64,000 nucleotides of DNA from Thermococcus indicus. Its GTDB lineage: Archaea; Methanobacteriota_B; Thermococci; Thermococcales; Thermococcaceae. A program made the translations under genes and the position numbers. This document shows positions 1-64,000 of this stretch, piece by piece; within the stretch, counting starts at the first letter, position 1, and the number at the start of each line of letters is the position of its first letter. Where the stretch lies: assembly GCF_006274605.1 (NCBI RefSeq), contig NZ_CP040846.1, positions 558,001 through 622,000 of the forward strand. Reading direction: 5' to 3'. Below the pieces are notes generated by a model. That model made no database searches and was not told the origin of the DNA. It saw only the letters and a program-made list of their open reading frames with translations.

Positions 1-165
1 CACATAGCGAACTACGCCAAGGCCCTTAAGGAGGAGGACGAGGCCCTCTACAGGAAGCAGTTCAGCGGCTACCTCGTCAAGGGCCTCGAGCCCGAGAAGC
101 TCCCCGAGCACTTTGAGGATGTTAAGGCTAAGATAATCGAGAAGTTTGAGGGGGCGAGAGAATGA
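1..165 (+). CDS. rplR: Ribosomal protein uL18 (L18p), C-terminal part
   Basis: The frame is open from base 1 to a TGA at 163-165, giving the last 54 residues of a protein whose start lies before the window. The tail ([19 protein letters not shown] and on) fits the C-terminus of archaeal uL18, which binds 5S rRNA in the large subunit. Its stop overlaps the start of uS5 (ATG at 162), so the two are translationally coupled, in the usual archaeal spc order uL18-uS5-uL30-uL15-SecY. Confidence 0.85.
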
Positions 166-869
166 GCGACCCGAGAGAGATTACCCAGCGCGTCCTTGAG
201 GAGTGGGAGCCAAAGACCAAGCTCGGCAGGCTCGTCAAGGAGGGCCAGATAACTGACATTCACGAGATATTCCGCAAGGGCTACCAGATCAAGGAGCCGG
301 AGATAGTTGACGTCCTCCTCCCGGAGGTCAACATGAGGGAGAACCAGGAGGTTCTCGACATAGCCCTCACCGTCAGGATGACCGACAGCGGAAGGAGGAT
401 CCGCTTCAGGGTTCTCGCCGCTGTGGGCAACAGGGACGGCTACGTCGGCCTTGGAATCGGCCACGGGAAGGAGGTTGGAATAGCCATCAGGAAGGCCATC
501 AACTACGCCAAGATGAACATCATCGAGATCAAGCGCGGCTGTGGAAGCTGGGAGTGCAGGTGCAGGAGGCCGCACTCAATTCCGTTCGCCGTCGAGGGCA
601 AGGAAGGAAGCGTTCGCGTCAAGCTCATGCCGGGACCGCGTGGCCTTGGACTGGTCATAGGTGACGTCGGCAAGAAGATACTCAGCCTCGCCGGCGTCCA
701 GGACGTCTGGTCCCAGACCCTCGGAGAGACGAGGACCACCGTTAACTTCGCCAAGGCCGTCTTCAACGCGCTCTACAACACCAACAGCGTCGCCGTCAAG
801 CCGGAGGACATCGAGCGCTACGGCATAATCGTCGGAAGGGAGATGTCCACCAGCTTCCAGGTTGAGTGA
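162..869 (+). CDS. rpsE: Ribosomal protein uS5 (S5p)
   Basis: This 235-residue protein of the small subunit lies near the decoding site and is linked to translational accuracy. It has the archaeal uS5 layout: an N-terminal extension, a double-stranded-RNA-binding-like S5 domain ([18 protein letters not shown] near residue 85-105), then the C-terminal S5 fold ([20 protein letters not shown]). The archaeal CGSWECRC segment is present around residues 128-135. The ATG overlaps the uL18 stop by 4 bases. It is followed after 11 bases by uL30. Confidence 0.97.
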
Positions 870-880
870 GGTGAGAAAAG

Positions 881-1348
881 ATGGCAAAGCTCGCACTCAT
901 CAGGCTTAGGAGCGGGATAAGGGCGAAGGGTGAGGTCAGGGACACCCTCGCCATGCTCCGCCTCCACAGGATAAACCACCTCGTCCTCGTCGACGACAAC
1001 CCGAGCTACAAGGGAATGGTTCAGAAGGTCAAGGACTACATCACCTGGGGAGAGATCGACGCCGAGACCCTCGCTGCCCTCATCAGGAAGAGGGGCAGGC
1101 TCATCGGCAACAAGCCGGTTACCGACGAGTACGTCAAGGAGAAGCTTGGAATGACCATCGAAGAGTTCGCCAAGAAGGTTGTCGATGGCGAGATGAAGCT
1201 CACGGACCTCCCGAGCATCAAGCCCGTCTTCAGGCTCCACCCACCGAGGGGCGGCCTCAAGGGCGGCAAGAAGCGCACCTTCAAAGAGGGCGGAGCGCTC
1301 GGCTACCGCGGCGAGAAGATAAACGAGCTCATTGAGAGAATGCTCTGA
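881..1348 (+). CDS. rpmD: Ribosomal protein uL30 (L30p)
   Basis: This 155-residue large-subunit protein has the long archaeal/eukaryotic form of L30. The N-terminal [20 protein letters not shown] matches the L30 ferredoxin-like domain; the C-terminal lysine-rich [19 protein letters not shown] stretch is the rRNA-binding extension absent from bacterial L30. An SD-like GAGGTGAG lies just before the ATG. It sits between uS5 and uL15 with 11-base gaps, clearly one operon. Confidence 0.97.
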
Positions 1349-1359
1349 GGTGGCGAGAG

Positions 1360-1806
1360 ATGATAAGGAGGAAGAAGAAGGTTAGGAAGCTCCGCGGAAG
1401 TCACACTCACGGATGGGGCTGCAAGAAGAAGCACCGCGGCGGCGGTAGCAAGGGCGGTAAGGGAATGGCCGGAACCGGAAAGAGGAAGAACACCAAGTGG
1501 ACCTGGGTCATCAAGTACGCCCCGGACCACCTCGGCAAGCGCGGCTTCCACAGGCCCAAGGCCGTCCAGTACACCCCGAATACCATAAACCTCAGCGACA
1601 TCGACGAGAACCTCACCCTCTTCCTTGACATGGGCGTCGCCTACGAGGAGGAGGGGAAGGTCATAGTCGACACCACCCAGCTCGGTGTTGACAAGGTTCT
1701 CGGAACCGGCAGGCTCAGCAGGCCCCTCGTTGTTAAGGCCTACTACGTTACCCCGAAGGCCGAGGAGAAGATCAAGGCCGCTGGCGGCGAGGTTCTCCTC
1801 GCCTGA
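1360..1806 (+). CDS. rplO: Ribosomal protein uL15 (L15p)
   Basis: This 148-residue large-subunit protein starts with the very basic [18 protein letters not shown] segment typical of archaeal uL15. It continues through the glycine-rich [19 protein letters not shown] linker that threads into 23S rRNA. The C-terminal globular part ([20 protein letters not shown]) is also present. It precedes secY, as in nearly all archaeal and bacterial spc operons. Confidence 0.97.
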
Positions 1807-1841
1807 TTCCCCTTTAATTTAACTTTTGGCGGGTGTTAATC

Positions 1842-3287
1842 ATGGGGTTCAGAAACGTAGTGTTCGCGATTGAAAGGTACTTCCCCGAGGTTGAGCGGCC
1901 CAAGAGGCACGTGCCGCTTAAGGAAAAGTTCATGTGGACAGGGATCGTTCTGCTGCTGTACTTCATTCTCGCGGAGATTCCGCTCTACGGAATTCCCGCC
2001 CAGATCCAGGACTACTTTGCCACGCTCAGATTCGTGCTCGCAGGAAGGAGCGGTTCCCTCCTGACCCTTGGTATCGGTCCTATCGTCACCGCGAGCATCA
2101 TCATGCAGCTTCTCGTCGGTTCCGAGATAGTTCACCTCGATCTCTCGAATCATGAGGATAGGAGATTCTACCAGGCCGCTCAGAAGCTCTTTGCCGTGTT
2201 TATGAGCTTCTTTGAGGCCGCCATATATGTATTCGCAGGTGCGTTTGGTAAGGTTGACATGGGACTCGGAGCGTTCCAGACAGTCACAACACCCGCCGGA
2301 CAGGTTTACATAGGCCTGGGTCTCGGGATACTCATAATACTCCAGCTCGGCTTTGCCTCCGTCATGCTCATACTCCTGGACGAGCTTGTTAGCAAGTGGG
2401 GAATAGGAAGCGGTATCAGTCTCTTCATCGCCGCGGGTGTTTCCCAGACCGTTGTCACCAAGTCGCTCAATCCGTTCACCACCAGCCAGTACGTGGATCC
2501 CGTTACTGGAGGCCCCGCCATAATCGGTGCCATTCCAGCGTTCATACAGCACCTGTTTTACGGTGACCTAACCGGAGCCCTGTACAGGGGTACCCTGCCG
2601 GACATGATGGACGTCCTTGCCACCATAGTGGTGTTCCTCGTGGTCGTCTACCTCGAGAGCATGCGCGTTGAGATACCCCTCAGCTACGGCCGCGTCACGG
2701 TACGCGGAAGGTACCCGATAAGGTTCATGTACGTCAGCAACATACCCATCATCCTGACCTTCGCCCTCTACTCCAACATCCAGCTCTGGGCCAGGCTCCT
2801 CAACAACTACGGCTACACCTTCCTCGGAACGTTCGATGAGAACGGATACCCCCTGACTGGTTTCGTTACCTACCTCTACCCGCCGAGGGACATCTACCAC
2901 GTCATAGCCGACCCCGGAAGGGCCCTCGTCTACGCGCTGATGACGATATTCTGGGCTATACTCTTTGGATTCCTGTGGGTCGAGCTGACGGGCCTTGATG
3001 CCAAGAGCATCGCCAGACAGCTTCAGAGGGCAGGGCTGCAGATACCAGGGTTCAGGCGCGACCCCAGGATACTTGAGAGGGTTCTCAACAGGTACATCCC
3101 CTACGTTACCTTCTGGGGTTCGTTCACACTGGCGTTAGTCGCAGTGCTGGCTGACTTCCTGGGTGCCCTCGGTACCGGAACGGGAATCCTCCTTACGGTC
3201 GGTATCCTCTACAGGCTCTACGAGGAGATTGCAAGGGAGCAGGCCACGGAGATGTTCCCTGCACTCAGGAAGTTCTTTACGAAGTGA
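1842..3287 (+). CDS. secY: Preprotein translocase subunit SecY (Sec61 alpha)
   Basis: This is the channel-forming subunit of the Sec translocon in the cytoplasmic membrane. The 481-residue protein has about ten hydrophobic segments. Family hallmarks seen are the [15 protein letters not shown] segment of TM2, the [14 protein letters not shown] region after TM4, and the basic cytoplasmic loop [21 protein letters not shown] before TM7. I prefer the ATG at 1842, six bases after a GGTG ribosome site, over the GTG at 1833. It is followed by a T-rich stretch (3289-3305), a possible weak termination or internal promoter region before adkA. Confidence 0.97.
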
Positions 3288-3363
3288 ACCCTTTCTTTTC
3301 TTTCACAAAACCTTTTAAACTCGGTCCTGTTACTTTCTCCAGAAACCTTCCTGGGTGAGCGTG

Positions 3364-3954
3364 ATGCCGTTTGTGGTCATGATAACAGGAATTCCAGGGG
3401 TGGGGAAGAGCACCATAACCAAGCTCGCACTCAAGAAGTCCCGGGCCAAGTTCAGGCTCGTCAACTTCGGAGACCTGATGTTCGACGAGGCCTTCAGGGC
3501 GGGACTGGTGAGGCACAGGGATGAGATGAGGAAGCTCGACCCGAATGTCCAGAAGGAACTTCAGATGAAGGCCGCGAGAAGGATAGTCGAGATGTCCCAG
3601 CGCGAGCCCGTTCTGATCGACACCCACGCGACGATAAGGACACCTGTGGGCTACCTCCTCGGTTTTCCCAGGGAGGTTATCGAGGTCATAAACCCCAACT
3701 TCATCGTCATAATCGAGGCGGCACCGAGCGAGATACTCGGAAGGCGCCTGCGCGACCTGAAGCGCGACCGTGACGTGGAGACCGAGGAGCAGATACAGAG
3801 GCACCAGGACCTGAACCGCGCCGCCGCGGTCAGCTACGCTATGCATTCCAACGCGCTCATAAAGATAATCGAGAACCATGAGGATAAGGGCCTCCAGGAG
3901 GCCGTTCACGAGCTTGTTGAAGTACTGGATCTGGCGGTGGGAGAATATGATTGA
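3364..3954 (+). CDS. adkA: Adenylate kinase, archaeal type
   Basis: It interconverts 2 ADP with ATP and AMP. The 196-residue protein has the archaeal trimeric adenylate kinase layout. A Walker A loop, [12 protein letters not shown], lies near residues 7-18; the AMP-binding part follows ([11 protein letters not shown]); the [17 protein letters not shown] segment and a short LID-like [18 protein letters not shown] complete it. The GGTGAG at 3354-3359 places the start at ATG 3364 rather than GTG 3355. Its stop overlaps the next gene by eight bases. Location between secY and the EMC3-like gene is the conserved archaeal arrangement. Confidence 0.95.
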
Positions 3955-4474
3955 GGAAATATACGCTTTCCTTGACGGCATCTTCGGGCCGATGATACAG
4001 GCCTACAACCCCATAGTGGTGGTCACGGTATCGGGAATCATACTGGGTTCCTTCTTCACCCTGCTGAACTACATCCTCGTTGACCAGGAAAAGATGAAGC
4101 GGTTGCAAAAGAAGAGCAGGGAGTTCCAGAAGAAGTACAAGGAAGCCCAGGCCGCGAAGGATGAGAAGAAGCTCAAGAAGCTCCAGCAGGAGCAGATGGA
4201 GCTCATGAAGCTCCAGAGCGAGGTTATGAAGGACCAGATGTTCAAGGTTACCCTGCTAACGCTTCCGATATTCTGGATATTCTTCGGCTGGCTCAGGAGA
4301 TGGTACGTCGAGGTTGGTATCGTGAAGTCACCCTTCGACTTTTTCCTCTTCGGCTGGTTCCACGGCCTCTACCACTCGGGGCTTCCGGCCAGCGAGCTCG
4401 GTTACATTGGATGGTACGTCATGACGTCCATGGTAACCGGCTACGTCCTCAGGAAGCTCCTCGATATGGGTTAA
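3947..4474 (+). CDS. Oxa1/EMC3-superfamily membrane insertase (DUF106)
   Basis: This 175-residue membrane protein belongs to the DUF106 group, the archaeal relatives of YidC/Oxa1, EMC3 and TMCO1 that help insert membrane proteins. One N-terminal membrane segment ([20 protein letters not shown]) is followed by a long charged coiled coil (about residues 45-95, rich in K, E and Q) and then two more hydrophobic segments ([16 protein letters not shown] and the C-terminal [16 protein letters not shown]). That matches the three-TM core with cytosolic coiled coil. The neighbourhood beside secY and the SRP-linked genes supports a secretion role. The start overlaps the adkA end. Confidence 0.9.
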
Positions 4475-4516
4475 ATTTAAAAACGATTCCCTGAAAGGAA
4501 AGGCGAGGTGAGAAGA

Positions 4517-4789
4517 ATGAAGCCGATGTACAGGTCAAGGTCATGGAGAAGGAAGTACGTCAGGACCCCTGGCGGAAGGACCGTTGTGCACTTTGAGAGG
4601 AGAAAGCCCAAGGTCGCCCACTGCGCCATGTGCGGTAGGCCGCTCAACGGTGTCCCGCGCGGCAGGCCCAGCGAGCTCAGGAAGCTCCCGAAGACCGCCA
4701 AGAGACCGGAGAGGCCCTACGCCAACCTCTGCCCGAGCTGCATGAGGAAGGTCATGAAGGCCCAGGTCAGGGCGGGCGTTGCCCTCTGA
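4517..4789 (+). CDS. rpl34e: Ribosomal protein eL34
   Basis: This 90-residue large-subunit protein is found only in archaea and eukaryotes. It starts [20 protein letters not shown] and carries the zinc-binding pairs CAMCG (near residue 38) and CPSCM (near residue 77). A GAGGTG at 4504-4509 sets the start at ATG 4517; the upstream GTG at 4508 lies in the ribosome site itself. It lies between the insertase gene and cmk, an order seen in other Thermococcales. Confidence 0.95.
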
Positions 4790-4808
4790 TTTCGGATGAG
4801 GTGCTAAC

Positions 4809-5390
4809 ATGCCAAAGGGCTGCCTCGTGATAACCGTCAGCGGCCTGGCAGGCTCGGGAACAACCACCCTCTGCCGCAACCTCGCCAGGCACTACGGCTT
4901 CAAACACATCTACGCCGGACTCATCTTCCGGCAGATGGCGAAGGAGATGGGCATGACCCTGAAGGAGTTCCAGGAGTACGCCGAGCTTCACCCCGAGATC
5001 GACCGTGAGGTTGACAGGAGGCAGGTGGAGGCAGCCAAGGAGTGCAACGTCGTTATTGAGGGCCGCCTCGCCGGCTGGATGGTCAAGGATGCGGACCTCA
5101 AGATATGGCTCGACGCCCCCATGATGGAGCGTGCAAGGCGCGTTGCCCGCCGTGAGGGAGTCTCCGTCGAGGAGGCCTTTGTGGGAATTGCCGAGCGCGA
5201 GAAGGGCAACAGGAAAAGATATTTAAACCTTTACGGGATTGACATCGACGACAAGTCGATTTATGACTTGATCATAAATACCGCCCATTGGAATCCCGAT
5301 GGCGTCTTCGCGATTGTGAAGGCCGCCATCGACCACCTATACCCCGACGGTGACGCGGGGTCGGGTGCAAACCCGGGCAACAAAAAATGA
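4809..5390 (+). CDS. cmk: Cytidylate kinase
   Basis: It phosphorylates CMP and dCMP with ATP. The 193-residue archaeal form has a P-loop GLAGSGTTTLCRNLA near residues 13-27, a substrate part (AELHPEIDREVDRRQVEAA), VVIEGRLAGWMV and a short LID region (ARRVARREG). Archaeal Cmk commonly carries S/T at the end of the Walker loop rather than GKS, as here (GSGTTT). It precedes eL14 by 13 bases, in one operon. Confidence 0.93.
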   Translation: MPKGCLVITVSGLAGSGTTTLCRNLARHYGFKHIYAGLIFRQMAKEMGMTLKEFQEYAELHPEIDREVDRRQVEAAKECNVVIEGRLAGWMVKDADLKIWLDAPMMERARRVARREGVSVEEAFVGIAEREKGNRKRYLNLYGIDIDDKSIYDLIINTAHWNPDGVFAIVKAAIDHLYPDGDAGSGANPGNKK

Positions 5391-5403
5391 GGAGGTGGGA
5401 TGA

Positions 5404-5655
5404 ATGCCAGCTATGGAAGTCGGAAGGCTTGCCGTTATAATTGCCGGAAGGAGGGCCGGAGAGAAGGTCGTCGTCGTTGACGTCATCGACAGGAACTTCG
5501 TCCTCGTTACCGGCGCTGGCTTCAACAAGGTCAAGCGCAGGAGGATGAACGTCAAGCACCTCGAGCCCCTTCCGGAGAAGGTCAGCATCGAGCGCGGCGC
5601 CGACGACGAGGCCGTCAAGGCCGCCCTCGAGAGTGCTGGAATCAGCCTTGAGTGA
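5404..5655 (+). CDS. rpl14e: Ribosomal protein eL14
   Basis: This 83-residue archaeal/eukaryotic large-subunit protein is a single KOW-type beta barrel. [19 protein letters not shown] is followed by DRNFVLVTG and the basic [14 protein letters not shown]. An AGGAGG ribosome site lies at 5390-5397, just before the ATG. It closes the operon: the stop is followed by a hairpin at 5660-5675. Confidence 0.95.
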
Positions 5656-5659
5656 GACC

Positions 5660-5675
5660 GAGGCCTTTTGGCCTC
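5660..5675 (+). terminator. Hairpin after the ribosomal operon
   Basis: A perfect six-base stem (GAGGCC / GGCCTC) with a TTTT loop begins five bases after the eL14 stop. It is the only such hairpin between the ribosomal operon and the SDR gene, and T- and C-rich sequence follows. Archaeal termination depends mainly on T-runs, so this may be a 3' end stabiliser rather than a terminator. Confidence 0.4.
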
Positions 5676-5689
5676 CCTTCACTTCTCAA

Positions 5690-5700
5690 CGCTTTTAAGT
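5690..5700 (+). promoter_or_regulatory. TATA element for the SDR gene
   Basis: The sequence CGCTTTTAAG lies about 35 bases before the ATG at 5732. An archaeal start of transcription about 25 bases downstream would give a leader of roughly ten bases, common in Thermococcales. Confidence 0.5.
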
Positions 5701-5731
5701 TCTGGTTTCCAAAATTCTTCTGGTGGATTTC

Positions 5732-6442
5732 ATGAGAACCGCGCTGGTGACGGGTGCGACCGGGGGCATCGGGAGGCTTCTCGTTGAGGGGCTCGTCGAG
5801 AGGGGTTATAGGGTTGTCGGTGTGGCCAGGAACGAAGAAAAACTTCGTGAACTTCAGGGGAGACTTCCTGCCTTTGAATACATAATCGCCGATTTGAGTA
5901 AAGAAGAATTCCCAGGCGCGATTTTGAAGGGGCTCGAGAGGCTCGGTGTGCAAAAGGTTGACCTTCTCATGAACAACGCGGGCCTTGCGGTGAGAAAGCC
6001 TCTCCTTGAGCACTCGGGCGAGGAGCTGGAGAATCTGTTCCGTGTGAACGCACTCGCCCCGGTGCAACTTACGAGGGCGGTCCTTCCAATGCTTCGGAAG
6101 GGTTCGGCTGTGGTGTTCATAATCAGCGGCGTCGCATTTATCAACGTACCGGAGATTCCCTCCTACTGCGCTGCCAAGGGTGCACTCCACTACCTGGCGG
6201 TGAACCTCGAAAAGGAGCTCCTGGATAGGGGAATCCATGTTATGAGGGTGTACCCCAAGCAGGTCAAGACAGGCTTCTGGAACGGAAAGGTTCCGAAGGG
6301 TTCGATAGAGCCGGAAGGGGTTGCAAGAGCGGTATTGAAGGGGCTTGAAAAGGGCAAGCGGGAGGTTTTCGTACCTGGCTATCTAAAACTCGTCAAGTAC
6401 CTCCCGAACTGGCCGGTCTTCACGTACCGCTTCAGGTATTAG
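5732..6442 (+). CDS. Short-chain dehydrogenase/reductase (SDR) family protein
   Basis: This 236-residue NAD(P)-dependent oxidoreductase has a classical SDR fold. It shows the TGATGGIGRLL dinucleotide loop at the N-terminus, NNAG near residue 80, and the catalytic YCAAK tyrosine-lysine pair after IISGVAFINVPEIPS. Arg and Lys residues after the second strand (VARNEEK) suggest NADP(H) preference. The substrate cannot be told. I chose the ATG at 5732 over the GTG at 5723 because the TATA box leaves little room. It stands alone between the ribosomal operon and hicBA. Confidence 0.88.
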   Translation: MRTALVTGATGGIGRLLVEGLVERGYRVVGVARNEEKLRELQGRLPAFEYIIADLSKEEFPGAILKGLERLGVQKVDLLMNNAGLAVRKPLLEHSGEELENLFRVNALAPVQLTRAVLPMLRKGSAVVFIISGVAFINVPEIPSYCAAKGALHYLAVNLEKELLDRGIHVMRVYPKQVKTGFWNGKVPKGSIEPEGVARAVLKGLEKGKREVFVPGYLKLVKYLPNWPVFTYRFRY

Positions 6443-6489
6443 GTGGATTTATTAAGTCATGAACCAAGACTCTACTGGGGGTGAGCTGA

Positions 6490-6711
6490 ATGCAACTCCA
6501 CGCCGTCATTTGGGAAGAGGAGGGTATTTACATCATTCGTGAAGTCTTTACGGGGATAACCACTCAGGGAGAGACAATAGGGGAGGCCATTGAGAACCTT
6601 AAGGAGGCCGTTGAGCTGTACCTTGAGGAGTTTCCTGAGCTGAGAGAGGAACTTGAGAAAGTAAAGTTCGTGGGCGATTTCAATGTCGAAGTTGCCAAGG
6701 CTCTCGGGTGA
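6490..6711 (+). CDS. hicB: HicB-family antitoxin
   Basis: This 73-residue protein has the small HicB partial RNase H-like fold: LHAVIWEEEGIYIIREVFTG followed by TTQGETIGEAIENLKEAVELYL, the typical GxTxxEAxxNxxEA pattern. It lacks the C-terminal DNA-binding domain seen in longer HicB proteins. HicB neutralises the HicA RNase. Here antitoxin precedes toxin, and the two frames overlap by 29 bases, which would tie their translation together. Confidence 0.85.
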   Translation: MQLHAVIWEEEGIYIIREVFTGITTQGETIGEAIENLKEAVELYLEEFPELREELEKVKFVGDFNVEVAKALG

Positions 6712-6922
6712 AGAAGTCATTAAAGTGCTCACCAAAAAGTTTGATTTTGAAGTGTCCCGCCAAAGGGGCAGTCATGTGGTGCTCGTTAAGTATATGGATG
6801 GTAGAAAAATTGGAACTGTGGTTCCGCTTCACAAAGAGTTAAAAGCCGGCACGTTGATGGGAGTACTAAGACTTGCTCAAATAAGCAAGGAGGATTTCAT
6901 CAAGGCGTTGGAGGACCCATAG
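6683..6922 (+). CDS. hicA: HicA-family toxin (mRNA interferase)
   Basis: This 79-residue protein matches HicA. It has LPRLSGEEVIKVLTKKFDFE, then the conserved RQRGSHVVLVK carrying the catalytic-site histidine, then VVPLHKELKAGTLMGVLR and the end helix. HicA has a dsRBD-like fold and cuts mRNA when free of HicB. The ATG at 6683 lies inside hicB in another frame. Cbf5 starts ten bases after its stop, so the toxin pair may share a transcript with an essential RNA-modification gene. Confidence 0.87.
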   Translation: MSKLPRLSGEEVIKVLTKKFDFEVSRQRGSHVVLVKYMDGRKIGTVVPLHKELKAGTLMGVLRLAQISKEDFIKALEDP

Positions 6923-6931
6923 GTGATGCTC

Positions 6932-7936
6932 ATGGCGAGGGACGAAGTGAGGAGAATCCTCCCTGCTGACATAAAGCGAGAGGTTCTGATTAAGGACGAG
7001 AAGGCCGAAACGAATCCAAAGTGGGGCTTCCCGCCGGAGAAGAGGCCCATGGATATGCACATGCAGTTCGGGATAATAAACCTCGACAAGCCCCCCGGGC
7101 CGACGAGCCACGAGGTCGTTGCCTGGATCAAGAGGCTCTTCGACCTGAACAAGGCTGGCCACGGCGGAACTCTCGACCCCAAGGTCAGCGGCGTTTTGCC
7201 GGTTGCCCTTGAGAGGGCCACGAGGGTGGTCCAGGCACTCCTGCCGGCGGGAAAGGAGTACGTGGCTCTGATGCATCTCCACGGCGACGTCCCTGAGAAC
7301 AAAATCCGCGCCGTGATGAAGGAATTCGAGGGCGAGATAATCCAGAGGCCTCCGCTCAGGAGTGCGGTCAAGAGACGCTTAAGGACGAGAAAGGTTTACT
7401 ACATTGAGATTCTGGAGATAGACGGCAAGGACGTGCTCTTCCGCGTTGGAGTTGAGGCGGGAACCTACATCAGGTCGCTCATCCACCACATAGGCCTTGC
7501 CTTGGGGGTCGGTGCCCACATGGCCGAGCTGAGGAGGACGAGGAGCGGTCCCTTCAAGGAGGACGAAACCCTCGTGACCCTTCACGACCTCATAGACTAC
7601 TACCACTTCTGGAAGGACGACGGCATCGAGGAGTACTTCAGGAAGGCGATACAGCCCATGGAGAAGGCAGTGGAACACCTCCCCAAGGTGTGGATCAGGG
7701 ATTCAGCGGTAGCAGCGGTAACCTACGGCGCCGACCTGGCCGTTCCGGGTATAGTGAAGGTTCACAGGGGCATTAAGAAGGGCGACCTCGTCGCCGTCAT
7801 GACCCTCAAGGATGAACTCGTTGCCCTTGGCAAGGCCACCATGACGAGCGGCGAGATGATGCAGAAGAGCAAGGGAATAGCGGTCGATGTGGACAAGGTC
7901 TTTATGCCGAGGGACTGGTATCCGAAGATGTGGTGA
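6932..7936 (+). CDS. cbf5: Cbf5, catalytic subunit of H/ACA RNP pseudouridine synthase
   Basis: This 334-residue TruB-family enzyme converts uridine to pseudouridine in rRNA under H/ACA guide RNA with Nop10, L7Ae and Gar1, and in tRNA at position 55. It is very close to the remembered P. furiosus protein from the first residues (MARDEVRRILPADIKREVLI). The catalytic aspartate lies in GHGGTLDPKVSG (D82 by my count). The C-terminal PUA domain is around residues 250-334 (VWIRDSAVAAVTYGADLAVPG). The GGTGAT at 6922-6927 places the start at ATG 6932. Confidence 0.97.
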   Translation: MARDEVRRILPADIKREVLIKDEKAETNPKWGFPPEKRPMDMHMQFGIINLDKPPGPTSHEVVAWIKRLFDLNKAGHGGTLDPKVSGVLPVALERATRVVQALLPAGKEYVALMHLHGDVPENKIRAVMKEFEGEIIQRPPLRSAVKRRLRTRKVYYIEILEIDGKDVLFRVGVEAGTYIRSLIHHIGLALGVGAHMAELRRTRSGPFKEDETLVTLHDLIDYYHFWKDDGIEEYFRKAIQPMEKAVEHLPKVWIRDSAVAAVTYGADLAVPGIVKVHRGIKKGDLVAVMTLKDELVALGKATMTSGEMMQKSKGIAVDVDKVFMPRDWYPKMW

Positions 7937-8624
7937 GGGACTTGTCCCGGCTTTCCCACTTTCTTGATGCATTTTCTTCCTCCACCGGGAATCAGAGAGT
8001 GAAGCTTGCCGTAAGGTTCATCCTCCTCTGGTTCTGGCTCGACCTTCTGCTCTTTCTGCTCCTAGGGATTTTTGAGCGTTCCCCCAGAAACATCATCACC
8101 TCTGTGATACTCTTCCTCGTCTGGCTCGCGACGGTAGCTTTGCCAAGGATTTTTGGAGAATCGGAGTGGTTTGGGAACCGTCCGGGTTTCACGTACCTTT
8201 TTGCTGTTTTTCTTATGGCTCTCTTTGAGGAGCCCCTTGTAACTCTGAACGGCGGCGGGCTGGGAGGAAGGGCAACGAGCCTAGCGCACGATTTAACGAT
8301 AGCAGTTCCAGTCTTCATGGGTATTGGGGTCGGGTTTTATCTGGCACATCGTATGGTGCCGATGTCGCGCGGTGAGTTCTTCCTCTTTGGGGCGCTCTTT
8401 GGGTTTTCGTTGAGATAGTATTGAACGGTGCCTGGAACGGTTTGGTACTGCTCGGTGGTGCCGCGATGGGTCTCTACGGTCTTATTCTCTCCACCTACAC
8501 CCCTGTGGATGACAATCCAACGCCCCTGAACGCCAGGAAGGTTCTAATCGTCATGACGCTCGGGACGGGATTCATGCTCCTTGGGGCTATCCTTGGGGAT
8601 TCGCTTTGGAGGAAACTTTGCTGA
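7930..8624 (+). pseudogene. Multi-pass membrane protein gene with a frameshift
   Basis: The first frame (7930-8418, GTG start overlapping cbf5) encodes about 162 residues with hydrophobic segments (FILLWFWLDLLLFLLLGIF, TSVILFLVWLATVALP, TYLFAVFLMAL, TIAVPVFMGIGVGFYLAH), ending at TAG 8416-8418. The second frame continues as NGAWNGLVLLGGAAMGLYGL to 8624, with another membrane helix at its end. Adding one base near 8411-8414 joins ...GALFGFSL to EIVLNGAWNG without a break, giving about 230 residues. I do not recognise the family. It is either a recent single-base deletion or a sequencing error. Confidence 0.65.
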
Positions 8625-8903
8625 GCAAAATTGCTCGGTAGGGATGTATCTAAATGGGCCCGATTTCTACGGGGTTTTATTGTTAATCTCGTCAGTTTTT
8701 ACTCGTGTTTTTCATTTTTAGCGCCCGAAGGGCGCTGGGTTGGGGCGAAACACCGTCAAAACATGCCCTCAAATAGAAACCCTCAAATTACCCGCCTACG
8801 TTGAAGACATGCCACTCCCATTATGCCAGTTTAGTCAGTAGAAGACTTTTGGTCAAGCTTTGCGCAAGCAAAGGTTGATAAACCCCTTTTCTTACCACCG
8901 CAC
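8623..8903. other. Non-coding stretch with three small hairpins
   Basis: No credible gene is seen here. Three inverted repeats stand out. The first, 8623-8636, is GAGCAA/TTGCTC just at the stop of the frameshifted gene, a possible 3' end structure. The second is 8720-8736, a seven-base stem with loop GAA. The third is 8854-8877, a nine-base stem with one mismatch and loop CGCAAG. The second and third resemble hairpins in the 28483-29098 gap. A TTGATAAACC at 8875-8884 is the likely TATA region of the methyltransferase gene. Confidence 0.55.
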
Positions 8904-9491
8904 ATGAGCCACTACTACTCCGAGGAGCCGAACGTTCCGCTGAAAACTAGGACAATAGAGGTTTGCCTTAGGGGGCAGTGTTTCAAGTTTATCACCGCCA
9001 GCGGAGTTTTTTCCTTCGGGAAGCTAGACCGCGGCACTGAACTGCTCATAGAGAGCATGATACTCGATGAGGGCTGGCGCGTCCTGGATTTGGGCTGCGG
9101 CTACGGGGCGATAGGAATCGTCGCCTCGCGCTTCGTGAGCCATGTCGTCATGACCGACGTGAACAGAAGGGCCGTCAGCATAGCGAGGAAAAACTTAAAA
9201 ATCAACGGCGTTAGAAACGCCGAGGTGAGATGGGGAAGCCTCTACGAACCCGTCAGGGGCGAGAAGTTCGACGCAATCATCACTAACCCCCCGGTGCACG
9301 CGGGGAAGGAAGTGCTGAGGGAAATAGTTATAAACGCTCCCCGGCATCTCAACGATGGAGGCCTCCTGCAGCTGGTGATTAAGACGAAGCAGGGGGCAAA
9401 GTATATTAAGGCTCTAATGAATGACCACTTCACTGAAGTGAGAGAGCTGGCGAAGGGGAGCGGCTACCGCGTGTATGCCGGGATCGCCTAG
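8904..9491 (+). CDS. Class I SAM-dependent methyltransferase (RsmC/MJ0882-like)
   Basis: This 195-residue methyltransferase of the MTS (methyltransferase small) group resembles the MJ0882 and RsmC core. The order is N-terminal FKFITASGVFSFGKLDRGT, SAM loop VLDLGCGYGAIGIVA near residues 60-74, acidic strand end MTDVN, and catalytic NPPVHAG, an NPP[FYH]-type motif for amino-group methylation of a base in RNA. The exact target is not known. The last four codons and stop lie inside the following tRNA-Ser gene (from 9477). Confidence 0.88.
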   Translation: MSHYYSEEPNVPLKTRTIEVCLRGQCFKFITASGVFSFGKLDRGTELLIESMILDEGWRVLDLGCGYGAIGIVASRFVSHVVMTDVNRRAVSIARKNLKINGVRNAEVRWGSLYEPVRGEKFDAIITNPPVHAGKEVLREIVINAPRHLNDGGLLQLVIKTKQGAKYIKALMNDHFTEVRELAKGSGYRVYAGIA

Positions 9492-9563
9492 CCTGGGATG
9501 GCGCGGGCCTTGAGAGCCCGTGTCCGCTTGGACACCGGGGTTCAAATCCCCGTCCCGGCGCCA
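9477..9563 (+). tRNA. tRNA-Ser (anticodon UGA)
   Basis: The 87-base gene includes CCA. The acceptor arm GCCGGGA pairs fully with TCCCGGC. The anticodon arm is CGGGC-CTTGAGA-GCCCG, giving UGA. The long variable arm (TGTCC..GGACA) marks a class II serine tRNA, and the T arm has GGTTCAAATCC. No intron is seen. Its first 15 bases are also the end of the methyltransferase gene, so maturation needs 5' cleavage within that coding sequence unless a separate promoter is used. Confidence 0.95.
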
Positions 9564-9602
9564 AAATCCTCTATGAAGGATTGAGATGGAGGTGTATTCG
9601 TA

Positions 9603-10052
9603 ATGACGGACAACTTCAGACACATAGTCCGTGTAGCGGGAGTTGATTTGAACGGAAATAAGCAGCTGAGATGGGCCCTCACGGGCATCAGGGGTATAGG
9701 CATAAACTTCGCCACTATGGTGCTCAGGGTTGCAGGAATAGACCCGTACATGAAGACCGGTTACCTGACCGACGAGCAGGTCAAGAAGATTGAGAAGGTG
9801 CTCGAAGACCCGATCGCCCACGGTATACCCGCCTGGGCCGTTAACAGGCAGAAGGACTACGAGACCGGCAAGGACATGCACCTCATCACCGCCAAGCTCG
9901 TCATGGCCTGGCGCGAGGACGTCAACAGGCTCAGGAGAATACGCGCTTACCGCGGCATAAGGCACGAGCTCGGCCTCCCGCTCCGCGGCCAGAGGACCAG
10001 GTCGAACTTCAGGCACGGCAGCACCCTCGGTGTGAGCAGAAGGAAGAAGTGA
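9603..10052 (+). CDS. rpsM: Ribosomal protein uS13 (S13p)
   Basis: This 149-residue head protein of the small subunit contacts tRNA and the intersubunit bridge. It has the start [20 protein letters not shown], a helix-two-turn-helix ([20 protein letters not shown]) and the basic C-terminal tail with [20 protein letters not shown]. It opens the alpha-type cluster uS13-uS4-uS11-Rpo3. A GGAGGTG site lies before the ATG. Confidence 0.97.
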
Positions 10053-10062
10053 GGTGATGTAG

Positions 10063-10605
10063 ATGGGAGACCCCAAGAGGCAGAGGAAGAGGTACGAGAC
10101 TCCCTCTCACCCCTGGATTAAGGAGAGGCTCGACCGCGAGAGAGTCCTCATGAAGAAGTACGCCCTCAAGAACAAGAAGGAGCTCTGGAGGCACGAGACC
10201 CAGCTCAAGGAGTTCAGGCGTAGGGCCAGGCGCCTCCTTGCCGCCCGCGGCAGGCAGGCTGAGGTTGAGAGGGCCCAGCTCCTCCAGAGGCTCAACAGGC
10301 TCGGCCTCCTTCCGGCCGATGCTGCTCTCGATGACGTTCTCTCCCTGACGGTTGAGGACGTCCTCGACAGGCGCCTTCAGACCCTCGTCTACAAGAAGGG
10401 CCTCGCCAGGACCATCGGACAGGCCAGGCAGCTCATAGTTCACGGCCACATCGAGATAAACGGCCAGATAATACGCTCTCCTGGCTACCTCGTCCTCAGG
10501 GAGGAGGAAGACACCATAACCTACTCGAAGACCTCTCCTTTCGCCAAGGAGAGCCACCCCGAGAGGATGGTTATTGAACAGGCTAAGCAGGGTGAGGCCT
10601 CATGA
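10063..10605 (+). CDS. rpsD: Ribosomal protein uS4 (S4p)
   Basis: This 180-residue primary 16S rRNA-binding protein has the archaeal layout: a basic N-terminal helical part ([20 protein letters not shown]) and an S4 RNA-binding domain from about residue 105 ([20 protein letters not shown] then [19 protein letters not shown]). The archaeal form lacks the bacterial zinc finger. The stop overlaps the uS11 ATG by four bases. Confidence 0.97.
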
Positions 10606-11021
10606 GCGAGCAGACCCAGCAGGTTAACCTCAAGAAGAAGGAGAAGTGGGGAGTTGCCCACATCTACTCCTCCTACAACAACACCATCATCCACATCACC
10701 GACCTCACCGGGGCCGAGACCGTCAGCAGGTGGAGCGGTGGTATGGTCGTCAAGGCCGACAGGGACGAGCCCTCCCCGTACGCGGCCATGATAGCCGCCA
10801 GGAGGGCCGCCGAGGAGGCCATGGAGAAGGGCTTCACCGGAGTCCACATCAAGGTCCGCGCCCCCGGTGGAAGCAGGAGCAAGAGCCCCGGACCGGGTGC
10901 CCAGGCCGCCATCCGTGCCCTCTCCAGGGCCGGCCTCAGGATCGGAAGGGTTGAGGACGCCACCCCAATTCCGCACGACGGCACCAGGCCGAAGGGCGGA
11001 AGAAGGGGCAGGCGCGTCTGA
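10602..11021 (+). CDS. rpsK: Ribosomal protein uS11 (S11p)
   Basis: This 139-residue platform protein of the small subunit contains [20 protein letters not shown] at its start. The conserved [20 protein letters not shown] follows, then the C-terminal arm [20 protein letters not shown]. The basic tail ends GRRGRRV. It overlaps uS4 by four bases and is followed by the rpo3 gene. Confidence 0.97.
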
Positions 11022-11050
11022 TCCCCACAACTTCTTTTTTGGTGATGCCA

Positions 11051-11833
11051 ATGGAGCCAAAGTTCCAGATTCTTGAGAAAAGGGAGGACTCGATTAAGTT
11101 CATCGTCGAGGGAGTTGATGTACCCTTCGCCAACGCCCTGAGGAGGACCATCCTCGCGGACGTCCCGACCTTTGCGGTGGATGAGGTTGAGTTCTTCGAG
11201 AACGACTCCGCCCTCTTCGACGAGATAATCGCCCACAGGGTGGGTATGATACCGCTCACCACCCCGGTTGAGAGGTTCTCGCTTGACGCCCTTGAGCTTG
11301 ACGAGTACACGGTTACGCTCTCCCTCGAGGCAGAGGGTCCGGGAATGGTTTACTCCGGTGACCTTAAGAGCAGCGATGAGGGCGTGAAGCCCGCCAACCC
11401 CAATATCCCGATAGTCAAGCTCGCCGAGGGCCAGAGGCTTACGTTTAACGCCTACGCAAAACTCGGCCGTGGAAAGGACCACGCCAAGTGGCAGCCCGGT
11501 TTCGTCTACTACAAGTACCTCACCAGGATTCACGTGAGCAAGGAGGTCCCCGACTGGAAGGAGCTCAAGGAGCTCGCCGAGAGGCGCGGTCTTCCGGCTG
11601 AGGAGACCGACGAGGAGCTCGTTATAACCACGATCAAGGCGTTCTACCTCCCTCGGAAGTTTGACGCCTACGTGGGGGAGAAGATCAGAGAAGAAACCGT
11701 ACCCAACGCCTTTGTCTTCACCGTCGAGACCAACGGCGAACTTCCGGTTGAGGAAATCGTGACCATAGCCCTCAAAATCCTCATGAGGAAGAGCGATAGA
11801 TTTATAAGCGAACTCCATAAATTAGCGGACTGA
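11051..11833 (+). CDS. rpoD: RNA polymerase subunit Rpo3 (subunit D)
   Basis: This 260-residue assembly-platform subunit is equivalent to eukaryotic Rpb3 and half of the bacterial alpha dimer, and pairs with Rpo11. The dimerisation motif [20 protein letters not shown] lies near residues 26-45, followed by the alpha-like insert domain and a C-terminal HKL helix. There is no cysteine cluster, so this Thermococcales form lacks the 4Fe-4S cluster found in some archaeal Rpo3. The GGTGAT at 11041-11046 points to ATG 11051. tRNA-Leu follows after one base. Confidence 0.95.
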
Positions 11834-11834
11834 C

Positions 11835-11922
11835 GCGGGGGTAGCCGAGCCTGGCCAAAGGCGCGGGATTCAGGGTCCCGTCCCGTAGGGGTTCCGGGGT
11901 TCAAATCCCCGCCCCCGCACCA
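11835..11922 (+). tRNA. tRNA-Leu (anticodon CAG)
   Basis: The 88-base gene has encoded CCA. Acceptor GCGGGGG pairs with CCCCCGC. The anticodon arm CGGGA-TTCAGGG-TCCCG gives CAG, reading CUG. A long variable arm is present. It begins one base after the rpo3 stop, so it is probably cut out of the ribosomal operon transcript. Confidence 0.95.
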
Positions 11923-11990
11923 GTATTTACGCTCACCCCGTTGGACCTGTCGGTTTCCCACCTGCGAGAGAGCGTTAAGGAGGTATGTTC

Positions 11991-12356
11991 ATGGTCAAGA
12001 GAACCGGACCCACTGACATCAACCTGAGGAGGCTCATCCGCTACCTCAGAAAGAAGTCTAACGAGGAAGGGGTTAAGATATGGAAGGACATAGCCTGGCG
12101 CCTTGAGGGGCCCAGGAGGCAGAGGGCCGAGGTGAACGTCAGCAGGATCAACCGCTACACCAAGGATGGCGACACCGTCATCGTTCCCGGAAACGTCCTC
12201 GGTGCAGGAAAGCTCGAGCACAAGGTCACCGTTGCCGCCTGGAAGTTCAGCGAGACGGCCAAGAAGAAGATAGTCGAGGCCGGTGGAGAGGTCCTCACCA
12301 TTGAGGAGCTCATCGAGAGAAACCCGAAGGGTAGTGGAGTAATCATAATGGAGTGA
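11991..12356 (+). CDS. rpl18e: Ribosomal protein eL18 (L18e)
   Basis: This 121-residue archaeal/eukaryotic large-subunit protein is related in fold to uL15. It begins [20 protein letters not shown] and has [20 protein letters not shown] in its core. The full AGGAGGT at 11978-11984 is six bases before ATG 11991, so I prefer it to the ATG at 11985 that abuts the site. It starts a second ribosomal set with uL13 and uS9. Confidence 0.95.
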
Positions 12357-12362
12357 TGGGCC

Positions 12363-12791
12363 ATGAGGATAATTAACGCTGAAGGACTCATACTCGGAAG
12401 ACTTGCCTCGAAGGTCGCCAAGATGCTCCTTGAGGGCGAGGAGGTCGTCATAGTCAACGCCGAGAAGGCCATCATCACCGGAAACCGCGAGGACATCTTC
12501 GCCAAGTACAAGCAGAGAACCGGACTGAGGACCAGGACCAACCCGAGGAAGGGTCCGTTCTACCCGAAGAGGAGCGACGAGATAGTCAGGAGAACCGTCA
12601 GGGGAATGCTCCCCTGGAAGACCGACCGCGGAAGGAAGGCCTTCAAGAGGCTCAAGGTTTACGTCGGCGTTCCGAAGGAGTTCGAGGGCAGGGAGCTTGA
12701 GACGATAAGCGAGGCCCACAGCTCGAGGATCGCAACCCCGAAGTACGTTACCGTTGGCGAGGTTGCCAAGTTCCTCGGTGGAAAGTTCTGA
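12363..12791 (+). CDS. rplM: Ribosomal protein uL13 (L13p)
   Basis: This 142-residue large-subunit protein begins [20 protein letters not shown], the archaeal uL13 N-terminus. It contains [16 protein letters not shown], then [20 protein letters not shown] and [20 protein letters not shown]. It is spaced six bases from eL18 and eleven from uS9, in the conserved archaeal order eL18-uL13-uS9-Rpo10. Confidence 0.97.
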
Positions 12792-12802
12792 GGTGAGAGA
12801 AG

Positions 12803-13210
12803 ATGAAGGTCATCCAGACTGCTGGTAAGAGGAAGACGGCCATCGCGAGGGCCACCATCAGGGAAGGAAAGGGTCGCGTCAGGATCAACCACAAGCCGGT
12901 TGAGATAATCGAGCCGGAGATAGCGCGCTTCACCATAATGGAGCCGCTCGTCCTCGCCGGCGAGGAGATAGTCGGCAAGGTTGACATCGACGTCAAGGTT
13001 GAGGGCGGAGGCTTCATGGGACAGGCAGAGGCCGCGCGCGTCGCCATAGCCAGGGCCCTCGTCGAGTGGACCAACGACATGAACCTCAAGGACAAGTTCA
13101 TGAAGTACGACAGGACCATGCTCGTCGGCGACAGCAGGAGAACCGAGATGCACAAGCCCAACCGCTCAACCAAGGGTCCGCGCGCCAAGAGGCAGAAGTC
13201 CTACCGCTGA
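12803..13210 (+). CDS. rpsI: Ribosomal protein uS9 (S9p)
   Basis: This 135-residue small-subunit protein has a C-terminal tail that reaches the P-site tRNA. It begins with [20 protein letters not shown] and ends with the standard [15 protein letters not shown] tail, which finishes in the KSYR-type terminus of archaeal uS9. A GAGGTGAGAG site precedes the ATG. Confidence 0.97.
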
Positions 13211-13248
13211 TGGCTTTCCTTTAATATTCATTCGAGAAGGTGATACGG

Positions 13249-13446
13249 GTGATAGTTCCCGTCAGGTGCTTCACGTGTGGAAAGGTCATAGGAGACAAAT
13301 ACTACGAGTTTAAGGCCCGCGTTGAGAAGGGCGAGGATCCCGAGAGGGTGCTCGACGACCTCGGGATCGAAAGGTACTGCTGCAGGAGGACCCTCCTCAG
13401 CCACGTCGAGCTCGTGGATAGTGCCATGAAGTACAGGGTGTATTAA
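13249..13446 (+). CDS. rpoN: RNA polymerase subunit Rpo10 (subunit N)
   Basis: This 65-residue zinc-binding assembly subunit is equivalent to Rpb10. Its zinc ligands are CFTCG at residues 7-11 and the CC pair in [14 protein letters not shown] near 44-45, the atypical CX2C...CC motif. The GGTGAT at 13239-13244 sets a GTG start at 13249, giving [11 protein letters not shown] as in P. furiosus. The upstream GTG at 13240 overlaps the ribosome site. Confidence 0.95.
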
Positions 13447-13462
13447 AAACCGCACTTCTTGG

Positions 13463-13540
13463 GGGGCCGTGGGGTAGCTTGGTCTATCCTCCCGGCTTGG
13501 GGTGCCGGAGACCCGGGTTCAAATCCCGGCGGCCCCACCA
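13463..13540 (+). tRNA. tRNA-Pro (anticodon GGG)
   Basis: The 78-base gene includes CCA. Acceptor GGGGCCG pairs with CGGCCCC. The anticodon arm CCGGC-TTGGGGT-GCCGG gives GGG, reading CCC. The T arm has GGTTCAAATCC. It lies 16 bases after rpo10 and 52 before rpo6, inside the same gene array. Confidence 0.95.
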
Positions 13541-13592
13541 AATGTTTGCAATGGATGTTTGATGCGGAATGTGGAAGGCAGGGGTGGTAGTC

Positions 13593-13766
13593 ATGTTTAA
13601 GTATACCCGCTTTGAGAAGGCCCGTATCATCGGAGCAAGGGCCCTCCAGATAGCGATGGGTGCACCTATACTCATCGACGTCCCGGAAGGAATCACGCCG
13701 CTCGACGCCGCGATGCTCGAGTTTGAGAAAGGAATAATCCCGCTCACCGTAATAAGGCCGAGCTGA
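13593..13766 (+). CDS. rpoK: RNA polymerase subunit Rpo6 (subunit K)
   Basis: This 57-residue subunit is equivalent to Rpb6 and bacterial omega, and clamps the largest subunit. YTRFEKARIIGARALQIAMG and VTVIRPS near the end match the P. furiosus subunit almost residue for residue. GGTGG a few bases upstream supports the ATG at 13593 rather than earlier in-frame starts. The enolase-like gene follows after six bases. Confidence 0.95.
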   Translation: MFKYTRFEKARIIGARALQIAMGAPILIDVPEGITPLDAAMLEFEKGIIPLTVIRPS

Positions 13767-13772
13767 TGAGAG

Positions 13773-14798
13773 ATGACCGTGATAGAGAACGTGATCGGCA
13801 GGGTTGCGGTGCTCAAGGGTGGCAGATACTCCGTTGAAGTAGACGTCGTGACGAGTTCCGGCTTCGGTCGCTTTGCCGCGCCCGTGGACGAGAACCCGAG
13901 TCTCTACATAGCAGAGGCCCATCGTGCTGTGAGCGAGGTCGATGAGATAATAGGGCCCGAGCTCATAGGCTTTGATGCCAGCGAGCAGGAGCTCATAGAC
14001 AGCTACCTCTGGGAGATAGACGGCACCGAGAACTTCAGCCACATAGGGGCAAACACTGCACTGGCGGTCTCAATGGCGGTCGCCAAGGCCGCGGCGAGCG
14101 TCAAGAGGATGCCCCTCTACAACTACATCGGCGGAACCTTCACCACCGAGCTGCCGGTTCCGATCCTTGAGATTGCGAGCGGTGAGGCCTTCGACTACTA
14201 CGTCATGGTCAGGGACCTCATGGAGATAACCGACGTCGTCGATGCGGTTAACAAGGTCCTTGAAGGCGCGGAGACCGGTACTGTGGAGGCCTTCTCGAAG
14301 GCCACCGAAAAAGCAACCGACGAGCTCGGCCTCGAGGTTGCCCTCGGCCTCGTGCAGAGGGTTCCAGTGGATATGGAGGAAGTGCTCTCCATAGTCGAGG
14401 ACAACAACGTGGCCTACATAAAGCCCCTCGGCGATGAGGAGCTGTTCCTCGAGCTAATCGCTGGTACCCACGAGGTGTTCGTTGACGGCGAGCACCTCTT
14501 CCGCGAGAAGGATATACTGGACAGGCGCTACTACAACGCCCTGTCGATAAAGCCGATAAACCTAGGCACGCTCACCGACTTATACAACCTCGTGAACGAC
14601 GCGAAGTCGGAGAGGATAACCCCCATCCTCGCGGAGGCTCGCTACGAGTCCTCCGACGAGGCCCTGGCCCACGTTGCCGTGGGCCTTCGCTGCCCGGCGA
14701 TGGTGCTCCGCAAGGATTCCATCGCCAAGCTGAACGAGCTGATTCGCATAGCCGAAGATTTGGGTGAAAGGGGTAGGATAATAACCTTTGAAGGATGA
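13773..14798 (+). CDS. Enolase-like protein, probably not an active enolase
   Basis: This 341-residue protein is related to enolase but is about 90 residues shorter than true archaeal enolases. Recognisable pieces are HIGANTALAVSMAVAKAAA, PLYNYIGG, ELPVPILEIASGEAF and SIKPINLGTLTDLYNLV. The enolase motif around the catalytic histidine and glutamate (GGAHADN..QEF) is replaced by SGEAFDYYVMVRDLM. The SHRSGET loop is replaced by LAEARYESSDE, and the last catalytic lysine region by GLRCPAMV. A remnant of the lysine in SIKPINLGT remains. Its place between rpo6 and uS2 is conserved in Thermococcales, hinting at a structural or regulatory job. Confidence 0.85.
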   Translation: MTVIENVIGRVAVLKGGRYSVEVDVVTSSGFGRFAAPVDENPSLYIAEAHRAVSEVDEIIGPELIGFDASEQELIDSYLWEIDGTENFSHIGANTALAVSMAVAKAAASVKRMPLYNYIGGTFTTELPVPILEIASGEAFDYYVMVRDLMEITDVVDAVNKVLEGAETGTVEAFSKATEKATDELGLEVALGLVQRVPVDMEEVLSIVEDNNVAYIKPLGDEELFLELIAGTHEVFVDGEHLFREKDILDRRYYNALSIKPINLGTLTDLYNLVNDAKSERITPILAEARYESSDEALAHVAVGLRCPAMVLRKDSIAKLNELIRIAEDLGERGRIITFEG

Positions 14799-14811
14799 GG
14801 AGGTGTGAAGA

Positions 14812-15417
14812 ATGGAGGAATACCTCGTTCCACTCGACCAGTACCTTGCTGCCGGTGTCCACATCGGAACCCAGCAGAAGACCCAGGACATGAAGAGGTT
14901 TATTTACCGTGTCAGGCAGGACGGCCTCTACGTGCTTGACGTCAGGAAGACCGACGAGAGGCTCAGGGTCGCCGGCAAGTTCCTCGCCAAGTTCGACCCC
15001 GAGAACATCCTTGCCGTCAGCGTCAGGCTCTACGGCCAGAAGCCGGTCAAGAAGTTCGGCGACGTCACCGGCGTCCGCTCGATACCAGGTCGTTTCCTCC
15101 CGGGAACCATGACCAACCCGCAGGTCAAGAACTTCATGGAGCCGGACGTCCTCATCGTCACTGACCCGAGGGCCGACCACCAGGCCATGAAGGAGGCCAT
15201 CGAGATCGGCATACCGATAGTGGCCCTCGTCGACACCGAGAACTTCCTCAGCTACGTCGACGTTGCGATCCCGACCAACAACAAGGGTAGGAAGGCCCTT
15301 GCTCTCATCTACTGGATCCTCGCGAGGGAGATACTCTACAACAGGAAGGAGATCGAGAGCAGGGAGGACTTCAAGGTTCCGGTCGAGGACTTCGAGATGA
15401 GGATTATCAGGACCTGA
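14812..15417 (+). CDS. rpsB: Ribosomal protein uS2 (S2p)
   Basis: This 201-residue small-subunit protein has the archaeal uS2 start ([20 protein letters not shown]), RPGRFLPGT-like ground ([14 protein letters not shown]), [17 protein letters not shown] and [20 protein letters not shown]. The AGGAGGTG before the ATG is strong. It follows the enolase-like gene by 13 bases, and tRNA-Leu follows. Confidence 0.97.
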
Positions 15418-15457
15418 GGGGAAGGTTTTTAATTCCCCTCGCTTTACTCACCCTCGC

Positions 15458-15545
15458 GCGGGGGTGCCCGAGCCTGGCCAAAGGGGGCGGACTTAAGATC
15501 CGCTGCCGAAGGGCTACGCGGGTTCGAATCCCGTCCCCCGCACCA
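15458..15545 (+). tRNA. tRNA-Leu (anticodon UAA)
   Basis: The 88-base gene has encoded CCA. Acceptor GCGGGGG pairs with CCCCCGC. The anticodon arm GCGGA-CTTAAGA-TCCGC gives UAA, reading UUA. A class II variable arm is present. A TTTTTAAT at 15425-15432, about 30 bases upstream, is a fitting TATA box. Confidence 0.95.
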
Positions 15546-15603
15546 AAGCTTTAAAAGCCGAGTCGTGTAGGTGAAGACGGTTTAAGATCATGAGGTGATC
15601 ACA

Positions 15604-15762
15604 ATGGCGAGATTCCCCGAGGCTGAGGCCAGAATCTTTAGGAAGTACGTGTGCATGCGCTGCGGTGCCACTAACCCGTGGAAGGCCAAGAAGTGCAGGA
15701 AGTGCGGCTACAAGGGTCTCCGCCCGAAGGCGAGAGAGCCGCGCGGTGGAATGGGACGCTGA
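15604..15762 (+). CDS. rpl40e: Ribosomal protein eL40
   Basis: This short gene of 52 codons begins [17 protein letters not shown] and carries CMRCG and CRKCG zinc-finger pairs at about residues 17-21 and 31-35. It ends in the basic [16 protein letters not shown]. In eukaryotes eL40 is made as a ubiquitin fusion; here it stands alone. GAGGTGATC precedes the ATG. It closes the ribosomal region. Confidence 0.93.
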
Positions 15763-15859
15763 AGTCCCTATCTTTGCTTCCTATTTCTACGTTTCTCAAT
15801 TCTATGCTTTTCTGGAAAGATTGTGCAGAAACGCAAAAATTATTTGCGGGCGGTTGTCT

Positions 15860-16189
15860 TCAGGCGCCCTTCAGCTTCTCAACCATGTCCTCAAGAAAGG
15901 CTATTCCATCCTCAAGGAGCCTCTCCCCCTCAGGGGTGAGCTTGTAGTACTTCCTGGAGGGTTTTCCCGTCTGACTCTCCTGCCACTCCGCGGTAACGTA
16001 CCCATCTTTCTCGAGCTTGTAGAGGACAACGTATGAGCTGACGGTCGCGGGCTCGAAGTTGAACGCTTCCCTTATCCTCTCTTTCAGCTCGTAGGCGTAC
16101 ATGGGCCTCTCCCGCAGTAGCCGGAGTATGTACAGCCAGAGAACCTCTTTGGTTATCTTGTTCTTGAGCCTTTCCATGGGGGTTGTCAT
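15860..16189 (-). CDS. PadR-family transcriptional regulator
   Basis: This 109-residue winged-helix regulator has the PadR pattern: LWLYILRLLRERPMYAYELK, VSSYVVLYKLEKDGYVTAEW, KPSRKYYKLTPEGERLLEDG, then a C-terminal helix for dimer formation. GGTGAG lies before the ATG at 16189. It is divergent from the FUN14 gene, and a palindrome in between is a possible binding site. The ligand is unknown. Confidence 0.9.
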   Translation of the reverse strand: MTTPMERLKNKITKEVLWLYILRLLRERPMYAYELKERIREAFNFEPATVSSYVVLYKLEKDGYVTAEWQESQTGKPSRKYYKLTPEGERLLEDGIAFLEDMVEKLKGA

Positions 16190-16204
16190 GCTCTCACCCG
16201 ACTT

Positions 16205-16270
16205 TTATGGTCTATAAATATTTTGGACCCGTTTAATTTAAACGTTTTGGCAACAAGTTTTTATCCGATG
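16205..16270. promoter_or_regulatory. Divergent promoter region with a palindrome
   Basis: On the minus strand TATTTATAG (rc of 16211-16219) is a TATA box for padR. On the plus strand GTTTTTAT at 16257-16264 fits FUN14. Between them lies CGTTTAA-T-TTAAACG (16230-16244), a seven-base inverted repeat around one base, just upstream of the padR TATA. It is a candidate PadR operator. Confidence 0.5.
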
Positions 16271-16296
16271 AAGTGCAAGGATTTTAGGGTGGTAGA

Positions 16297-16596
16297 ATGG
16301 AGTTCGACCTGAACGCCATGATGGGCGATATGGGAGTAGGAGCAGTGGTTGGGTTTGTAACCGGCTACGCCGTCAAAAAAATGATGAAGCTGGCGCTTGC
16401 CCTCATCGGTGCCTACGTTGCTAGTTTGCTGTGGCTTGAACAGAAGGGGGTTCTCATAATCGATAAGGACAGACTCTTCAATCTCGTGGGCGGCTGGACG
16501 CATGAGATAATGACCGCTGGCGAGAAGTTCATGGCACTCCTGCCCGGCACTGCCGCTTTCGCTGGGGGCTTTGCGCTGGGATTCCACAAAGGTTAA
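16297..16596 (+). CDS. FUN14-family membrane protein
   Basis: This 99-residue protein has the FUN14 signature: GAVVGFVTGYAVKKMMKLAL followed by ALIGAYVASLLWLEQKGVL, two close hydrophobic helices, and a C-terminal glycine-rich segment (GTAAFAGGFALGF). The function of archaeal FUN14 proteins is unknown; in eukaryotes the name-giving members act on mitochondria. It starts after AGGGTGGTAG. Confidence 0.8.
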   Translation: MEFDLNAMMGDMGVGAVVGFVTGYAVKKMMKLALALIGAYVASLLWLEQKGVLIIDKDRLFNLVGGWTHEIMTAGEKFMALLPGTAAFAGGFALGFHKG

Positions 16597-16621
16597 AATC
16601 CGGCACCTGTTTATTATTTCC

Positions 16622-17932
16622 ATGAGCTATGAACGTAGGGTCCTGCTACGTCACTCCCTGGCTTCCATAGTTGCCCTTGGAATAACGGGCCTCAGCAGGT
16701 TCCTGTATAGTGTGATAATAGCCAGACGATTTGGCGTGGACGTTCTTGGAACGGCCAATTCACTCATCTCAAAGGCGTTTTTTGTGGCGATACCGCTGAG
16801 CTTTTTTGCGGTGGCCCTCGGTAAGTATTCCTCGGAGTTCCTTGGGAGGGATGATGCAGATGCCATGCGTTCCATTACCCTGCCCGCGTTTTTGATGCCC
16901 TTCATTGGATTGTTGCTCCTTCCGTTCAACCTGTACCTTTCCCTGCTGGCTGTCTTCCGCGCTGTTCAGCTGACCTTTCGGAGCTTTCTGTACGGGATTC
17001 ACCGGGGGGAACACTACGCGTATGCCATAGTGGTCTCCTTCATTGGATTTGCCTTAGGATTCCTTGTTCCCGATGTCTTTGCGCCATATCTAATCTTCCT
17101 TGGTGTTCTGACCGTTATCTCCATAGCTTACCTATGGGTCGCTGGCTTTGTGGTACGGCCTCGCTGGGAATACTTCAGGCTGATGGTTGCGTATTCCTCT
17201 TTCGCTTTCCTGGGAACCCTGTCGGGGGTCTTTCTGGTTCAGGGGCCCTACTTCATGAGCGAGCGTCTTCTTGGGTCAGAGGTTGCTGGGGAAGTGTCCG
17301 CTGTTCTCTCCGCGGTTTTTTTGCTGACGTACATCCCCCAGGTCCTCCAGTCCGCGATAATGCCAATGTTCTCGTATAAACACGGCCGAGCCGAGAGAGG
17401 ATACGTTAAAAACCTGGCGGAGAAGGTTACGGAGTTCATAGTGTTAATCACTGGGAGTCTGGTTTTCGTCCTCATGATTTTCGGCAGGGAAATTCTGTCA
17501 GCGGTCTTTGGATTTGAAATCGGCCCATCTTTCTACCTGGCCCTGATGGCCATTGAAATTTATGTGGCGTACAACCCAAGTATAGTGGCCCTCAACTCCA
17601 CCGCCTACGTAAAACGCGGGACCCTGGTTTCTCTCCTTGGAGCGGGGGTGGCCCTCGTTTCATGGTTCCTTCTGGTGCCCGTTACGGGGCCTGTGGGTGT
17701 GATGGGGGGTCTTTTATTGGCGTATGCGACCATCCTCGCCGGCGTGGTTTACTACTCAAAGAGCTTGCTTGGAGTCTCTCCCGATGTTTATCTCCCCCTC
17801 ATTGCCGCGCTGGTTCTCCAAGCGAGTGTTTTCGTATCAAAGTATCTTCTCCTGATGGCGTTTGGGGTGTTCCTCTTTCTTGAGTTGCCGGTAGTCAGGT
17901 CTTTGCTTGAACTGGTTCGGGGTGTTAGTTAA
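16622..17932 (+). CDS. Polysaccharide flippase-like membrane protein (MATE/Wzx superfamily)
   Basis: This 436-residue multi-pass protein has about 12-14 membrane segments. The start LRHSLASIVALGITGLSRFL then LYSVIIARRFGVDVLGTANS is the pattern of the oligosaccharide flippase group of the MOP superfamily, which moves lipid-linked sugars across membranes. No sugar-synthesis genes are adjacent, so the substrate is open. The start is ATG 16622; FUN14 is 25 bases upstream. Confidence 0.78.
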   Translation: MSYERRVLLRHSLASIVALGITGLSRFLYSVIIARRFGVDVLGTANSLISKAFFVAIPLSFFAVALGKYSSEFLGRDDADAMRSITLPAFLMPFIGLLLLPFNLYLSLLAVFRAVQLTFRSFLYGIHRGEHYAYAIVVSFIGFALGFLVPDVFAPYLIFLGVLTVISIAYLWVAGFVVRPRWEYFRLMVAYSSFAFLGTLSGVFLVQGPYFMSERLLGSEVAGEVSAVLSAVFLLTYIPQVLQSAIMPMFSYKHGRAERGYVKNLAEKVTEFIVLITGSLVFVLMIFGREILSAVFGFEIGPSFYLALMAIEIYVAYNPSIVALNSTAYVKRGTLVSLLGAGVALVSWFLLVPVTGPVGVMGGLLLAYATILAGVVYYSKSLLGVSPDVYLPLIAALVLQASVFVSKYLLLMAFGVFLFLELPVVRSLLELVRGVS

Positions 17933-17959
17933 GTTTATAAGTTTTCGACGGTTTATACA
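17933..17959 (+). promoter_or_regulatory. tRNA-Leu promoter
   Basis: Two TATA-like boxes, GTTTATAAG at 17933-17941 and GTTTATACA at 17951-17959, precede the tRNA at 17972. The first is at the usual distance of about 25-35 bases; the second is probably too close. Confidence 0.55.
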
Positions 17960-17971
17960 CTCTGCCACGGT

Positions 17972-18059
17972 GCGGGGGTTGCCGAGCCTGGTCAAAGGCG
18001 GTGGACTCAAGATCCACTCCCGCAGGGGTTCAGGGGTTCAAATCCCCTCCCCCGCACCA
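17972..18059 (+). tRNA. tRNA-Leu (anticodon CAA)
   Basis: The 88-base gene has encoded CCA. Acceptor GCGGGGG pairs with CCCCCGC. The anticodon arm GTGGA-CTCAAGA-TCCAC gives CAA, reading UUG. It is a class II tRNA with a variable arm. It is the third leucine tRNA in the window (CAG, UAA, CAA), and the D-arm regions are near-identical among the three. Confidence 0.95.
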
Positions 18060-18217
18060 CAGTTCTTCTCAAGAATATGTTCCGGCTCTTTTGGAGGTTC
18101 CCCACTTTGAAGGGACGTTGTTTGAAAAAATTAAGCGGTGATAAGTTGCGCGCCTCCCTGTTGAGGCCAAGAGGGGGGTGTGAATTTTTGAATTCGGAAT
18201 CAACGCAGAACAGGTTA

Positions 18218-18295
18218 TGGCGGACCGGCGGGGATTCGAACCCCGGACCTGCGGCTTAGGAGGCCGCCGCCCTATCCTAGCTAGGCTACCGGTCC
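18218..18295 (-). tRNA. tRNA-Arg (anticodon CCU)
   Basis: The 78-base gene is on the minus strand with encoded CCA. Acceptor GGACCGG pairs with CCGGTCC. The anticodon arm GCGGC-CTCCTAA-GCCGC gives CCU, reading AGG. The T arm is GGTTCGAATCC. It lies between the tRNA-Leu gene and an Lrp-type regulator. The 158-base gap to tRNA-Leu holds no visible gene. Confidence 0.95.
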
Positions 18296-18364
18296 ACTGC
18301 CCGCTATTCCCTCCAAGGAAAGGGTATTTAAAGTTTACGGTCTACTCGTGAGGGGGTGAGTGCT

Positions 18365-18814
18365 GTGGACGAACTCGATCTAAGGATACTCTCGCTGCTC
18401 CAGGAAAACGCCCGCCTGTCGTATCGTGAGATAGCGCGGGAGCTCAAAGTGGCCGTTGGAACCGTATACAACCGCATCAAAAAGATGGAGGAGGAAGGTG
18501 TAATCAGGGGGTTTGCTCCTATCCTCGACTACGAGAAGCTCGGCTTTGGGCTGACCGCGGTCATCGGTGTCAAGGCCCAGGGGAGGCGCATCCTGGATAT
18601 AGAGCGTGAGATAGCCAAAAACGAGAGGGTAATGCTGGTCTATGACATAACCGGTGAGTTCGATATCGTCCTGGTGGCGAAGTTCAGGGACAGGGCAGAT
18701 ATGAACCGCTTCGTTAAGTGGCTGCTCTCCCTCGATGGGGTGGAAAAAACAAACACGAGCGTTGCGATGCAGGTTGTCAAAGAGGACACGAGGCTAAAAC
18801 TAACGGAGGACTAG
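18365..18814 (+). CDS. Lrp/AsnC-family transcriptional regulator
   Basis: This 149-residue regulator has an N-terminal helix-turn-helix (DELDLRILSLLQENARLSYR, then KVAVGTVYNRIKKMEEEGVI) and a C-terminal RAM ligand-binding domain (ITGEFDIVLVAKFRDRADMN). Such proteins form octamers and often sense amino acids. GGTGAG at 18355-18360 puts the start at GTG 18365. Its end overlaps the convergent small gene by 15 bases. Confidence 0.92.
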   Translation: MDELDLRILSLLQENARLSYREIARELKVAVGTVYNRIKKMEEEGVIRGFAPILDYEKLGFGLTAVIGVKAQGRRILDIEREIAKNERVMLVYDITGEFDIVLVAKFRDRADMNRFVKWLLSLDGVEKTNTSVAMQVVKEDTRLKLTED

Positions 18815-19126
18815 AACCTCGTCAAGGAATCGCTTCGCAAAGTCGTCGAAGCTCTCAACCGGAAGGACGACTTCCCTCCCGTTGACTTTGCCCTCGAAAA
18901 TCAGGTTTCTCGCCGTTATCTCCAGTATCTTTTTGAAGTCGGGATTTTCCGCGATGGTGTCTCTGAGGACCCGCGTGAACTCTGCCTCGTCTGCGTACCG
19001 CACCACGCCCTCCATGACCACCTCTCTCCCGCACTCCTCCTCGGTGCAAGTGAATTTAAAAGGGAGGCCGGGTTCGACCTCCACCGGAATCGTCAGGCCG
19101 TCGGCGTTGTATATGAACACCTTCAT
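18800..19126 (-). CDS. Hypothetical protein, 108 residues
   Basis: I do not recognise this family. The protein starts MKVFIYNADGLTIPVEVE, has a cysteine pair in FTCTEEECGRE, and a mixed alpha/beta composition without membrane segments. A GGAGTGAT ribosome site supports ATG 19126. It lies six bases after the gfcR-like gene on the same strand, so the two are likely co-transcribed. Confidence 0.7.
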   Translation of the reverse strand: MKVFIYNADGLTIPVEVEPGLPFKFTCTEEECGREVVMEGVVRYADEAEFTRVLRDTIAENPDFKKILEITARNLIFEGKVNGREVVLPVESFDDFAKRFLDEVLVLR

Positions 19127-19131
19127 GGGAA

Positions 19132-19848
19132 TCACTCCAGCCTTATGAGGCTCTCCACGGGGATGCTGTACTCCTCACGCAGCCGTTCTATAACGTCCCC
19201 GACGCTTATGAGGAAGAACATACCAACGGGCTTCGCCCCCGCCTGCCGGCACATCTCGAGGAGGGCCCTCTGCGTTTCCCCGCTCCTTATGACGTCGTCA
19301 ACTATGAGGACGTTTTCGCCCTTCTTGAGGGCCCACTGCGGGAGGTACAGCGTCGTGACGCTTCCCGAGGCGCTGGGCACGTAGCTGACCTCGTAGAACT
19401 TCTCAACGCCGACTTCCTTCTTCTTCTTGGCGTAGACAACATCGACGTTCAGTTCCCTGGCCACGTGAACGCCGAGGGCTATTCCGTCCGTCGCGGCTGT
19501 GAGGACCCTATCGACGTTCTTGTCCATGTACCTGCCCGCCACGTCTTCCGCGATGAGGCTCATCAGGGCCGTGTCGCTGAGGACGGGCATGTTGTCAAAG
19601 AACCCGTACTCGTCGAATTTTATCCTCTTCCTAACCTCCTCCTCTATGTTGATGTACGGGAGGAGCAGGCTGAGGAGCTCCTTCGTTCTCTCGGCGCTCG
19701 GCAGGACCTTTCCCCTCACGTACCTGTTCAGCACGGTGATGGGGAGGCCCGTTATCTTGGAGAGCTCCTCGTAGGTGTAGGTCTTCTTGAGCAGTCTGAG
19801 TACCCTGACCAGTCTCAGCTTTTCCTGCACGGACTTCAGCTGACTCAC
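19132..19848 (-). CDS. gfcR: GfcR-like regulator: HTH fused to phosphoribosyltransferase domain
   Basis: This 238-residue protein joins a helix-turn-helix (YTYEELSKITGLPITVLNRY, residues about 22-45) to an orotate-phosphoribosyltransferase-like domain with the PRPP loop VLIVDDVIRSGET near residue 187-199. The haloarchaeal relative GfcR controls sugar catabolism genes, with a PRPP-type metabolite as likely ligand. That role is inferred here. The start is GTG 19848 after GGAGGTGAG. TATTTATAC (minus strand, rc near 19886-19894) is its probable TATA. Confidence 0.85.
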   Translation of the reverse strand: MSQLKSVQEKLRLVRVLRLLKKTYTYEELSKITGLPITVLNRYVRGKVLPSAERTKELLSLLLPYINIEEEVRKRIKFDEYGFFDNMPVLSDTALMSLIAEDVAGRYMDKNVDRVLTAATDGIALGVHVARELNVDVVYAKKKKEVGVEKFYEVSYVPSASGSVTTLYLPQWALKKGENVLIVDDVIRSGETQRALLEMCRQAGAKPVGMFFLISVGDVIERLREEYSIPVESLIRLE

Positions 19849-19902
19849 GCTCTCACCTCCGGTGCCCCTGAATTAACAAGAAAATGTATAAATATGTTTC
19901 GG

Positions 19903-20403
19903 TCACTCCCGGCTCTTCACAACTTTCCTGCGGTACTCCTCTATGACGTCGCCGTACTCCCTGAGGAGGAACTCCCCCGTCACGGGCTCCCCCTCGGGAT
20001 GGTCGATGCCGGGGCAGAAGGAGTCACGTTTGACGTAGATTTCCATCTTTTTTCCGTGCTTCACGAAGACGAATGGGTAGAGCCTGCACGCGAGGGGCCG
20101 GTGATCGTAGATTTTGCAGCGCATGGTTTCGGGATCAAGAAAAACGCAGCCCCCGTCGAAGGGACGCTTTTTGAGGGCGTAGCTGAGGAACTTGTCCCCG
20201 CGGTAGAACATCTTATCGTAGTCCACGAATTCCCAGGCACTGTAGCCCAGTTCCTCTATCCTGGCTATATCCTCATCCCGGATGGGTATCTCCAGCTCGT
20301 AGCAGCATTTCCCGCAGTTTTCGAGGCACTTAAATTTAAATGTGGGGTCGTGCTCGACCTCAAGGGTCTCAAGGTCGATGGTCGCGACCCACCGCCTCTC
20401 CAA
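19903..20403 (-). CDS. YkgJ-type cysteine-cluster protein
   Basis: This 166-residue protein has the CxxxCxxCC-type motif (CLENCGKCCYELEIPI, residues 26-41), followed by GGCVFLDPETMRCKIYDHRP and ACRLYPF. It is the zinc/iron chelating YkgJ/UPF0153 pattern, thought to bind a metal or Fe-S cluster. It uses a TTG start at 20403, just after GGGGTGAGG. It directly follows the small Lrp-like gene and SRP54, suggesting one transcript. Confidence 0.85.
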   Translation of the reverse strand: MERRWVATIDLETLEVEHDPTFKFKCLENCGKCCYELEIPIRDEDIARIEELGYSAWEFVDYDKMFYRGDKFLSYALKKRPFDGGCVFLDPETMRCKIYDHRPLACRLYPFVFVKHGKKMEIYVKRDSFCPGIDHPEGEPVTGEFLLREYGDVIEEYRRKVVKSRE

Positions 20404-20407
20404 CCCC

Positions 20408-20647
20408 TCACCCCCTGTAGGAGCTCGCTATCAGCGTCTCCGTCATTTCGATGTTCTTTATCCTCCTCAGAACCTCGTCGTGGAACCTGTCCAGTTCCGC
20501 TATGCTGCCGACCTCCACGCGGAGGATCAGGTCGTACTCACCGTAGACCCGGTATATCTCGTTTATCTTCTCGTTGCCGCGGAGGGTCTCGTAGACCTTC
20601 TCCTCGGTTCCGGGCTTAACAACAACCAGGACAAACGCTTCCATCAT
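20408..20647 (-). CDS. Stand-alone Lrp/AsnC ligand-binding (RAM) domain protein
   Basis: This 79-residue protein is a RAM domain without a DNA-binding part: [19 protein letters not shown], then [20 protein letters not shown] and the [12 protein letters not shown] end. Such proteins can bind small molecules or pair with full Lrp regulators, as the one at 18365 might. The ATG overlaps the SRP54 stop. A second ATG three bases on is possible. Confidence 0.85.
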
Positions 20648-21990
20648 ATACCGAACCCCCCGAAGTTAAACCTCTTGGCCATCTTGGCCAGCTTCCTCTT
20701 GTCCATGCTCTTGAACATCTTCTTCATCTGATTGTACTGGTTGAGGAGCTCCCTCACTTCGGCGGTGCTGGTTCCCGAGCCGCGGGCTATGCGTTTGATC
20801 CTCGAGTAGTTGATTATCTCCGGGTGCTCGAGCTCCTCCTCGGTCATGGAATCCATTATTATCCTGTACCTCCGGAGCTTCTCCTCGCCCACCCTGACGG
20901 CGTCATCCGGCAGGGAGTAGCCCAGTCCGGGGATCATCTGGAGAACCTGCTTCAGCGGCCCCATCTTCTGCATCGCCTCGAGCTGGGCGTACATGTCCTT
21001 TAGGTTGAACTTGCCCTTGAGGAACTTCTCGAGGTCTTCCTCGCTGACGGCCTGCTGTTTCTGGAGCTCCTCGAGCTTCTCCAGAAGTCCCTCGATGTCT
21101 CCCATTCCCAGAAGCCTCGAAACAAAGCGCTTCGGATCGAAGGCTTCGAGGTCGTCTATCCTCTCGCCAACACCGATGAACTTTATCGGGGCACCGGTTG
21201 CGGCGACGGCCGAGAGGGCGCCTCCACCCTTGGCCGAACCGTCGAGCTTGGTGACTATTATCGAGCCTATCGGCGTTGCCTCTTTGAATGCCAGGGCCTG
21301 GTTATACGCCTGCTGACCGATGGTTCCGTCTATGACCAGTATGACCTCGTGGGGCTTTATGGCCCGGCTTATCTCCTTCATCTCCTCTATAAGGCCGGAC
21401 TCCTCCTTGTGCCTTCCGGCGGAGTCCACGATTATGACATCGACGCCCTTTTCCCTGAAGTACTCCACCCCTTCCCTCGCGAGCTTGACCGCATCCTTCT
21501 CCTCGGGATCGCCGGAGACCTCTATTCCGTACGGTTCGAGGAGCTGCTTGAGCTGGTAGTAGGCTCCCGGTCTCCAGGTGTCCGAGCAGACGACGCCCAC
21601 CTTGTAGCCCCTCTTCTGGAGGTGCCTCGCAAGTTTCGCCACGCTGGTTGTTTTACCCGAACCCTGGATTCCGACGGTGAGCAGTACGGTGGGTTTCTCT
21701 TTTATCTCGAGGGGTTTGGCCTCCTTTCCGAGAAATTTGGTCAGCTCCTCGTAGACTATCTGGATTATGTGCTCCTTCTTTGAAGCCCCGGCCGGGGGCT
21801 CCTCCTCAAGGGCCCTCTTTTCTATGGTTTTGGTCAGCTGGAGAACGAGCCTTACGTTAACGTCCGCCTGGATGAGTGCCCTCTGTATATCTCGCACTAC
21901 CTCCTTTATCGTCGCCTCGTCCACGGTCTTTGAGCGGGCGAGCTTTTTCAGGGCGCTGTTCAGTGCCTTCCCAAGCTTCTCTAGGGCCAT
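20644..21990 (-). CDS. srp54: Signal recognition particle subunit SRP54
   Basis: This 448-residue GTPase binds signal sequences and 7S RNA and delivers ribosomes to the membrane. The N domain is at residues 1-90, the G domain has P-loop [15 protein letters not shown] and [14 protein letters not shown], and the M domain from about 300 has [18 protein letters not shown] and the RNA-binding [20 protein letters not shown]. It heads a probable operon with the RAM and YkgJ genes. A TTTATAAAC (rc of 22022-22031) lies upstream as TATA. Confidence 0.97.
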
Positions 21991-22066
21991 TTTCTCTCAC
22001 CGTAGTGATGGCGTCTCCAAAGTTTATAAACAGTTGGGTCGGCTCCCGGAACAATGCAATGTTCTA

Positions 22067-22207
22067 ATGTGCGCTTTCTTCATAATCGAGAACGTTAGAG
22101 CAGATTTCATCGAACATACATGTTCATTCAACTACAAGAACGGACGACGCTGCTTTTTTGAAGGAATAAAGAACTCTAGAGACCATTTGTGGAAATTTGC
22201 GGGCTGA
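22067..22207 (+). CDS. Possible small protein, 46 residues
   Basis: A frame from ATG 22067 encodes a cysteine-containing peptide (FIEHTCSFNYKNGRRCFFEG in its middle). Nothing like a ribosome site precedes it, codon use is AT-rich, and the frame also runs backwards through srp54 without a stop. It could be a gene remnant or chance. Two inverted repeats, GAACA..TGTTC at 22049-22064 and GAACAT-AC-ATGTTC at 22112-22125, lie in the same 190 bases upstream of srp54. Confidence 0.2.
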   Translation: MCAFFIIENVRADFIEHTCSFNYKNGRRCFFEGIKNSRDHLWKFAG

Positions 22208-22270
22208 CAAAGCTTTTAAACCTCTACAGAACCATGTATTACTGGGAATGGTGGAACGGAGGTGACGCGG

Positions 22271-22381
22271 ATGATGTGGATGGCCCACCTGTACGGATAC
22301 ATGCTCGAGAGGGAGATGGAGAGGAGGAAGCGCAAGTCCATCCCCGAGGAGCTCGCGTACGTTGAAATGCTGAGGGCTTGA
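22271..22381 (+). CDS. Small conserved-looking protein, 36 residues
   Basis: A short frame begins MMWMAHLYGYMLEREMERRK and ends after EELAYVEMLRA. It is preceded by a near-perfect GGAGGTGA at 22258-22265 and an AGCTTTTAAACC promoter element at 22210-22221. The strong signals make it a better candidate than most short frames. It would form one amphipathic helix. No function is known to me. Confidence 0.55.
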   Translation: MMWMAHLYGYMLEREMERRKRKSIPEELAYVEMLRA

Positions 22382-22439
22382 TGGTTGAATCATCCCTCAC
22401 TTTAATAAGGTGCGGTTCTATTTTTACCCCGGTGGTGTT

Positions 22440-22661
22440 ATGAGGATCCACTATGAGTGCATCGCTTGTGCCGTTAACCAGGCTCAGAAGATAACCGAGA
22501 TGAGTGCCGGGGACTTTGAAAAGCGCAGGAGGGCCATGCTTTTCGTGGCCAGGAAGCTTGGCGAGCTCTTCAGGGAGGATTCCATTCCCGCGGTGAGCGG
22601 AGGCATGCTCTTCCTTGAACTGTACCGCTTCCTTGGGGACGATGACCCGTTCAGCGGTTAC
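22440..22661 (+). pseudogene. DUF89 (damage-control phosphatase-like) gene, 5' fragment
   Basis: The frame from ATG 22440 (after GGTGGTG) encodes 74 residues of an archaeal DUF89/PH1575-type protein. It has the N-terminal cysteines of YECIACAVNQAQKI, then MLFVARKLGELFREDSIPAV and LELYRFLGDDDPFSGY. Homology stops exactly at TTAC (22658-22661), where the TnpB element begins. The other half continues after the element at about 24121. DUF89 enzymes are metal-dependent phosphatases on damaged sugar phosphates. The gene should be inactive. Confidence 0.8.
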
Positions 22662-22775
22662 TTTTTTCTTTCGAAAGCCTCGCCCTTTAAGGCGGGAGGC
22701 AATAATCAACCTAACCAGCCTTCAAGCAGGAAATCGACACTCTTTTAAAGCCTAAAAACCCTACCATACTTTGAA

Positions 22776-24035
22776 ATGAAGAGAACAGTAACGCTCAAAC
22801 TCCAGCCCTCGAAAGAGCAAGCAAAAATCCTCCACCAGTTAGCCGACGCTGGAGCTAAGGCCTGGAACAGGGTAAACTACCTGAGGAGACAACAATTCTT
22901 CGAGGACAAAATCGTGGACTTCAATTCAACAGAGAAAACCGTTTATAAGGAGTTTAAGCGGGAAATCGGTTCGGCCACAGTCCAGCAAATATGTCGCAAA
23001 AACGCCGAAGCTTGGCGTTCGTTCTTCTCACTCCTCCGGAAAAAGCGGAATGGAGAACTCCCTGACTGGCTTAAACCGAAACCACCAAACTACCTGAAAG
23101 AAGATGGGGAGAGGAAACCCTTAATCGTCCTGAGAAACGACCAGTACAAAATCGATGGCAATAAGCTACTCCTCAAAGGCCTTGGGAAGTTTAAACGTTT
23201 GGAAGTTCAGTTTAAAGGCAGAATACACTTGAAGGGGAAGCAAGGGCGGTTAGAAATAACCTACGACCCAATAAAGCGGAAGTGGTATGCATATCTAAGC
23301 CTCACGGTGGAGAAAAAATTTGAGGGTGGAGAATGGGTTAGCGTTCCAAGGCAACCCAAAGGAAGCCTCTCAGCAGGAATTGACCTTGGAGTGAACAATT
23401 TGATAGCCGTCTATATGGAGAATGGAGAAAGCTTTCTCGTGAACGGAAGACCGTTGAAGAGCATTGACTTCTACTGGCGGAAGAAGATTGCTGATTATCA
23501 GTCAAAACTCAATAAATCTGGAGTTAAAACAAGTAGAAAACTCCGGAGAATGCACGAGAGGGCTAAGCTTCAGGCAAAGCACTACATTAACACGGCGGTT
23601 AAACAAACGGTTAAGAAGCTCTACGATTTGGGCGTCTCAAGAATAGTCGTTGGTTATCCAAAGGGAATAGCGAGGAATTCTGATAAGGGTAAAAAGCAGA
23701 AATTCCTCCTTTCCCACGTCTGGAGGTACAATTATGTCATCAAGCGTTTAACTGAAGTTGCGGAGGAGTATGGTATTCGGGTTGTGCTCGTTGGTGAGGC
23801 TTTTACTTCGAAGACCTGTCCCGTTTGCGGGGAGCCCCACGAGGGGGCAAGGTTTGTTCGTGGTTTGTTTAAGTGTCCCGTGACGGGGCTTATCTTTAAC
23901 GCGGACTTGGTTGGAGCGTTTAATATTTTGGAGAAGGTTGTGAAAACCATAACCCCGAACTTGGGCGGTTTGTATGCTCAAGGGAGGGGTAACTGGCCGG
24001 AGGCCCGGCCAGAGGGGTCGAAGACCACTTTTTAG
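22776..24035 (+). CDS. tnpB: TnpB, RNA-guided nuclease of IS200/IS605 (IS1341 type)
   Basis: This 419-residue protein is of the family ancestral to Cas12. The RuvC residues are seen: D203 in SAGIDLGVNNLIAVY, E341 in VLVGEAFTSKTC and D377 in NADLVGAFNIL. The zinc finger starts with C348 and C351 (TCPVCG). The second pair is only half kept (C367-P-V-T370), and the usual DRD before the last aspartate is FNAD here. The N-terminal helix-turn-helix-like part (LKLQPSKEQAKILHQLADAG) is normal. TnpB uses RNA from the element's right end to cut DNA and help the element persist. Confidence 0.92.
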   Translation: MKRTVTLKLQPSKEQAKILHQLADAGAKAWNRVNYLRRQQFFEDKIVDFNSTEKTVYKEFKREIGSATVQQICRKNAEAWRSFFSLLRKKRNGELPDWLKPKPPNYLKEDGERKPLIVLRNDQYKIDGNKLLLKGLGKFKRLEVQFKGRIHLKGKQGRLEITYDPIKRKWYAYLSLTVEKKFEGGEWVSVPRQPKGSLSAGIDLGVNNLIAVYMENGESFLVNGRPLKSIDFYWRKKIADYQSKLNKSGVKTSRKLRRMHERAKLQAKHYINTAVKQTVKKLYDLGVSRIVVGYPKGIARNSDKGKKQKFLLSHVWRYNYVIKRLTEVAEEYGIRVVLVGEAFTSKTCPVCGEPHEGARFVRGLFKCPVTGLIFNADLVGAFNILEKVVKTITPNLGGLYAQGRGNWPEARPEGSKTTF

Positions 24036-24110
24036 TGGGTTTAAATGAGACCCCTCAAACCTTCCCGCCAATGGCGAGGGGTTAATTTGTTGGAACCCTT
24101 AGCTAAGGTG
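24000..24110 (+). ncRNA. Probable omega (re) RNA region of the TnpB element
   Basis: In TnpB systems the guide RNA comes from the 3' end of tnpB and the right end of the element. Here that interval carries three stacked hairpins beginning inside the last codons of tnpB. This is placed by position and structure only; the exact ends cannot be read from sequence. Confidence 0.4.
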
Positions 24111-24501
24111 GGGAGGAGGTCAGAGGCTGCTGCTTGAGTTCATACGCGGGAGATTTCCCGACCTGCGGATATACGTGGCCGCGAAGGACGGCCCAATAAT
24201 CAATGACGCTACGGTTGGAGACCTGCTGGAGGCGGGGTTTGACAGGTTTGCTGAGGTCATCTCCACGGGCTCCAGGCTTCCGGGCACTCCCCTGGAATAC
24301 GCCTCCGAGGAGTTCAGGGGAGTCTTCAACGCCGCCGATGTCATAATCGCCAAGGGACAGGCCAACTTTGAGACCCTGAGCGACCTGAGGGACCGTAGGG
24401 TGTTTTTCCTCCTCAAGGCCAAGTGCCCTCCAATCGCCCGCGAGCTTGGTGTCGAGGGGGGCTCACTGCTCTGTGTGAGGGGCGGAAAAATAGACGATTG
24501 A
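24103..24501 (+). pseudogene. DUF89 gene, 3' fragment
   Basis: From about 24121 the frame encodes the C-terminal part of the same DUF89 protein: LLLEFIRGRFPDLRIYVAAK, GPIINDATVGDLLEAG, VISTGSRLPGTPLE, ADVIIAKGQANFETLS and KCPPIARELGV. Together with the 5' fragment it makes about 200 residues; intact relatives have about 285-300. So roughly 80-100 codons, including the catalytic-aspartate GDN segment, are missing and were not merely displaced. A stop at 24100 separates it from the element. Confidence 0.8.
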
Positions 24502-24575
24502 CGATATTATCTTTGACGAATGTCTATTAGAAACCTTTTTATATTTTCAAGTGGTATATACTCATGGTGATATCT

Positions 24576-24785
24576 GTGACAACGGTAATTCGGAAAGATG
24601 CGGAAAGGTTTTTGAGGGAGTTAAAGGCCCATTACGGCGATGCCTGGAGGATGCCACGCAGTAACTACCTGTCCAAGCCAGATTTTGTTGTGGTAGACCC
24701 CAAGAGCGGCAAAAAGACAAAAGTAAGCTTCGTTTCCCTTGACGATGGTGAAGTCGTCGGCGTCGTTTATGACGACCTTGGCTGA
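24576..24785 (+). CDS. Hypothetical protein, 69 residues
   Basis: I do not recognise the family. It is a small charged protein (TVIRKDAERFLRELKAHYGD, then KPDFVVVDPKSGKKTKVSFV) with alternating strand and helix character. TTTTTATATT at 24536-24545 is a clear TATA box, and GGTGAT at 24566-24571 favours GTG 24576 over ATG 24564. Confidence 0.65.
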   Translation: MTTVIRKDAERFLRELKAHYGDAWRMPRSNYLSKPDFVVVDPKSGKKTKVSFVSLDDGEVVGVVYDDLG

Positions 24786-24875
24786 ACTTTCGCTTTTTGA
24801 CTGATTGTGTCTATTCTGTTCTGGCCGTTGGAAACCATTAAATACTTCCATATCGTAAATTTTCCGGTGGAAATA

Positions 24876-26177
24876 ATGGCGGCTGACGTTTATCGTGAGG
24901 CTCTGCGGCTGGCCTCCAACATAAAGGATAAGTACCTGCGGGCGGTTACCTACGCCAAAATTGGGTACTACATGTATCGGGTTAAAGACCCCGAATACAA
25001 AAGCGCTTTTAAGTACGCCGTAAATGCCGCGTCCATAATAGAGAATCCCGTAGTGATGGCAAAGGCCCTCATGGAAATCGCATTCTATTTGAATTCGGTA
25101 AACCCCAAAACCGCGATGAAGGTGTTTCAGCAGGCACATGATGCGGTTGTTGAGTTTCCCCAGCCTGTGAGGGATGACCTGCTTCTGGAACTTGTATCGA
25201 AACTTCTGAACCTTGGACGGATTGACGATGCGTTCTTTTATGCCGGCGACATTAAGGATCAGGTAAAGCGGAACGACAGTTTGCTCAAAATACTCCGGGC
25301 GTACCTCCGGCGGGGCAACATGCGCAGGGCCAGACTTGTCGTCGAGGGTATTGAGGGGGAACCGTGGCACTCCATCGCCGCAGTTGAGACCATAAAAACC
25401 CACCTCAAAAGGGAGGAGTTTGGAAGCGCGATCAGGGTGCTCTCGGAGCTTAAGAGCGAGTACTGGCTTGGGGAAGCGATGAGGGAAGTTGCGGTTCATC
25501 TCAAACACTCCGACGTTCCGAAGGCCACCTATGAGAAGTTCGTTGATATAGCGCTGTCTCTCTCGGGCGAGGCAGGTTTTGATGTGCTGAAATCCCTTCT
25601 TGTTGGGCTGGGTAACCAGGGAGAGCTGGACTTCGTTATGAAAATCGTGGGGAAGCTTCCCCCCGAACAGCGCTGGGCCGTCCTTGAGGGAATAGTGGAA
25701 ACCTCTCTCGATAAGACAGACGTCCTCTCCGGACTCCTTGACCGTGTTGAGGGAGAAGAATTTGAACAACTGGCCGGACGCATAATGGTGGGACTCCTCT
25801 CCGGGAACATTGATCGGAGGTATGTTGACCTGGTCAGGAGGATTGGAGACGCGACTAAAGACGACGCGGTCAGGGTCAAAGTCGCCACGTACCTCTCCAA
25901 ACTTGGAGACTTTGACGGTGCATGGGAATTCGCCTCCCGTGTTCGCGGCCACTACCTCCGCTCACTGGCCTTTGGCAGCATAGCCGTGGCGAAGCTCAAT
26001 GCTGGGGATATAGACGGGGCCATTGACGCCGCCCTTGAGGTGAAGGACGCCAAGTGGGGCTCCTGGCTCCTCAGCGAGATACTGACGAAGATACTGGAAC
26101 TCCAGACCGAGGGGGAGGTCAGGGAGGACATCGAGGAGCGGGCGGAGTACCAGAGGGGGCTCTGGGAAAAGGGCTAA
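24876..26177 (+). CDS. Helical-repeat (TPR-like) protein
   Basis: This 433-residue soluble protein is built of repeated helix pairs of about 35-40 residues, with units such as EALRLASNIKDKYLRAVTYA, SAIRVLSELKSEYWLGEAM, GAWEFASRVRGHYLRSLAFG and GAIDAALEVKDAKWGSWLL. The pattern A--A--I-D-YLR--A is TPR-like and suits protein-protein contacts. It is a distant paralogue of the protein at 29412-30494. ATTAAATACT at 24837-24846 is its TATA, which excludes the upstream TTG frame start. Partner unknown. Confidence 0.75.
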   Translation: MAADVYREALRLASNIKDKYLRAVTYAKIGYYMYRVKDPEYKSAFKYAVNAASIIENPVVMAKALMEIAFYLNSVNPKTAMKVFQQAHDAVVEFPQPVRDDLLLELVSKLLNLGRIDDAFFYAGDIKDQVKRNDSLLKILRAYLRRGNMRRARLVVEGIEGEPWHSIAAVETIKTHLKREEFGSAIRVLSELKSEYWLGEAMREVAVHLKHSDVPKATYEKFVDIALSLSGEAGFDVLKSLLVGLGNQGELDFVMKIVGKLPPEQRWAVLEGIVETSLDKTDVLSGLLDRVEGEEFEQLAGRIMVGLLSGNIDRRYVDLVRRIGDATKDDAVRVKVATYLSKLGDFDGAWEFASRVRGHYLRSLAFGSIAVAKLNAGDIDGAIDAALEVKDAKWGSWLLSEILTKILELQTEGEVREDIEERAEYQRGLWEKG

Positions 26178-26217
26178 CGTTTTAAGACCGCCGCCCTTTC
26201 ATCTTCCAGGTGATGCC

Positions 26218-27021
26218 ATGCCGAGGATAGCAATTATTGGAGGTTCCGGAGTATACGACCCCAAGCTGCTTCAGAACGTCAGGGAGGAGTTTGTGAACAC
26301 CCCCTATGGAAAAGTCCGGGTGAAGATCGGGGAGTACGACGGGGAGGAGATAGCCTTCCTCGCGAGGCACGGTGAGGGGCACAGCGTTCCACCGCACAAG
26401 ATAAACTACCGCGCCAACATCTGGGCGCTCTATGAGCTCGGTGTGGAGAGGATTCTTTCCACGTCGGCAGTAGGTTCGCTCAACGAGGCCATGAAACCCG
26501 GCGACTTCGTCGTTCTCGACCAGCTTCTGGACTTCACCAAGACGAGGCACTACACATTCTACGACGGCGACGAGAGCCCGCACGACAGGAAGTTCGTTGC
26601 CCACGTCGATTTCACGGACCCATACTGCCCCGAGCTCAGGAAGGCCCTGATAACTGCCGCCAAGGAACTTGGCTTTGACTATCACCCAACGGGCACCTAC
26701 GCCTGCATGGAGGGTCCGAGGTTCGAGACTAGGGCGGAGATACGGGCGCTCAAGATACTCGGTGCCGACGTCGTTGGAATGACCCAGTGCCCCGAGGCCG
26801 CCCTGGCGAGGGAGCTGGAGATGTGCTACGCCAGCGTCGCCATCGTCACCAACTTCGCCGCCGGCATAAGCAGGGAGAAGCTCACCCACACCGAGGTCGT
26901 CGAGCTGATGGCCAAGAAGAGCGAGGAGATAAAGTACCTCCTCATGAAGTCCATCAGGTACATTCCGAAGGAGAGGCACTGTGGATGTAAGGACGCCCTG
27001 AAGGGCGCGACCGGGGAATGA
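26218..27021 (+). CDS. Purine nucleoside phosphorylase of the MTAP family (likely guanosine phosphorylase)
   Basis: This 267-residue protein of the PNP/MTAP family has IAIIGGSGVYDPKLL with the phosphate-loop G-S-G, FLARHGEGHSVPPHKINYRA and CMEGPRFETRAEIRAL. The base-recognition segment is TNFAAGISREKLTH. Asn there, instead of the Asp of adenine-specific MTAP (TDYD), points to 6-oxopurines such as guanosine. A C-terminal HCGC gives the CXC disulfide motif known in hyperthermophilic homologues. The T. kodakarensis gene at this location is, from memory, the guanosine phosphorylase feeding the pentose bisphosphate pathway. Confidence 0.85.
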   Translation: MPRIAIIGGSGVYDPKLLQNVREEFVNTPYGKVRVKIGEYDGEEIAFLARHGEGHSVPPHKINYRANIWALYELGVERILSTSAVGSLNEAMKPGDFVVLDQLLDFTKTRHYTFYDGDESPHDRKFVAHVDFTDPYCPELRKALITAAKELGFDYHPTGTYACMEGPRFETRAEIRALKILGADVVGMTQCPEAALARELEMCYASVAIVTNFAAGISREKLTHTEVVELMAKKSEEIKYLLMKSIRYIPKERHCGCKDALKGATGE

Positions 27022-27084
27022 CTCCCCTGCTATTTTTTCTTCATTGTTGAAACATTCAGTACCCGCGTTTTGAACCAGAGGTTA

Positions 27085-27100
27085 ACGAAAGGTTAAAATC
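27085..27100 (+). promoter_or_regulatory. TATA region of the CoA-disulfide reductase gene
   Basis: AAAGGTTAAAATCCTTT lies about 50 bases before ATG 27145. It sits in the 123-base gap after the phosphorylase gene, whose end is followed by a T-rich stop (TATTTTTTCTT at 27031). Confidence 0.4.
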
Positions 27101-27144
27101 CTTTGGTGTGCAAATATAACCGAAAACCTTTAGGGGGGTCTAAC

Positions 27145-28482
27145 ATGAAGTACGATGTTGTTATCATAGGAGCGAGCGCCGGGGGCCTGACCACGGCGAT
27201 CTCGGCCCGGAAGTTCTACCCCGACAAAAGCGTTCTGGTCATCAAGAGGGAAGATATCGCCATGATTCCCTGTGGCATCCCGTACATCTTTGGCACACTG
27301 GAGAGCGTTGACGATGACATTCTTCCTGTCGAGAAGTTCCTGGAGCCACTTGGCGTGGACATATTGACGGATGATGTTACTGAGATCGACCCGAGGGCAA
27401 AGCTCGTGAGGACTGCCTCAGGGAAGGAGATCGCCTGGGAGAAGCTCGTCCTTGCGACCGGTTCAAAACCCGTGAAGCCGGAGTTCCCGGGCTCGGAGCT
27501 GGAGGGAGTCTACACCGTCCCGAAAGACTACCGCTACCTGAAGGAGTTCCGCGAGAGGGTTAAAACCGCGGAGCGGGTCGTCATCGTCGGCGGCGGCTTC
27601 ATAGCCCTCGAGGTCGGCGATGAGATAAGAAAACTCGGAAAGGACGTGACGATTCTCGTGAGGAGCAGGCTCCTGAGGAGCTCCTTCGATAGGGAGTTCA
27701 GCGAGATGGTCGCGGAACGGCTTGAAGAGAGAGGCATAAGAGTCGTTTATGGACAGGTGGAGCGGATCCTTGGTGGGGAAAGTGTCGAGCGGGTGAGGCT
27801 CATCGACGGAAGCGAGCTTCCCGCGGACCTCGTTATATTCTCCATCGGCTACCGCCCGAACGTTGAGCTGGCCGTTAAGGCGGGCCTCAAGGTTACGCGC
27901 TACGGCATCTGGACGGACGAGTACATGAGGACCTCTCATCCGGACATCTTCGCCGTCGGCGACTGCGTGGAGCACAGGGACTTCTTCACGGGCAAGCCCT
28001 ACGGCCTTATGCTTGCTTCAACGGCAACCTTCGAGGCAAGAATAGCGGGTGCGAACCTCTTCAAGCTCCAGATCGTCAGGGAGAACAGGAGGACGATAGG
28101 CGTTTACTCCACCAACGTTGCCGGTCTCACCCTTGCGGCCGCGGGCCTCACCGAGGAGGCCGCCAGGAGGGAGGGCTTCGAGGTCATAGTTGGCTATGGA
28201 AAAGGCCCCGACAGGCATCCGGCGAAGTTCCCGGACACCTCGATGGTGACGGTTAAGCTCATCTTCTCCCGCGACAGGGGAGCGATACTTGGGGCGCAGA
28301 TAGCTGGTGGAAAGAGTGTTGGCGAGATGATAAACATTCTCGCCCTCGCGATACAGAAGAGACTCACCGCGAGCGAGCTCTACACTCTCCAGATAGCGAC
28401 CCACCCGCTCCTAACGGCTTCTCCGGTTGGCTACCAGATACTCCAAGCGGCTGAGGATGCATTGGCGAAGCTGAGAGCCTGA
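27145..28482 (+). CDS. CoA-disulfide reductase / NAD(P)H oxidase
   Basis: This 445-residue FAD enzyme of the pyridine nucleotide-disulfide reductase group keeps thiols such as coenzyme A reduced. The FAD loop is VVIIGASAGGLTTAISA at residues 4-20, the single active cysteine is C43 by context in MIPCGIPYIFGTLE, the NAD(P) loop is VVIVGGGFIALEVGDEI and the second FAD contact is IFAVGDCVE. The C-terminal dimer domain follows. A single active cysteine is typical of CoADR and Nox rather than glutathione reductase. It starts at ATG 27145 after AGGGGGG. Confidence 0.92.
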   Translation: MKYDVVIIGASAGGLTTAISARKFYPDKSVLVIKREDIAMIPCGIPYIFGTLESVDDDILPVEKFLEPLGVDILTDDVTEIDPRAKLVRTASGKEIAWEKLVLATGSKPVKPEFPGSELEGVYTVPKDYRYLKEFRERVKTAERVVIVGGGFIALEVGDEIRKLGKDVTILVRSRLLRSSFDREFSEMVAERLEERGIRVVYGQVERILGGESVERVRLIDGSELPADLVIFSIGYRPNVELAVKAGLKVTRYGIWTDEYMRTSHPDIFAVGDCVEHRDFFTGKPYGLMLASTATFEARIAGANLFKLQIVRENRRTIGVYSTNVAGLTLAAAGLTEEAARREGFEVIVGYGKGPDRHPAKFPDTSMVTVKLIFSRDRGAILGAQIAGGKSVGEMINILALAIQKRLTASELYTLQIATHPLLTASPVGYQILQAAEDALAKLRA

Positions 28483-29098
28483 GGGTTTGTGTGATTTTGC
28501 CGCTTCTTTTTATTTTGGCCTTCGTCGCGCAGGCGAACAAAATTTGCCTAGCAAAGTTTGATCAAAGAGCGCCCTCCTCACAGAGAAGCAACAAAATTAG
28601 TCGTGCACTGGAGAACTGGATAATTTTAAGCAGGGTTTAATACAAAAGGAAGCTTTTCAGAGCAGTTTCAACTTGCCATTGGCGCCCTTTGGGCGCTTTT
28701 TCAGAGAGAAACACTCACCAAAGAGCAAATCGAGAATAAACCCGCATGAACAGTTAGCAAATTCCAAAAAGGCACCCAATCTCCCGCCAGCGCTTGCGAA
28801 GGAAGCTCTTGGAAAAAGCTTCACCAAAAGTTAGTAGCTCCCTTTTGAAATGTCCAATGGGGGATTTTACTCGCAAGTACTCATTTCCAACTGAGAACTC
28901 TTTGAAATGGGTCTTCATAAGGGGTTTCCTCTCTTCTTGACGCCCGAAGGGCGTCGATTTAAAAGCAAACCCACACCAAAGGAGCAATCCAACAGGTTCT
29001 CCCTCTTAAATTTGGCCACTCGATAAAAAACCACTCAGAATTTAGCTTTTCAGAAAGGAGCTACAAACTTTGATGAAACTTTTCGCAAGAAAAGTTTC
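28483..29098. other. Gene-free AT-rich stretch with hairpins (616 bases)
   Basis: No credible coding frame is seen. Inverted repeats are 28538-28560 (CAAAATTTGC..GCAAAGTTTG, one mismatch), 28682-28696 (GCGCCC-TTT-GGGCGC), 28939-28955 (GACGCCC-GAA-GGGCGTC) and 29075-29098 (perfect nine-base stem, loop CGCAAG). The first resembles 8854-8877 in sequence (TTTGC..AGCAAAG.TTGAT). The last abuts the CCA end of tRNA-Gly. The stretch may be decayed inserted DNA. Confidence 0.5.
29075..29098 (-). terminator. Hairpin directly after tRNA-Gly
   Basis: GAAACTTTT-CGCAAG-AAAAGTTTC is a perfect nine-base stem touching the encoded CCA of tRNA-Gly. It could be a 3' processing or stop signal for the tRNA. Because a relative occurs at 8854-8877 with no tRNA, it could also be a dispersed element. 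Confidence 0.35.
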
Positions 29099-29176
29099 TG
29101 GTGCGGTGGCCGGGATTTGAACCCGGGCCAGCGGCGTGGCAGGCCGCTGTCCTAGACCAGGCTAGACTACCACCGC
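29099..29176 (-). tRNA. tRNA-Gly (anticodon GCC)
   Basis: The 78-base gene is on the minus strand with encoded CCA. Acceptor GCGGTGG pairs with CCACCGC. The anticodon arm GCGGC-CTGCCAC-GCCGC gives GCC, reading GGC. The T arm is GGTTCAAATCC. It is divergent from tRNA-Arg(GCG). Confidence 0.95.
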
Positions 29177-29204
29177 ACTCCGCGGCCCGTTACATACTCA
29201 CCTG

Positions 29205-29260
29205 CGGTTGATTTATAAATCTTTCGGTTCTGTGGGACGGTTAAATTTATAAAGCGTTCC
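29205..29260. promoter_or_regulatory. Divergent tRNA promoters
   Basis: GATTTATAAATC (29210-29221) reads as a TATA box for tRNA-Gly on the minus strand. TTAAATTTATAAAGCG (29242-29257) is a strong TATA box, with T/A-rich BRE-like context, for tRNA-Arg starting at 29283. Spacing of about 30 bases suits both. Confidence 0.65.
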
Positions 29261-29282
29261 CGGGAAGGTTTAGCTGGCAAGT

Positions 29283-29360
29283 GCCCCGGTGGCCTAGTCT
29301 GGATAGGGCGCAAGGCTGCGGACCTTGAGGTCCGGGGTTCGAATCCCCGCCGGGGCGCCA
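29283..29360 (+). tRNA. tRNA-Arg (anticodon GCG)
   Basis: The 78-base gene has encoded CCA. Acceptor GCCCCGG pairs with CCGGGGC. The anticodon arm CAAGG-CTGCGGA-CCTTG gives GCG, reading CGC. The T arm is GGTTCGAATCC. No intron is seen. Confidence 0.95.
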
Positions 29361-29411
29361 CAATCCTGTTCTACCCACAGGCATGTTCCGCTGAATGTCA
29401 TTCAAAAAAGT

Positions 29412-30494
29412 TCACGGCTTAATGAGTGAACCATTCTCTATGCGCTTTCCCAGCTCGAAGAGGCCTTTTGAGGTTTTTCTCAGGCCATCATCGCCGGTAC
29501 GTTTGGCTTCGTTCAGCATTTCAAACGCCAGGAACTTCAGAATCCTGCCGAGCTTCCATTCATCCGTGGCCCAGAGGAGGGTTCTTCTAAGGAAGTCCTC
29601 CCTCACGCCCTTCCTTTTCGTGGCTTCGTAGATAACCAAAAGCCTGGTCACAGGGTTGTACACCTTGGAGAGATAGTACTGTATCCTGTTTTCGTCCTCC
29701 GGATGAAGCTCAATCAGTGCCGCTCCAAGCATGTCCGCGCGTACTAATTCCTCGAATATTTTCTCAGCTGTCTCAACGTTGCCCCTTTTGAGATACTCCA
29801 TCCCGATCTCTTCCAGCAGGGCGCTTTTCATGGGCTCAGCCAGTCCCTTGGCGAGTTTCCTTGCCTCCTCGAGGTTCCCCTCATCAATGAGCTTGAGTAT
29901 GTACTCCGATACGTACTCGGTTTTCTCGGTATCCTCCCCCGCGAAAACCGGCTTTGGGGGTGTTCTGCCCTCGAGCCTTTTTTCAAACCGCGGTATTATC
30001 CCCATTTTCATCTCGCCTTTGATCGGTAGGATTTCGGCGCCCGGCATTATCTTTCCGTCCTTGTACGCCAGTCCGTACGGGAGGGGCTTCAGGTCCTCGA
30101 TGTCGCGGTCGGTGAGATCGAGCTCGCTCAGCCTTACCTCCGAAACGCCTTTCTGTATGATGCTCTTTGCGAGGTAGTTGCTCACGGTCCTGAAGGCCTT
30201 TTTCCGTGTGAACTGGTTTGTTATCATCCTCGCTGCCTCGAGGGCCGCTTTGAAGTTCCCCTCCTTTGAAAATAAATACGAAAGGGAGCGCAGGGTCTCG
30301 TCCCTTATGGTTGGGGCCACGATTCTCTGGGCTATATCCATGGCCCTCCCGGGGTTTTCGGCGTAGGCCTCGGCCACCCATTTGAGGGCATAGTCGCGCC
30401 AGTATCTGTCGGCTATCCCCTCTGCAATGTTTAGGGCCTCTTCCCGTTTTCTCTCTGCCAGCAGGCTTTTGACTGTGAGGAGTTTTGTGTCCAT
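29412..30494 (-). CDS. Helical-repeat (TPR-like) protein, second paralogue
   Basis: This 360-residue protein has helix-pair repeats: EALNIAEGIADRYWRDYALK, MDIAQRIVAPTIRDETLRSL and ALEAARMITNQFTRKKAFRT. A less repetitive middle (residues about 115-190) includes KGEMKMGIIPRFEKRLEG, followed by more repeats (EARKLAKGLAEPMKSALLEE). The A-x-x-I-D-x-Y/x-R-x-x-A pattern is shared with the protein at 24876. It lies one base from the uridine phosphorylase gene downstream of that gene, so both are probably one transcript. Confidence 0.75.
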   Translation of the reverse strand: MDTKLLTVKSLLAERKREEALNIAEGIADRYWRDYALKWVAEAYAENPGRAMDIAQRIVAPTIRDETLRSLSYLFSKEGNFKAALEAARMITNQFTRKKAFRTVSNYLAKSIIQKGVSEVRLSELDLTDRDIEDLKPLPYGLAYKDGKIMPGAEILPIKGEMKMGIIPRFEKRLEGRTPPKPVFAGEDTEKTEYVSEYILKLIDEGNLEEARKLAKGLAEPMKSALLEEIGMEYLKRGNVETAEKIFEELVRADMLGAALIELHPEDENRIQYYLSKVYNPVTRLLVIYEATKRKGVREDFLRRTLLWATDEWKLGRILKFLAFEMLNEAKRTGDDGLRKTSKGLFELGKRIENGSLIKP

Positions 30495-30495
30495 A

Positions 30496-31329
30496 TCAAC
30501 CCCTCAGCCCAGGGAACCAGACCTTCTTTCCGGCCCTCTCCTTCTCCTCGTCCCACTCGGCGAGTATCTTCACGGCCTCGCTGGCGACTAATGCCGCTTC
30601 CTTCTCGCCGGCCTTGCCGAACTCGTTGGTTACCCTGTTGGCGAAGACGGAGCAGACGCAGCCGGCCCTCAGCCCGTAGATGTTGGCGAGGGTGTAGAGC
30701 GTCGCCGCCTCCATCTCGAAGTTGGTGACGTTGGCCTGCCTCAGGTCGTCCATTATGTGCTTTGCGAAGCTCGGGAAGTAGCCCTTCAGCCCGGGTCTCC
30801 CCTGGCCGAGGTAGAAGCTGTCGGTGGAGGCCGTTATGCCGAGGTGATAGCGCACACCCAAAGTCTCGGCGGCCTCGATGAGCGCTAAAGTAACCTCAAG
30901 ATCCGCAACTGCAGGGTATTCCACGCGGACGTACTGCTTCGACGTCCCCTCTAGCCTGACGGCAGCTTTGGCAATGATGAGGTCTCCGATTTCCATTCCC
31001 GGCTGTATCGCACCGGTCGAGCCTACCCTTATGAAGGTGTCCGCGCCTATCGCGGCAAGCTCCTCTATGGCTATAGCGGTCGAGGGGCCACCTATTCCGG
31101 TTGAGGTAACGCTTATGGGAACTCCCTTATACTTGCCAGTGTGCGTTCTATATTCCCTGTGGAAGGCTATCTCCCTCGTTTCATCCCAGAGGGAGCTTAT
31201 CTTTGGGACCCTCTCGGGATCACCGGGGAGCAGGACGTATCTCGAAACGTCCCCCGGTTTGCAGGCTATATGGTACTGGTAACCCTCCTCCGTCTGAGGT
31301 CTCTCTGCCGAAACGAACTTCTCAACCAT
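30496..31329 (-). CDS. udp: Uridine phosphorylase
   Basis: This 277-residue nucleoside phosphorylase of the hexameric PNP-1 family splits uridine with phosphate into uracil and ribose 1-phosphate. It shows VLLPGDPERVPKIS, PISVTSTGIGGPSTAIAIEE, FIRVGSTGAIQPGMEIGDLI and the ribose-binding NFEMEAATLYTLA. With the guanosine phosphorylase at 26218, it would supply ribose 1-phosphate to the archaeal pentose bisphosphate route ending in Rubisco. AAAGGTGG sets the start at ATG 31329. Confidence 0.9.
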   Translation of the reverse strand: MVEKFVSAERPQTEEGYQYHIACKPGDVSRYVLLPGDPERVPKISSLWDETREIAFHREYRTHTGKYKGVPISVTSTGIGGPSTAIAIEELAAIGADTFIRVGSTGAIQPGMEIGDLIIAKAAVRLEGTSKQYVRVEYPAVADLEVTLALIEAAETLGVRYHLGITASTDSFYLGQGRPGLKGYFPSFAKHIMDDLRQANVTNFEMEAATLYTLANIYGLRAGCVCSVFANRVTNEFGKAGEKEAALVASEAVKILAEWDEEKERAGKKVWFPGLRG

Positions 31330-31393
31330 GGCAACCACCTTTTTAAGTTCCGGTATGGGGGTATATATATCAAAAGCCTAAAAAGGTGATGTT

Positions 31394-32449
31394 ATGCTCC
31401 GCTGTTCCCGCTGTGGAAGGACATACCCTGAAACCTTCCGGTTAACCTGTGACTGCGGGGGAACTCTGCTGGTAGAGGGTCCCGGAGCGGGGTTTACCCC
31501 CTTTGGCCACCTGGACATGAGACGCTATCTAGCCCACCTGCCCATAGGCAGTTTGGTTCCTGTACCAGTACCGGGGATAACGCCCATCAGCGAAATTGAG
31601 GTCGGGAGAGTAAGGGCGATTTTCAAACTGGAGTATCTCCATCCCAGCGGTTCCTTCAAGGACAGGGGAACTTGGGTTACCGTTGCGAAGCTTCTTGGGG
31701 AGGGCATAGACGAGGTTGTCCTCGACAGCTCTGGAAACGCCGCACTGAGCTTCGCCCTCTACGCTTTACCCGCGGGGATAAAGCTCCACGCCTTCATCTC
31801 CTACGATGCAAGGCGCGAAAAGGTTCTTCTCCTCCAGAAACTCGGGGCAATCGTTCACTACGTTGAGGGAGATAGGACGGTCATCCATGAGAGGGCTCGG
31901 GAATATGCAGAGGAAAAGGGTTTGACCTACGTAACCCACTGGCTCAACCCCTACTTCATTGAGGGAACAAAAACGATTGCATTCGAGGTTTTCGAGCAGT
32001 TCGGCGTTCCTGACTATGCCTTTGCCCCCACGGGAAGCGGAACGCTCCTTCTTGGCCTCTGGAAGGGCTTCAGGGAGCTAAAGGAGATGGGTGAGATAGC
32101 CGAACTTCCGAGGCTGGTTGCGGTCCAGGCTTCGGGTTATGAAAGCCTCTGTGAAAGGAGCCCCTTCACGAACAGCTTGGCGGACGGCATAGCGATTCCA
32201 AGGCCGCCAAGGCTCGACGACATGAGGAGGGCCTTAAGAGAAACCAACGGCATGTGTGTAAGCGTCTCACGAAGCGAAACCGAGGGAGCGTTGAGCTGGC
32301 TAAAGAGGGCAGGTTTTCTGGTTGAACCCACATCCGCCGTTGCCCTTGCCGGGCTGTGGAAGCTAATTGAAACGGGAGAAATACCGGATGGTTCTTCTGC
32401 CCTGCTTCCCCTGACCGGTTCAGGCCTCAAACTGACCGAAGGTATTTAG
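31394..32449 (+). CDS. Threonine synthase-like PLP enzyme
   Basis: This 351-residue fold-type II PLP protein has an N-terminal zinc ribbon (LRCSRCGRTYPETFRLTCDC). The PLP lysine lies in HPSGSFKDRGTWVTVAK (near residue 93), followed by SSGNAALSFALYA and the glycine-rich PTGSGTLLLGLWKGF. It resembles ThrC but is short. Other diverged members have been misnamed, so the substrate (phosphohomoserine or another) is not certain. It is transcribed divergently from the uridine phosphorylase gene. Confidence 0.8.
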   Translation: MLRCSRCGRTYPETFRLTCDCGGTLLVEGPGAGFTPFGHLDMRRYLAHLPIGSLVPVPVPGITPISEIEVGRVRAIFKLEYLHPSGSFKDRGTWVTVAKLLGEGIDEVVLDSSGNAALSFALYALPAGIKLHAFISYDARREKVLLLQKLGAIVHYVEGDRTVIHERAREYAEEKGLTYVTHWLNPYFIEGTKTIAFEVFEQFGVPDYAFAPTGSGTLLLGLWKGFRELKEMGEIAELPRLVAVQASGYESLCERSPFTNSLADGIAIPRPPRLDDMRRALRETNGMCVSVSRSETEGALSWLKRAGFLVEPTSAVALAGLWKLIETGEIPDGSSALLPLTGSGLKLTEGI

Positions 32450-32483
32450 ACCTTGAGGGCGATGAACTTCTGGAGGTGGGAGA

Positions 32484-33365
32484 ATGGCTGAGGTGAGGTA
32501 TCCGGCCGTTGCTGGAAGCTTCTATCCCTCAGGTGGGGCGCTCATCGAGATGCTGGAAGAGTTCTTGGGGGACCTCGGTAAAGCCGGAAGCGAGAGAAGA
32601 ATAACAGCCGGCGTTGCGCCCCACGCGGGCTACGTCTTTTCCGGCTACACGGCTTCGAGAACCTACAAGGCCATCTACGAGGACGGTCTGCCTGAGACCT
32701 TCGTAATCCTCGGGCCGAACCACACCGGTTTGGGTTCGCCGATAGCAATCTATCCAGAGGGAGAGTGGCTGACTCCACTCGGGGAAATTGAGGTCGATGC
32801 CGAGCTGGGGACGGCCATAGCGAAGCTCTCTGGCATAGCCGATTTGGATGAGCTGGCCCACAGATACGAGCACTCGATAGAGGTTCAGCTCCCGTTCATC
32901 CAGTACCTCGCTGAAAAAGCCGGGAAGGAAGTTAAGATAGTGCCGATAGCCCTCGGCATCCAGGACGAGGATGTCTCCGAAGACCTCGGAAGGGCCATCT
33001 TTGAGGCATCGAAGGAGCTCGGCAGGGACGTCGTGGTGATAGCGAGCACCGACTTCATGCACTACGGCCCGGTTTACGGCTACGTTCCCTTCCGCGCTAG
33101 AGCGGGCGAGCTACCCCACAGGATAAAGGAGTGGGACTTCAGGGTGATAAGGAGAATCCTCGACTTCGACGTTAGAGGAATGTTCAGGGAGCTTCGCGAG
33201 ATGGACCACACCATGTGCGGGCCCGGGGGCGTTGGAACGGCTATAGTCTACTCCCGCCTGGCTGGAGCACTTGAGGCCGAGCTTTTACACTACACGACGA
33301 GCTACGAGGTGAGCAGAAGCACCGATGCGATAGTTGGCTACGCGAGCATAGTCTTCAAGCGCTGA
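32484..33365 (+). CDS. MEMO1-family protein (AmmeMemoRadiSam system protein B)
   Basis: This 293-residue protein is homologous to human MEMO1, related to class III extradiol dioxygenases. It has [75 protein letters not shown] and [13 protein letters not shown], including the cleft residues H (PHAGY, PNHTG) and C (HTMCGPGG). In many archaea it pairs with AMMECR1 and a radical SAM protein; neither is seen here. Its last nine codons reappear at 34213-34241. Confidence 0.88.
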
Positions 33366-33402
33366 ACGAAAAGGCCATAAGGGGGTTTTCCTATTTTCAC
33401 CC
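33333..33402 (+). repeat. Direct repeat, copy 1
   Basis: These 70 bases, spanning the end of the MEMO gene and the leader of the first MNT gene, recur at 34209-34278 without gaps and with roughly 80-85% identity. In both copies an ATG of an MNT gene follows directly. Offset between copies is 876 bases, equal to one HEPN/MNT cassette. Confidence 0.8.
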
Positions 33403-33777
33403 ATGAACATTGAGGATGCCGTCAAAAAAATCCTTGAGCTCGGTGGAGAGCGGGTGAAGTTCGTAATTCTCTTCGGCTCCCAATCCAGAGGCGAGGCCAG
33501 AAAGGACAGCGACGTAGACCTGTGCGTTTACTACGAGGGAAGCCCGAAAGAGGCGTTTCTTTTCCGGATGCTCGTTCTTGGAAGCCTTCCCGAGAATTAT
33601 GATGTTCAGATTTTTCAGCTCCTTCCGGTTTACCTCAAGAAGGAGTGCCTGAAGGGTAAAGTTCTCTTCTGCAGGGACGAGACGTTCCTCTACGACCTCG
33701 CCTACGAAACGCTCAAGGAGTGGGAGGACTTCAGGAGGTACTACTACGACTACCTTGGACTGGAGGCGATAGAATGA
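33403..33777 (+). CDS. mntA: MNT-type nucleotidyltransferase antitoxin (MntA), first module
   Basis: This 124-residue minimal nucleotidyltransferase has the GSX10DXD motif: G25-S26 in LFGSQSRGEARKDSDVDL with D37 and D39. In HEPN/MNT modules MntA attaches AMP to the HEPN toxin's tyrosine and silences it. The ATG directly follows direct repeat copy 1. Its stop overlaps the HEPN start by four bases. Confidence 0.88.
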   Translation: MNIEDAVKKILELGGERVKFVILFGSQSRGEARKDSDVDLCVYYEGSPKEAFLFRMLVLGSLPENYDVQIFQLLPVYLKKECLKGKVLFCRDETFLYDLAYETLKEWEDFRRYYYDYLGLEAIE

Positions 33778-34202
33778 GGGTCGAGCTCATACGCTCCAAG
33801 ATAGAGGAGATACTTGAGAGCCTCAGGCTGATAGAGGAAAACCTTCCAGATGATTTTGAAGACTTCGAATCGCTCGGTATAGTCAAGGACGGAATCTACA
33901 AGCGGGCCGAATTTGCAATCCAGAACGTGATTGATATATGTGCCGTGATAAACTCCGACCTGAGGCTCACGATGCCGGAAAGGGAGGAGGACGTTTTTGA
34001 AGGGCTTGTTCGCGCAGGGATAATTCCTGAGGAGATGGCTCACAAACTCAGGCTCATGAAGGGCTTTCGCAACATCCTTGTTCACAGATACGGGAGGATT
34101 AATGACAGGTTGGCCTTTGAAGTCCTCCACGAGCACCTTGGGGACATCTATGAGTTCGTTGAGCTGATAGGAGACTTTTTACGGGGTCAAGAGCGGGGCT
34201 GA
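33774..34202 (+). CDS. hepT: HEPN-domain RNase toxin (HepT), first module
   Basis: This 142-residue all-helical protein has the HEPN catalytic RX4H motif at R99-H104, followed by Tyr106 (RNILVHRYG), the tyrosine that MntA modifies. The N-terminal part (LIRSKIEEILESLRLIEENL) and FAIQNVIDICAVINSD are typical DUF86. Free HepT cuts RNA. ATG overlaps the mntA stop. After its stop comes the second copy of the 70-base repeat. Confidence 0.88.
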   Translation: MRVELIRSKIEEILESLRLIEENLPDDFEDFESLGIVKDGIYKRAEFAIQNVIDICAVINSDLRLTMPEREEDVFEGLVRAGIIPEEMAHKLRLMKGFRNILVHRYGRINDRLAFEVLHEHLGDIYEFVELIGDFLRGQERG

Positions 34203-34208
34203 AGGAGT

Positions 34209-34278
34209 GGTCGCTACGCGAGCATAATCTTCAGACGGTGAACGAAAAGGCCATAAGGGGCTTTTCTTATTTTCTATC
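34209..34278 (+). repeat. Direct repeat, copy 2
   Basis: This copy includes a relic of the MEMO 3' end: bases 34213-34241 would read GYASIIFRR and a stop, matching GYASIVFKR and the stop in the real gene. The rest matches the leader before 33403. So it is a duplication of the gene end, not a convergent promoter. Confidence 0.8.
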
Positions 34279-34587
34279 ATGCAGACCGCACGCGTTAGAA
34301 CACTTGAGGATGTCCAAAAAATCCTACGCGCTCACAGGAAGGAACTGAGTGAGAAATATGGTGTTAAGCGTATTGGTGTCTTTGGCTCATATTCACGAAA
34401 TGAGCAGAGGCCGGACAGTGATGTTGACATTCTCGTGGAGTTCAAGCAGCCCGTGGGGTTAATAGAGTTCATACGCCTTCAGAAATACCTCGAAGAACTC
34501 CTTGGGGTTAGGGTTGACCTCGTAACCAAAGGGGCTTTGAAGAGACGCATTAGGGAACGGATTCTCAAAGAGGTGAAGTACGTATGA
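34279..34587 (+). CDS. mntA: MNT-type nucleotidyltransferase antitoxin, second module
   Basis: This 102-residue protein has the GSX10DXD motif at G36-S37, D48, D50 ([20 protein letters not shown]) and the end [18 protein letters not shown]. It belongs to a different subfamily from the one at 33403: low similarity outside the motif, and an extra N-terminal helix. ATG follows direct repeat copy 2. It overlaps the next gene by four bases. Confidence 0.88.
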
Positions 34588-34922
34588 GGGACCCTTTTCT
34601 CTACGTTGAGGATATTCTTGAGGCTATTGAGAAAATTAGACGGTATACAGAGGGTATGGGCTTTGAGGACTTCGTGGAAGATGAGAAAACGGTCGATGCA
34701 GTAATCCGAAACCTTGAAATAATAGGGGAAGCAGCGAAGCACATTCCAGATGAGTTTAAGGCCCTTCACCCTGAGGTCCCCTGGAAAGAAATTGCAGGGA
34801 TGAGGGACAGGTTAATCCACGCTTACTTTGGCGTTGACCTCTCGCTCGTTTGGTACACGGTTCAAAACGAGCTTGACGATTTGGAAAATGTCATGAGAAA
34901 GCTTCTGGAGGGTCAAAGATGA
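34584..34922 (+). CDS. hepT: HEPN-domain RNase toxin, second module
   Basis: This 112-residue DUF86/HEPN protein carries R74-X4-H79 and a tyrosine at 81 in [30 protein letters not shown] is the other conserved block. Its TGA overlaps the ATG of mevalonate kinase, so the toxin gene is the immediate upstream partner of an essential isoprenoid gene. Confidence 0.88.
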
Positions 34923-35923
34923 GGGTTCTGGCATCTGCCCCGGCTAAAATTATCCTCTTCGGCGAGCACAGCGTCGTTTATGGAAAGCCAGCTATTGCTG
35001 CGGCCATAGACCTCAGAACCTACGTGTGGGCGGAGTTCAACGAGAATGGTGCCATAAAGATAGAGGCCAAGGACATCCGCGTTCCTGGCTTAACCGTTTC
35101 CTTCTCAGAGGACGAGATCTACTTTGAGAGCGACTACGGAAAGGCCGCGGAGGTTCTCAGCTACGTCCGTCAGGCGATAGAGCTTGTGAGGAAGGAGGCC
35201 GATGCTAACGGGAAAGGAATCACAGTCTCTATAACGTCACAGATTCCCGTTGGAGCGGGCCTCGGATCATCCGCTGCCGTGGCTGTGGCAACAATCGGGG
35301 CCGTTTCCAGACTCCTCGGATTGGAGCTGAGCAACGAGGAAATAGGAAAACTCGGCCACAAAGTTGAGCTCCTCGTTCAGGGGGCGTCGAGCGGTATAGA
35401 TCCAACGGTTTCAGCTATAGGCGGCTTCATCCACTACGAGAAGGGGAACTTCGAACACCTGCCCTTCATGGAGCTGCCCATAGTCGTCGGCTACACCGGT
35501 TCGAGCGGCTCAACCAAGGAACTCGTCGCGATGGTTAGGGGAACCTACGAGGAGATGCCCGAGGTTATAGAGCCGGTGCTCGTTGCGATGGGCAAGATAG
35601 TCGAGAAGGCCCGCGACGTTATAACCTCCGACCTCGACGAGGAGCTCCGCTTCGCCCAGCTCGGGAGGCTGATGAACATAAACCACGGACTTTTGGATGC
35701 CCTCGGCGTCTCAACGAAAAAGCTGAGTGAGTTAGTTTATGCCGCGAGGGTTGCAGGGGCCATAGGGGCCAAGATAACCGGCGCCGGCGGTGGCGGCTGC
35801 ATGTACGCTTTAGCTCCGGAGAACCAGAGCGAAGTGGCAACGGCGATAACGATAGCCGGCGGAACGCCGATGATAACGAGGATAAGCCGTGAGGGGCTTA
35901 GAATAGAGGAGGTCCTGCCATGA
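34919..35923 (+). CDS. mvk: Mevalonate kinase
   Basis: This 334-residue GHMP kinase makes 5-phosphomevalonate for archaeal lipid synthesis. It begins [20 protein letters not shown], and the ATP-binding loop is [16 protein letters not shown] near residue 105-120. [17 protein letters not shown] and [14 protein letters not shown] are present. It overlaps both neighbours by four bases, so translation is coupled with the HEPN gene before and the IPK gene after. Confidence 0.95.
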
Positions 35924-36711
35924 TAATCGTCAAGGTCGGTGGTAGTGTCTTCAGCGACAAGAAAGGTGAACCGGAGAACTTCGACCACGAGACTGTAAGT
36001 AACATAGCAAGGGAGATAGCCAAGTTCTATCCCCGTGAGGACTTCATAATCGTCCACGGCGGCGGGAGCTTTGGCCATCCTGAGGCGAAGAGGTACGAAA
36101 TACGCGAGGGTCTCCCCAAGGAATGGGAGACCGCCCACTACCGGAGGATAGGTTTTACCCTCACCCACCAGGCCATGCTCAGGGCGAACGCGAAGTTCAT
36201 CGAGACCTTCGTCGGGGAAAACCTCCCTGCCTTCTCCGTCTCGACCTCCTCCGTCTTCATAACCGAGAACGGGGAGGTAAGCTACGGCGACCTTGAGGTG
36301 ATTGAACGGCTCCTCGACCTCAAGTTCATCCCCGTTCTCTTCGGGGACGTCTCGATAGACCTCGCGAAGGGCATAGACATCCTTTCCGGCGACCAGATCA
36401 TCACCTACCTCGCCAAGATGCTCGAGCCGGAGAAGGTGATATTCCTGATGGACGTTGACGGAATCTACGACGGAAAACCCGGGGAAGGCAGGCTGATTCA
36501 GGAACTCAGAAAGGAGGAGATAGATTCCCTCCTCGAGAGGCTCCACTGCACCTCTGCTGGAACCGACGTCACCGGCGGAATCTGCAACAAGCTGGGGGAG
36601 GCGAAGAAGATAGCCGAGCACTCGGAGGTCTGGTTCGTTAACGGGAAGGTTCCTGGAAGGCTGAGCGGGGCGATAAGGGGCGACGGCTTTGGAACGAGGA
36701 TCAAAATGTAA
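35920..36711 (+). CDS. ipk: Isopentenyl phosphate kinase
   Basis: This 263-residue amino acid kinase-family enzyme phosphorylates isopentenyl phosphate to the diphosphate in the archaeal alternative mevalonate pathway. It starts [20 protein letters not shown], the key histidine lies in [36 protein letters not shown] follows, and [16 protein letters not shown] is near the C-terminus. It directly follows mevalonate kinase. Confidence 0.93.
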
Positions 36712-36767
36712 CGCCTTTCAAGCGTAAACTTTTTATTTTATTTAGGTTATCTCAATCGGGATCTGCG

Positions 36768-37502
36768 ATGGTGAAAAAGACTCTGGCACTCATACTCGTG
36801 CTTGTCATCTTCGGGTGGGCGTTCCTCGGCATTGAAACGGCCGCCAGAATGGGTGGCCTGAACGACTTCATGGCCAGTCCCGGTGACCTCGAGGTTAAGG
36901 GTTCCCTTGTGGAGACACCGAACGGGTCGGCATTTGTAATCGAGTGGCATCTCCAGAGAAAACCCTTGGAACGGCTCCTGAATGGCCGTGACTCGGCGTT
37001 CCTGTTCTATCCCTCTGGTGTTCACATATCCGGAAGCGTTTATCCGCTCATAGGTGGCTTTCCGGAGGTGAATCTCACGGTTTACCCCGCGGGAAGGCAG
37101 GTAAACCGGAGCAGGGTTGACTATACCATCTGGTACTACGACACCCCCGGCTGGGCCGTTCCGAAGGTCGAGATGGTGAGAGCAGTCTACCTCGTTCCCC
37201 CAAACGTGAGCGGCGGCAGGATGGAGATACCCCTGATGGCCACGAACTGGTCCCGCTGTTCTACCATTCCGGTGGTCTTTTCATACTTCCACGACACCGG
37301 TGGAAAGCGTATAACTCCTGATCACATCGACCTCCGGCCGGAGCTCCATCTCGGCCCAGACTACCCCTTCCTCGGCAACGGCACCCTGGAGGTGCTCTTT
37401 GACTTCAATACCTCCCACTGGGTCGATATGTATTTGGGGAAGCGCGGCGGCTGGATGGAGGTTAGGGTCTTCAACGTGACGCTCCCGTGTGAGGGCGACT
37501 GA
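36768..37502 (+). CDS. Hypothetical membrane-anchored extracellular protein
   Basis: This 244-residue protein has one N-terminal hydrophobic helix (TLALILVLVIFGWAFLG) that could be a signal anchor. It then has a beta-rich outer part with many N-x-S/T sites (for example PNGS, NLTV, NRSR, NVSG, NWSR, NGTL, NTSH, NVTL), suggesting N-glycosylation. Two cysteines may bond. CTTTTTATTTTATT at 36729-36742 is its TATA region. The end lies directly against the convergent FAD gene. I do not recognise a family. Confidence 0.65.
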   Translation: MVKKTLALILVLVIFGWAFLGIETAARMGGLNDFMASPGDLEVKGSLVETPNGSAFVIEWHLQRKPLERLLNGRDSAFLFYPSGVHISGSVYPLIGGFPEVNLTVYPAGRQVNRSRVDYTIWYYDTPGWAVPKVEMVRAVYLVPPNVSGGRMEIPLMATNWSRCSTIPVVFSYFHDTGGKRITPDHIDLRPELHLGPDYPFLGNGTLEVLFDFNTSHWVDMYLGKRGGWMEVRVFNVTLPCEGD

Positions 37503-38687
37503 TTATCCCCAAGCTTCCTTTATCTTGATATACGCCTCCGTGGAGCCTATCGAATGGAAGTGGCCGAGCTGAACCCTCTGCCATCCGAGAACGTGCCCTC
37601 GTCCGTCCGTTAGTGTGGCTTCCCTCCAGTTCCTCCCTTCTGAGATTTTCATCTTCACCCCGAAGCCGAACCTCTCCGCTTCGGCCGGGGTTAATCCTAC
37701 GGAATAGACCTCCGCCCTTCCAATCCTCTCGTACACCGCGGGGATTACTCCCCTATCGAGAGCGCCCTTCCCCGCGATATCATCCCCTATCAACCGCGCG
37801 TAATGCCCGGCGACGAAGCCCAGGGGACGGTAAACGGCCTTTCCGGTGATGAAGTCCCAGCTCACCGCGCAGTCCCCGAGGGCGTATACACCGGGAACCG
37901 CGGTTCTTCCAAGCCTGTCGATCTCTATCGGCCTTCCATCGTCCTTCAAAAGCGAGGAGTTGGGCCTCACGCCGGCGGCGAGAACAATCGCATCTACATC
38001 GAGTCTCCCCCCGCCCTCCAGTCTCATCCCTTCAACCTTTCCGTTTCCTTCGATCTCCTTTACGAGTGAACCGGTGAGAATCTGGATTCCCTCGTCTTTC
38101 AGGTGTTCCTCGAGGAACTCCGAGAGGTTTCTTGTTAAGATGCTGGGGAGCGCGCTTTCCTTCGCCTCGACCACGATAACGCTGTGCCCCCTCTCCTTCA
38201 GCGCCACCGCAGCCGTCAGCCCGACGAGTCCAGCCCCGATTACCGCTACCTTACTTCCGGGAGGCAATGAGACAAGAAACTCAACATCTTCTCGGCCGTG
38301 GAATCCGATAACACCCCTCTTCTCAATCCCTTTTATCGGCGGCACGAAGGGCTTTCCTCCCGTCGCCACCACCAGCTTGCTGTATCTCAGCCGGCGTTTT
38401 CCGTTTCCGGTTTTAACTACAACGAGCCCTTCCTCTTCTCCGAGTCTTAGGGCTTCGCCTTCTACAACCTCGATGCCTGCCCTTTGAAGGTTCTCCGCAA
38501 GGCCGAGTACGGCCCCGTCCGGGGAAAGTCTTTTGGAGACTATCTCCGCGAGGCGGTGCCTCGTGTAGGGCGGCCACTCCTTCGCCACGATGGTTATTCT
38601 GTCCGCATCAACCCCGTTCTCAATGAGGTTGAAGGCCGTGTAGAGCCCCCCGATTCCACCTCCAACTATCACGATTTTCCCTTCCAT
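37503..38687 (-). CDS. FAD/NAD(P)-binding oxidoreductase subunit of the tungsten enzyme operon
   Basis: This 394-residue pyridine nucleotide-disulfide family protein has the FAD loop VIVGGGIGGLYTAFNL, the NAD(P) loop VAVIGAGLVGLTAAVALKER near residue 150, and a second FAD contact, GVYALGDCAV. Unlike the enzyme at 27145 it lacks an active-site cysteine at the first helix (it has PPYTRHRLAEIV), so it is not a thiol reductase. It is the last gene of an aldehyde oxidoreductase operon, like AorC that passes electrons to NAD. That role is inferred. Confidence 0.82.
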   Translation of the reverse strand: MEGKIVIVGGGIGGLYTAFNLIENGVDADRITIVAKEWPPYTRHRLAEIVSKRLSPDGAVLGLAENLQRAGIEVVEGEALRLGEEEGLVVVKTGNGKRRLRYSKLVVATGGKPFVPPIKGIEKRGVIGFHGREDVEFLVSLPPGSKVAVIGAGLVGLTAAVALKERGHSVIVVEAKESALPSILTRNLSEFLEEHLKDEGIQILTGSLVKEIEGNGKVEGMRLEGGGRLDVDAIVLAAGVRPNSSLLKDDGRPIEIDRLGRTAVPGVYALGDCAVSWDFITGKAVYRPLGFVAGHYARLIGDDIAGKGALDRGVIPAVYERIGRAEVYSVGLTPAEAERFGFGVKMKISEGRNWREATLTDGRGHVLGWQRVQLGHFHSIGSTEAYIKIKEAWG

Positions 38688-38691
38688 GCTC

Positions 38692-39141
38692 TCACCGCAG
38701 TCCCTTGAATTCGAGAAGCTCCACCACGGAAGGTTTCTCCCTCATCAGAGCCCTCTTTCTCTCGACTCTCTCGTAGACGAGGGCCCCCTCTTCGCAGGCC
38801 GCGACGCACCTCGGGCTTCCAGAGCAGAGGTCGCACTTCGCCATCGTCCCGTCCAGCCTTAGGAAGACCGCGCCGAATGGACACACCGCAGTGCAGGCCT
38901 TACAGGAGGTGCAGAGCTCCTGGTTCAGGGTCACAGCTCCATTCTCCGAAATGCTGAGCGCCCTGAACTCGCAGACCTCAACGCATGGTGCCGGGTTGCA
39001 GTGGCGGCAGACCACGATGTCCCATCGCTCCGGAAGAGCGGGAAGGGGAATCACCCTAATCCCATCCCCGATCGGGCACGCCTCGACGCAGTCCATACAG
39101 CCGGTGCACTTCTCCGTCAGAACGTGGAGAAGGTATTCCAT
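38692..39141 (-). CDS. Polyferredoxin subunit with four 4Fe-4S clusters (second)
   Basis: This 149-residue protein has four cysteine groups: CTGCMDCVEACPIG, CRHCNPAPCVEVCEF, CTSCKACTAVCPFG and CDLCSGSPRCVAACEEG, 16 cysteines in all. It resembles AorA/HycB-type electron-transfer subunits. It overlaps the previous gene by one base (ATG 39141) and lies five bases from the FAD gene, so all belong to one operon. Confidence 0.88.
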   Translation of the reverse strand: MEYLLHVLTEKCTGCMDCVEACPIGDGIRVIPLPALPERWDIVVCRHCNPAPCVEVCEFRALSISENGAVTLNQELCTSCKACTAVCPFGAVFLRLDGTMAKCDLCSGSPRCVAACEEGALVYERVERKRALMREKPSVVELLEFKGLR

Positions 39142-39696
39142 CAGACATCCAGCTCCCCACTCTTCTCCACGAGCTCCATCAGGTATTCAACGGCCTCTTC
39201 CGCCTTCTTCCTGGAGTATTCTGGCGTCTCCTTCCCACCGTAGAGTCCGTAGGCGACGCCGGCCGCCTTGGCCTTCTTCAGCTCCCTCGCGGCTTTCTTC
39301 TCCTCCATGTAGACTATGGCATCGTGCGGACAAACCGCCACGCACTCGGGCTCGCCATCGCAGAGGTCGCACTTTATCGGCCTCGCCTCTACCTCAAAGC
39401 TTATCGCCCCGAAGGGGCAGGCGTAGGCGCACTCCCTGCAGCCTATGCAGCGGTCGTAGTTTATGACGTAGGCCCCGTTTCTGTCCCGGCTTATCGCATC
39501 CACGGGGCAGACCCTCTCGCAGGCCGCATCGCGGCACTGGAGGCAGTAGACCTGAACCGACGTCTGTACCTCGGGCTTGGTGAGGATGGTTATCCTCGAC
39601 AGAGAGGTCAAAGACGCCGTGGTGCCTGAAGGAGCACGCTAATTCGCAGAGGTGGCAGCCGGTGCAGTTCTCGTAGATTACCGCCAGCACGAACAT
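39141..39696 (-). pseudogene. Polyferredoxin subunit with four 4Fe-4S clusters (first), frameshifted
   Basis: Starting at ATG 39696 the frame reads MFVLAVIYENCTGCHLCELA, CSFRHHGVFDLS, and then derails. From about 39605 another frame gives SLSRITILTKPEVQTSVQVY, CLQCRDAACERVCP, CIGCRECAYACPFG and CDLCDGEPECVAVCPHDA to 39141. One extra base near 39596-39604 would restore a 185-residue protein with 16 cysteines and a C-terminal helical tail. Either a true frameshift or a sequencing error. All other genes of the operon are intact. Confidence 0.8.
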
Positions 39697-41631
39697 TCAG
39701 GCCACCCCCCTTACCGGGCCGTCCCACTCGGGGAACTCCTTCCCCCCAATCTGGTCGGCGACGTAGCCGATGTCGAGTCCCTCCAACGTTTCCCTCCTCG
39801 GATAGGCGGTCTCCACGTCGCATCCGCGCCTTTCCAGGTACTCGTCAACGAGCTCCCAGTGCCTTTTGAGTTGAGCCTTTGCCCTCTCCGTCGCGGCGAA
39901 CTCGGGCGGGAACTTGACGTCGTAGTGCTTCTTTTTGATCCCCTGCCTGACGTTGAAGGCCATCTCCGTGAGGTATATCCTGTCCGTTGCGTCTATGACG
40001 TCCTTCTCGGTGAACTCTATGCCGGTGAAGGCCGTTAGGAGCATCGCCGTTCCTTTGAAGACCGGATACTTCCAGACGAGCGGAACTGCCTGGAGCCAGC
40101 TGTTTATCGAACCCTTGCACCTCCCGAGGGAATCGGCTAAGGTGCAGGCCCTTTCACCGTAGATGAGCGCCCCAACCGGGTCCTTCCTGTAGTCCGGCAG
40201 ACCGGCCTCAAGCATTCCCCTCACGACCTCGATGTCTATGAGCTTGTCGTTCTCCCAGTAGGCCCACGAGCGCCCCCTGAGGTGGTCGGCCCCCCTCGTT
40301 GACGTCGCGTGGGAGAGGGTAAAGACCCCGTTGATAAAGTCAACCTCGTACCAGCCCCGGTTCACGCCCTTCACGTCGTAGCAGTAAGCTAAAGCATCTT
40401 CCCCGTAGAGCTTTGCGAAGTTTCTGTAGCCCTCGGCCAGTTTGTCCCAGAAGCCCTTCCTGTAGGCGGTCATCTCGATGAGTTCAATCTGTTCCTCGGC
40501 ATCTCCCCACTCAAGCGAAACACCCTTCACATCCCCCCTGCTCAGGATGCCCTTCTCGTGGAGGAGTCTCGCGAGGGCTATAGTGTCTCCGAGCGTCATC
40601 ACGTCCATCCCGTACTCGTCCGCCATGTGCTCCATTCTCAGAACCGCCTCGGTGTCGGTTACGCAGTTGTTGCTCCCGAGGGCGTATATCGACTCGAACT
40701 CGCTCGCCGTCCCGTATTCCCCCGTGCTCGGCAGGTAGTAAACGTCCTTGCAGGCGAGCGGACAGGAGAAGCACTGGGTTCTCCCGACTTCGTACTCTGC
40801 CAAATCCTGCGGCCTTAACCCGATCGGCAGCTCCTCCGCGCTGAGGGGGACCTGAAAGTACCTCCAGCTTGGATACCACTGTATCAGCCCGTAGTGGGTC
40901 CCAATGACGGAGTAAATCCTCCTGACGAACTCGTTGCGGTTGAAGTAGTCTATGTCCTCCTTAGCAAGCCCATAGAACCGCTCCGGGTCGGCGGGCTCAA
41001 CCCCCTTCGTCCCGATGACCGCTATCGCCTTGAGGTTCTTCGAGCCCCACACGGCACCGCTTCCTCTCGCCCCCGAGTGGTACTTGTCCACCATCGTCGT
41101 GGCGAAGCGCACGAGGTTCTCCCCGGCGGGCCCTATCCCTGCGACGCTCACCTCATCGCCGTGCTCGTCCCTCAGCCAGTCCACGGTCTCGCCGGTGGTC
41201 AGGCCCCAGAGCTCCTCCGCGTCCCGTATTTCGACCTCGTCATCTTCAATGAAGACGTACTTCGGTTTTTCGGCCCTCCCGGTCACGATGACCTGCTCAT
41301 AGCCGGCAAATTTCAACATCGCTGAGAACTCGCCGCCGGCGTTCCCGTCCCCGAGGATGCCAGAGAGGGGTGAAAGGGTGCTTATATGAAGCCTGCTCGT
41401 CATCGGCAGTGCCGTTCCCGCGAAGGTTCCGTTGCCCAGTGCGAGAACGTTCTCCGGGCTCAGGGGGTCTATTCTACCGGGTATCATGTCGAAGAGGGCC
41501 TTTGAGTTGAAACCCCTTCCCCCAAGATACCGCTTCACGGTCTCGGACAAAACTTTCCGTTTAACGACCTTCTCCCTTGTTAGGTCGATGATCAGAACAC
41601 TGCCCGTATTCGGCCTGGATGGTGTTGACAT
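39697..41631 (-). CDS. aor: Tungsten-containing aldehyde:ferredoxin oxidoreductase family enzyme
   Basis: This 644-residue enzyme of the AOR family oxidises an aldehyde to an acid with a tungsten bispterin cofactor. Cofactor-binding GRGFNSKALFDMI, SRLHISTLSPLSGILGDG and the GNAGG segment are seen. The 4Fe-4S ligands are C287, C290, C294 (CFSCPLAC) and C505 (DSLGRCKGS), spaced as in P. furiosus AOR. The subfamily (AOR, FOR or WOR-type) cannot be fixed here. ATG 41631 follows GGAGG and a TATATAAG-type TATA box (minus strand). It heads the operon with two polyferredoxins and an FAD subunit. Confidence 0.9.
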   Translation of the reverse strand: MSTPSRPNTGSVLIIDLTREKVVKRKVLSETVKRYLGGRGFNSKALFDMIPGRIDPLSPENVLALGNGTFAGTALPMTSRLHISTLSPLSGILGDGNAGGEFSAMLKFAGYEQVIVTGRAEKPKYVFIEDDEVEIRDAEELWGLTTGETVDWLRDEHGDEVSVAGIGPAGENLVRFATTMVDKYHSGARGSGAVWGSKNLKAIAVIGTKGVEPADPERFYGLAKEDIDYFNRNEFVRRIYSVIGTHYGLIQWYPSWRYFQVPLSAEELPIGLRPQDLAEYEVGRTQCFSCPLACKDVYYLPSTGEYGTASEFESIYALGSNNCVTDTEAVLRMEHMADEYGMDVMTLGDTIALARLLHEKGILSRGDVKGVSLEWGDAEEQIELIEMTAYRKGFWDKLAEGYRNFAKLYGEDALAYCYDVKGVNRGWYEVDFINGVFTLSHATSTRGADHLRGRSWAYWENDKLIDIEVVRGMLEAGLPDYRKDPVGALIYGERACTLADSLGRCKGSINSWLQAVPLVWKYPVFKGTAMLLTAFTGIEFTEKDVIDATDRIYLTEMAFNVRQGIKKKHYDVKFPPEFAATERAKAQLKRHWELVDEYLERRGCDVETAYPRRETLEGLDIGYVADQIGGKEFPEWDGPVRGVA

Positions 41632-41683
41632 TTTTTCATTCCTCCGTGAAATGAGCCATAATATGCCAAATTCCACGTTGATG

Positions 41684-41735
41684 TATATAAGCGTTGCCGG
41701 GATTGTGAGTCGAGTTGCGCTCCAAAAACCTCTTA
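41684..41735. promoter_or_regulatory. Divergent promoters of the aor operon and idi2
   Basis: TATATAAGC at 41686-41694 on the plus strand reads as GCTTATATA on the minus strand, a TATA box for the aor operon. AAAACCTCTTAACC at 41725-41738 fits idi2. A near-palindrome GCCATAATATGCC at 41657-41669 lies where aor transcription should begin and might be an operator. Confidence 0.45.
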
Positions 41736-41768
41736 ACCTCCGGCTCCATTCTCTCTTCGGTGGTTGAA

Positions 41769-42899
41769 ATGGAGGCTTTTGATAGGGAGGAACTCACCCT
41801 CATCAGGAAGTTCGAGCACATCGAACACTGTTTGAAGAGAAACGTTCAGGCCCACGTTTCCAACGGTTTTGAGGACGTTCACTTCGTTCACATGAGCCTG
41901 CCGGAGATAGACAAGGAGGAAATAGACCTGGGCGTCGAGTTTCTCGGGCGGAAGTTCGACTACCCGATTTTCATAGCCGGAATGACCGGTGGAACTAGGG
42001 GCTCTCAGCTCGCAGGCAAGATAAACAAGACTTTAGCGAAGGCCGCCCAGGAGTTGAACATACCGATGGGCGTCGGCAGCCAGAGGGCGATGATAAGGAA
42101 GCCCGAGACATGGGAAAGCTACTACGTCCGTGACGTCGCTCCCGATGTGTTCCTCGTCGGCAACCTTGGTGCCCCTCAGTTCGCCGAGACGATGCCCGAC
42201 AGGTACGGGATTGAGGAGGCCTTAAAGGCCGTCGAGACGGTTCAGGCGGACGCTTTGGCGATACACCTCAACCCCCTTCAGGAGAGCGTCCAGCCGGAGG
42301 GCGATACGCAGTACCGGGGCGTCCTCAAAGCTTTAGCGGAACTCAAGGCCGAGTTCCCATATCCAATAATCGCCAAGGAAACCGGTGCCGGCGTTTCGAT
42401 GGAGGTCGCGGTGAGGCTTGAGAGCATAGGCATAGATGCCATCGACGTCGGCGGTCTGGGTGGGACGAGCTGGAGCGGCGTTGAGTACTACAGGGCAAAG
42501 GACGAGATGGGCAGAAACCTCGCCCTTCGCTTCTGGGACTGGGGGATAAAGACGGCAATAAGCGTTGCTGAGGTCCGTTACTCAACGGATCTGCCAATTA
42601 TAGCCACCGGTGGAATGCGCGACGGGATAACGATGGCGAAGGCCTTAGCCATGGGTGCAACCTTCGCCGGCGTTGCACTGCCTCTCCTCAAGCCGGCCGT
42701 GAAAGGCGACGTCGAAGGAGTCATCAAAGTCCTCCAGCGCTACATTGAGGAAATCAGGAACACCATGTTCCTCGTTGGGGCAAGGAAGGTCGAGGAGCTG
42801 AGGAAGGTTCCGCTCGTGGTTACGGGCTTCACGAGGGAGTGGTTAAGCCAGAGGATTGACTTAGCCGAGTTTCTTAGGGAAAGGCGAAGAAAAGCTTAG
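41769..42899 (+). CDS. fni: Isopentenyl-diphosphate isomerase type 2
   Basis: This 376-residue FMN-dependent enzyme interconverts isopentenyl and dimethylallyl diphosphate. It shows [60 protein letters not shown], the catalytic-region [12 protein letters not shown] and the phosphate site [19 protein letters not shown] before the ATG at 41769 supports that start. It continues the isoprenoid pathway after MVK and IPK, separated from them by the aor operon. Confidence 0.95.
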
Positions 42900-42987
42900 C
42901 TTTTTATTTCAATGTTTATTTTTACTCTTTTACTTTGCGTTCTTTTGACTAATCGGGTTTCATAAAGATGCAGTTGGAAAGTAATAA

Positions 42988-43273
42988 TTCATCCAGAAAA
43001 AAGCCAGGGAGTTCAGGCACATCAAGTTCAGTAATATCATCACTATCATACTTAAACCCCACAAGTGTAGTGCTCCCAAAATTAGGGATTTGTCAAAATA
43101 CAAGAACTTGGCATTAACTAATGGAAGAACTGCCGTAATTAACGTGTTAAAAAAAGAATAAAGCACTTGCTGATTCTATTGATTTTATCGTACTTGAATA
43201 CAATGAAAAAGAAAATGCTTGGGTAATTTCAGGATATAACTACTCAGACCATCACAGCAAAAGTCTTATTTAA
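42988..43273 (+). pseudogene. Decayed gene remnant, AT-rich
   Basis: The 406 bases after idi2 hold no intact gene. A plus-strand frame from 42988 reads AREFRHIKFSNIITIILKPH and LSKYKNLALTNGRTAVINV, ending at TAA 43159 just after a run of seven A. Shifting by one base at that run continues as ALADSIDFIVLEYNEKENAW and ISGYNYSDHHSKSLI to a stop at 43271. It looks like the tail of a foreign gene with a homopolymer frameshift. Base composition is far more AT-rich than the flanks. No family is recognised. Confidence 0.45.
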
Positions 43274-43305
43274 ACCTATGCAAAAATCTATAGGCGGTGG
43301 TTGAC

Positions 43306-43665
43306 GTGTATCGAGGACAACACTCAGATTTTTTCAATTTTCTCTTTGATGCTTTTGTTGACTTATTTGTGATACTCATCCTTTCAGCAGGGACAGGGGC
43401 AATATTCTATGGGATTGCTTCCTATTTTGGAATGGTGGAACTTGGGAAAGCGCTTATGTTTTCAACTCTCGCTGTTGTTTCTGCATTGGTATTTGGCTCA
43501 GGAGCTTTGTTCCATATGAGCAGGCGTACAAATCGTGTCTTATTACTCCCCCTTCTAACCGTGGTTGTGTTACTCTTCTATTTCAATCAACACGCCCTTG
43601 CAAGCATCCTTTTGGGTGCCTTATTTGTTTCCTGTTTCCAAGTAAAACGATCGGGAAATTCTTAA
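43306..43665 (+). CDS. Hypothetical membrane protein, AT-rich island
   Basis: This 119-residue protein has about four hydrophobic helices (DLFVILILSAGTGAIFYGI, ALMFSTLAVVSALVFGSGAL, VLLLPLLTVVVLLFYF, LASILLGALFVSCF). A GGTGG at 43296-43300 suggests GTG 43306 as start; GTG 43297 is possible. TCTTATTTAAACC at 43264-43276 is a TATA region. Its codon use matches the decayed gene before it, suggesting joint arrival. Function unknown. Confidence 0.6.
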   Translation: MYRGQHSDFFNFLFDAFVDLFVILILSAGTGAIFYGIASYFGMVELGKALMFSTLAVVSALVFGSGALFHMSRRTNRVLLLPLLTVVVLLFYFNQHALASILLGALFVSCFQVKRSGNS

Positions 43666-43770
43666 AATTTACTTGAGATATCAGCTATAATAAGCGATAA
43701 CTATAGGGGGAAGCAGTATCACTTTTGTCCGGGCAACTTATCCTGGAGTAATTTAATCCGGGAATGCACA

Positions 43771-43851
43771 CCTTTTTAAACCCTGGGAACAACTAAGACC
43801 AACGCAGCCCCACGCCTCAGGAGAGGCCTGGGGGCGTAAGGAGGAATAGAC
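43771..43851 (+). promoter_or_regulatory. RNase J promoter and structured leader
   Basis: CTTTTTAAACC at 43770-43780 is a TATA box. The predicted leader of about 55 bases contains a hairpin at 43812-43837 (ACGCC..CAGG-AGAGG-CCTG..GGCGT, small bulges) that ends just before the AAGGAGG ribosome site at 43838-43844. Such a placement could limit translation or protect the 5' end of the message from the very enzyme it encodes. Confidence 0.5.
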
Positions 43852-45186
43852 ATGATAAAAATCCACACAGTTAGCGGTTACGAGGAAGTCGGCAAGAACA
43901 TGACCGCCGTCGGTTACTCCAACGGCGGTAGGGAAGAGGTCGTCATAATCGACATGGGCATAAGGCTCGACCGCGTTCTCATCCATGAGGACGTCAACAT
44001 CCAGCAGTTCCCCACGAAGGAACTCCAGAAGCTCGGTGCAATTCCTGACGATTCTTCAATCAGAAACAAGAAGGTTGTCGCCATAACCTTCACCCACGGG
44101 CACCTGGATCACATAGGCGCCATCGGCAAGCTCGCGCCCCACTATCCGGACGTCCCGATATACGGAACGCCGTACACGATAAAGCTCGCCAAGAGTGAGG
44201 TCAAGAGCGAGCAGTACTTCGAGGTCAAAAATCCGATGTACGAGACCGAATACGGCGAGATAGTCCAGGTCAGCGAGAACCTGGCGATAGAGTTCGTGCA
44301 GATAACCCATTCGATACCCCAGGCGGCTATGGTCGTCGTCCACACGCCTGAGGGCGCGGTCGTCCACACCGGCGACTTCAAGTTCGACAACAACAATCCC
44401 CTCGGCGAGAAGCCCGACTACAAACGCCTCAAGGAGCTCGGCAAGGAGGGCGTCAAGGTTCTCATCCCGGAATCCACGCGCGTCTCCGAGCCGACCAAAA
44501 CCCCGAGCGAGGCCGTTGCCCAGATGCTTCTGGAGGACTTCTTCCTTTACGAGGGCATGGAGGCGGATGGGCTGATAGCTACGACCTTCGCCAGCCACAT
44601 CCCCAGGCTCCAGGAGCTCATATGGATAGCCAACAAGATGGGCAGGCAGGCGGTTTTTGTCGGCCGCTCCCTGGCCAAATACACCGGCATCGCCAAGCAG
44701 CTCGGGCTGATAAGGATGAAGGGCGCCCGTGCCGTCAGGAGCCCCAACGCCGTAAGGAAGGTTCTCGCGGAGGTCTCGGGCGCGAGGGAGAACTACCTTC
44801 TCGTGGTCACCGGCCATCAGGGCGAGCCAGGGGCGGTCCTCACGAGGATGGCCAACGGCGAGCTCTATGACATCGGCAAGCGCGACACGGTTGTCTTCTC
44901 CGCCGGAACGATACCCAATCCCCTCAACAAGGCCCAGCGCTACGTCCTCGAGACGAAGCTCAAGATGAAGGGTGTGAGGATGATCAAGGACCTTCACGTT
45001 TCCGGCCACGCCAGCAGGGAGGACCACCGCTACCTCATCAGGATGCTGAACCCGGAGAACATCGTTCCAGCGCACGGTGAGTTCAGGATGCTCACGCACT
45101 ACGCGGAGCTGGCCGAGGAGGAGGGCTACCTGATAGGCAGGGACGTCTTCGTGTCGAGGAACGGTTACCTGGTCGAGATAAGGTAG
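43852..45186 (+). CDS. rnj: RNase J, archaeal 5'-3' exoribonuclease (beta-CASP)
   Basis: This 444-residue metallo-beta-lactamase/beta-CASP ribonuclease degrades RNA from the 5' end. Zinc ligands are seen in FTHGHLDHIGAIGKLA (HxHxDH), later histidines in QITHSIPQAA, and D in HTGDFKFDNNN. The beta-CASP motifs follow, ending with HVSGHASREDHRYLIRML and IVPAHGEFRML. It lacks the N-terminal KH domains of aCPSF1. From memory, T. kodakarensis has RNase J at this location next to GGPP synthase. Confidence 0.95.
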   Translation: MIKIHTVSGYEEVGKNMTAVGYSNGGREEVVIIDMGIRLDRVLIHEDVNIQQFPTKELQKLGAIPDDSSIRNKKVVAITFTHGHLDHIGAIGKLAPHYPDVPIYGTPYTIKLAKSEVKSEQYFEVKNPMYETEYGEIVQVSENLAIEFVQITHSIPQAAMVVVHTPEGAVVHTGDFKFDNNNPLGEKPDYKRLKELGKEGVKVLIPESTRVSEPTKTPSEAVAQMLLEDFFLYEGMEADGLIATTFASHIPRLQELIWIANKMGRQAVFVGRSLAKYTGIAKQLGLIRMKGARAVRSPNAVRKVLAEVSGARENYLLVVTGHQGEPGAVLTRMANGELYDIGKRDTVVFSAGTIPNPLNKAQRYVLETKLKMKGVRMIKDLHVSGHASREDHRYLIRMLNPENIVPAHGEFRMLTHYAELAEEEGYLIGRDVFVSRNGYLVEIR

Positions 45187-45253
45187 GGCAAAACTGATAA
45201 AGAGTTGCCCTCTTTTTCCTTTAGATTGCTTTCATCACTCACGGGGTGATATA

Positions 45254-46285
45254 ATGGGGAAGTACGATGAGCTGTTCGCAAGGGTTAAGACCATGGCAAA
45301 GGACGTTGATAGGGCAATATTCGAACTCATCCCTGAGAAGGAGCCGAGGGCTCTCTACGAGGCCTCCAGGCATTATCCGCTCGCCGGTGGAAAGCGCGTC
45401 AGACCCTTCGTGGTTCTCCGCGCGGCCGAGGCCGTCGGCGGCGACCCGGAGAAGGCACTCTATCCTGCCGCTTCCGTCGAGTTCATCCACAACTACTCGC
45501 TGGTTCACGACGACATAATGGACATGGACGAGCTGAGGCGCGGAAGGCCCACCGTCCACAAGATCTGGGGCGTCAACATGGCCATCCTCGCCGGCGACCT
45601 GCTCTTCAGCAAGGCCTTTGAGGCTATAGCCAGGGCCGATGTGAGCCCGGAGAAGAAGGCTAAAATCCTCGACGTCTTGGTCAGGACATCCAACATGCTC
45701 TGCGAGGGGCAGGCCCTTGACATCGAGTTCGAGACGAGGGAGGAGGTCACCGTTGATGAATATCTCAGGATGATAAGCGGCAAGACCGGGGCGCTCTTCG
45801 AGGGCTCGGCGGAGATAGGCGCGATAGTCGGAACGGACAACGGGGAGTACATCAAAGCGCTCGCCAAGTGGGGAATGAACGTTGGAATAGCCTTCCAGAT
45901 ATGGGACGACGTGCTCGACTTGATAGCCGACGAGGAGAAGCTCGGAAAGCCCGTCGGCAGCGACATAAGGAAGGGCAAGAAAACGTTGATAGTGGGCCAC
46001 TTTTTCCAGAACGCGAGCGAGGAGGACAAAGCCGAGTTCCTGAAGGTTTTCGGCAAGTACGCGGGCGATGCAAAGGGCGACGCTCTGATACACGACGAGA
46101 AGGTCAAGGAGGAAGTTGAGAGGGCCATCGAACTCCTCAGGAAGTACGGCAGCATAGACTACGCCGCTGAATACGCTAAGAACCTCGTCAGGGAGGCCAA
46201 CGAGGCCCTGAAGGTTCTCCCGGAGAGCGAGGCGAGGAAAGATCTGGAGTTGCTCGCCGAGTTCCTCGTGGAGAGGGAGTTCTGA
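45254..46285 (+). CDS. idsA: Geranylgeranyl/farnesyl diphosphate synthase
   Basis: This 343-residue trans-prenyltransferase elongates isoprenoid chains for archaeal lipids. The first aspartate-rich motif is in VHDDIMDMDELRRGRPTVHK and the second in FQIWDDVLDLIADEEKLGKP. GGKRVRPFVVLRAAEAVGG binds the diphosphate. Chain length is set by residues before the first motif (SVEFIHNYSLVHDD), which suit C15-C20 products. Ribosome site GGGGTGAT precedes ATG 45254. Confidence 0.95.
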   Translation: MGKYDELFARVKTMAKDVDRAIFELIPEKEPRALYEASRHYPLAGGKRVRPFVVLRAAEAVGGDPEKALYPAASVEFIHNYSLVHDDIMDMDELRRGRPTVHKIWGVNMAILAGDLLFSKAFEAIARADVSPEKKAKILDVLVRTSNMLCEGQALDIEFETREEVTVDEYLRMISGKTGALFEGSAEIGAIVGTDNGEYIKALAKWGMNVGIAFQIWDDVLDLIADEEKLGKPVGSDIRKGKKTLIVGHFFQNASEEDKAEFLKVFGKYAGDAKGDALIHDEKVKEEVERAIELLRKYGSIDYAAEYAKNLVREANEALKVLPESEARKDLELLAEFLVEREF

Positions 46286-46377
46286 TTTCGGCCCCCTTTC
46301 CTTTGATTCTCTAACCATAGGGTTCTCATGCAAAATCTTATAACATCGCTCCCCCTAATAGTTCCCTGGTGGAAAAC

Positions 46378-47901
46378 ATGGCGTATTCCAAGTGGGGAGT
46401 TCTCATCATAATGAGCGCGGCGCTCTTCATAATGTTCATCGACACCACGATGATGAACGTTTCAATAAGCGCCCTCGTAAGGGATCTTGACACAACCGTG
46501 GCCGGTGTTCAGGGCGCGATAACGCTCTACGCTCTCGTGATGGCGGCATTCATGATAACCGGCGCGAAACTCGTGGACATCTGGGGAACGAAGAAGGTCT
46601 TCTTCAGGGGGCTTGTGATATACACCGTTGGAACGTTGATGGCCGCCTTTGCCCCGAACCTCCCGGTTCTCCTCCTCGGCTGGTCGATTCTTGAGGGAAT
46701 TGGAGCTTCAATGATGATGCCTGCAACCGTCACCTACATCACCAAGGCATACACCGGCAAGGACAGGGCCTTCGCCTTCGGTGTCTGGGGCGGCGTTGGA
46801 GGAGCTGCTGCAGCCTTCGGCCCCATAATCGGCGGTTTCTTCACGACCTACATAACCTGGCGTCTCGGTTTCTTTATGGAGGCGATAATAGCGGCCGGCA
46901 TATTCTACGGCATGAAACTGCTCCACGATTACAGGCCTGAAAAGAAAGTCGAGCTAGACACCATCGGCGCGGCGCTCGTCGGCGTTGGTCTCTTTTTGCT
47001 CACACTTTCCGTCCTCATTATGGACCCACTCAGCAACCCGCCGGTTCTGCTCCTCATGGCGGCCGGCCTGATAGTCCTGGTCGTCTTCTGGAAGTACGAG
47101 GAGAGAAGGAAGGAGAGGGGCGAGGACGTGCTCATCGATGTCGACATCTTCAAGTCGAGGGTCTTCACCGTGGCCAACCTCGTCAGCATATTCTTCCAGC
47201 TGACGCTTGCGGGTCTAATATTCACCATTCCCGTCTTCGTCCAGCAGTACCTCCACTACAACGCCATCCAGACCGGCTTCGTAATAGTGCCCCTCTCGAT
47301 AATGATGTTCATCTTCTCGATGAGCGGGCAGAAGTTCGCGAAGTACCTAACACCGAAGCAGATAATCCAGCTCGGCATAGCCCTTACCTTCGTCGGCCTC
47401 TACTTCCTCCTCCGCGTCCTGAAGCCTGAAGTTACTGGCTCGGACTTCGCCCTCGGTTTGGCCCTCTACGGCACCGGCTTTGGGCTGATATTCTCCCAGA
47501 TAACCAACCTCGCCATGATGGGTGCAAAGCCGGAACAGCAGGCCGATGCGTCGGGAATATTCAACGCCCAGAAGCAGTTCGGCCTGTCGCTCGGAACGGC
47601 ATTCATCGGTGCACTCCTCGTCCTCGGCGTCGTACACAGCATAACCCGGCAGATTTACGAGTCGGGCCTCTTCGAGGGGAGCAAGGAGCAGATAAAGGAG
47701 GCGGTGATTCAGTGGATAATCAAGATGCAGCAGGGGGAGCTCAACATCCCGCCCGAGTACCACGACGCGGTAATCAAAATGGTGAATGCATCTTTCATAG
47801 ACACGATGAAGCTCGCGGTTATCTTCATGATGGGCGTTCTCGTCATCAGCGCGCTGCTATCCTTCTTCCTGCCGAGGGGGGAGAAGGCGGGGGAAAGTTA
47901 G
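46378..47901 (+). CDS. MFS transporter, DHA2 (EmrB/QacA-like) family
   Basis: This 507-residue major facilitator has 14 predicted membrane segments. It starts with ALFIMFIDTTMMNVSISALV (the D in TM1 typical of drug:proton antiporters) and has the loop motif GAKLVDIWGTKKVFFRG and motif C-like GGVGGAAAAFGPIIGGFF. It likely exports small hydrophobic or cationic compounds; the real substrate is unknown. GGTGG supports ATG 46378. It converges on the next gene with a 4-base overlap. Confidence 0.88.
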   Translation: MAYSKWGVLIIMSAALFIMFIDTTMMNVSISALVRDLDTTVAGVQGAITLYALVMAAFMITGAKLVDIWGTKKVFFRGLVIYTVGTLMAAFAPNLPVLLLGWSILEGIGASMMMPATVTYITKAYTGKDRAFAFGVWGGVGGAAAAFGPIIGGFFTTYITWRLGFFMEAIIAAGIFYGMKLLHDYRPEKKVELDTIGAALVGVGLFLLTLSVLIMDPLSNPPVLLLMAAGLIVLVVFWKYEERRKERGEDVLIDVDIFKSRVFTVANLVSIFFQLTLAGLIFTIPVFVQQYLHYNAIQTGFVIVPLSIMMFIFSMSGQKFAKYLTPKQIIQLGIALTFVGLYFLLRVLKPEVTGSDFALGLALYGTGFGLIFSQITNLAMMGAKPEQQADASGIFNAQKQFGLSLGTAFIGALLVLGVVHSITRQIYESGLFEGSKEQIKEAVIQWIIKMQQGELNIPPEYHDAVIKMVNASFIDTMKLAVIFMMGVLVISALLSFFLPRGEKAGES

Positions 47902-48263
47902 CGATTGCCAGCTAAGACCCAGCCGACGGGCGGATGCTCCGCGCCTCTCTTCCACTTTTCATAACCCTCATCCCACCGCTCCAGAAGTTCGGCGCGCTTT
48001 TTCTCATCCTCTATCTTTTCCACGTATTCCCGCGGGATGTAGGCTAAGTAGTGCGGCAGGCCCGGCTCGAAGGTTCCGCTTTCGATTACCCTCCCTCCGG
48101 CCTTTTCGACGAGTTCAACCAGCTTTTCCAGCGTTGGATAATGTAAATCGTCCTTTTCACCGAGCAGAGCCTCGAATATCTCTTCCCTCAGGTTGTACAG
48201 CTCAAGGTGCGCCCTCTGCCTCTCGTTGTTTGCTATAAGAAGTTTTTTAACGTTAAAGTTCAA
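47898..48263 (-). CDS. Hypothetical protein, 121 residues
   Basis: I do not recognise a family. It is helical and charged, with RQRAHLELYNLREEIFEALL at the start and ERWDEGYEKWKRGAEHPPVG near the end. The frame opens with TTG at 48263 in an AT-rich region without a clear ribosome site, so the start is unsure. It lies between the transporter and the PLD-like gene. Confidence 0.6.
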   Translation of the reverse strand: MNFNVKKLLIANNERQRAHLELYNLREEIFEALLGEKDDLHYPTLEKLVELVEKAGGRVIESGTFEPGLPHYLAYIPREYVEKIEDEKKRAELLERWDEGYEKWKRGAEHPPVGWVLAGNR

Positions 48264-48313
48264 AATTTAACATCTAAAAAGAGTGTTGAATATAAAAACT
48301 GAAGGTGATGTTA

Positions 48314-49339
48314 ATGGTTAGGGGGAATGTATTCACTATAAGTCCTCCTCTCGGAACTGAATTTTTTGATATGCTACAGGAGCAGATTACGAATGCAAAG
48401 AAACGGATATTTCTAGGAAGCGCTTTTTTAGATAGCAACATAGTGAGTAAGTTGAAAAATTTAAAATCTCCAGATGTTCCAATGTATGTGCTTCTTAGAG
48501 ATAATAACAGGCCTAATAGAAGATTATATATCCCCGCTGATGATCCAAATAATGAGTTCTATGCAATAGCAGTACCCGCGCGTATGTATCATGGAAAACT
48601 CTACGTCATTGATAATATCTTTGTAGTAGGCTCTCACAATTTACTCACGTATTCTGTGACCCAAAATGAGGGAGAATTCAGCCTGATGTTACGTGGGGAT
48701 TATGAAACAGTAACAACTTTGTTGTTTAATAGCTTATATTCTATTTTTGTAAAAAATAGTAGGACATCTCTAAACTTTATTGACGATAAATTAGGTGCAT
48801 TATACTATTGGGGAGAGTGTCCTTTCTGTGGAACTGAAATTCTTTCTGATCCGTTTTCTATTATAAAGTGTCCTGACATAATGTATGGTGGGTATGTAGA
48901 TGAGCAAGAATGTGGAGATTACCATGCATGTAAATACTGCCCTTACAATGCAGGTGCCCCAAAGGAGCCCTATCCTCGTCACGAGATTTATCTTTGTATC
49001 GATGGGTGTGGATTTGGAGTTGATTTTACATCAAAAGAACTTGTTTTTCACCATAACATTAATGACAAAAATCTTGAAAAGACTATTTGGAAATTTATTG
49101 AATTGTTCAATGGGTTGTCTACAATTAAAAATGAAAAGATAATTGCAAAAATGTTTAGAGACCTCGGATTTTTTGGAAAGATACATACTCTTGATTCTGT
49201 TAGAGACGTTGATATTTTCTCTGAGCACTTTGTTAGTGTTACATATTTTAAGAATAGATTGTCGGACTTCCTTAGAGCATTTGTTGAATTCATTGAAGAA
49301 GATATTGAAAAAACACTAGATATAAATAAGGGGGAATAA
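48314..49339 (+). CDS. PLD-like nuclease domain protein with zinc-binding segment
   Basis: This 341-residue protein has one phospholipase D-type half-site, H93-x-K95-x4-D100-x5-G106-S107-x-N109 (YHGKLYVIDNIFVVGSHN), preceded by LLRDNNRPNRRLY. One such site means activity needs a dimer, as in Nuc or BfiI. After it comes a cysteine/histidine-rich part (C169, C172, C186, C200, H204, C206, C209, C228, C232) able to bind two zinc ions. A helical tail closes the protein. Coding is strongly AT-rich against its neighbours, a sign of transfer. GGTGAT at 48304-48309 sets ATG 48314. Possibly a defence nuclease. Confidence 0.7.
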   Translation: MVRGNVFTISPPLGTEFFDMLQEQITNAKKRIFLGSAFLDSNIVSKLKNLKSPDVPMYVLLRDNNRPNRRLYIPADDPNNEFYAIAVPARMYHGKLYVIDNIFVVGSHNLLTYSVTQNEGEFSLMLRGDYETVTTLLFNSLYSIFVKNSRTSLNFIDDKLGALYYWGECPFCGTEILSDPFSIIKCPDIMYGGYVDEQECGDYHACKYCPYNAGAPKEPYPRHEIYLCIDGCGFGVDFTSKELVFHHNINDKNLEKTIWKFIELFNGLSTIKNEKIIAKMFRDLGFFGKIHTLDSVRDVDIFSEHFVSVTYFKNRLSDFLRAFVEFIEEDIEKTLDINKGE

Positions 49340-49361
49340 TTACAAAATCCTTAACAAAAAC

Positions 49362-52265
49362 TTACTCCACAAACACCGCAGGCTTCAGCGGCATCGCGGC
49401 CTTCTTCTTTCCTCCCCTGTCTTCCTCCGGATTGATGATTATCTCAACTCCAAGCTCCTTCTCCATGAAGTCCTTGGCTTCCCTCAGGGCCTTCTCCTCG
49501 TTGATGCGCTTCACGTCGAAGGCTCTCTCCTTTATGAGCCTCTGTATCAGCTTGCTGACCTCCTTGCCGTGTTTCCTCATCTCTGGGTCCTTCATCAGCT
49601 CCGCCATAGCCCCCTTGAAGTCCCTCTTCTCGGCGACGACTTCCACAACGCGCCACTTCCACTCTGGAGCCGTGTAGATGTAGGCCCTCTTGGCGTCCTC
49701 TATCTTGGCAACTCTGATGATCTCCTTGATGTCTTCGATGAGGTTCTTGACGAACTCCTCCTCGGCCTCGACCGTCTCGTTCCACCACTCCGGAACCGGC
49801 TCGGGCCACTTCGCCAGGCTGACGAAGCCCTCTCCACCGAGTTTCTCCCAGAGCTCCTCGCTGATGTGCGGCGTGAACGGCGCCATCAGCCTGACCCAGA
49901 CCTCTGCGAGCTTTCTCAGGACGAAGCGCTTCGCCTCGTCGTCCCTGCCTTCGGTTCTCCTCATGTACCAGCGCAGGTCGTTGAGGATGCTGTAAAACGC
50001 CCACTGCACGGCAGTCCTCGTCCTGAACTCTTCGAGGGCCTTGGTAGCTCCCTCGATGGTCCTGTTCAGCCTGTGGAGCATCCACCTGTCGATGTCCTTG
50101 AGCTCGACGCCCTCTTTAGCCTCATAGTTCGAGAACTCGCTCACCAGCTCGTAGAAGCGCTCGACCTGCCTGCGGAGCTTTCCGACCTCCTTCCTGCGCC
50201 AGTCGAAGTCGCTGTCGTGCTCGGCCAGTCCCATGATGTAGAGCCTCACCACATCGGCACCGTTCTCCTCGATTGCGTCTATGAAGTTCAGCACGTTGCC
50301 CTTGCTCTTGCTCATCTTGGTGCCCTCGAGAGTTCCGAAGCCGTTGACGGCTATGCCCCTCGGCCAGTGCTCCTTCCTGAATATCGCCGTGTGGTTGAAG
50401 ATGAAGAACGTCAGGTGGTTCGGGATGAGGTCTTTCGCCGAGCAGCGCCAGTCGAGCGGGTACCAGTACTCGAACTCCTCCTTCATCTCGCGGATCGTCT
50501 CCGCTGGGATTCCGGTCTTCTCGGCCAGCTCCCTCTCCTTCTCCTCGCTGAAGTCTTCCAGGAACAGGTAGTCGAAGAACTCCCTGTCGAGCTTCTCGGG
50601 GTCGAGTTTGCCCTCCTCCCTCAGCCTGTTCATGTGCCTGCTTATCGTGTAGTAGGCCATGTAAATGGTTGAGTCGCTCAGGCTCTCGATGACCCAGTCG
50701 GGGTCCCACGGGAGCGGCGTTCCAAGGCCGACCTTCCTCGCGCAGGCCTTCTTGTCGAGCCAGTCAACTATGGCCTCGAACTGTGTGCGCCTGCTCTCCG
50801 GATAGATGGTCATGTTCGCGAGGGCCTCGCGGGCCTTCTCCTTCCACTCGGGGTTTCCGTAGTCTATGAACCACTGGTCGTGGATTATCTTGATGACCGC
50901 CTGGTTGCCGAAGCGCGAGATGACCGGCTTCTCGGCGAACTCGTACATTATCTCCGCGGTTCCCTTCTCCTGGAGCTCCTTGGCTATGAGGTCTTTGGCC
51001 TCCTGGACGGACTTGCCGGCGTAGGGCTCTATCTTGAAGACTCCCTTGTGGTACTCGGCCTTGTAGATGTTCTTGGTGGCCTCTTCGAGCTTCTCAACGT
51101 CCTTCTGGCTCTTCACGCCGAGCTTCTCGGCTTCTTCAACCGCCGGGAAGTCGCCGTAGCCCTCGAGTTTGATCAGCGAGATGTAGCTTATTTCCTCCAC
51201 GATTCTCGGGTCGACCTCGTACTTCAGCAGGATTTCTGTTTCCTTCTTGAGGTCTTCCAAGGCCACGTGGTCGAAGGGAGCATGAGCAGGAACGCTCATG
51301 ACCACTCCGGTCGCGTTGTCCGGGTCAACGAACTCTGCCGGCAGGATGATGACCTCGTCGCCGGTGACCGGGTTCTTCACGTACTTGCCTATCAGCCTCT
51401 CGCCCTTGAATTCCTCCAGAACTTCAATTTCTCTGTCCTGGAAGGAGAGCTTGTAGGCAGCTTCCTTGCTGATTATCCATGTCTCCACCTTCTCGCCGCG
51501 CTTGACCTTCACCTTGACGTAGGTCGCCTCGGGGTTCAGCCACATGTTGGTAACGCCGTAAACGGTCTCGGGCCTCAGCGTCGCGGCCGGCATGTAGATT
51601 TCCTCGCCGTCCTCCTCCAGGACGAACTTGATGATGACGTAGTCCAGTATCTGGACGTCTTCGCCCTCCATTATGTCGTGGTCCCCGAGGGCGGTTCCAA
51701 CGACAGGGTCCCACCTCACGCGGTGCGCTCCCTTAACTACAAGGCCTTTATCCTTGAGCGTCCAGAACTGCCACTCTATGAACTTGCTGAAGGGCGGGAA
51801 GAGGCTCGTCGTGTGGAACTCGCGCGTCCAGTCGACGGAGAAGCCGGCCCTGATGAAGGTCTCCCTGGCGGCCTTCATGAAGTAGTTGACTATCTCCCTG
51901 GGGTCTTCAAACTTCCAGAGTACCTCCTCCGGAACCTTGTAGACGTCGCGGTAGATGTGTATCGTCTTGGGGTCGCGGTTCTTTATCCTCTCGGCGATTC
52001 CGACTATCGGCGCACCGGTGATGTGCCACGCCATCGGGAACAGCACGTTGTAGCCCTGCATGCGCTTGAAGCGCGCTATGACGTCGGGAATCGTGTAGGT
52101 CCTCGCGTGGCCGACGTGGAGGTGTCCCGAGAGGTACGGGAAGGCAACCGTGATGTAGAACTTCTTCTCCTTTGGTTTCTCATTCGCCTTCGGTTCGAAG
52201 GCCTTCTCTTCCAGCCAGCGCTTCTGCCACTTCTCCTCAATGGCCTTGAAGTTAAGCTCAGCCAT
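49362..52265 (-). CDS. leuS: Leucyl-tRNA synthetase, archaeal type
   Basis: This 967-residue class Ia synthetase charges tRNA-Leu, of which three genes are in this window. The HIGH-type motif is [20 protein letters not shown]; the KMSKS motif is present as [14 protein letters not shown]. The editing domain (CP1) lies around residues 200-430 with [12 protein letters not shown]. The archaeal C-terminal extension is kept. GGAGGT six bases upstream favours ATG 52265 over ATG 52271. Confidence 0.97.
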
Positions 52266-52421
52266 AGCCATACCTCCTCAGAATTTTTTCAAAAGAGCGT
52301 GAGCGATACTCCAGAATAGGGGTGTTATCTGGGAAATCAGGCGCGGTTGCGATTCCAGCGATGGAGAAGACACTCCCCCCTCATCGGCATCGGAGCGAGT
52401 AGGGTTCCTAATATTTAAACC
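52266..52421 (-). promoter_or_regulatory. leuS promoter and long leader
   Basis: AGGTTTAAATATT on the minus strand (rc near 52409-52421) is a good TATA box. Transcription would start near 52385-52390, leaving a leader of about 120 bases, long for Thermococcales. It holds G- and C-rich segments (for example near 52335-52380) that could pair. No known RNA element was recognised. Confidence 0.45.
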
Positions 52422-52477
52422 TTTTGCTAAAACCTGTTTTGGGTGAGGGGCCTCCTGTATTTTATACTCCCTCGCAA

Positions 52478-52492
52478 GAATAAATTATTTAA
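52478..52492 (+). promoter_or_regulatory. TATA element for the NYN nuclease gene
   Basis: AATAAATTATTTAAG sits about 70 bases before ATG 52560. The leader would be about 45 bases and ends in GGGTGG, the ribosome site. Confidence 0.45.
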
Positions 52493-52559
52493 GTGAGTGT
52501 TAGAAAGTCCTGTTGACATTAATCGTTGCCTATTGAGCATTCCCATTTGGGTGGTTTCC

Positions 52560-54653
52560 ATGTCTGGGTCTCCCAAGTTAATCTCCGTTGAACATGTCAC
52601 TAGTGGCCCAGTTGTAGTAGTGGGGAAGTATGAGGACTACAAATTCCTTCTGGACGAATACAAGCCTGAGGTTATTTATGCGTCGAATAAATACTTCTAT
52701 TTCTGGGACGGTAGCAAGTTCTATGCTTTTGAAAGAAGGGGATATAAGACATTCGGGGACGTTGAGCTATCGATAAAACTTGGATTCTGGAATGCCGTGA
52801 AGAAACTTAAATCTGACGACTCTATTAAAAGTGTGAATGTGCATGGGGATGGCACGGTTACTGTAGCGGGCTATACTAAGACGGGGGAGTATGTGGAACT
52901 TCAGTTCGACTCCGAGGGTGATTTGTTCTATTATGCTATGGACAACGAATTTGAAGATTTTGAGGAATTTGTAGATGCGTTAAGACTTGGTTTTCTTGAT
53001 GGAGAATCCTTCAGAAAAGCCCTTTCGGGTGGATTTGCAAACGCAATGGAATACTTCGATGCAGTTGCGGGAGGGTTTACCAGATTCGATGAATACGATG
53101 GAGCTAAACGCCTTAATATCAACAACCGTTGGGAATATGTGCTTTTTAAGGAACTCAATCAGATAAGGGCAGAGTATTCACTCAACACAATCGAGGAAGC
53201 CCACCTCATTAAGATTCTACGCGATATTGCCATCGGGGAGAAAATATCTCTTGAGATTCTATGGGACAAGCTACGCTCAGAGAGGAATAAGATTCTCCAG
53301 AAGTACAACGTATGGAATCAGGATATGAGCTGGTACGGGGAACCAAAAATCTTAACTGACCCAGAATCGCTCGGGGGATATCTTACGTCTTCGGAAATTA
53401 TACGAAGATTTGGGGAGTACGATGAGAAGACCAAAGTTTTCACGAGGGTTCTGCCCGGTGGATTTTTGAGTGAAGACGAGTATAAAGACGCAATTTCTAG
53501 GGGTTACACCACCCGGCGCGAATATCTTGATGCACGGAAAAGGGGGTTTGTTGATTCCCTTGCCCAGCTACAGTTGAAGGAGCCGTTTACCATCTTCAAA
53601 CCGGTAGATGACGTTTCAGAGACCCCTGATTCGGATATTAATTGGGAGTGTAGGATTAAATCCGGAAAATTCGTTGCTCGTAAGGAGCTAACGCTTAATG
53701 ACCTGGGGATTTCAACGGAGGCTGAACTCTACAGATATGCCACTGATCGTGGTTTCCAGACATTTGGGGAGTTCTTTGAGTCCCTTCAACGAGGGACGCT
53801 GAAACGGGACGAATATATAGCCATTAAGAAGGGTGGGTTTAACAATGCATTGGAATTTTTGGTTGCTGAGAAGCTGGGATATTCAACAAGGACGGAGCTA
53901 GTGGCGTTAATCTATAAGGATTACAAGGAACTTAAGGCTCTAAAAGAAAAGTATCACCTCAAGACTTACGGCGATGCGTTGATACTTAGCCTGCTCCTCA
54001 ATCTCAAAAAGGAGCGGCGGAAACTCAGCCTCGATGAGATATGGCAATGGTTAAAAGAATGTGAATATGCTTATTTCAACAGGGATTCCCTTTGGTACAC
54101 TCTGGGAAGGAAGAGCGGGAACTACAAGACCTTTACCAGCAAAGAGGAATTAGAAAAATACCTCATTGCTCTCTTAAAGAGATATGGGAGCGACATTGGA
54201 ACGTATGATATCGAGAGCAAGTCTTTCATGCCAAAGCTGCCTCCCGTCATTGTTGATGGGAGCAATGTAGCGTGGGAAGGCCGGGATAAAAGGCACGGGG
54301 AGAAGGCTCTGGCAAGGAACATTGTACTCGTCGTTGAGAAGCTGAAAGAACTTGGGTACTCCGATATTCACGTCTTTGTTGATGCTAGTCTTAGATACCA
54401 AGTGGAAGATAAAGGATTGCTGGAGAAACTAATTGACTCCGGGATTGTGGAGGTAATGCCCGCGGAAGTGCCTGCAGATGATTATGTAATAAAATACGCC
54501 AGAGATTTTGATGCTTACATAGTCTCCAACGACCGATATGTTGACTGGATAGAAAAGAACCCTAACCTCAAAGAGTTCATCAAAACACACAGGGTTACTT
54601 TCAAGATACACAAGGGAATCGTGCACTTTGACAAAAAGATTGAGGGTTTATGA
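52560..54653 (+). CDS. Large repeat protein with C-terminal NYN (Zc3h12a-like) ribonuclease domain
   Basis: This 697-residue protein ends in a PIN-like NYN domain (about 560-697): D566 in PVIVDGSNVAW, D608 in IHVFVDAS, D640/D641 in VPADDYVIKYARDFD and D658 in YIVSNDRY, the acidic set of metal-dependent RNases such as Zc3h12a/Regnase. The 560 residues before it hold short GF-x-x-x-x-E/Y-x-x-A units (residues 61-83, 131-185, 300-338, 398-450). They also contain an internal duplication: about 121-294 matches 389-556. GGTGG sets ATG 52560. Its cellular role is not known to me. Confidence 0.75.
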   Translation: MSGSPKLISVEHVTSGPVVVVGKYEDYKFLLDEYKPEVIYASNKYFYFWDGSKFYAFERRGYKTFGDVELSIKLGFWNAVKKLKSDDSIKSVNVHGDGTVTVAGYTKTGEYVELQFDSEGDLFYYAMDNEFEDFEEFVDALRLGFLDGESFRKALSGGFANAMEYFDAVAGGFTRFDEYDGAKRLNINNRWEYVLFKELNQIRAEYSLNTIEEAHLIKILRDIAIGEKISLEILWDKLRSERNKILQKYNVWNQDMSWYGEPKILTDPESLGGYLTSSEIIRRFGEYDEKTKVFTRVLPGGFLSEDEYKDAISRGYTTRREYLDARKRGFVDSLAQLQLKEPFTIFKPVDDVSETPDSDINWECRIKSGKFVARKELTLNDLGISTEAELYRYATDRGFQTFGEFFESLQRGTLKRDEYIAIKKGGFNNALEFLVAEKLGYSTRTELVALIYKDYKELKALKEKYHLKTYGDALILSLLLNLKKERRKLSLDEIWQWLKECEYAYFNRDSLWYTLGRKSGNYKTFTSKEELEKYLIALLKRYGSDIGTYDIESKSFMPKLPPVIVDGSNVAWEGRDKRHGEKALARNIVLVVEKLKELGYSDIHVFVDASLRYQVEDKGLLEKLIDSGIVEVMPAEVPADDYVIKYARDFDAYIVSNDRYVDWIEKNPNLKEFIKTHRVTFKIHKGIVHFDKKIEGL

Positions 54654-54659
54654 GGGAGT

Positions 54660-55730
54660 TCATATGATTATCAGCTCCCTCTCTGCCCTTGTCAGCCTCT
54701 TTCCCCTCCCATCGTGAACGACGACGTCGTCCTCTATGCGAACACCGCCCAGGCCCGGAACGTAGATTCCGGGTTCTATAGTGAAGGTCATGCCGTTCTC
54801 CAGGGCCACGTTTCCGTCCGGGCCGATGTAGGGCTCTTCGTGGACGTCCAGCCCGAGTCCATGCCCGGTTCTGTGGGTGAAGTACTCGCCGTAGCCGGCT
54901 TTCGCTATCGTCTCCCTCGCGGCCCCGTCCACCTCCCTCGCGAGAACACCTTCACGGACGGCCCGGTATGCCCTCTCCTGTGCCTCTTTGACGACCTCGT
55001 AGATCTCCACCAGCCTCTCGTCCGGCCGTCCAAGGGCGATGGTTCTCGTGATGTCCGAGCAGTAGCCCTTCCACTTCGCCCCGTAGTCGAGTATCACCAG
55101 GTCGCCCTTCCTGAGCCTCCTGTCCCCGGGCGCGTGGTGGGGGTTGGCGGCGTTCTCACCGCCCGCCACTATCGGCTCGAAGGAAATCCCATCGCTGAGC
55201 TCCCTTATTGCCAGCTCTATCTTCAAAGCCAGCTCCCTCTCACGCATGCCAAGCAAATCCCAGCTCAGAATCTCATCGAAGACCCTGTCCGCTGCCTTGG
55301 CGGCGTGTCCCATCATCTCTATCTCGTGCCTGTCCTTTCTCATGCGGAGCTCCCTCATGAGCGAGCTCAGGGGGTGGAACTCGAAGCTGCCGAGGCGGAT
55401 GACTTTCATGAGCCAGTCGGCCCGCATCGTGTCCTCTATGAGAAGTCTCCCGCCCGACAGGTGGAACTCCGCCAGGATCCAGGCGAGCTTGTCGTAGGGG
55501 TTCTCCCCGTCGCGCCAGAAGGTGACGGGATAGTTCCTGACAACGTTCTCGTAGAGGCTCGGGGCCAGGAGCCGGTAGTCGCCGTCGGCGCTCACAACCA
55601 GAACGGTGAGCCTCTCACCGGCCTCGTGGATGTGGAGGTCCGTGAGATAGTAGAGATTGGTCCCGGGACTGATCAGGGCACCGTCGAAGTTCCTTTCCTT
55701 CATGAGGGATACGAGTTTTTGAAGGCGCAT
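54660..55730 (-). CDS. pepQ: Xaa-Pro dipeptidase (prolidase)
   Basis: This 356-residue metallopeptidase of the M24 (pita-bread) family cuts dipeptides ending in proline. The metal ligands are seen in VILDYGAKWKGYCSDITRTI (two Asp), FTHRTGHGLGLDVHEEPYIG (His), FTIEPGIYVPGLGGVRIEDD (two Glu). The N-terminal creatinase-like domain covers residues 1-120. GGTGA before ATG 55730 sets the start. It converges on the NYN gene and is divergent from eL15. Confidence 0.93.
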   Translation of the reverse strand: MRLQKLVSLMKERNFDGALISPGTNLYYLTDLHIHEAGERLTVLVVSADGDYRLLAPSLYENVVRNYPVTFWRDGENPYDKLAWILAEFHLSGGRLLIEDTMRADWLMKVIRLGSFEFHPLSSLMRELRMRKDRHEIEMMGHAAKAADRVFDEILSWDLLGMRERELALKIELAIRELSDGISFEPIVAGGENAANPHHAPGDRRLRKGDLVILDYGAKWKGYCSDITRTIALGRPDERLVEIYEVVKEAQERAYRAVREGVLAREVDGAARETIAKAGYGEYFTHRTGHGLGLDVHEEPYIGPDGNVALENGMTFTIEPGIYVPGLGGVRIEDDVVVHDGRGKRLTRAERELIII

Positions 55731-55759
55731 CGGTTTCACCACGTTAACTACTCCGCAAC

Positions 55760-55857
55760 CCTTAAAAACTCAACCTCGAACCTCGACCGACTAGGCGGGG
55801 CAAACCCGCGGGATGTTCCCGTAAGGGAGAACCACAAACTGGGAAGAGGTGAACGAG
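55760..55857 (+). promoter_or_regulatory. eL15 promoter and structured leader
   Basis: CCCTTAAAAACT at 55759-55770 is a TATA box. The leader of about 65 bases contains competing stems: GCGGG-GCAAA-CCCGC (55795-55809), CGGGA-TGT-TCCCG (55808-55820) and CCC-GTAA-GGG (55818-55827), the last capped by a GNRA-type tetraloop and flanked by GTT/AAC. They overlap and cannot all form. A GAAGAGGTGA ribosome site follows. It may be a binding site for the ribosomal protein itself. Confidence 0.5.
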
Positions 55858-56442
55858 ATGAGCATGTACAAGTACATTAGGGAAGCCTGGAAGAGCCCGA
55901 AGAAGAGCTACGTTGGGGACCTTCTCAAGGTCAGGATGATCAAGTGGAGGAGGGAGCCGGTCGTCGTCCGCGCCGAGAGGCCGACCAGGCTCGACCGCGC
56001 CCGCTCGCTCGGCTACCAGGCCAAGCAGGGCTACGTTATCGTCCGCGTCCGCGTCAGGAAGGGCGGAAGGAAGAGGCCCAGGTGGAAGGGCGGAAGGAAG
56101 CCGAGTAAGATGGGTCAGGTCAAGTACAGCCCGAAGAAGAGCCTCCAGTGGATCGCCGAGGAGAAGGCTGCTCGCAAGTTCCCGAACCTCGAGGTCCTCA
56201 ACAGCTACTGGGTCGGCGAGGACGGAATGTACAGGTGGTTTGAGGTCATAATGGTCGATCCGCACCACCCGGTCATCAAGGCCGACCCCAAGATCAACTG
56301 GATCACCGGCAAGGCCCACAAGGGTCGCGTCTTCCGCGGACTCACCAGCGCCGGCAGGAAGAGCCGCGGCCTGAGGAACAAGGGCAAGGGCGCCGAGAAG
56401 GTCAGGCCCAGCATAAGGGCCAACAAGGGCAAGGGCAAGTGA
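55858..56442 (+). CDS. rpl15e: Ribosomal protein eL15
   Basis: This 194-residue very basic large-subunit protein is found in archaea and eukaryotes. It starts [20 protein letters not shown] and has [60 protein letters not shown] and the [20 protein letters not shown] tail. ATG 55858 is five bases after GAGGTGA. It stands alone, away from other ribosomal genes, with its own promoter. Confidence 0.97.
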
Positions 56443-56660
56443 TTTCTCTTCTACTCTTTTGATCGTTCACTGTCTAAAGCTTAGAGTCCAGTTGGGGCTT
56501 CTTCTGCTTCTCGTTCTAACCCGTTGCATCGTCGTGCAACTCACTTACTCGGGCTTTTTTGAACTGAAAACCGGAAGGATTTTTACGTATAGTAAGAAGA
56601 AAGTTTATAAAGGATAAATCATCCAAATAGTAATGTGGGAACTATAATGAGGTGGGCCAT
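56443..56660. promoter_or_regulatory. Gap after eL15 with terminator-like and promoter elements
   Basis: TTTCTCTTCTACTCTTTTG just after eL15 is a T-rich stop region. GTTGCA-TCGTCG-TGCAAC (56522-56539) is a hairpin, followed by CTTTTTTG. AAAGTTTATAAAGG at 56608-56621 is a strong TATA box for the next gene. No gene is seen in between. Confidence 0.5.
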
Positions 56661-57716
56661 ATGCGGTGGAAGCCGCTGTTCGCAGTCATCCTTGGGCTGC
56701 TGGTGGTGGGGGTGACAGCGGCTGGAACAAATACATCCGCGGAGGTGGCAAAGGAATCTGACAAAGATACGTTGGACATTGACCCCATATCAACTCCAAC
56801 GGGCAAAATGATGTACTTTTACGGGGAGGATGCAGTGAAAGCCCTAGTAGAGATGAATCGCAAAAACCTGACGCTTAGAATAGTCCCCAGCCAGGAGTTA
56901 TCTCAAGTAACATTCTTGGGAGTATATGAGGATACCGGCGGTAGAGTATATTACTACATCGTAGAGGGGCCCGTAAAAAAGGAGACCGTCCTAAGGGACT
57001 TCGTTAAAAAGGCAAAGAACTTCTCGCAGAGGCCGGCACGCAGGAAGATATCGATAATGGGACGAACCCGAGATTGGACCGAGGTTGGAGCAGTCACATG
57101 GAAGAAGGTCTTCATCGGAAACACAATGGAGATGGGAGTAATGGCGGAATTCAGCTACGTCTCCACAACATCGGGGATGAAATACTACCTTGTGGAAATC
57201 CATCAGTCGAGCAATCCCAAGAGGAGCGACATAGCCGTTGATGAGATGGCCGTCGACATAAGTGTTCCGACTAGGATACCCCTTTCGGAGGTATGGATAA
57301 GCAAGTGGCTACCCAAAATGGATGGGGGACCTAAAAAATACTACTCATACACTTCAACAATAAACGTAGAAGGAAACTTGCTCAGTTATTCCGCCTCTGC
57401 ATCAACAAGTGAGGAAACCAACGACGGCGTCACGTTCAGGTGGAAGGTTAAGAGTCGCGAGATTGGAAGGAACGTTGAGTTCATCCACTACGACTTTGTA
57501 AAGAAGATTGGAAGTGGACGCCTCTCAAGACCAGCTTATGGAATAATCCTCGATGCAAACCCCAGCGTTATCGTTGTCTCCAAGCCGAACACAGCCCGGC
57601 TATCCTTTGAGGCCCGGGTGAAGTTCAACGTTGCCAACTGGATGATTATCCCAACGGATACACTGAAATTCGAGGTTGAGGTCAGCCCCAAGGGCGTGAG
57701 AGAATATAGGTCCTGA
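56661..57716 (+). CDS. Hypothetical secreted protein
   Basis: This 351-residue protein has an N-terminal signal peptide (MRWKPLFAVILGLLVVGVTA, cleavage likely near AAG or ATA). The mature part is beta-rich and polar, with VEMNRKNLTLRIVPSQELSQ and long alternating strands (YYYIVEG, MKYYLVEIHQS). A C-terminal anchor is absent. GAGGTGG before ATG 56661 sets the start. The gene is followed closely by two more membrane/surface genes. No family is recognised. Confidence 0.65.
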   Translation: MRWKPLFAVILGLLVVGVTAAGTNTSAEVAKESDKDTLDIDPISTPTGKMMYFYGEDAVKALVEMNRKNLTLRIVPSQELSQVTFLGVYEDTGGRVYYYIVEGPVKKETVLRDFVKKAKNFSQRPARRKISIMGRTRDWTEVGAVTWKKVFIGNTMEMGVMAEFSYVSTTSGMKYYLVEIHQSSNPKRSDIAVDEMAVDISVPTRIPLSEVWISKWLPKMDGGPKKYYSYTSTINVEGNLLSYSASASTSEETNDGVTFRWKVKSREIGRNVEFIHYDFVKKIGSGRLSRPAYGIILDANPSVIVVSKPNTARLSFEARVKFNVANWMIIPTDTLKFEVEVSPKGVREYRS

Positions 57717-57727
57717 GGGGAAATGAG

Positions 57728-58972
57728 GTGAACCGACGAGCTTTCATCTTTATTCTTTTCATGATTTTAACCACCGCATATCCAGACAATGCGCTCGCTC
57801 AAAACTGGACGCTCGGAGATGCCGTGATTTCAGAGGGAGGAATGTACGCTCTAACAGAGAACGGCACCATAGTAAAGATGACCCTTACTGGGATTCCTGA
57901 ATTGACCATCAAAATTCCAGACGAAATTCATGTTCTTAATATTGTCCCGGCCGGTGATGGCGTTCTTCTTGTAGGCGATGAAGTTCTAGCCAAGTTCAGT
58001 ACAGATGGGGACCTCATCTGGGCAAAAAACATGAGCGTGGATGATGCAACGGTTCTGCCAAATGGAAACGTTGCGTTTACCCGTGGAAAGGTTGTTGGGG
58101 TTCTGGACTCAAATGGGAACGTTCTATGGATCGGCCGGCTTACACTGGGGCGAATCAACGAATCATTGTCCAGTGGAAGTGTACAACTAACCACCATAAC
58201 ATACATTGAAAAGATAATCATCGTAGCGGGAACCGCCAGTTTTTCCGAAGACCCCAGGTCTCACATTTTCCTAGCGGCGATTTCGTTAAACGGGACTCTC
58301 AACTGGGCCGAAGTCCTCAACACGGGTTATTATGATAGGCCTGAGGAATCATCACCATTGGGGGGTTATGCCGTCGTTGCAGGCGTCTACGGTGGTGGAA
58401 GCGATGCGCCGTGGATAGCCAACTACTTTGTCCTGAAGATCTCTTCAGGCAGTGAAATTGAGTGGTTCAATTCCTATCAATGTCCCCGCGAGGAAGACTG
58501 GGACGACTTCTGGAGTATAAAAATACTGGGTGTATCCTGTAACGAAAAGATGTGCGCTCTCGGAACCATGAGGGAGACTTTTGTCATTGATGAAAATGGA
58601 ACCCCCTTAGCGTATCTCAATACTACCGGGAAGGTCGCAGAAATCGTTGATGGTTCCTTACGTGTTCTCTCAAACGGGGCTCTGCTTAAAATTAATCCTG
58701 AACAAAATGCCGAAGCAGGAAAGTGTTACATGGGGTGGGTACCTTTCAGTGAGATGCCGGTTCAAGTGGAAATTCGCCCTGCGGAGTTCAGTGCACCAGA
58801 CGTCCCTTTGAATGTGCTGGTAGTGCAGAGAACGGAACGTTCTGGTGAAGAACATTCTGGATTTAAATCCCACTCCGAGAAATGGTGGAACAATGGAGAA
58901 TATGTGGGTATCGCGCTCTTAATTGCTGTGATACTCGCGGTCACTCTAATGTTAGCCAAACGTGAGTCGTAG
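57728..58972 (+). CDS. Surface-anchored beta-propeller-like protein
   Basis: This 414-residue protein has a signal peptide (AFIFILFMILTTAYPDNALA), then PQQ-like blade repeats: AVISEGGMYALTENGTIVK, FSTDGDLIWAKNMSV, VLDSNGNVLWIGRL, ISLNGTLNWAEVLN. A C-terminal membrane helix (YVGIALLIAVILAVTLMLAK) before a short basic tail closes it. Cysteines occur in pairs (YQCPREED, GVSCNEKMCAL). The PQQ-like propeller suggests binding, not dehydrogenase activity. It starts at GTG 57728, 11 bases after the previous gene. Confidence 0.7.
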   Translation: MNRRAFIFILFMILTTAYPDNALAQNWTLGDAVISEGGMYALTENGTIVKMTLTGIPELTIKIPDEIHVLNIVPAGDGVLLVGDEVLAKFSTDGDLIWAKNMSVDDATVLPNGNVAFTRGKVVGVLDSNGNVLWIGRLTLGRINESLSSGSVQLTTITYIEKIIIVAGTASFSEDPRSHIFLAAISLNGTLNWAEVLNTGYYDRPEESSPLGGYAVVAGVYGGGSDAPWIANYFVLKISSGSEIEWFNSYQCPREEDWDDFWSIKILGVSCNEKMCALGTMRETFVIDENGTPLAYLNTTGKVAEIVDGSLRVLSNGALLKINPEQNAEAGKCYMGWVPFSEMPVQVEIRPAEFSAPDVPLNVLVVQRTERSGEEHSGFKSHSEKWWNNGEYVGIALLIAVILAVTLMLAKRES

Positions 58973-58982
58973 AGGTGGTTGT

Positions 58983-59453
58983 ATGAAAGGACAGAGGGTA
59001 TTGCTTATCCTGACACTCTCTTTGATTATTTCCTCCTCAGTGATCGGCTGGGCGGTGGTCTCGATATCCATGAACGAGATGAGAAAAGCAGGAACATCAG
59101 ATTTTGCCCCCATATATCGAAGCCTGCACCTGGGTTTTCTGATTCCCGCGGCGCTCTTCTTCTGCCTTGGATACCTCCTCGGAAGAATCCTCGGTAAGGA
59201 CAGCTTCTCGAGCATCGGGATTCCGGTATGGATACTCTCGTTCTTCCTCACGCTCCCCCTCTCCACGCCCCTCGACGCAATCCTAACTCCCTGGGAAGTC
59301 TCCCCGGAAGGAGTATGCCGCAGGGCGCCGTACCTTCCCGAGGAATACCTGTTGCCCATAGCGCTTACGGCCGGTGCCTCCATGCTGCTCATAATCGGCT
59401 GGGCAATGGCAGTGACGGGGGGCAACACCAGCAGGGACTCGAAATCCGTATAA
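58983..59453 (+). CDS. Hypothetical membrane protein
   Basis: This 156-residue protein has four hydrophobic helices (VLLILTLSLIISSSVIGWAV, LHLGFLIPAALFFCLGYLLG, IPVWILSFFLTLPLS, LLPIALTAGASMLLIIGWAM). GGTGG before ATG 58983 supports the start. It lies ten bases after the propeller gene, so the three genes 56661-59453 likely form one operon for a cell-surface assembly. No family recognised. Confidence 0.65.
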   Translation: MKGQRVLLILTLSLIISSSVIGWAVVSISMNEMRKAGTSDFAPIYRSLHLGFLIPAALFFCLGYLLGRILGKDSFSSIGIPVWILSFFLTLPLSTPLDAILTPWEVSPEGVCRRAPYLPEEYLLPIALTAGASMLLIIGWAMAVTGGNTSRDSKSV

Positions 59454-59509
59454 CACCCTCTTGGCTTTTGGTTGAGTCTTTATGCCCGAAGTGGTGAGTG
59501 TTCCATGGG

Positions 59510-59890
59510 TTAACTTCCCTGCTCTTCTTCCGGACTTTCGAGCTTTATCCTCTTGATTCCCACCCTGCCGAAGGCTTTGTCGGAGCTTATTATCATTCCT
59601 CCGCAGTGGGCCGCGTGGAATGCGTCGAACGGGTTGAGACCGTGCTCCTTCATGTAGTATGCCGCTCGCAGGTAAAGGTCGTCTTCTAGTCCGGTTATGG
59701 CCATTACTGCAGCGGTGATTCTCATGGGGTCGAGGTTGAACTTTCTGGCCAGAAGGAGAAGCTCAATGAACGTGGCCTCTGACGTTGTTATCTCTCCCCT
59801 GTACCGCTCGTAGAGCTTTTTTGCGTTCTCCTTCAGCCAGTCGTTTGGTTTCATCAGGGCAAGAAAGAAATCCGTGTCTGCGTAGACCAT
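59510..59890 (-). CDS. vapC: VapC-family PIN-domain toxin
   Basis: This 126-residue PIN ribonuclease has MVYADTDFFLALMKPND, with D5 or D7 as the first acid, EATFIELLLLARK (Glu), NPFDAFHAAHC (Asp) and IISSDKAFGR (Asp). VapC toxins cut tRNA or rRNA. GGTGAGTGAG sets the start at ATG 59890, one base after the antitoxin stop. Confidence 0.88.
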   Translation of the reverse strand: MVYADTDFFLALMKPNDWLKENAKKLYERYRGEITTSEATFIELLLLARKFNLDPMRITAAVMAITGLEDDLYLRAAYYMKEHGLNPFDAFHAAHCGGMIISSDKAFGRVGIKRIKLESPEEEQGS

Positions 59891-59891
59891 C

Positions 59892-60122
59892 TCACTCACC
59901 TGCAAGCTTCTCTGCCTCTTTTAGGATTTCCACCCTTAGTTCCTCGAGGGGTATATCTGGGAGTTTATTTCCCAGCTCTTCGAGTTCCCTCAGAGGGTCC
60001 TCCGGTTTGGGAACTATTAGCACTCCATCATTGACCCTTACGAGGTAAACCTCTCTGGAGAGGTCCTTTCTCAGTTCCTTTGGGATGTATAGCCTCCCCT
60101 TGGAATCCACTTTTGCCAGCAT
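59892..60122 (-). CDS. vapB: AbrB/SpoVT-type antitoxin (VapB)
   Basis: This 76-residue protein has an N-terminal swapped-hairpin AbrB domain (MLAKVDSKGRLYIPKELRKD, then VYLVRVNDGVLIVPKPEDPL) and a C-terminal helical part that would wrap the PIN toxin. GGTGGGAAA precedes ATG 60122. It comes first in the operon, as usual for vapBC. GTTTATAACT (rc) near 60151-60160 is a likely TATA box. Confidence 0.88.
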   Translation of the reverse strand: MLAKVDSKGRLYIPKELRKDLSREVYLVRVNDGVLIVPKPEDPLRELEELGNKLPDIPLEELRVEILKEAEKLAGE

Positions 60123-60226
60123 TTTCCCACCAATATGGGTTTGATGGGACGAGTTTATAACTGTTGCCCGACAATTTTGTGGGTTACCTTTTAAAGCACG
60201 GTGTCGAATCAACCCCGGTGAGAGCG

Positions 60227-60682
60227 ATGGGGAAGATACGGGCGCACCACGTCAGGATTACCACGTTCATCCACGCCACCGAGGACGAGGACAAGGTTCT
60301 CGAGGCGATAGCGACCTTCATCTCCGAGGAGATAGACGAGGAGGACATAATCTTCGATATCGACGAGACCACGGGTTTCTTCGGCAACCCCATTAAGGTC
60401 GTCAACGTCGAAATCAAGCGGAGCAGGGCCGTTAGGAAGTTCATCGACCACTTCAATGAACTGCTGAGCGAGGGGGACAGGCGCTACCTCCTGGACCACC
60501 TTGATGAGAAGGTCGATGAGGAGGGAACCTTCTACGTCCGCTTCAACAAGCAGAAAGCGTATCTCGGCGAGTCGGAAATAGATGAGGGGTCGGACGTGGT
60601 GCAGGTCAGGATAAAGGTCAAGGCCTTCCCCATGAGGAAGGAAGCGGTCGTCAAAGCCGTTCAGGAGTGGCTGGAAGAATGA
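60227..60682 (+). CDS. DUF54/PF01877 RNA-binding protein
   Basis: This 151-residue archaeal protein has the conserved core IRAHHVRITTFIHATEDEDK, TGFFGNPIKVVNVEIKRS, LDEKVDEEGTFYVRFNKQKA and VQVRIKVKAFPMRKE. The family is described as RNA binding with a ferredoxin-like fold, and its gene usually sits beside RNase P protein Rpp30, as here (four-base overlap). It may act in tRNA maturation. TTACCTTTTAAAGC at 60184-60197 is a TATA box. Confidence 0.88.
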   Translation: MGKIRAHHVRITTFIHATEDEDKVLEAIATFISEEIDEEDIIFDIDETTGFFGNPIKVVNVEIKRSRAVRKFIDHFNELLSEGDRRYLLDHLDEKVDEEGTFYVRFNKQKAYLGESEIDEGSDVVQVRIKVKAFPMRKEAVVKAVQEWLEE

Positions 60683-61365
60683 GCGTCGGGATGCCCCTTG
60701 GGGACGGGGATGGGGAGGTACCCTTCTCCCACGACCACTTCGTTGAGATGGACGTGAGGAGCGAGGAAGCCTACGAATTAGCTAAGGAGTGGTTTGATGA
60801 GGTCGTCTTCACGAAGAAGCTCGTTCTTGATGGTCCCCCCGAGTGGGGCGAGCTCAAGGATGAGCTCAGGCTCCTCCGTGAGAGGTACGAAAAGGTCGCC
60901 CTCCTGCTCGTTACAAGCAGACCGGGTCTGATAAAGGAGGTGAAGAAGAGGAACCTCCGTGCCCTTCTCTACGTTCAGGGCGGCGATATGAGGGTGAACC
61001 GCCTTGCCATTGAGGGCGGTGTTGATGCCCTCATAAGCCCCTGGTTCGGGAGAAAGGATCCGGGCTTCGACCACACCCTCGCGGGAATGGCCGCCAGGAG
61101 GGGAGTCGCCATAGGGTTCTCCCTCGCGCCCCTGCTCTCCGCTGGCCCCTACGAGAGGGTTCAGATCCTCCGCTTCATGACGAAGACCTGGCAGCTGGTG
61201 GACAAATACGGTGTGCCGAGGTTCATCACGAGCTCCGCGGAAAGCAGGTGGGAGGTTCGCGGACCTAGAGACCTGATGGGTCTTGGGAGGAACATAGGTA
61301 TGGACGCCCCAAGGGCGAGGGCGAGCCTGAACTTTTATCCGAGGAGGATTCTCAGCACCCTGTGA
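60679..61365 (+). CDS. rnp3: RNase P protein component 3 (Rpp30)
   Basis: This 228-residue TIM-barrel-like protein pairs with Pop5 in archaeal RNase P, which trims the 5' ends of tRNAs. It shows VEMDVRSEEAYELAKEWFDE, LLVTSRPGLIKEVKKRNL, GVDALISPWFGRKDPGFDH and the late RFITSSAESRWEVRGPRDL. The ATG overlaps the previous stop by four bases. Confidence 0.93.
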   Translation: MSVGMPLGDGDGEVPFSHDHFVEMDVRSEEAYELAKEWFDEVVFTKKLVLDGPPEWGELKDELRLLRERYEKVALLLVTSRPGLIKEVKKRNLRALLYVQGGDMRVNRLAIEGGVDALISPWFGRKDPGFDHTLAGMAARRGVAIGFSLAPLLSAGPYERVQILRFMTKTWQLVDKYGVPRFITSSAESRWEVRGPRDLMGLGRNIGMDAPRARASLNFYPRRILSTL

Positions 61366-61423
61366 TCGGTTTATTTTCATAGCTTATTTTTCACGCTGTT
61401 TTTCGTGATTTTAAATTTTGGCT

Positions 61424-61503
61424 AGTTATATTTATAACTATTGAAAGTGTTATAACTCTGAGGAATATTTAATACTCTAAAATATGTCGAAAAATATATA
61501 AAA
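61424..61503 (+). promoter_or_regulatory. Methionine operon promoter with two palindromes
   Basis: Upstream of the TATA box (AATATATAAAAG, 61494-61505) lie AGTTATA-TT-TATAACT at 61424-61439 and GTTATAAC at 61449-61456 (extended AGTGTTATAACTCT). Their centres are 21 bases apart, two helix turns, on one face of DNA. Both share TTATAACT. They look like paired operator sites for a dimeric regulator. Confidence 0.55.
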
Positions 61504-61532
61504 GCTCTCGCCCGAACATGCCCGGTGGTTCG

Positions 61533-62642
61533 ATGAGACCTCTTCACAAGCCAATCTACCTTACTGTGGCGTTTGAGCAGGTGGGCGAACCTGGGAAGTC
61601 GGACAGGGGCTTTGACCTCAAGTACAGCAGGGAGGAGAATCCCACCGTCAGGGAGCTCGAAAGGAAGCTGAGGGGGCTCGAAGGCGGAAAGGAGACTCTG
61701 GCCTTCAACAGTGGCATGGCGGCGATAAGCTGCACCTACCTCTCCCTCCTTTCTAAGGGAAGCGAGGTTGTCCTGCCCATGGAATCCTACGGAACGACGG
61801 TTCAGCTGGCCGAGGAGCTGGGGAAGTTTGGGGTTCGCGTTAAGCTCGCCTATCCGAGCGCCGAAGCCATAGCTGAGGCCATCTCCGACGGGACATCGCT
61901 CGTGCTCGTTGAGACCGTGACGAACCCTACTCTGAAGGTCATAGATGTCTCCGAGGTCGCCAAAAGGGCCAGAGAGGTTGGGGCAACCCTGGTCGTGGAT
62001 AACACCTTCTCGCCCCTCGTCTTCAGACCGTTCAGGGCCGGTGCCGACCTGGTGGTTCACAGCCTCACAAAGTACGTAGCGGGCCACAACGACGTCCTCG
62101 GCGGGGCAATCGTTTCGGGAAGCCCCGACATCGGGGAGCTCTGGCACTGGCGGAGGAGGCTCGGCTCCATAATCCAGCCGGTTGAGGCCTGGCTCACCCT
62201 CAGGGGGATGAAGACCCTTGAACTTCGCTTCGAGAGGCAGAGCAGGAACGCACTTGCCGTAGCTGAGTTCCTGAGGGAGCACCCGAAGGTCGTAGAAGTC
62301 CACTACCCGGGTCTCAAGGACGACCCGCACCACGAAACCGCGGAGAGGCTCTTCGAGAGGCCACTGTTCGGAGGGGTCGTGAGCTTTGAGCTCTCCGGAA
62401 AAGCTGAGGCGGAGGCCTTTCTGCGCTCGCTGAGGAGGGTTTTCCCCTCTCCGTCCCTCGGGGGAGTTGAGAGCATAGCCTCTTACCCGACTAAGAGCGC
62501 CGCCAAGACGATGCCGCCCGAGAGGAGGAAGCTCCTCGGAATCACCGAGGGTCTGATACGCCTTTCCTTGGGAGTTGAGGACGCTGATGAGCTGATTGAG
62601 GACATTGACAGGGCTTTGGGGGGTGGTGGGGCTCAGGCTTAG
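61533..62642 (+). CDS. Cystathionine gamma-synthase/lyase-family PLP enzyme
   Basis: This 369-residue member of the Cys/Met metabolism PLP family has DLKYSREENPTVRELERKL, NSGMAAISCTYLSLL, ESYGTTVQLAEELGKFG, VVDNTFSPLVFRPF and the PLP lysine in VVHSLTKYVAGHNDVLGG. It ends GLIRLSLGVEDADELIEDID. Family members act as synthase, beta- or gamma-lyase. Neighbours (MTHFR-like, MetE-like) point to methionine synthesis or recycling. The TATA at 61494 makes the ATG at 61518 unlikely. GGTGGTTCG supports ATG 61533. Confidence 0.88.
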   Translation: MRPLHKPIYLTVAFEQVGEPGKSDRGFDLKYSREENPTVRELERKLRGLEGGKETLAFNSGMAAISCTYLSLLSKGSEVVLPMESYGTTVQLAEELGKFGVRVKLAYPSAEAIAEAISDGTSLVLVETVTNPTLKVIDVSEVAKRAREVGATLVVDNTFSPLVFRPFRAGADLVVHSLTKYVAGHNDVLGGAIVSGSPDIGELWHWRRRLGSIIQPVEAWLTLRGMKTLELRFERQSRNALAVAEFLREHPKVVEVHYPGLKDDPHHETAERLFERPLFGGVVSFELSGKAEAEAFLRSLRRVFPSPSLGGVESIASYPTKSAAKTMPPERRKLLGITEGLIRLSLGVEDADELIEDIDRALGGGGAQA

Positions 62643-63654
62643 CTCTTGCCCAAAGGGAATGCTGAACGGCCCCTGCGGCGGGGCGCTTGGAGAGAGGTGC
62701 GAGGTGGACGGGAGGATGTGCCCATTGCTCAGGAGACTTGAGGTTGAGGAGGCACCTTTCGAGGAGCACCCAGTGCTGAGGGAGATGGAGAAGCTCGTTG
62801 AGGGTGACACCAGGCCCAGGGACTCGGCCTTCTGGAGGGGCCTTGAGCTCGGAAGGGCCCTAACGCTGGAGTTCCCCATCTCGGCGGTGAGGACCTGGGA
62901 GGACGTCCACCTCGTGGTCGGCTCGGTGAGGGACGTTGATTTGCTGACCGTCCCGGATAATCCCCTTGGCTACCCCCACTTCGAGCCGACCGCCATGGCC
63001 CTCTATCTCAAGTCCCTCGGAAGGCCCGTCTGCCCCCACCTCACCGGCAAGGACAGAAACCTGACGGCCGTTGCGTCGGAGCTGAGAACGGCGCTTCTCT
63101 TCGGCTTCGAGGCGGTTCTGATGACTACCGGTGACTGGCCGGGCCTGAGCCTTCCGTCGAGGCCCGTCTTCGACCTCGACTCGGCGAACCTCATAAGGCT
63201 CGCGAGGCTCGTGTTCGCTGGAATCCTGCCCACGGGGGAGAGGTTTGAGGCCGACGAGAGGCCCCGCGTCCTCGGGACGATAAACCCCCACTACAGGCCG
63301 GCCCTTGAGGCCAAGCGCGTTTTGAGGAAGCTCGTGGCCGGGGCGGAGGCCCTTGTGACCCAGGTGGTCGCCTCGAAGGAGAGCCTCTCCAGGCTTAAGG
63401 AGGTCCTCCGCTCCGCCGGGGGAGACGTCCCCGTACTCGTCTCCCTCCTCCACCCGCTGACCGAGGAGCTCAGGCCGGCCCTCGAAAGGATGGGCATTCC
63501 TGCGGGAGATGAAGGCTTCGAGGAGCTCCTTGAGGAGGTGAAGACCCTGGACTTCGTTTCGGGAATCAACCTGATTGTCTTCTCCCGGAGCCTGGAGGGG
63601 TGGCTTTCCCTCGCCACTGATGCCGTAAAAACGACGAAGGAGGTGTTTGAATGA
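62626..63654 (+). CDS. MTHFR-like protein with MetV-type N-terminal cysteine segment
   Basis: This ~342-residue protein begins with LSSCPKGMLNGPCGG and further cysteines (ERCEVDGRMCPLL), the pattern of the MetV zinc/iron protein that accompanies some bacterial methylene-tetrahydrofolate reductases. The rest is MetF-like: TVPDNPLGYPHFEPTAMALY, PVCPHLTGKDRN, VLMTTGDWPG and the C-terminal LVTQVVASKESLSRLKEVLR. It would supply methyl groups to homocysteine. GTG 62626 is my choice; GTG 62623 is possible. It overlaps the preceding gene by 17 bases. Confidence 0.78.
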   Translation: MGLRLSSCPKGMLNGPCGGALGERCEVDGRMCPLLRRLEVEEAPFEEHPVLREMEKLVEGDTRPRDSAFWRGLELGRALTLEFPISAVRTWEDVHLVVGSVRDVDLLTVPDNPLGYPHFEPTAMALYLKSLGRPVCPHLTGKDRNLTAVASELRTALLFGFEAVLMTTGDWPGLSLPSRPVFDLDSANLIRLARLVFAGILPTGERFEADERPRVLGTINPHYRPALEAKRVLRKLVAGAEALVTQVVASKESLSRLKEVLRSAGGDVPVLVSLLHPLTEELRPALERMGIPAGDEGFEELLEEVKTLDFVSGINLIVFSRSLEGWLSLATDAVKTTKEVFE

Positions 63655-64000
63655 TAGTTCCTGCTTTGATTGGAAGCCTTCCGCGGCCTGTTTCGCTGGC
63701 AAAAAAGATTGAGCTCTACTCGATAGGGAGACTCGACGAGGAGAAGCTTGAGAAGGCCTACAGGGAGCACACGAGGAGGGCATTTGAGAGGCTGAGGAAG
63801 GCCAAGATAGGGGTGATAACCGACGGCCTCTACCGCTGGGACGACATCTTCAACCCGCTGATAAGGTTCATAGACGGCGTAGAAGTAAACGGGCTCTTCA
63901 AGTTCTACGAGAACAACTTCTTCTACCGCTCCCCGGTCGTGAGGGGCGAGCTCTCGCTGAGGGAGAACCCGATTCCAGAGTGGCTCAACATAGCCCTCGA
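63651..64000 (+). CDS. MetE-like methionine synthase protein, N-terminal part
   Basis: From ATG 63651, overlapping the previous stop, the frame stays open to the window edge (116 codons). It starts MIVPALIGSLPRPVSLAKKI and continues LEKAYREHTRRAFERLRKAK and VITDGLYRWDDIFNPLIRFI, like the first part of archaeal cobalamin-independent methionine synthase relatives. The catalytic zinc site lies beyond the window, so function is inferred from family and operon. Confidence 0.75.
   Translation, partial: MIVPALIGSLPRPVSLAKKIELYSIGRLDEEKLEKAYREHTRRAFERLRKAKIGVITDGLYRWDDIFNPLIRFIDGVEVNGLFKFYENNFFYRSPVVRGELSLRENPIPEWLNIAL

Follow-up and report, generated by a model that had tools for sequence, protein, structure and literature searches.

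A Thermococcales protein joining a duplicated GF-repeat and predicted winged-helix module to a Zc3h12a-type NYN domain

Cutters of the Regnase type, which share the Zc3h12a-type NYN domain (PF11977), have otherwise been known mainly from the control of animal mRNA, and a set of acidic residues binds the catalytic metal in these enzymes. In other described proteins a PIN-like cutter is joined to a targeting part: OST-HTH/LK-nuclease proteins carry a winged-helix targeting part, sometimes with a duplicated HTH (PMC2848206), and protein-only RNase P (PRORP) carries a repeat targeting part (PMC10941002). In this study we focus on a gene from Thermococcus indicus, located in a 64,000-nucleotide stretch of DNA (the window, which means the whole stretch analysed). 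Its 697-residue product ends in an NYN domain, and module sequence makes up the roughly 560 residues in front of it. With middling confidence, and partly by analogy, we read this protein as an accessory metal-dependent RNA endonuclease made of a targeting front and an NYN cutter. The gene and its surroundings are as follows.

49362-52271, minus strand: leucyl-tRNA synthetase (LeuRS), divergent upstream neighbour, named from sequence and context
52481-52493, plus strand: putative TATA-like box TAAATTATTTAAG, conserved in each of the three orthologues and here 67 nt before the ATG
52560-54653, plus strand: NYN gene, an open reading frame with 44% GC and a 697-residue product, stop codon included
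54660-55742, minus strand: X-Pro dipeptidase, convergent downstream neighbour, named in the same way

The protein is present in three of the 94 genomes of the family, namely the window genome, G025 (68% identity) and G016 (67%), and in all three the gene occupies the same site between LeuRS and the X-Pro dipeptidase. The TATA-like box is kept 65-67 nt 5' of the ATG in each of them. A GTG at 52497 offers a longer alternative start only 4 nt past this box, but translation probably starts at the ATG at 52560, since both orthologues begin there and the conserved box lies upstream. The GC content of the gene, 44% in all three genomes, compares with about 55-59% in the genes flanking it in the window, a similar excess to that of the orthologue flanks (55-58%), and suggests a foreign origin or a distinct history. 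A small antitoxin gene in the same operon, as expected for a PIN toxin of a type II toxin-antitoxin system, was not found between the divergent LeuRS and the convergent dipeptidase.

The nuclease end of the protein is the part that can be assigned to a known family.

54237-54650, plus strand: Zc3h12a-type NYN domain, residues 560-697, with D566, N569, D608, D640, D641 and D658, assigned from PF11977 and the solved ZC3H12B/C chains

Residues 561-685 match PF11977 with an E-value of 3.4e-21 and 76 bits, against a curated cut-off of 23, and a phmmer comparison with the solved ZC3H12B/C chains gives E-values of 2e-8 to 4e-8 over the whole domain. The motifs DGSN (D566, N569), DD (D640, D641) and SND (D658) fall in register with these chains. 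The NYN assignment and the acidic set D566, D608, D640 and D658, proposed in an initial annotation made from the letters alone, are thus borne out, and residues 560-697 very likely adopt a PIN-like fold. The four acidic residues and N569 are identical in the three Thermococcales proteins, while D641 is replaced by Glu in the two orthologues. Compared with the window protein, the orthologues are 80-81% identical in the NYN domain and 57-69% in the front, so that the nuclease is the best conserved part. This invariance of the active site, in orthologues that are overall just 67-68% identical to the window protein, supports the endonuclease reading, as does the purifying selection reported below, and the Thermococcales domain is probably a working RNA cutter. 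Beyond the shared Pfam domain, the likeness to ZC3H12A/B/C and KHNYN ends: the protein has neither the KH domain nor the CCCH zinc finger that lies next to the NYN domain in Regnases (the protein contains two cysteines, C364 and C501, and no zinc-finger match), and its NYN domain is C-terminal, behind a long front that belongs to no described family.

The front is organised as follows.

52560-52736, plus strand: N-terminal region, residues 1-59, also recognisable in aligned methanogen proteins
52737-52820, plus strand: first GF units, residues 60-87, from self-alignment, 14-residue periodicity and methanogen BLASTP
52821-52907, plus strand: linker with a predicted beta hairpin, residues 88-116, from the AF2 model of residues 100-345
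52908-53120, plus strand: helical GF units of module copy 1, residues 117-187, from periodicity and AF2; five predicted 9-residue helices spaced 14 residues apart, net charge -11
53121-53456, plus strand: predicted winged helix of module copy 1, residues 188-299, from the AF2 order H-H-E-H-H-E-E
53457-53579, plus strand: another three GF units, with which the second copy begins, residues 300-340, from self-alignment, periodicity and AF2
53580-53711, plus strand: linker, counterpart of 88-116, residues 341-384, from hhalign and the methanogen alignment
53712-53915, plus strand: helical GF units of module copy 2, residues 385-452, from hhalign and periodicity
53916-54236, plus strand: winged-helix half of module copy 2, residues 453-559, from hhalign and AF2; net charge +6

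The internal duplication, first noticed from the sequence alone, is confirmed by two comparisons. Aligned locally with BLOSUM62, residues 101-345 and 346-560 score 178, whereas 1000 shuffles gave 36.7 +/- 6.3 with a maximum of 71; moreover, hhalign of the halves, with the orthologues included in both profiles, aligns 114-299 with 382-560 (561) at an E-value of 5.1e-15. The peptide pairs quoted in the initial annotation were all found at the residues given for them. Its span for the duplication, 121-294 and 389-556, was real but too short: judged against the methanogen relatives described below, the duplicated unit covers about 60-299 and 300-559. A 14-residue unit, G-[FY]-x4-E-[YF]-x2-A, recurs in both copies and at 300-340, with a lag-14 autocorrelation of +0.60 against a shuffle maximum over all lags of -0.27. 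The GF units at 300-338, described at first as extra, do form a true 14-residue repeat, but they are not extra: the series extends over both modules and takes in residues 60-87 as well. We also looked for a third, degenerate module in residues 1-98 and found it unsupported for the window protein (scores of 29-39 against about 27-30 for shuffles).

The modules were modelled with AF2 using only the two copies from the window. With copy 2 as the sole other row, residues 100-345 reached a mean pLDDT of 81.6, and the model consists of five 9-residue helices spaced by 14, then the order H-H-E-H-H-E-E characteristic of a winged helix, then two GF helices. Local pLDDT in the winged-helix part of this copy (188-299) is about 80-89 except in one loop. 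Copy 2 modelled with copy 1 was poorer (pLDDT 64.7), yet it shows the same terminal order of secondary structure. The GF units are thus modelled as single 9-residue helices and the C-terminal half of the module as a winged helix. As Foldseek searches of the models against PDB and viral structures returned no significant match, the winged helix stands as a prediction only; the best-ranked chains (PCI, cullin and La winged-helix) all had E-values above 0.3 and were for that reason not used as evidence of homology. Likewise, no significant Pfam or PDB match covers the GF repeats or the winged-helix part, and PDB sequence matches of the module to flavivirus NS5 and D-arabinose isomerase (E 0.02 or worse) are attributed to chance. 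Pfam, NCBIfam, PADLOC and PHROGs hold no model for the front, in agreement with the earlier view that no named family has this architecture, and the module lies outside every Pfam family in Thermococcales and methanogen members alike. The GF-repeat and winged-helix module is therefore previously undescribed, and the family has had no name so far.

Two described architectures come closest. In OST-HTH (LOTUS) and LK-nuclease proteins, such as Limkain b1/MARF1, a single or duplicated winged helix is fused to a PIN-like RNase, an arrangement that the secondary-structure order predicted here would fit. However, the nuclease here belongs to PF11977 and not to DUF88, the domain order is reversed, and GF repeats are undescribed in that group; no OST-HTH Pfam match was obtained for the whole protein or for the modules at E-values up to 10. 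PRORP also places helical repeats ahead of a C-terminal NYN domain, but it contains PPR repeats, which have a period of 35, and a split zinc-binding domain, in place of the 14-residue single-helix repeats, predicted winged helix and two cysteines of this protein; no PPR match was found in the 697-residue protein. The protein may work in the manner of PRORP and OST-HTH/LK-nuclease proteins while being a member of neither, since the defining features of both are missing.

A profile search over 396 archaeal genomes revealed single-module relatives in a methanogen phylum, 12 of whose 36 genomes carry the module. These proteins of about 507 residues come from family f46/g62, which is probably Methanocaldococcus, and from two genomes of f26/g33. 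Their order is an N-terminal region, GF units, linker, GF units, winged-helix half and NYN domain, the same as in the Thermococcales protein, with one module instead of two. By BLASTP, one of them aligns with copy 1 of the window protein at an E-value of 4e-34 and, separately, with residues 302-691 (copy 2 and NYN) at 2e-33. At the positions of N569, D640 and D658 the methanogen proteins carry other residues, while D566 is mostly kept, so that RNase activity cannot be assumed across the family. One methanogen gene (L098, in G388) is frameshifted in the NYN part and leaves the module open, which fits a decaying cutter. As judged from these alignments, the Thermococcales protein is the duplicated form with an intact active site, and the NYN site has decayed in the methanogen branch. 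In a module tree both window-type copies cluster together (89/87, under the tool's threshold), which is consistent with, but does not prove, a duplication within the Thermococcales lineage.

Since three of these positions are replaced in methanogens, the conserved job of the module may be something other than cleavage. This retention of the module beside a lost site, and the frameshifted gene, are what one would expect if the protein were a binding or scaffold protein regulating RNA, an RNP or a protein complex, its NYN domain serving as a binding platform or persisting as a remnant. We regard this as unlikely, because the active-site residues are invariant in the three Thermococcales proteins and the NYN domain is their most conserved segment relative to the window protein.

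In methanogens the single-module gene either overlaps a nucleotidyltransferase gene or lies directly against it, and this neighbour was considered as a functional partner. The link is weak, since the neighbour occurs in three methanogen genomes without the NYN gene, and none of the four Thermococcales genomes tested has it. In the phylum of the window genome, two more genomes encode 246-residue NYN proteins without the module (L004:1162-1902 and L005:1156-1896), with the same NYN type behind a part that looks OB-like by eye and has no Pfam match. Another gene (L105:82-1977) encodes a 631-residue membrane protein that has a coiled coil and ends in an NYN domain, possibly a membrane-tethered nuclease. 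In other archaea (L107, L109 and L111), a 341-residue NYN protein stands in a conserved gene row beside metallophosphoesterase, NAC-like, PUA-like and nucleotide-cyclase-like proteins, which hints at a translation-linked role; a Zc3h12a-like NYN protein has been listed beside a nucleotide cyclase (PMC11915815). Weak matches to the GF units elsewhere in the phylum of the window genome (best E 0.009) were rejected, the two top open reading frames being an ASCH-like protein and an unrelated one of 664 residues, as was a weak match in G096 that is by eye a GNAT-like acetyltransferase.

Comparison of the three Thermococcales loci indicates that the front and the nuclease have different histories.

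about 52400-54160, plus strand: segment exchanged between the G016 and G025 lineages, comprising the upstream region and residues 1 to about 534, from 60-base identity windows and informative sites; breakpoints are approximate and projected onto window numbering

DNA identity between G016 and G025 is 95% in the front, compared with 85% in the NYN part, 86% in LeuRS and 72% in the dipeptidase. Informative sites group the window with G016 at the 5' end of LeuRS (33 versus 5 and 3) and in the dipeptidase (111 versus 7 and 15), but G016 with G025 over residues 1-530 (487 versus 24 and 28), and are mixed in the NYN part (55, 38 and 34). The high identity of the front amid more divergent flanks, together with these groupings, shows that the front and not the nuclease end moved between the two lineages by recombination, the tract breaking off within the gene close ahead of the NYN domain. 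A single event among three genomes is involved; it demonstrates that exchange took place, not that exchange was selected for.

Such a swap ending just before the cutter, the patchy presence of the gene at a site that is empty or otherwise occupied elsewhere, and its low GC relative to its flanks would fit an anti-virus or anti-plasmid nuclease, whose front senses an invader component and is swapped to change specificity before the NYN domain cuts RNA. We consider this rather unlikely. The gene has no PADLOC match and adjoins no defence gene, and dN/dS values (0.10-0.14 in the NYN part, 0.23 in the front of the recently exchanged pair) indicate purifying selection throughout, not diversification. 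Of 20 other genomes of the genus (L072-L091), seven have a LeuRS-dipeptidase gap of less than about 260 bp, and the remaining gaps hold, by eye, amidohydrolases, secreted coiled-coil, beta-propeller surface or membrane proteins, or a TnpB-like gene. This cargo consists mostly of metabolic or surface genes, and the gap is a variable site of a general kind rather than a defence island. Furthermore, pattern scans of genome and viral contigs and tblastn of phages found no relative, and a plasmid collection gave just two weak, NYN-only matches. Relatives this divergent escape the insensitive genome and viral scans, as is plain from the archaeal profile search, which then found the methanogen family; bacteria were covered by these scans and by the plasmid and phage collections.

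We thus return to an accessory RNA endonuclease, for which we infer that it cuts RNA, that its modules choose the target and that its role is accessory. In this mechanism the single-helix GF repeats would form a scaffold and the winged helices would contact nucleic acid or RNP, the two tandem modules would pick out a target and present it to the C-terminal NYN domain, and this domain would cut the RNA so held. The protein would have arisen when a one-module NYN protein like those of methanogens had its module duplicated, with the active site kept here and decayed there. The division of labour is suggested by charge, as the acidity of the GF units in copy 1 (-11) argues against their direct contact with RNA and for a scaffold or protein-binding role, and the second winged-helix half is basic (+6). 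Whether RNA or protein, any ligand of the repeats is conjectural. The winged helix is also a common DNA-binding fold, and the same basic half could serve a DNA-directed regulator or nuclease; we find this very improbable, given the RNase family of the cutter, the neutral charge of the first winged-helix half (-1) and the lack of a match to any DNA-binding family. As for a role in RNA decay or surveillance, as first suggested, we found no link to it: the gene has no operon partner and such a narrow distribution within the family. A broader idea, quite doubtful, is a hitherto undescribed archaeal RNA-targeting system with swappable specificity cassettes of GF repeats and winged helix, in which exchange halts at the nuclease boundary and the dead methanogen branch acts as regulators.

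This work defines a testable protein family, in which an undescribed repeat and winged-helix module common to hyperthermophilic Thermococcales and methanogens is joined to a Regnase-type cutter. Naturally occurring single-copy versions with a dead site and double-copy versions with an intact one can be compared to learn how such accessory modules direct NYN nucleases, and the recombined front points to separate evolution of the part that aims.

Three further features were observed in the window. A PLD-domain gene at 48305-49339 on the plus strand (PLDc_2, E 3.9e-8, about 37% GC) adjoins the 3' end of LeuRS; missing from the other 93 family genomes and with a weak PADLOC match to MkoB (E 4e-4), it appears to be a lone recent import. 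A PIN-domain gene at 59510-60212 on the minus strand (PF01850, E 2.8e-11) overlaps a small AbrB-like open reading frame, and the pair looks like an ordinary VapBC toxin-antitoxin pair. Finally, an eL15-Euryarchaeota ribosomal protein leader (RF03144) at 55795-55838 on the plus strand precedes the L15e gene.
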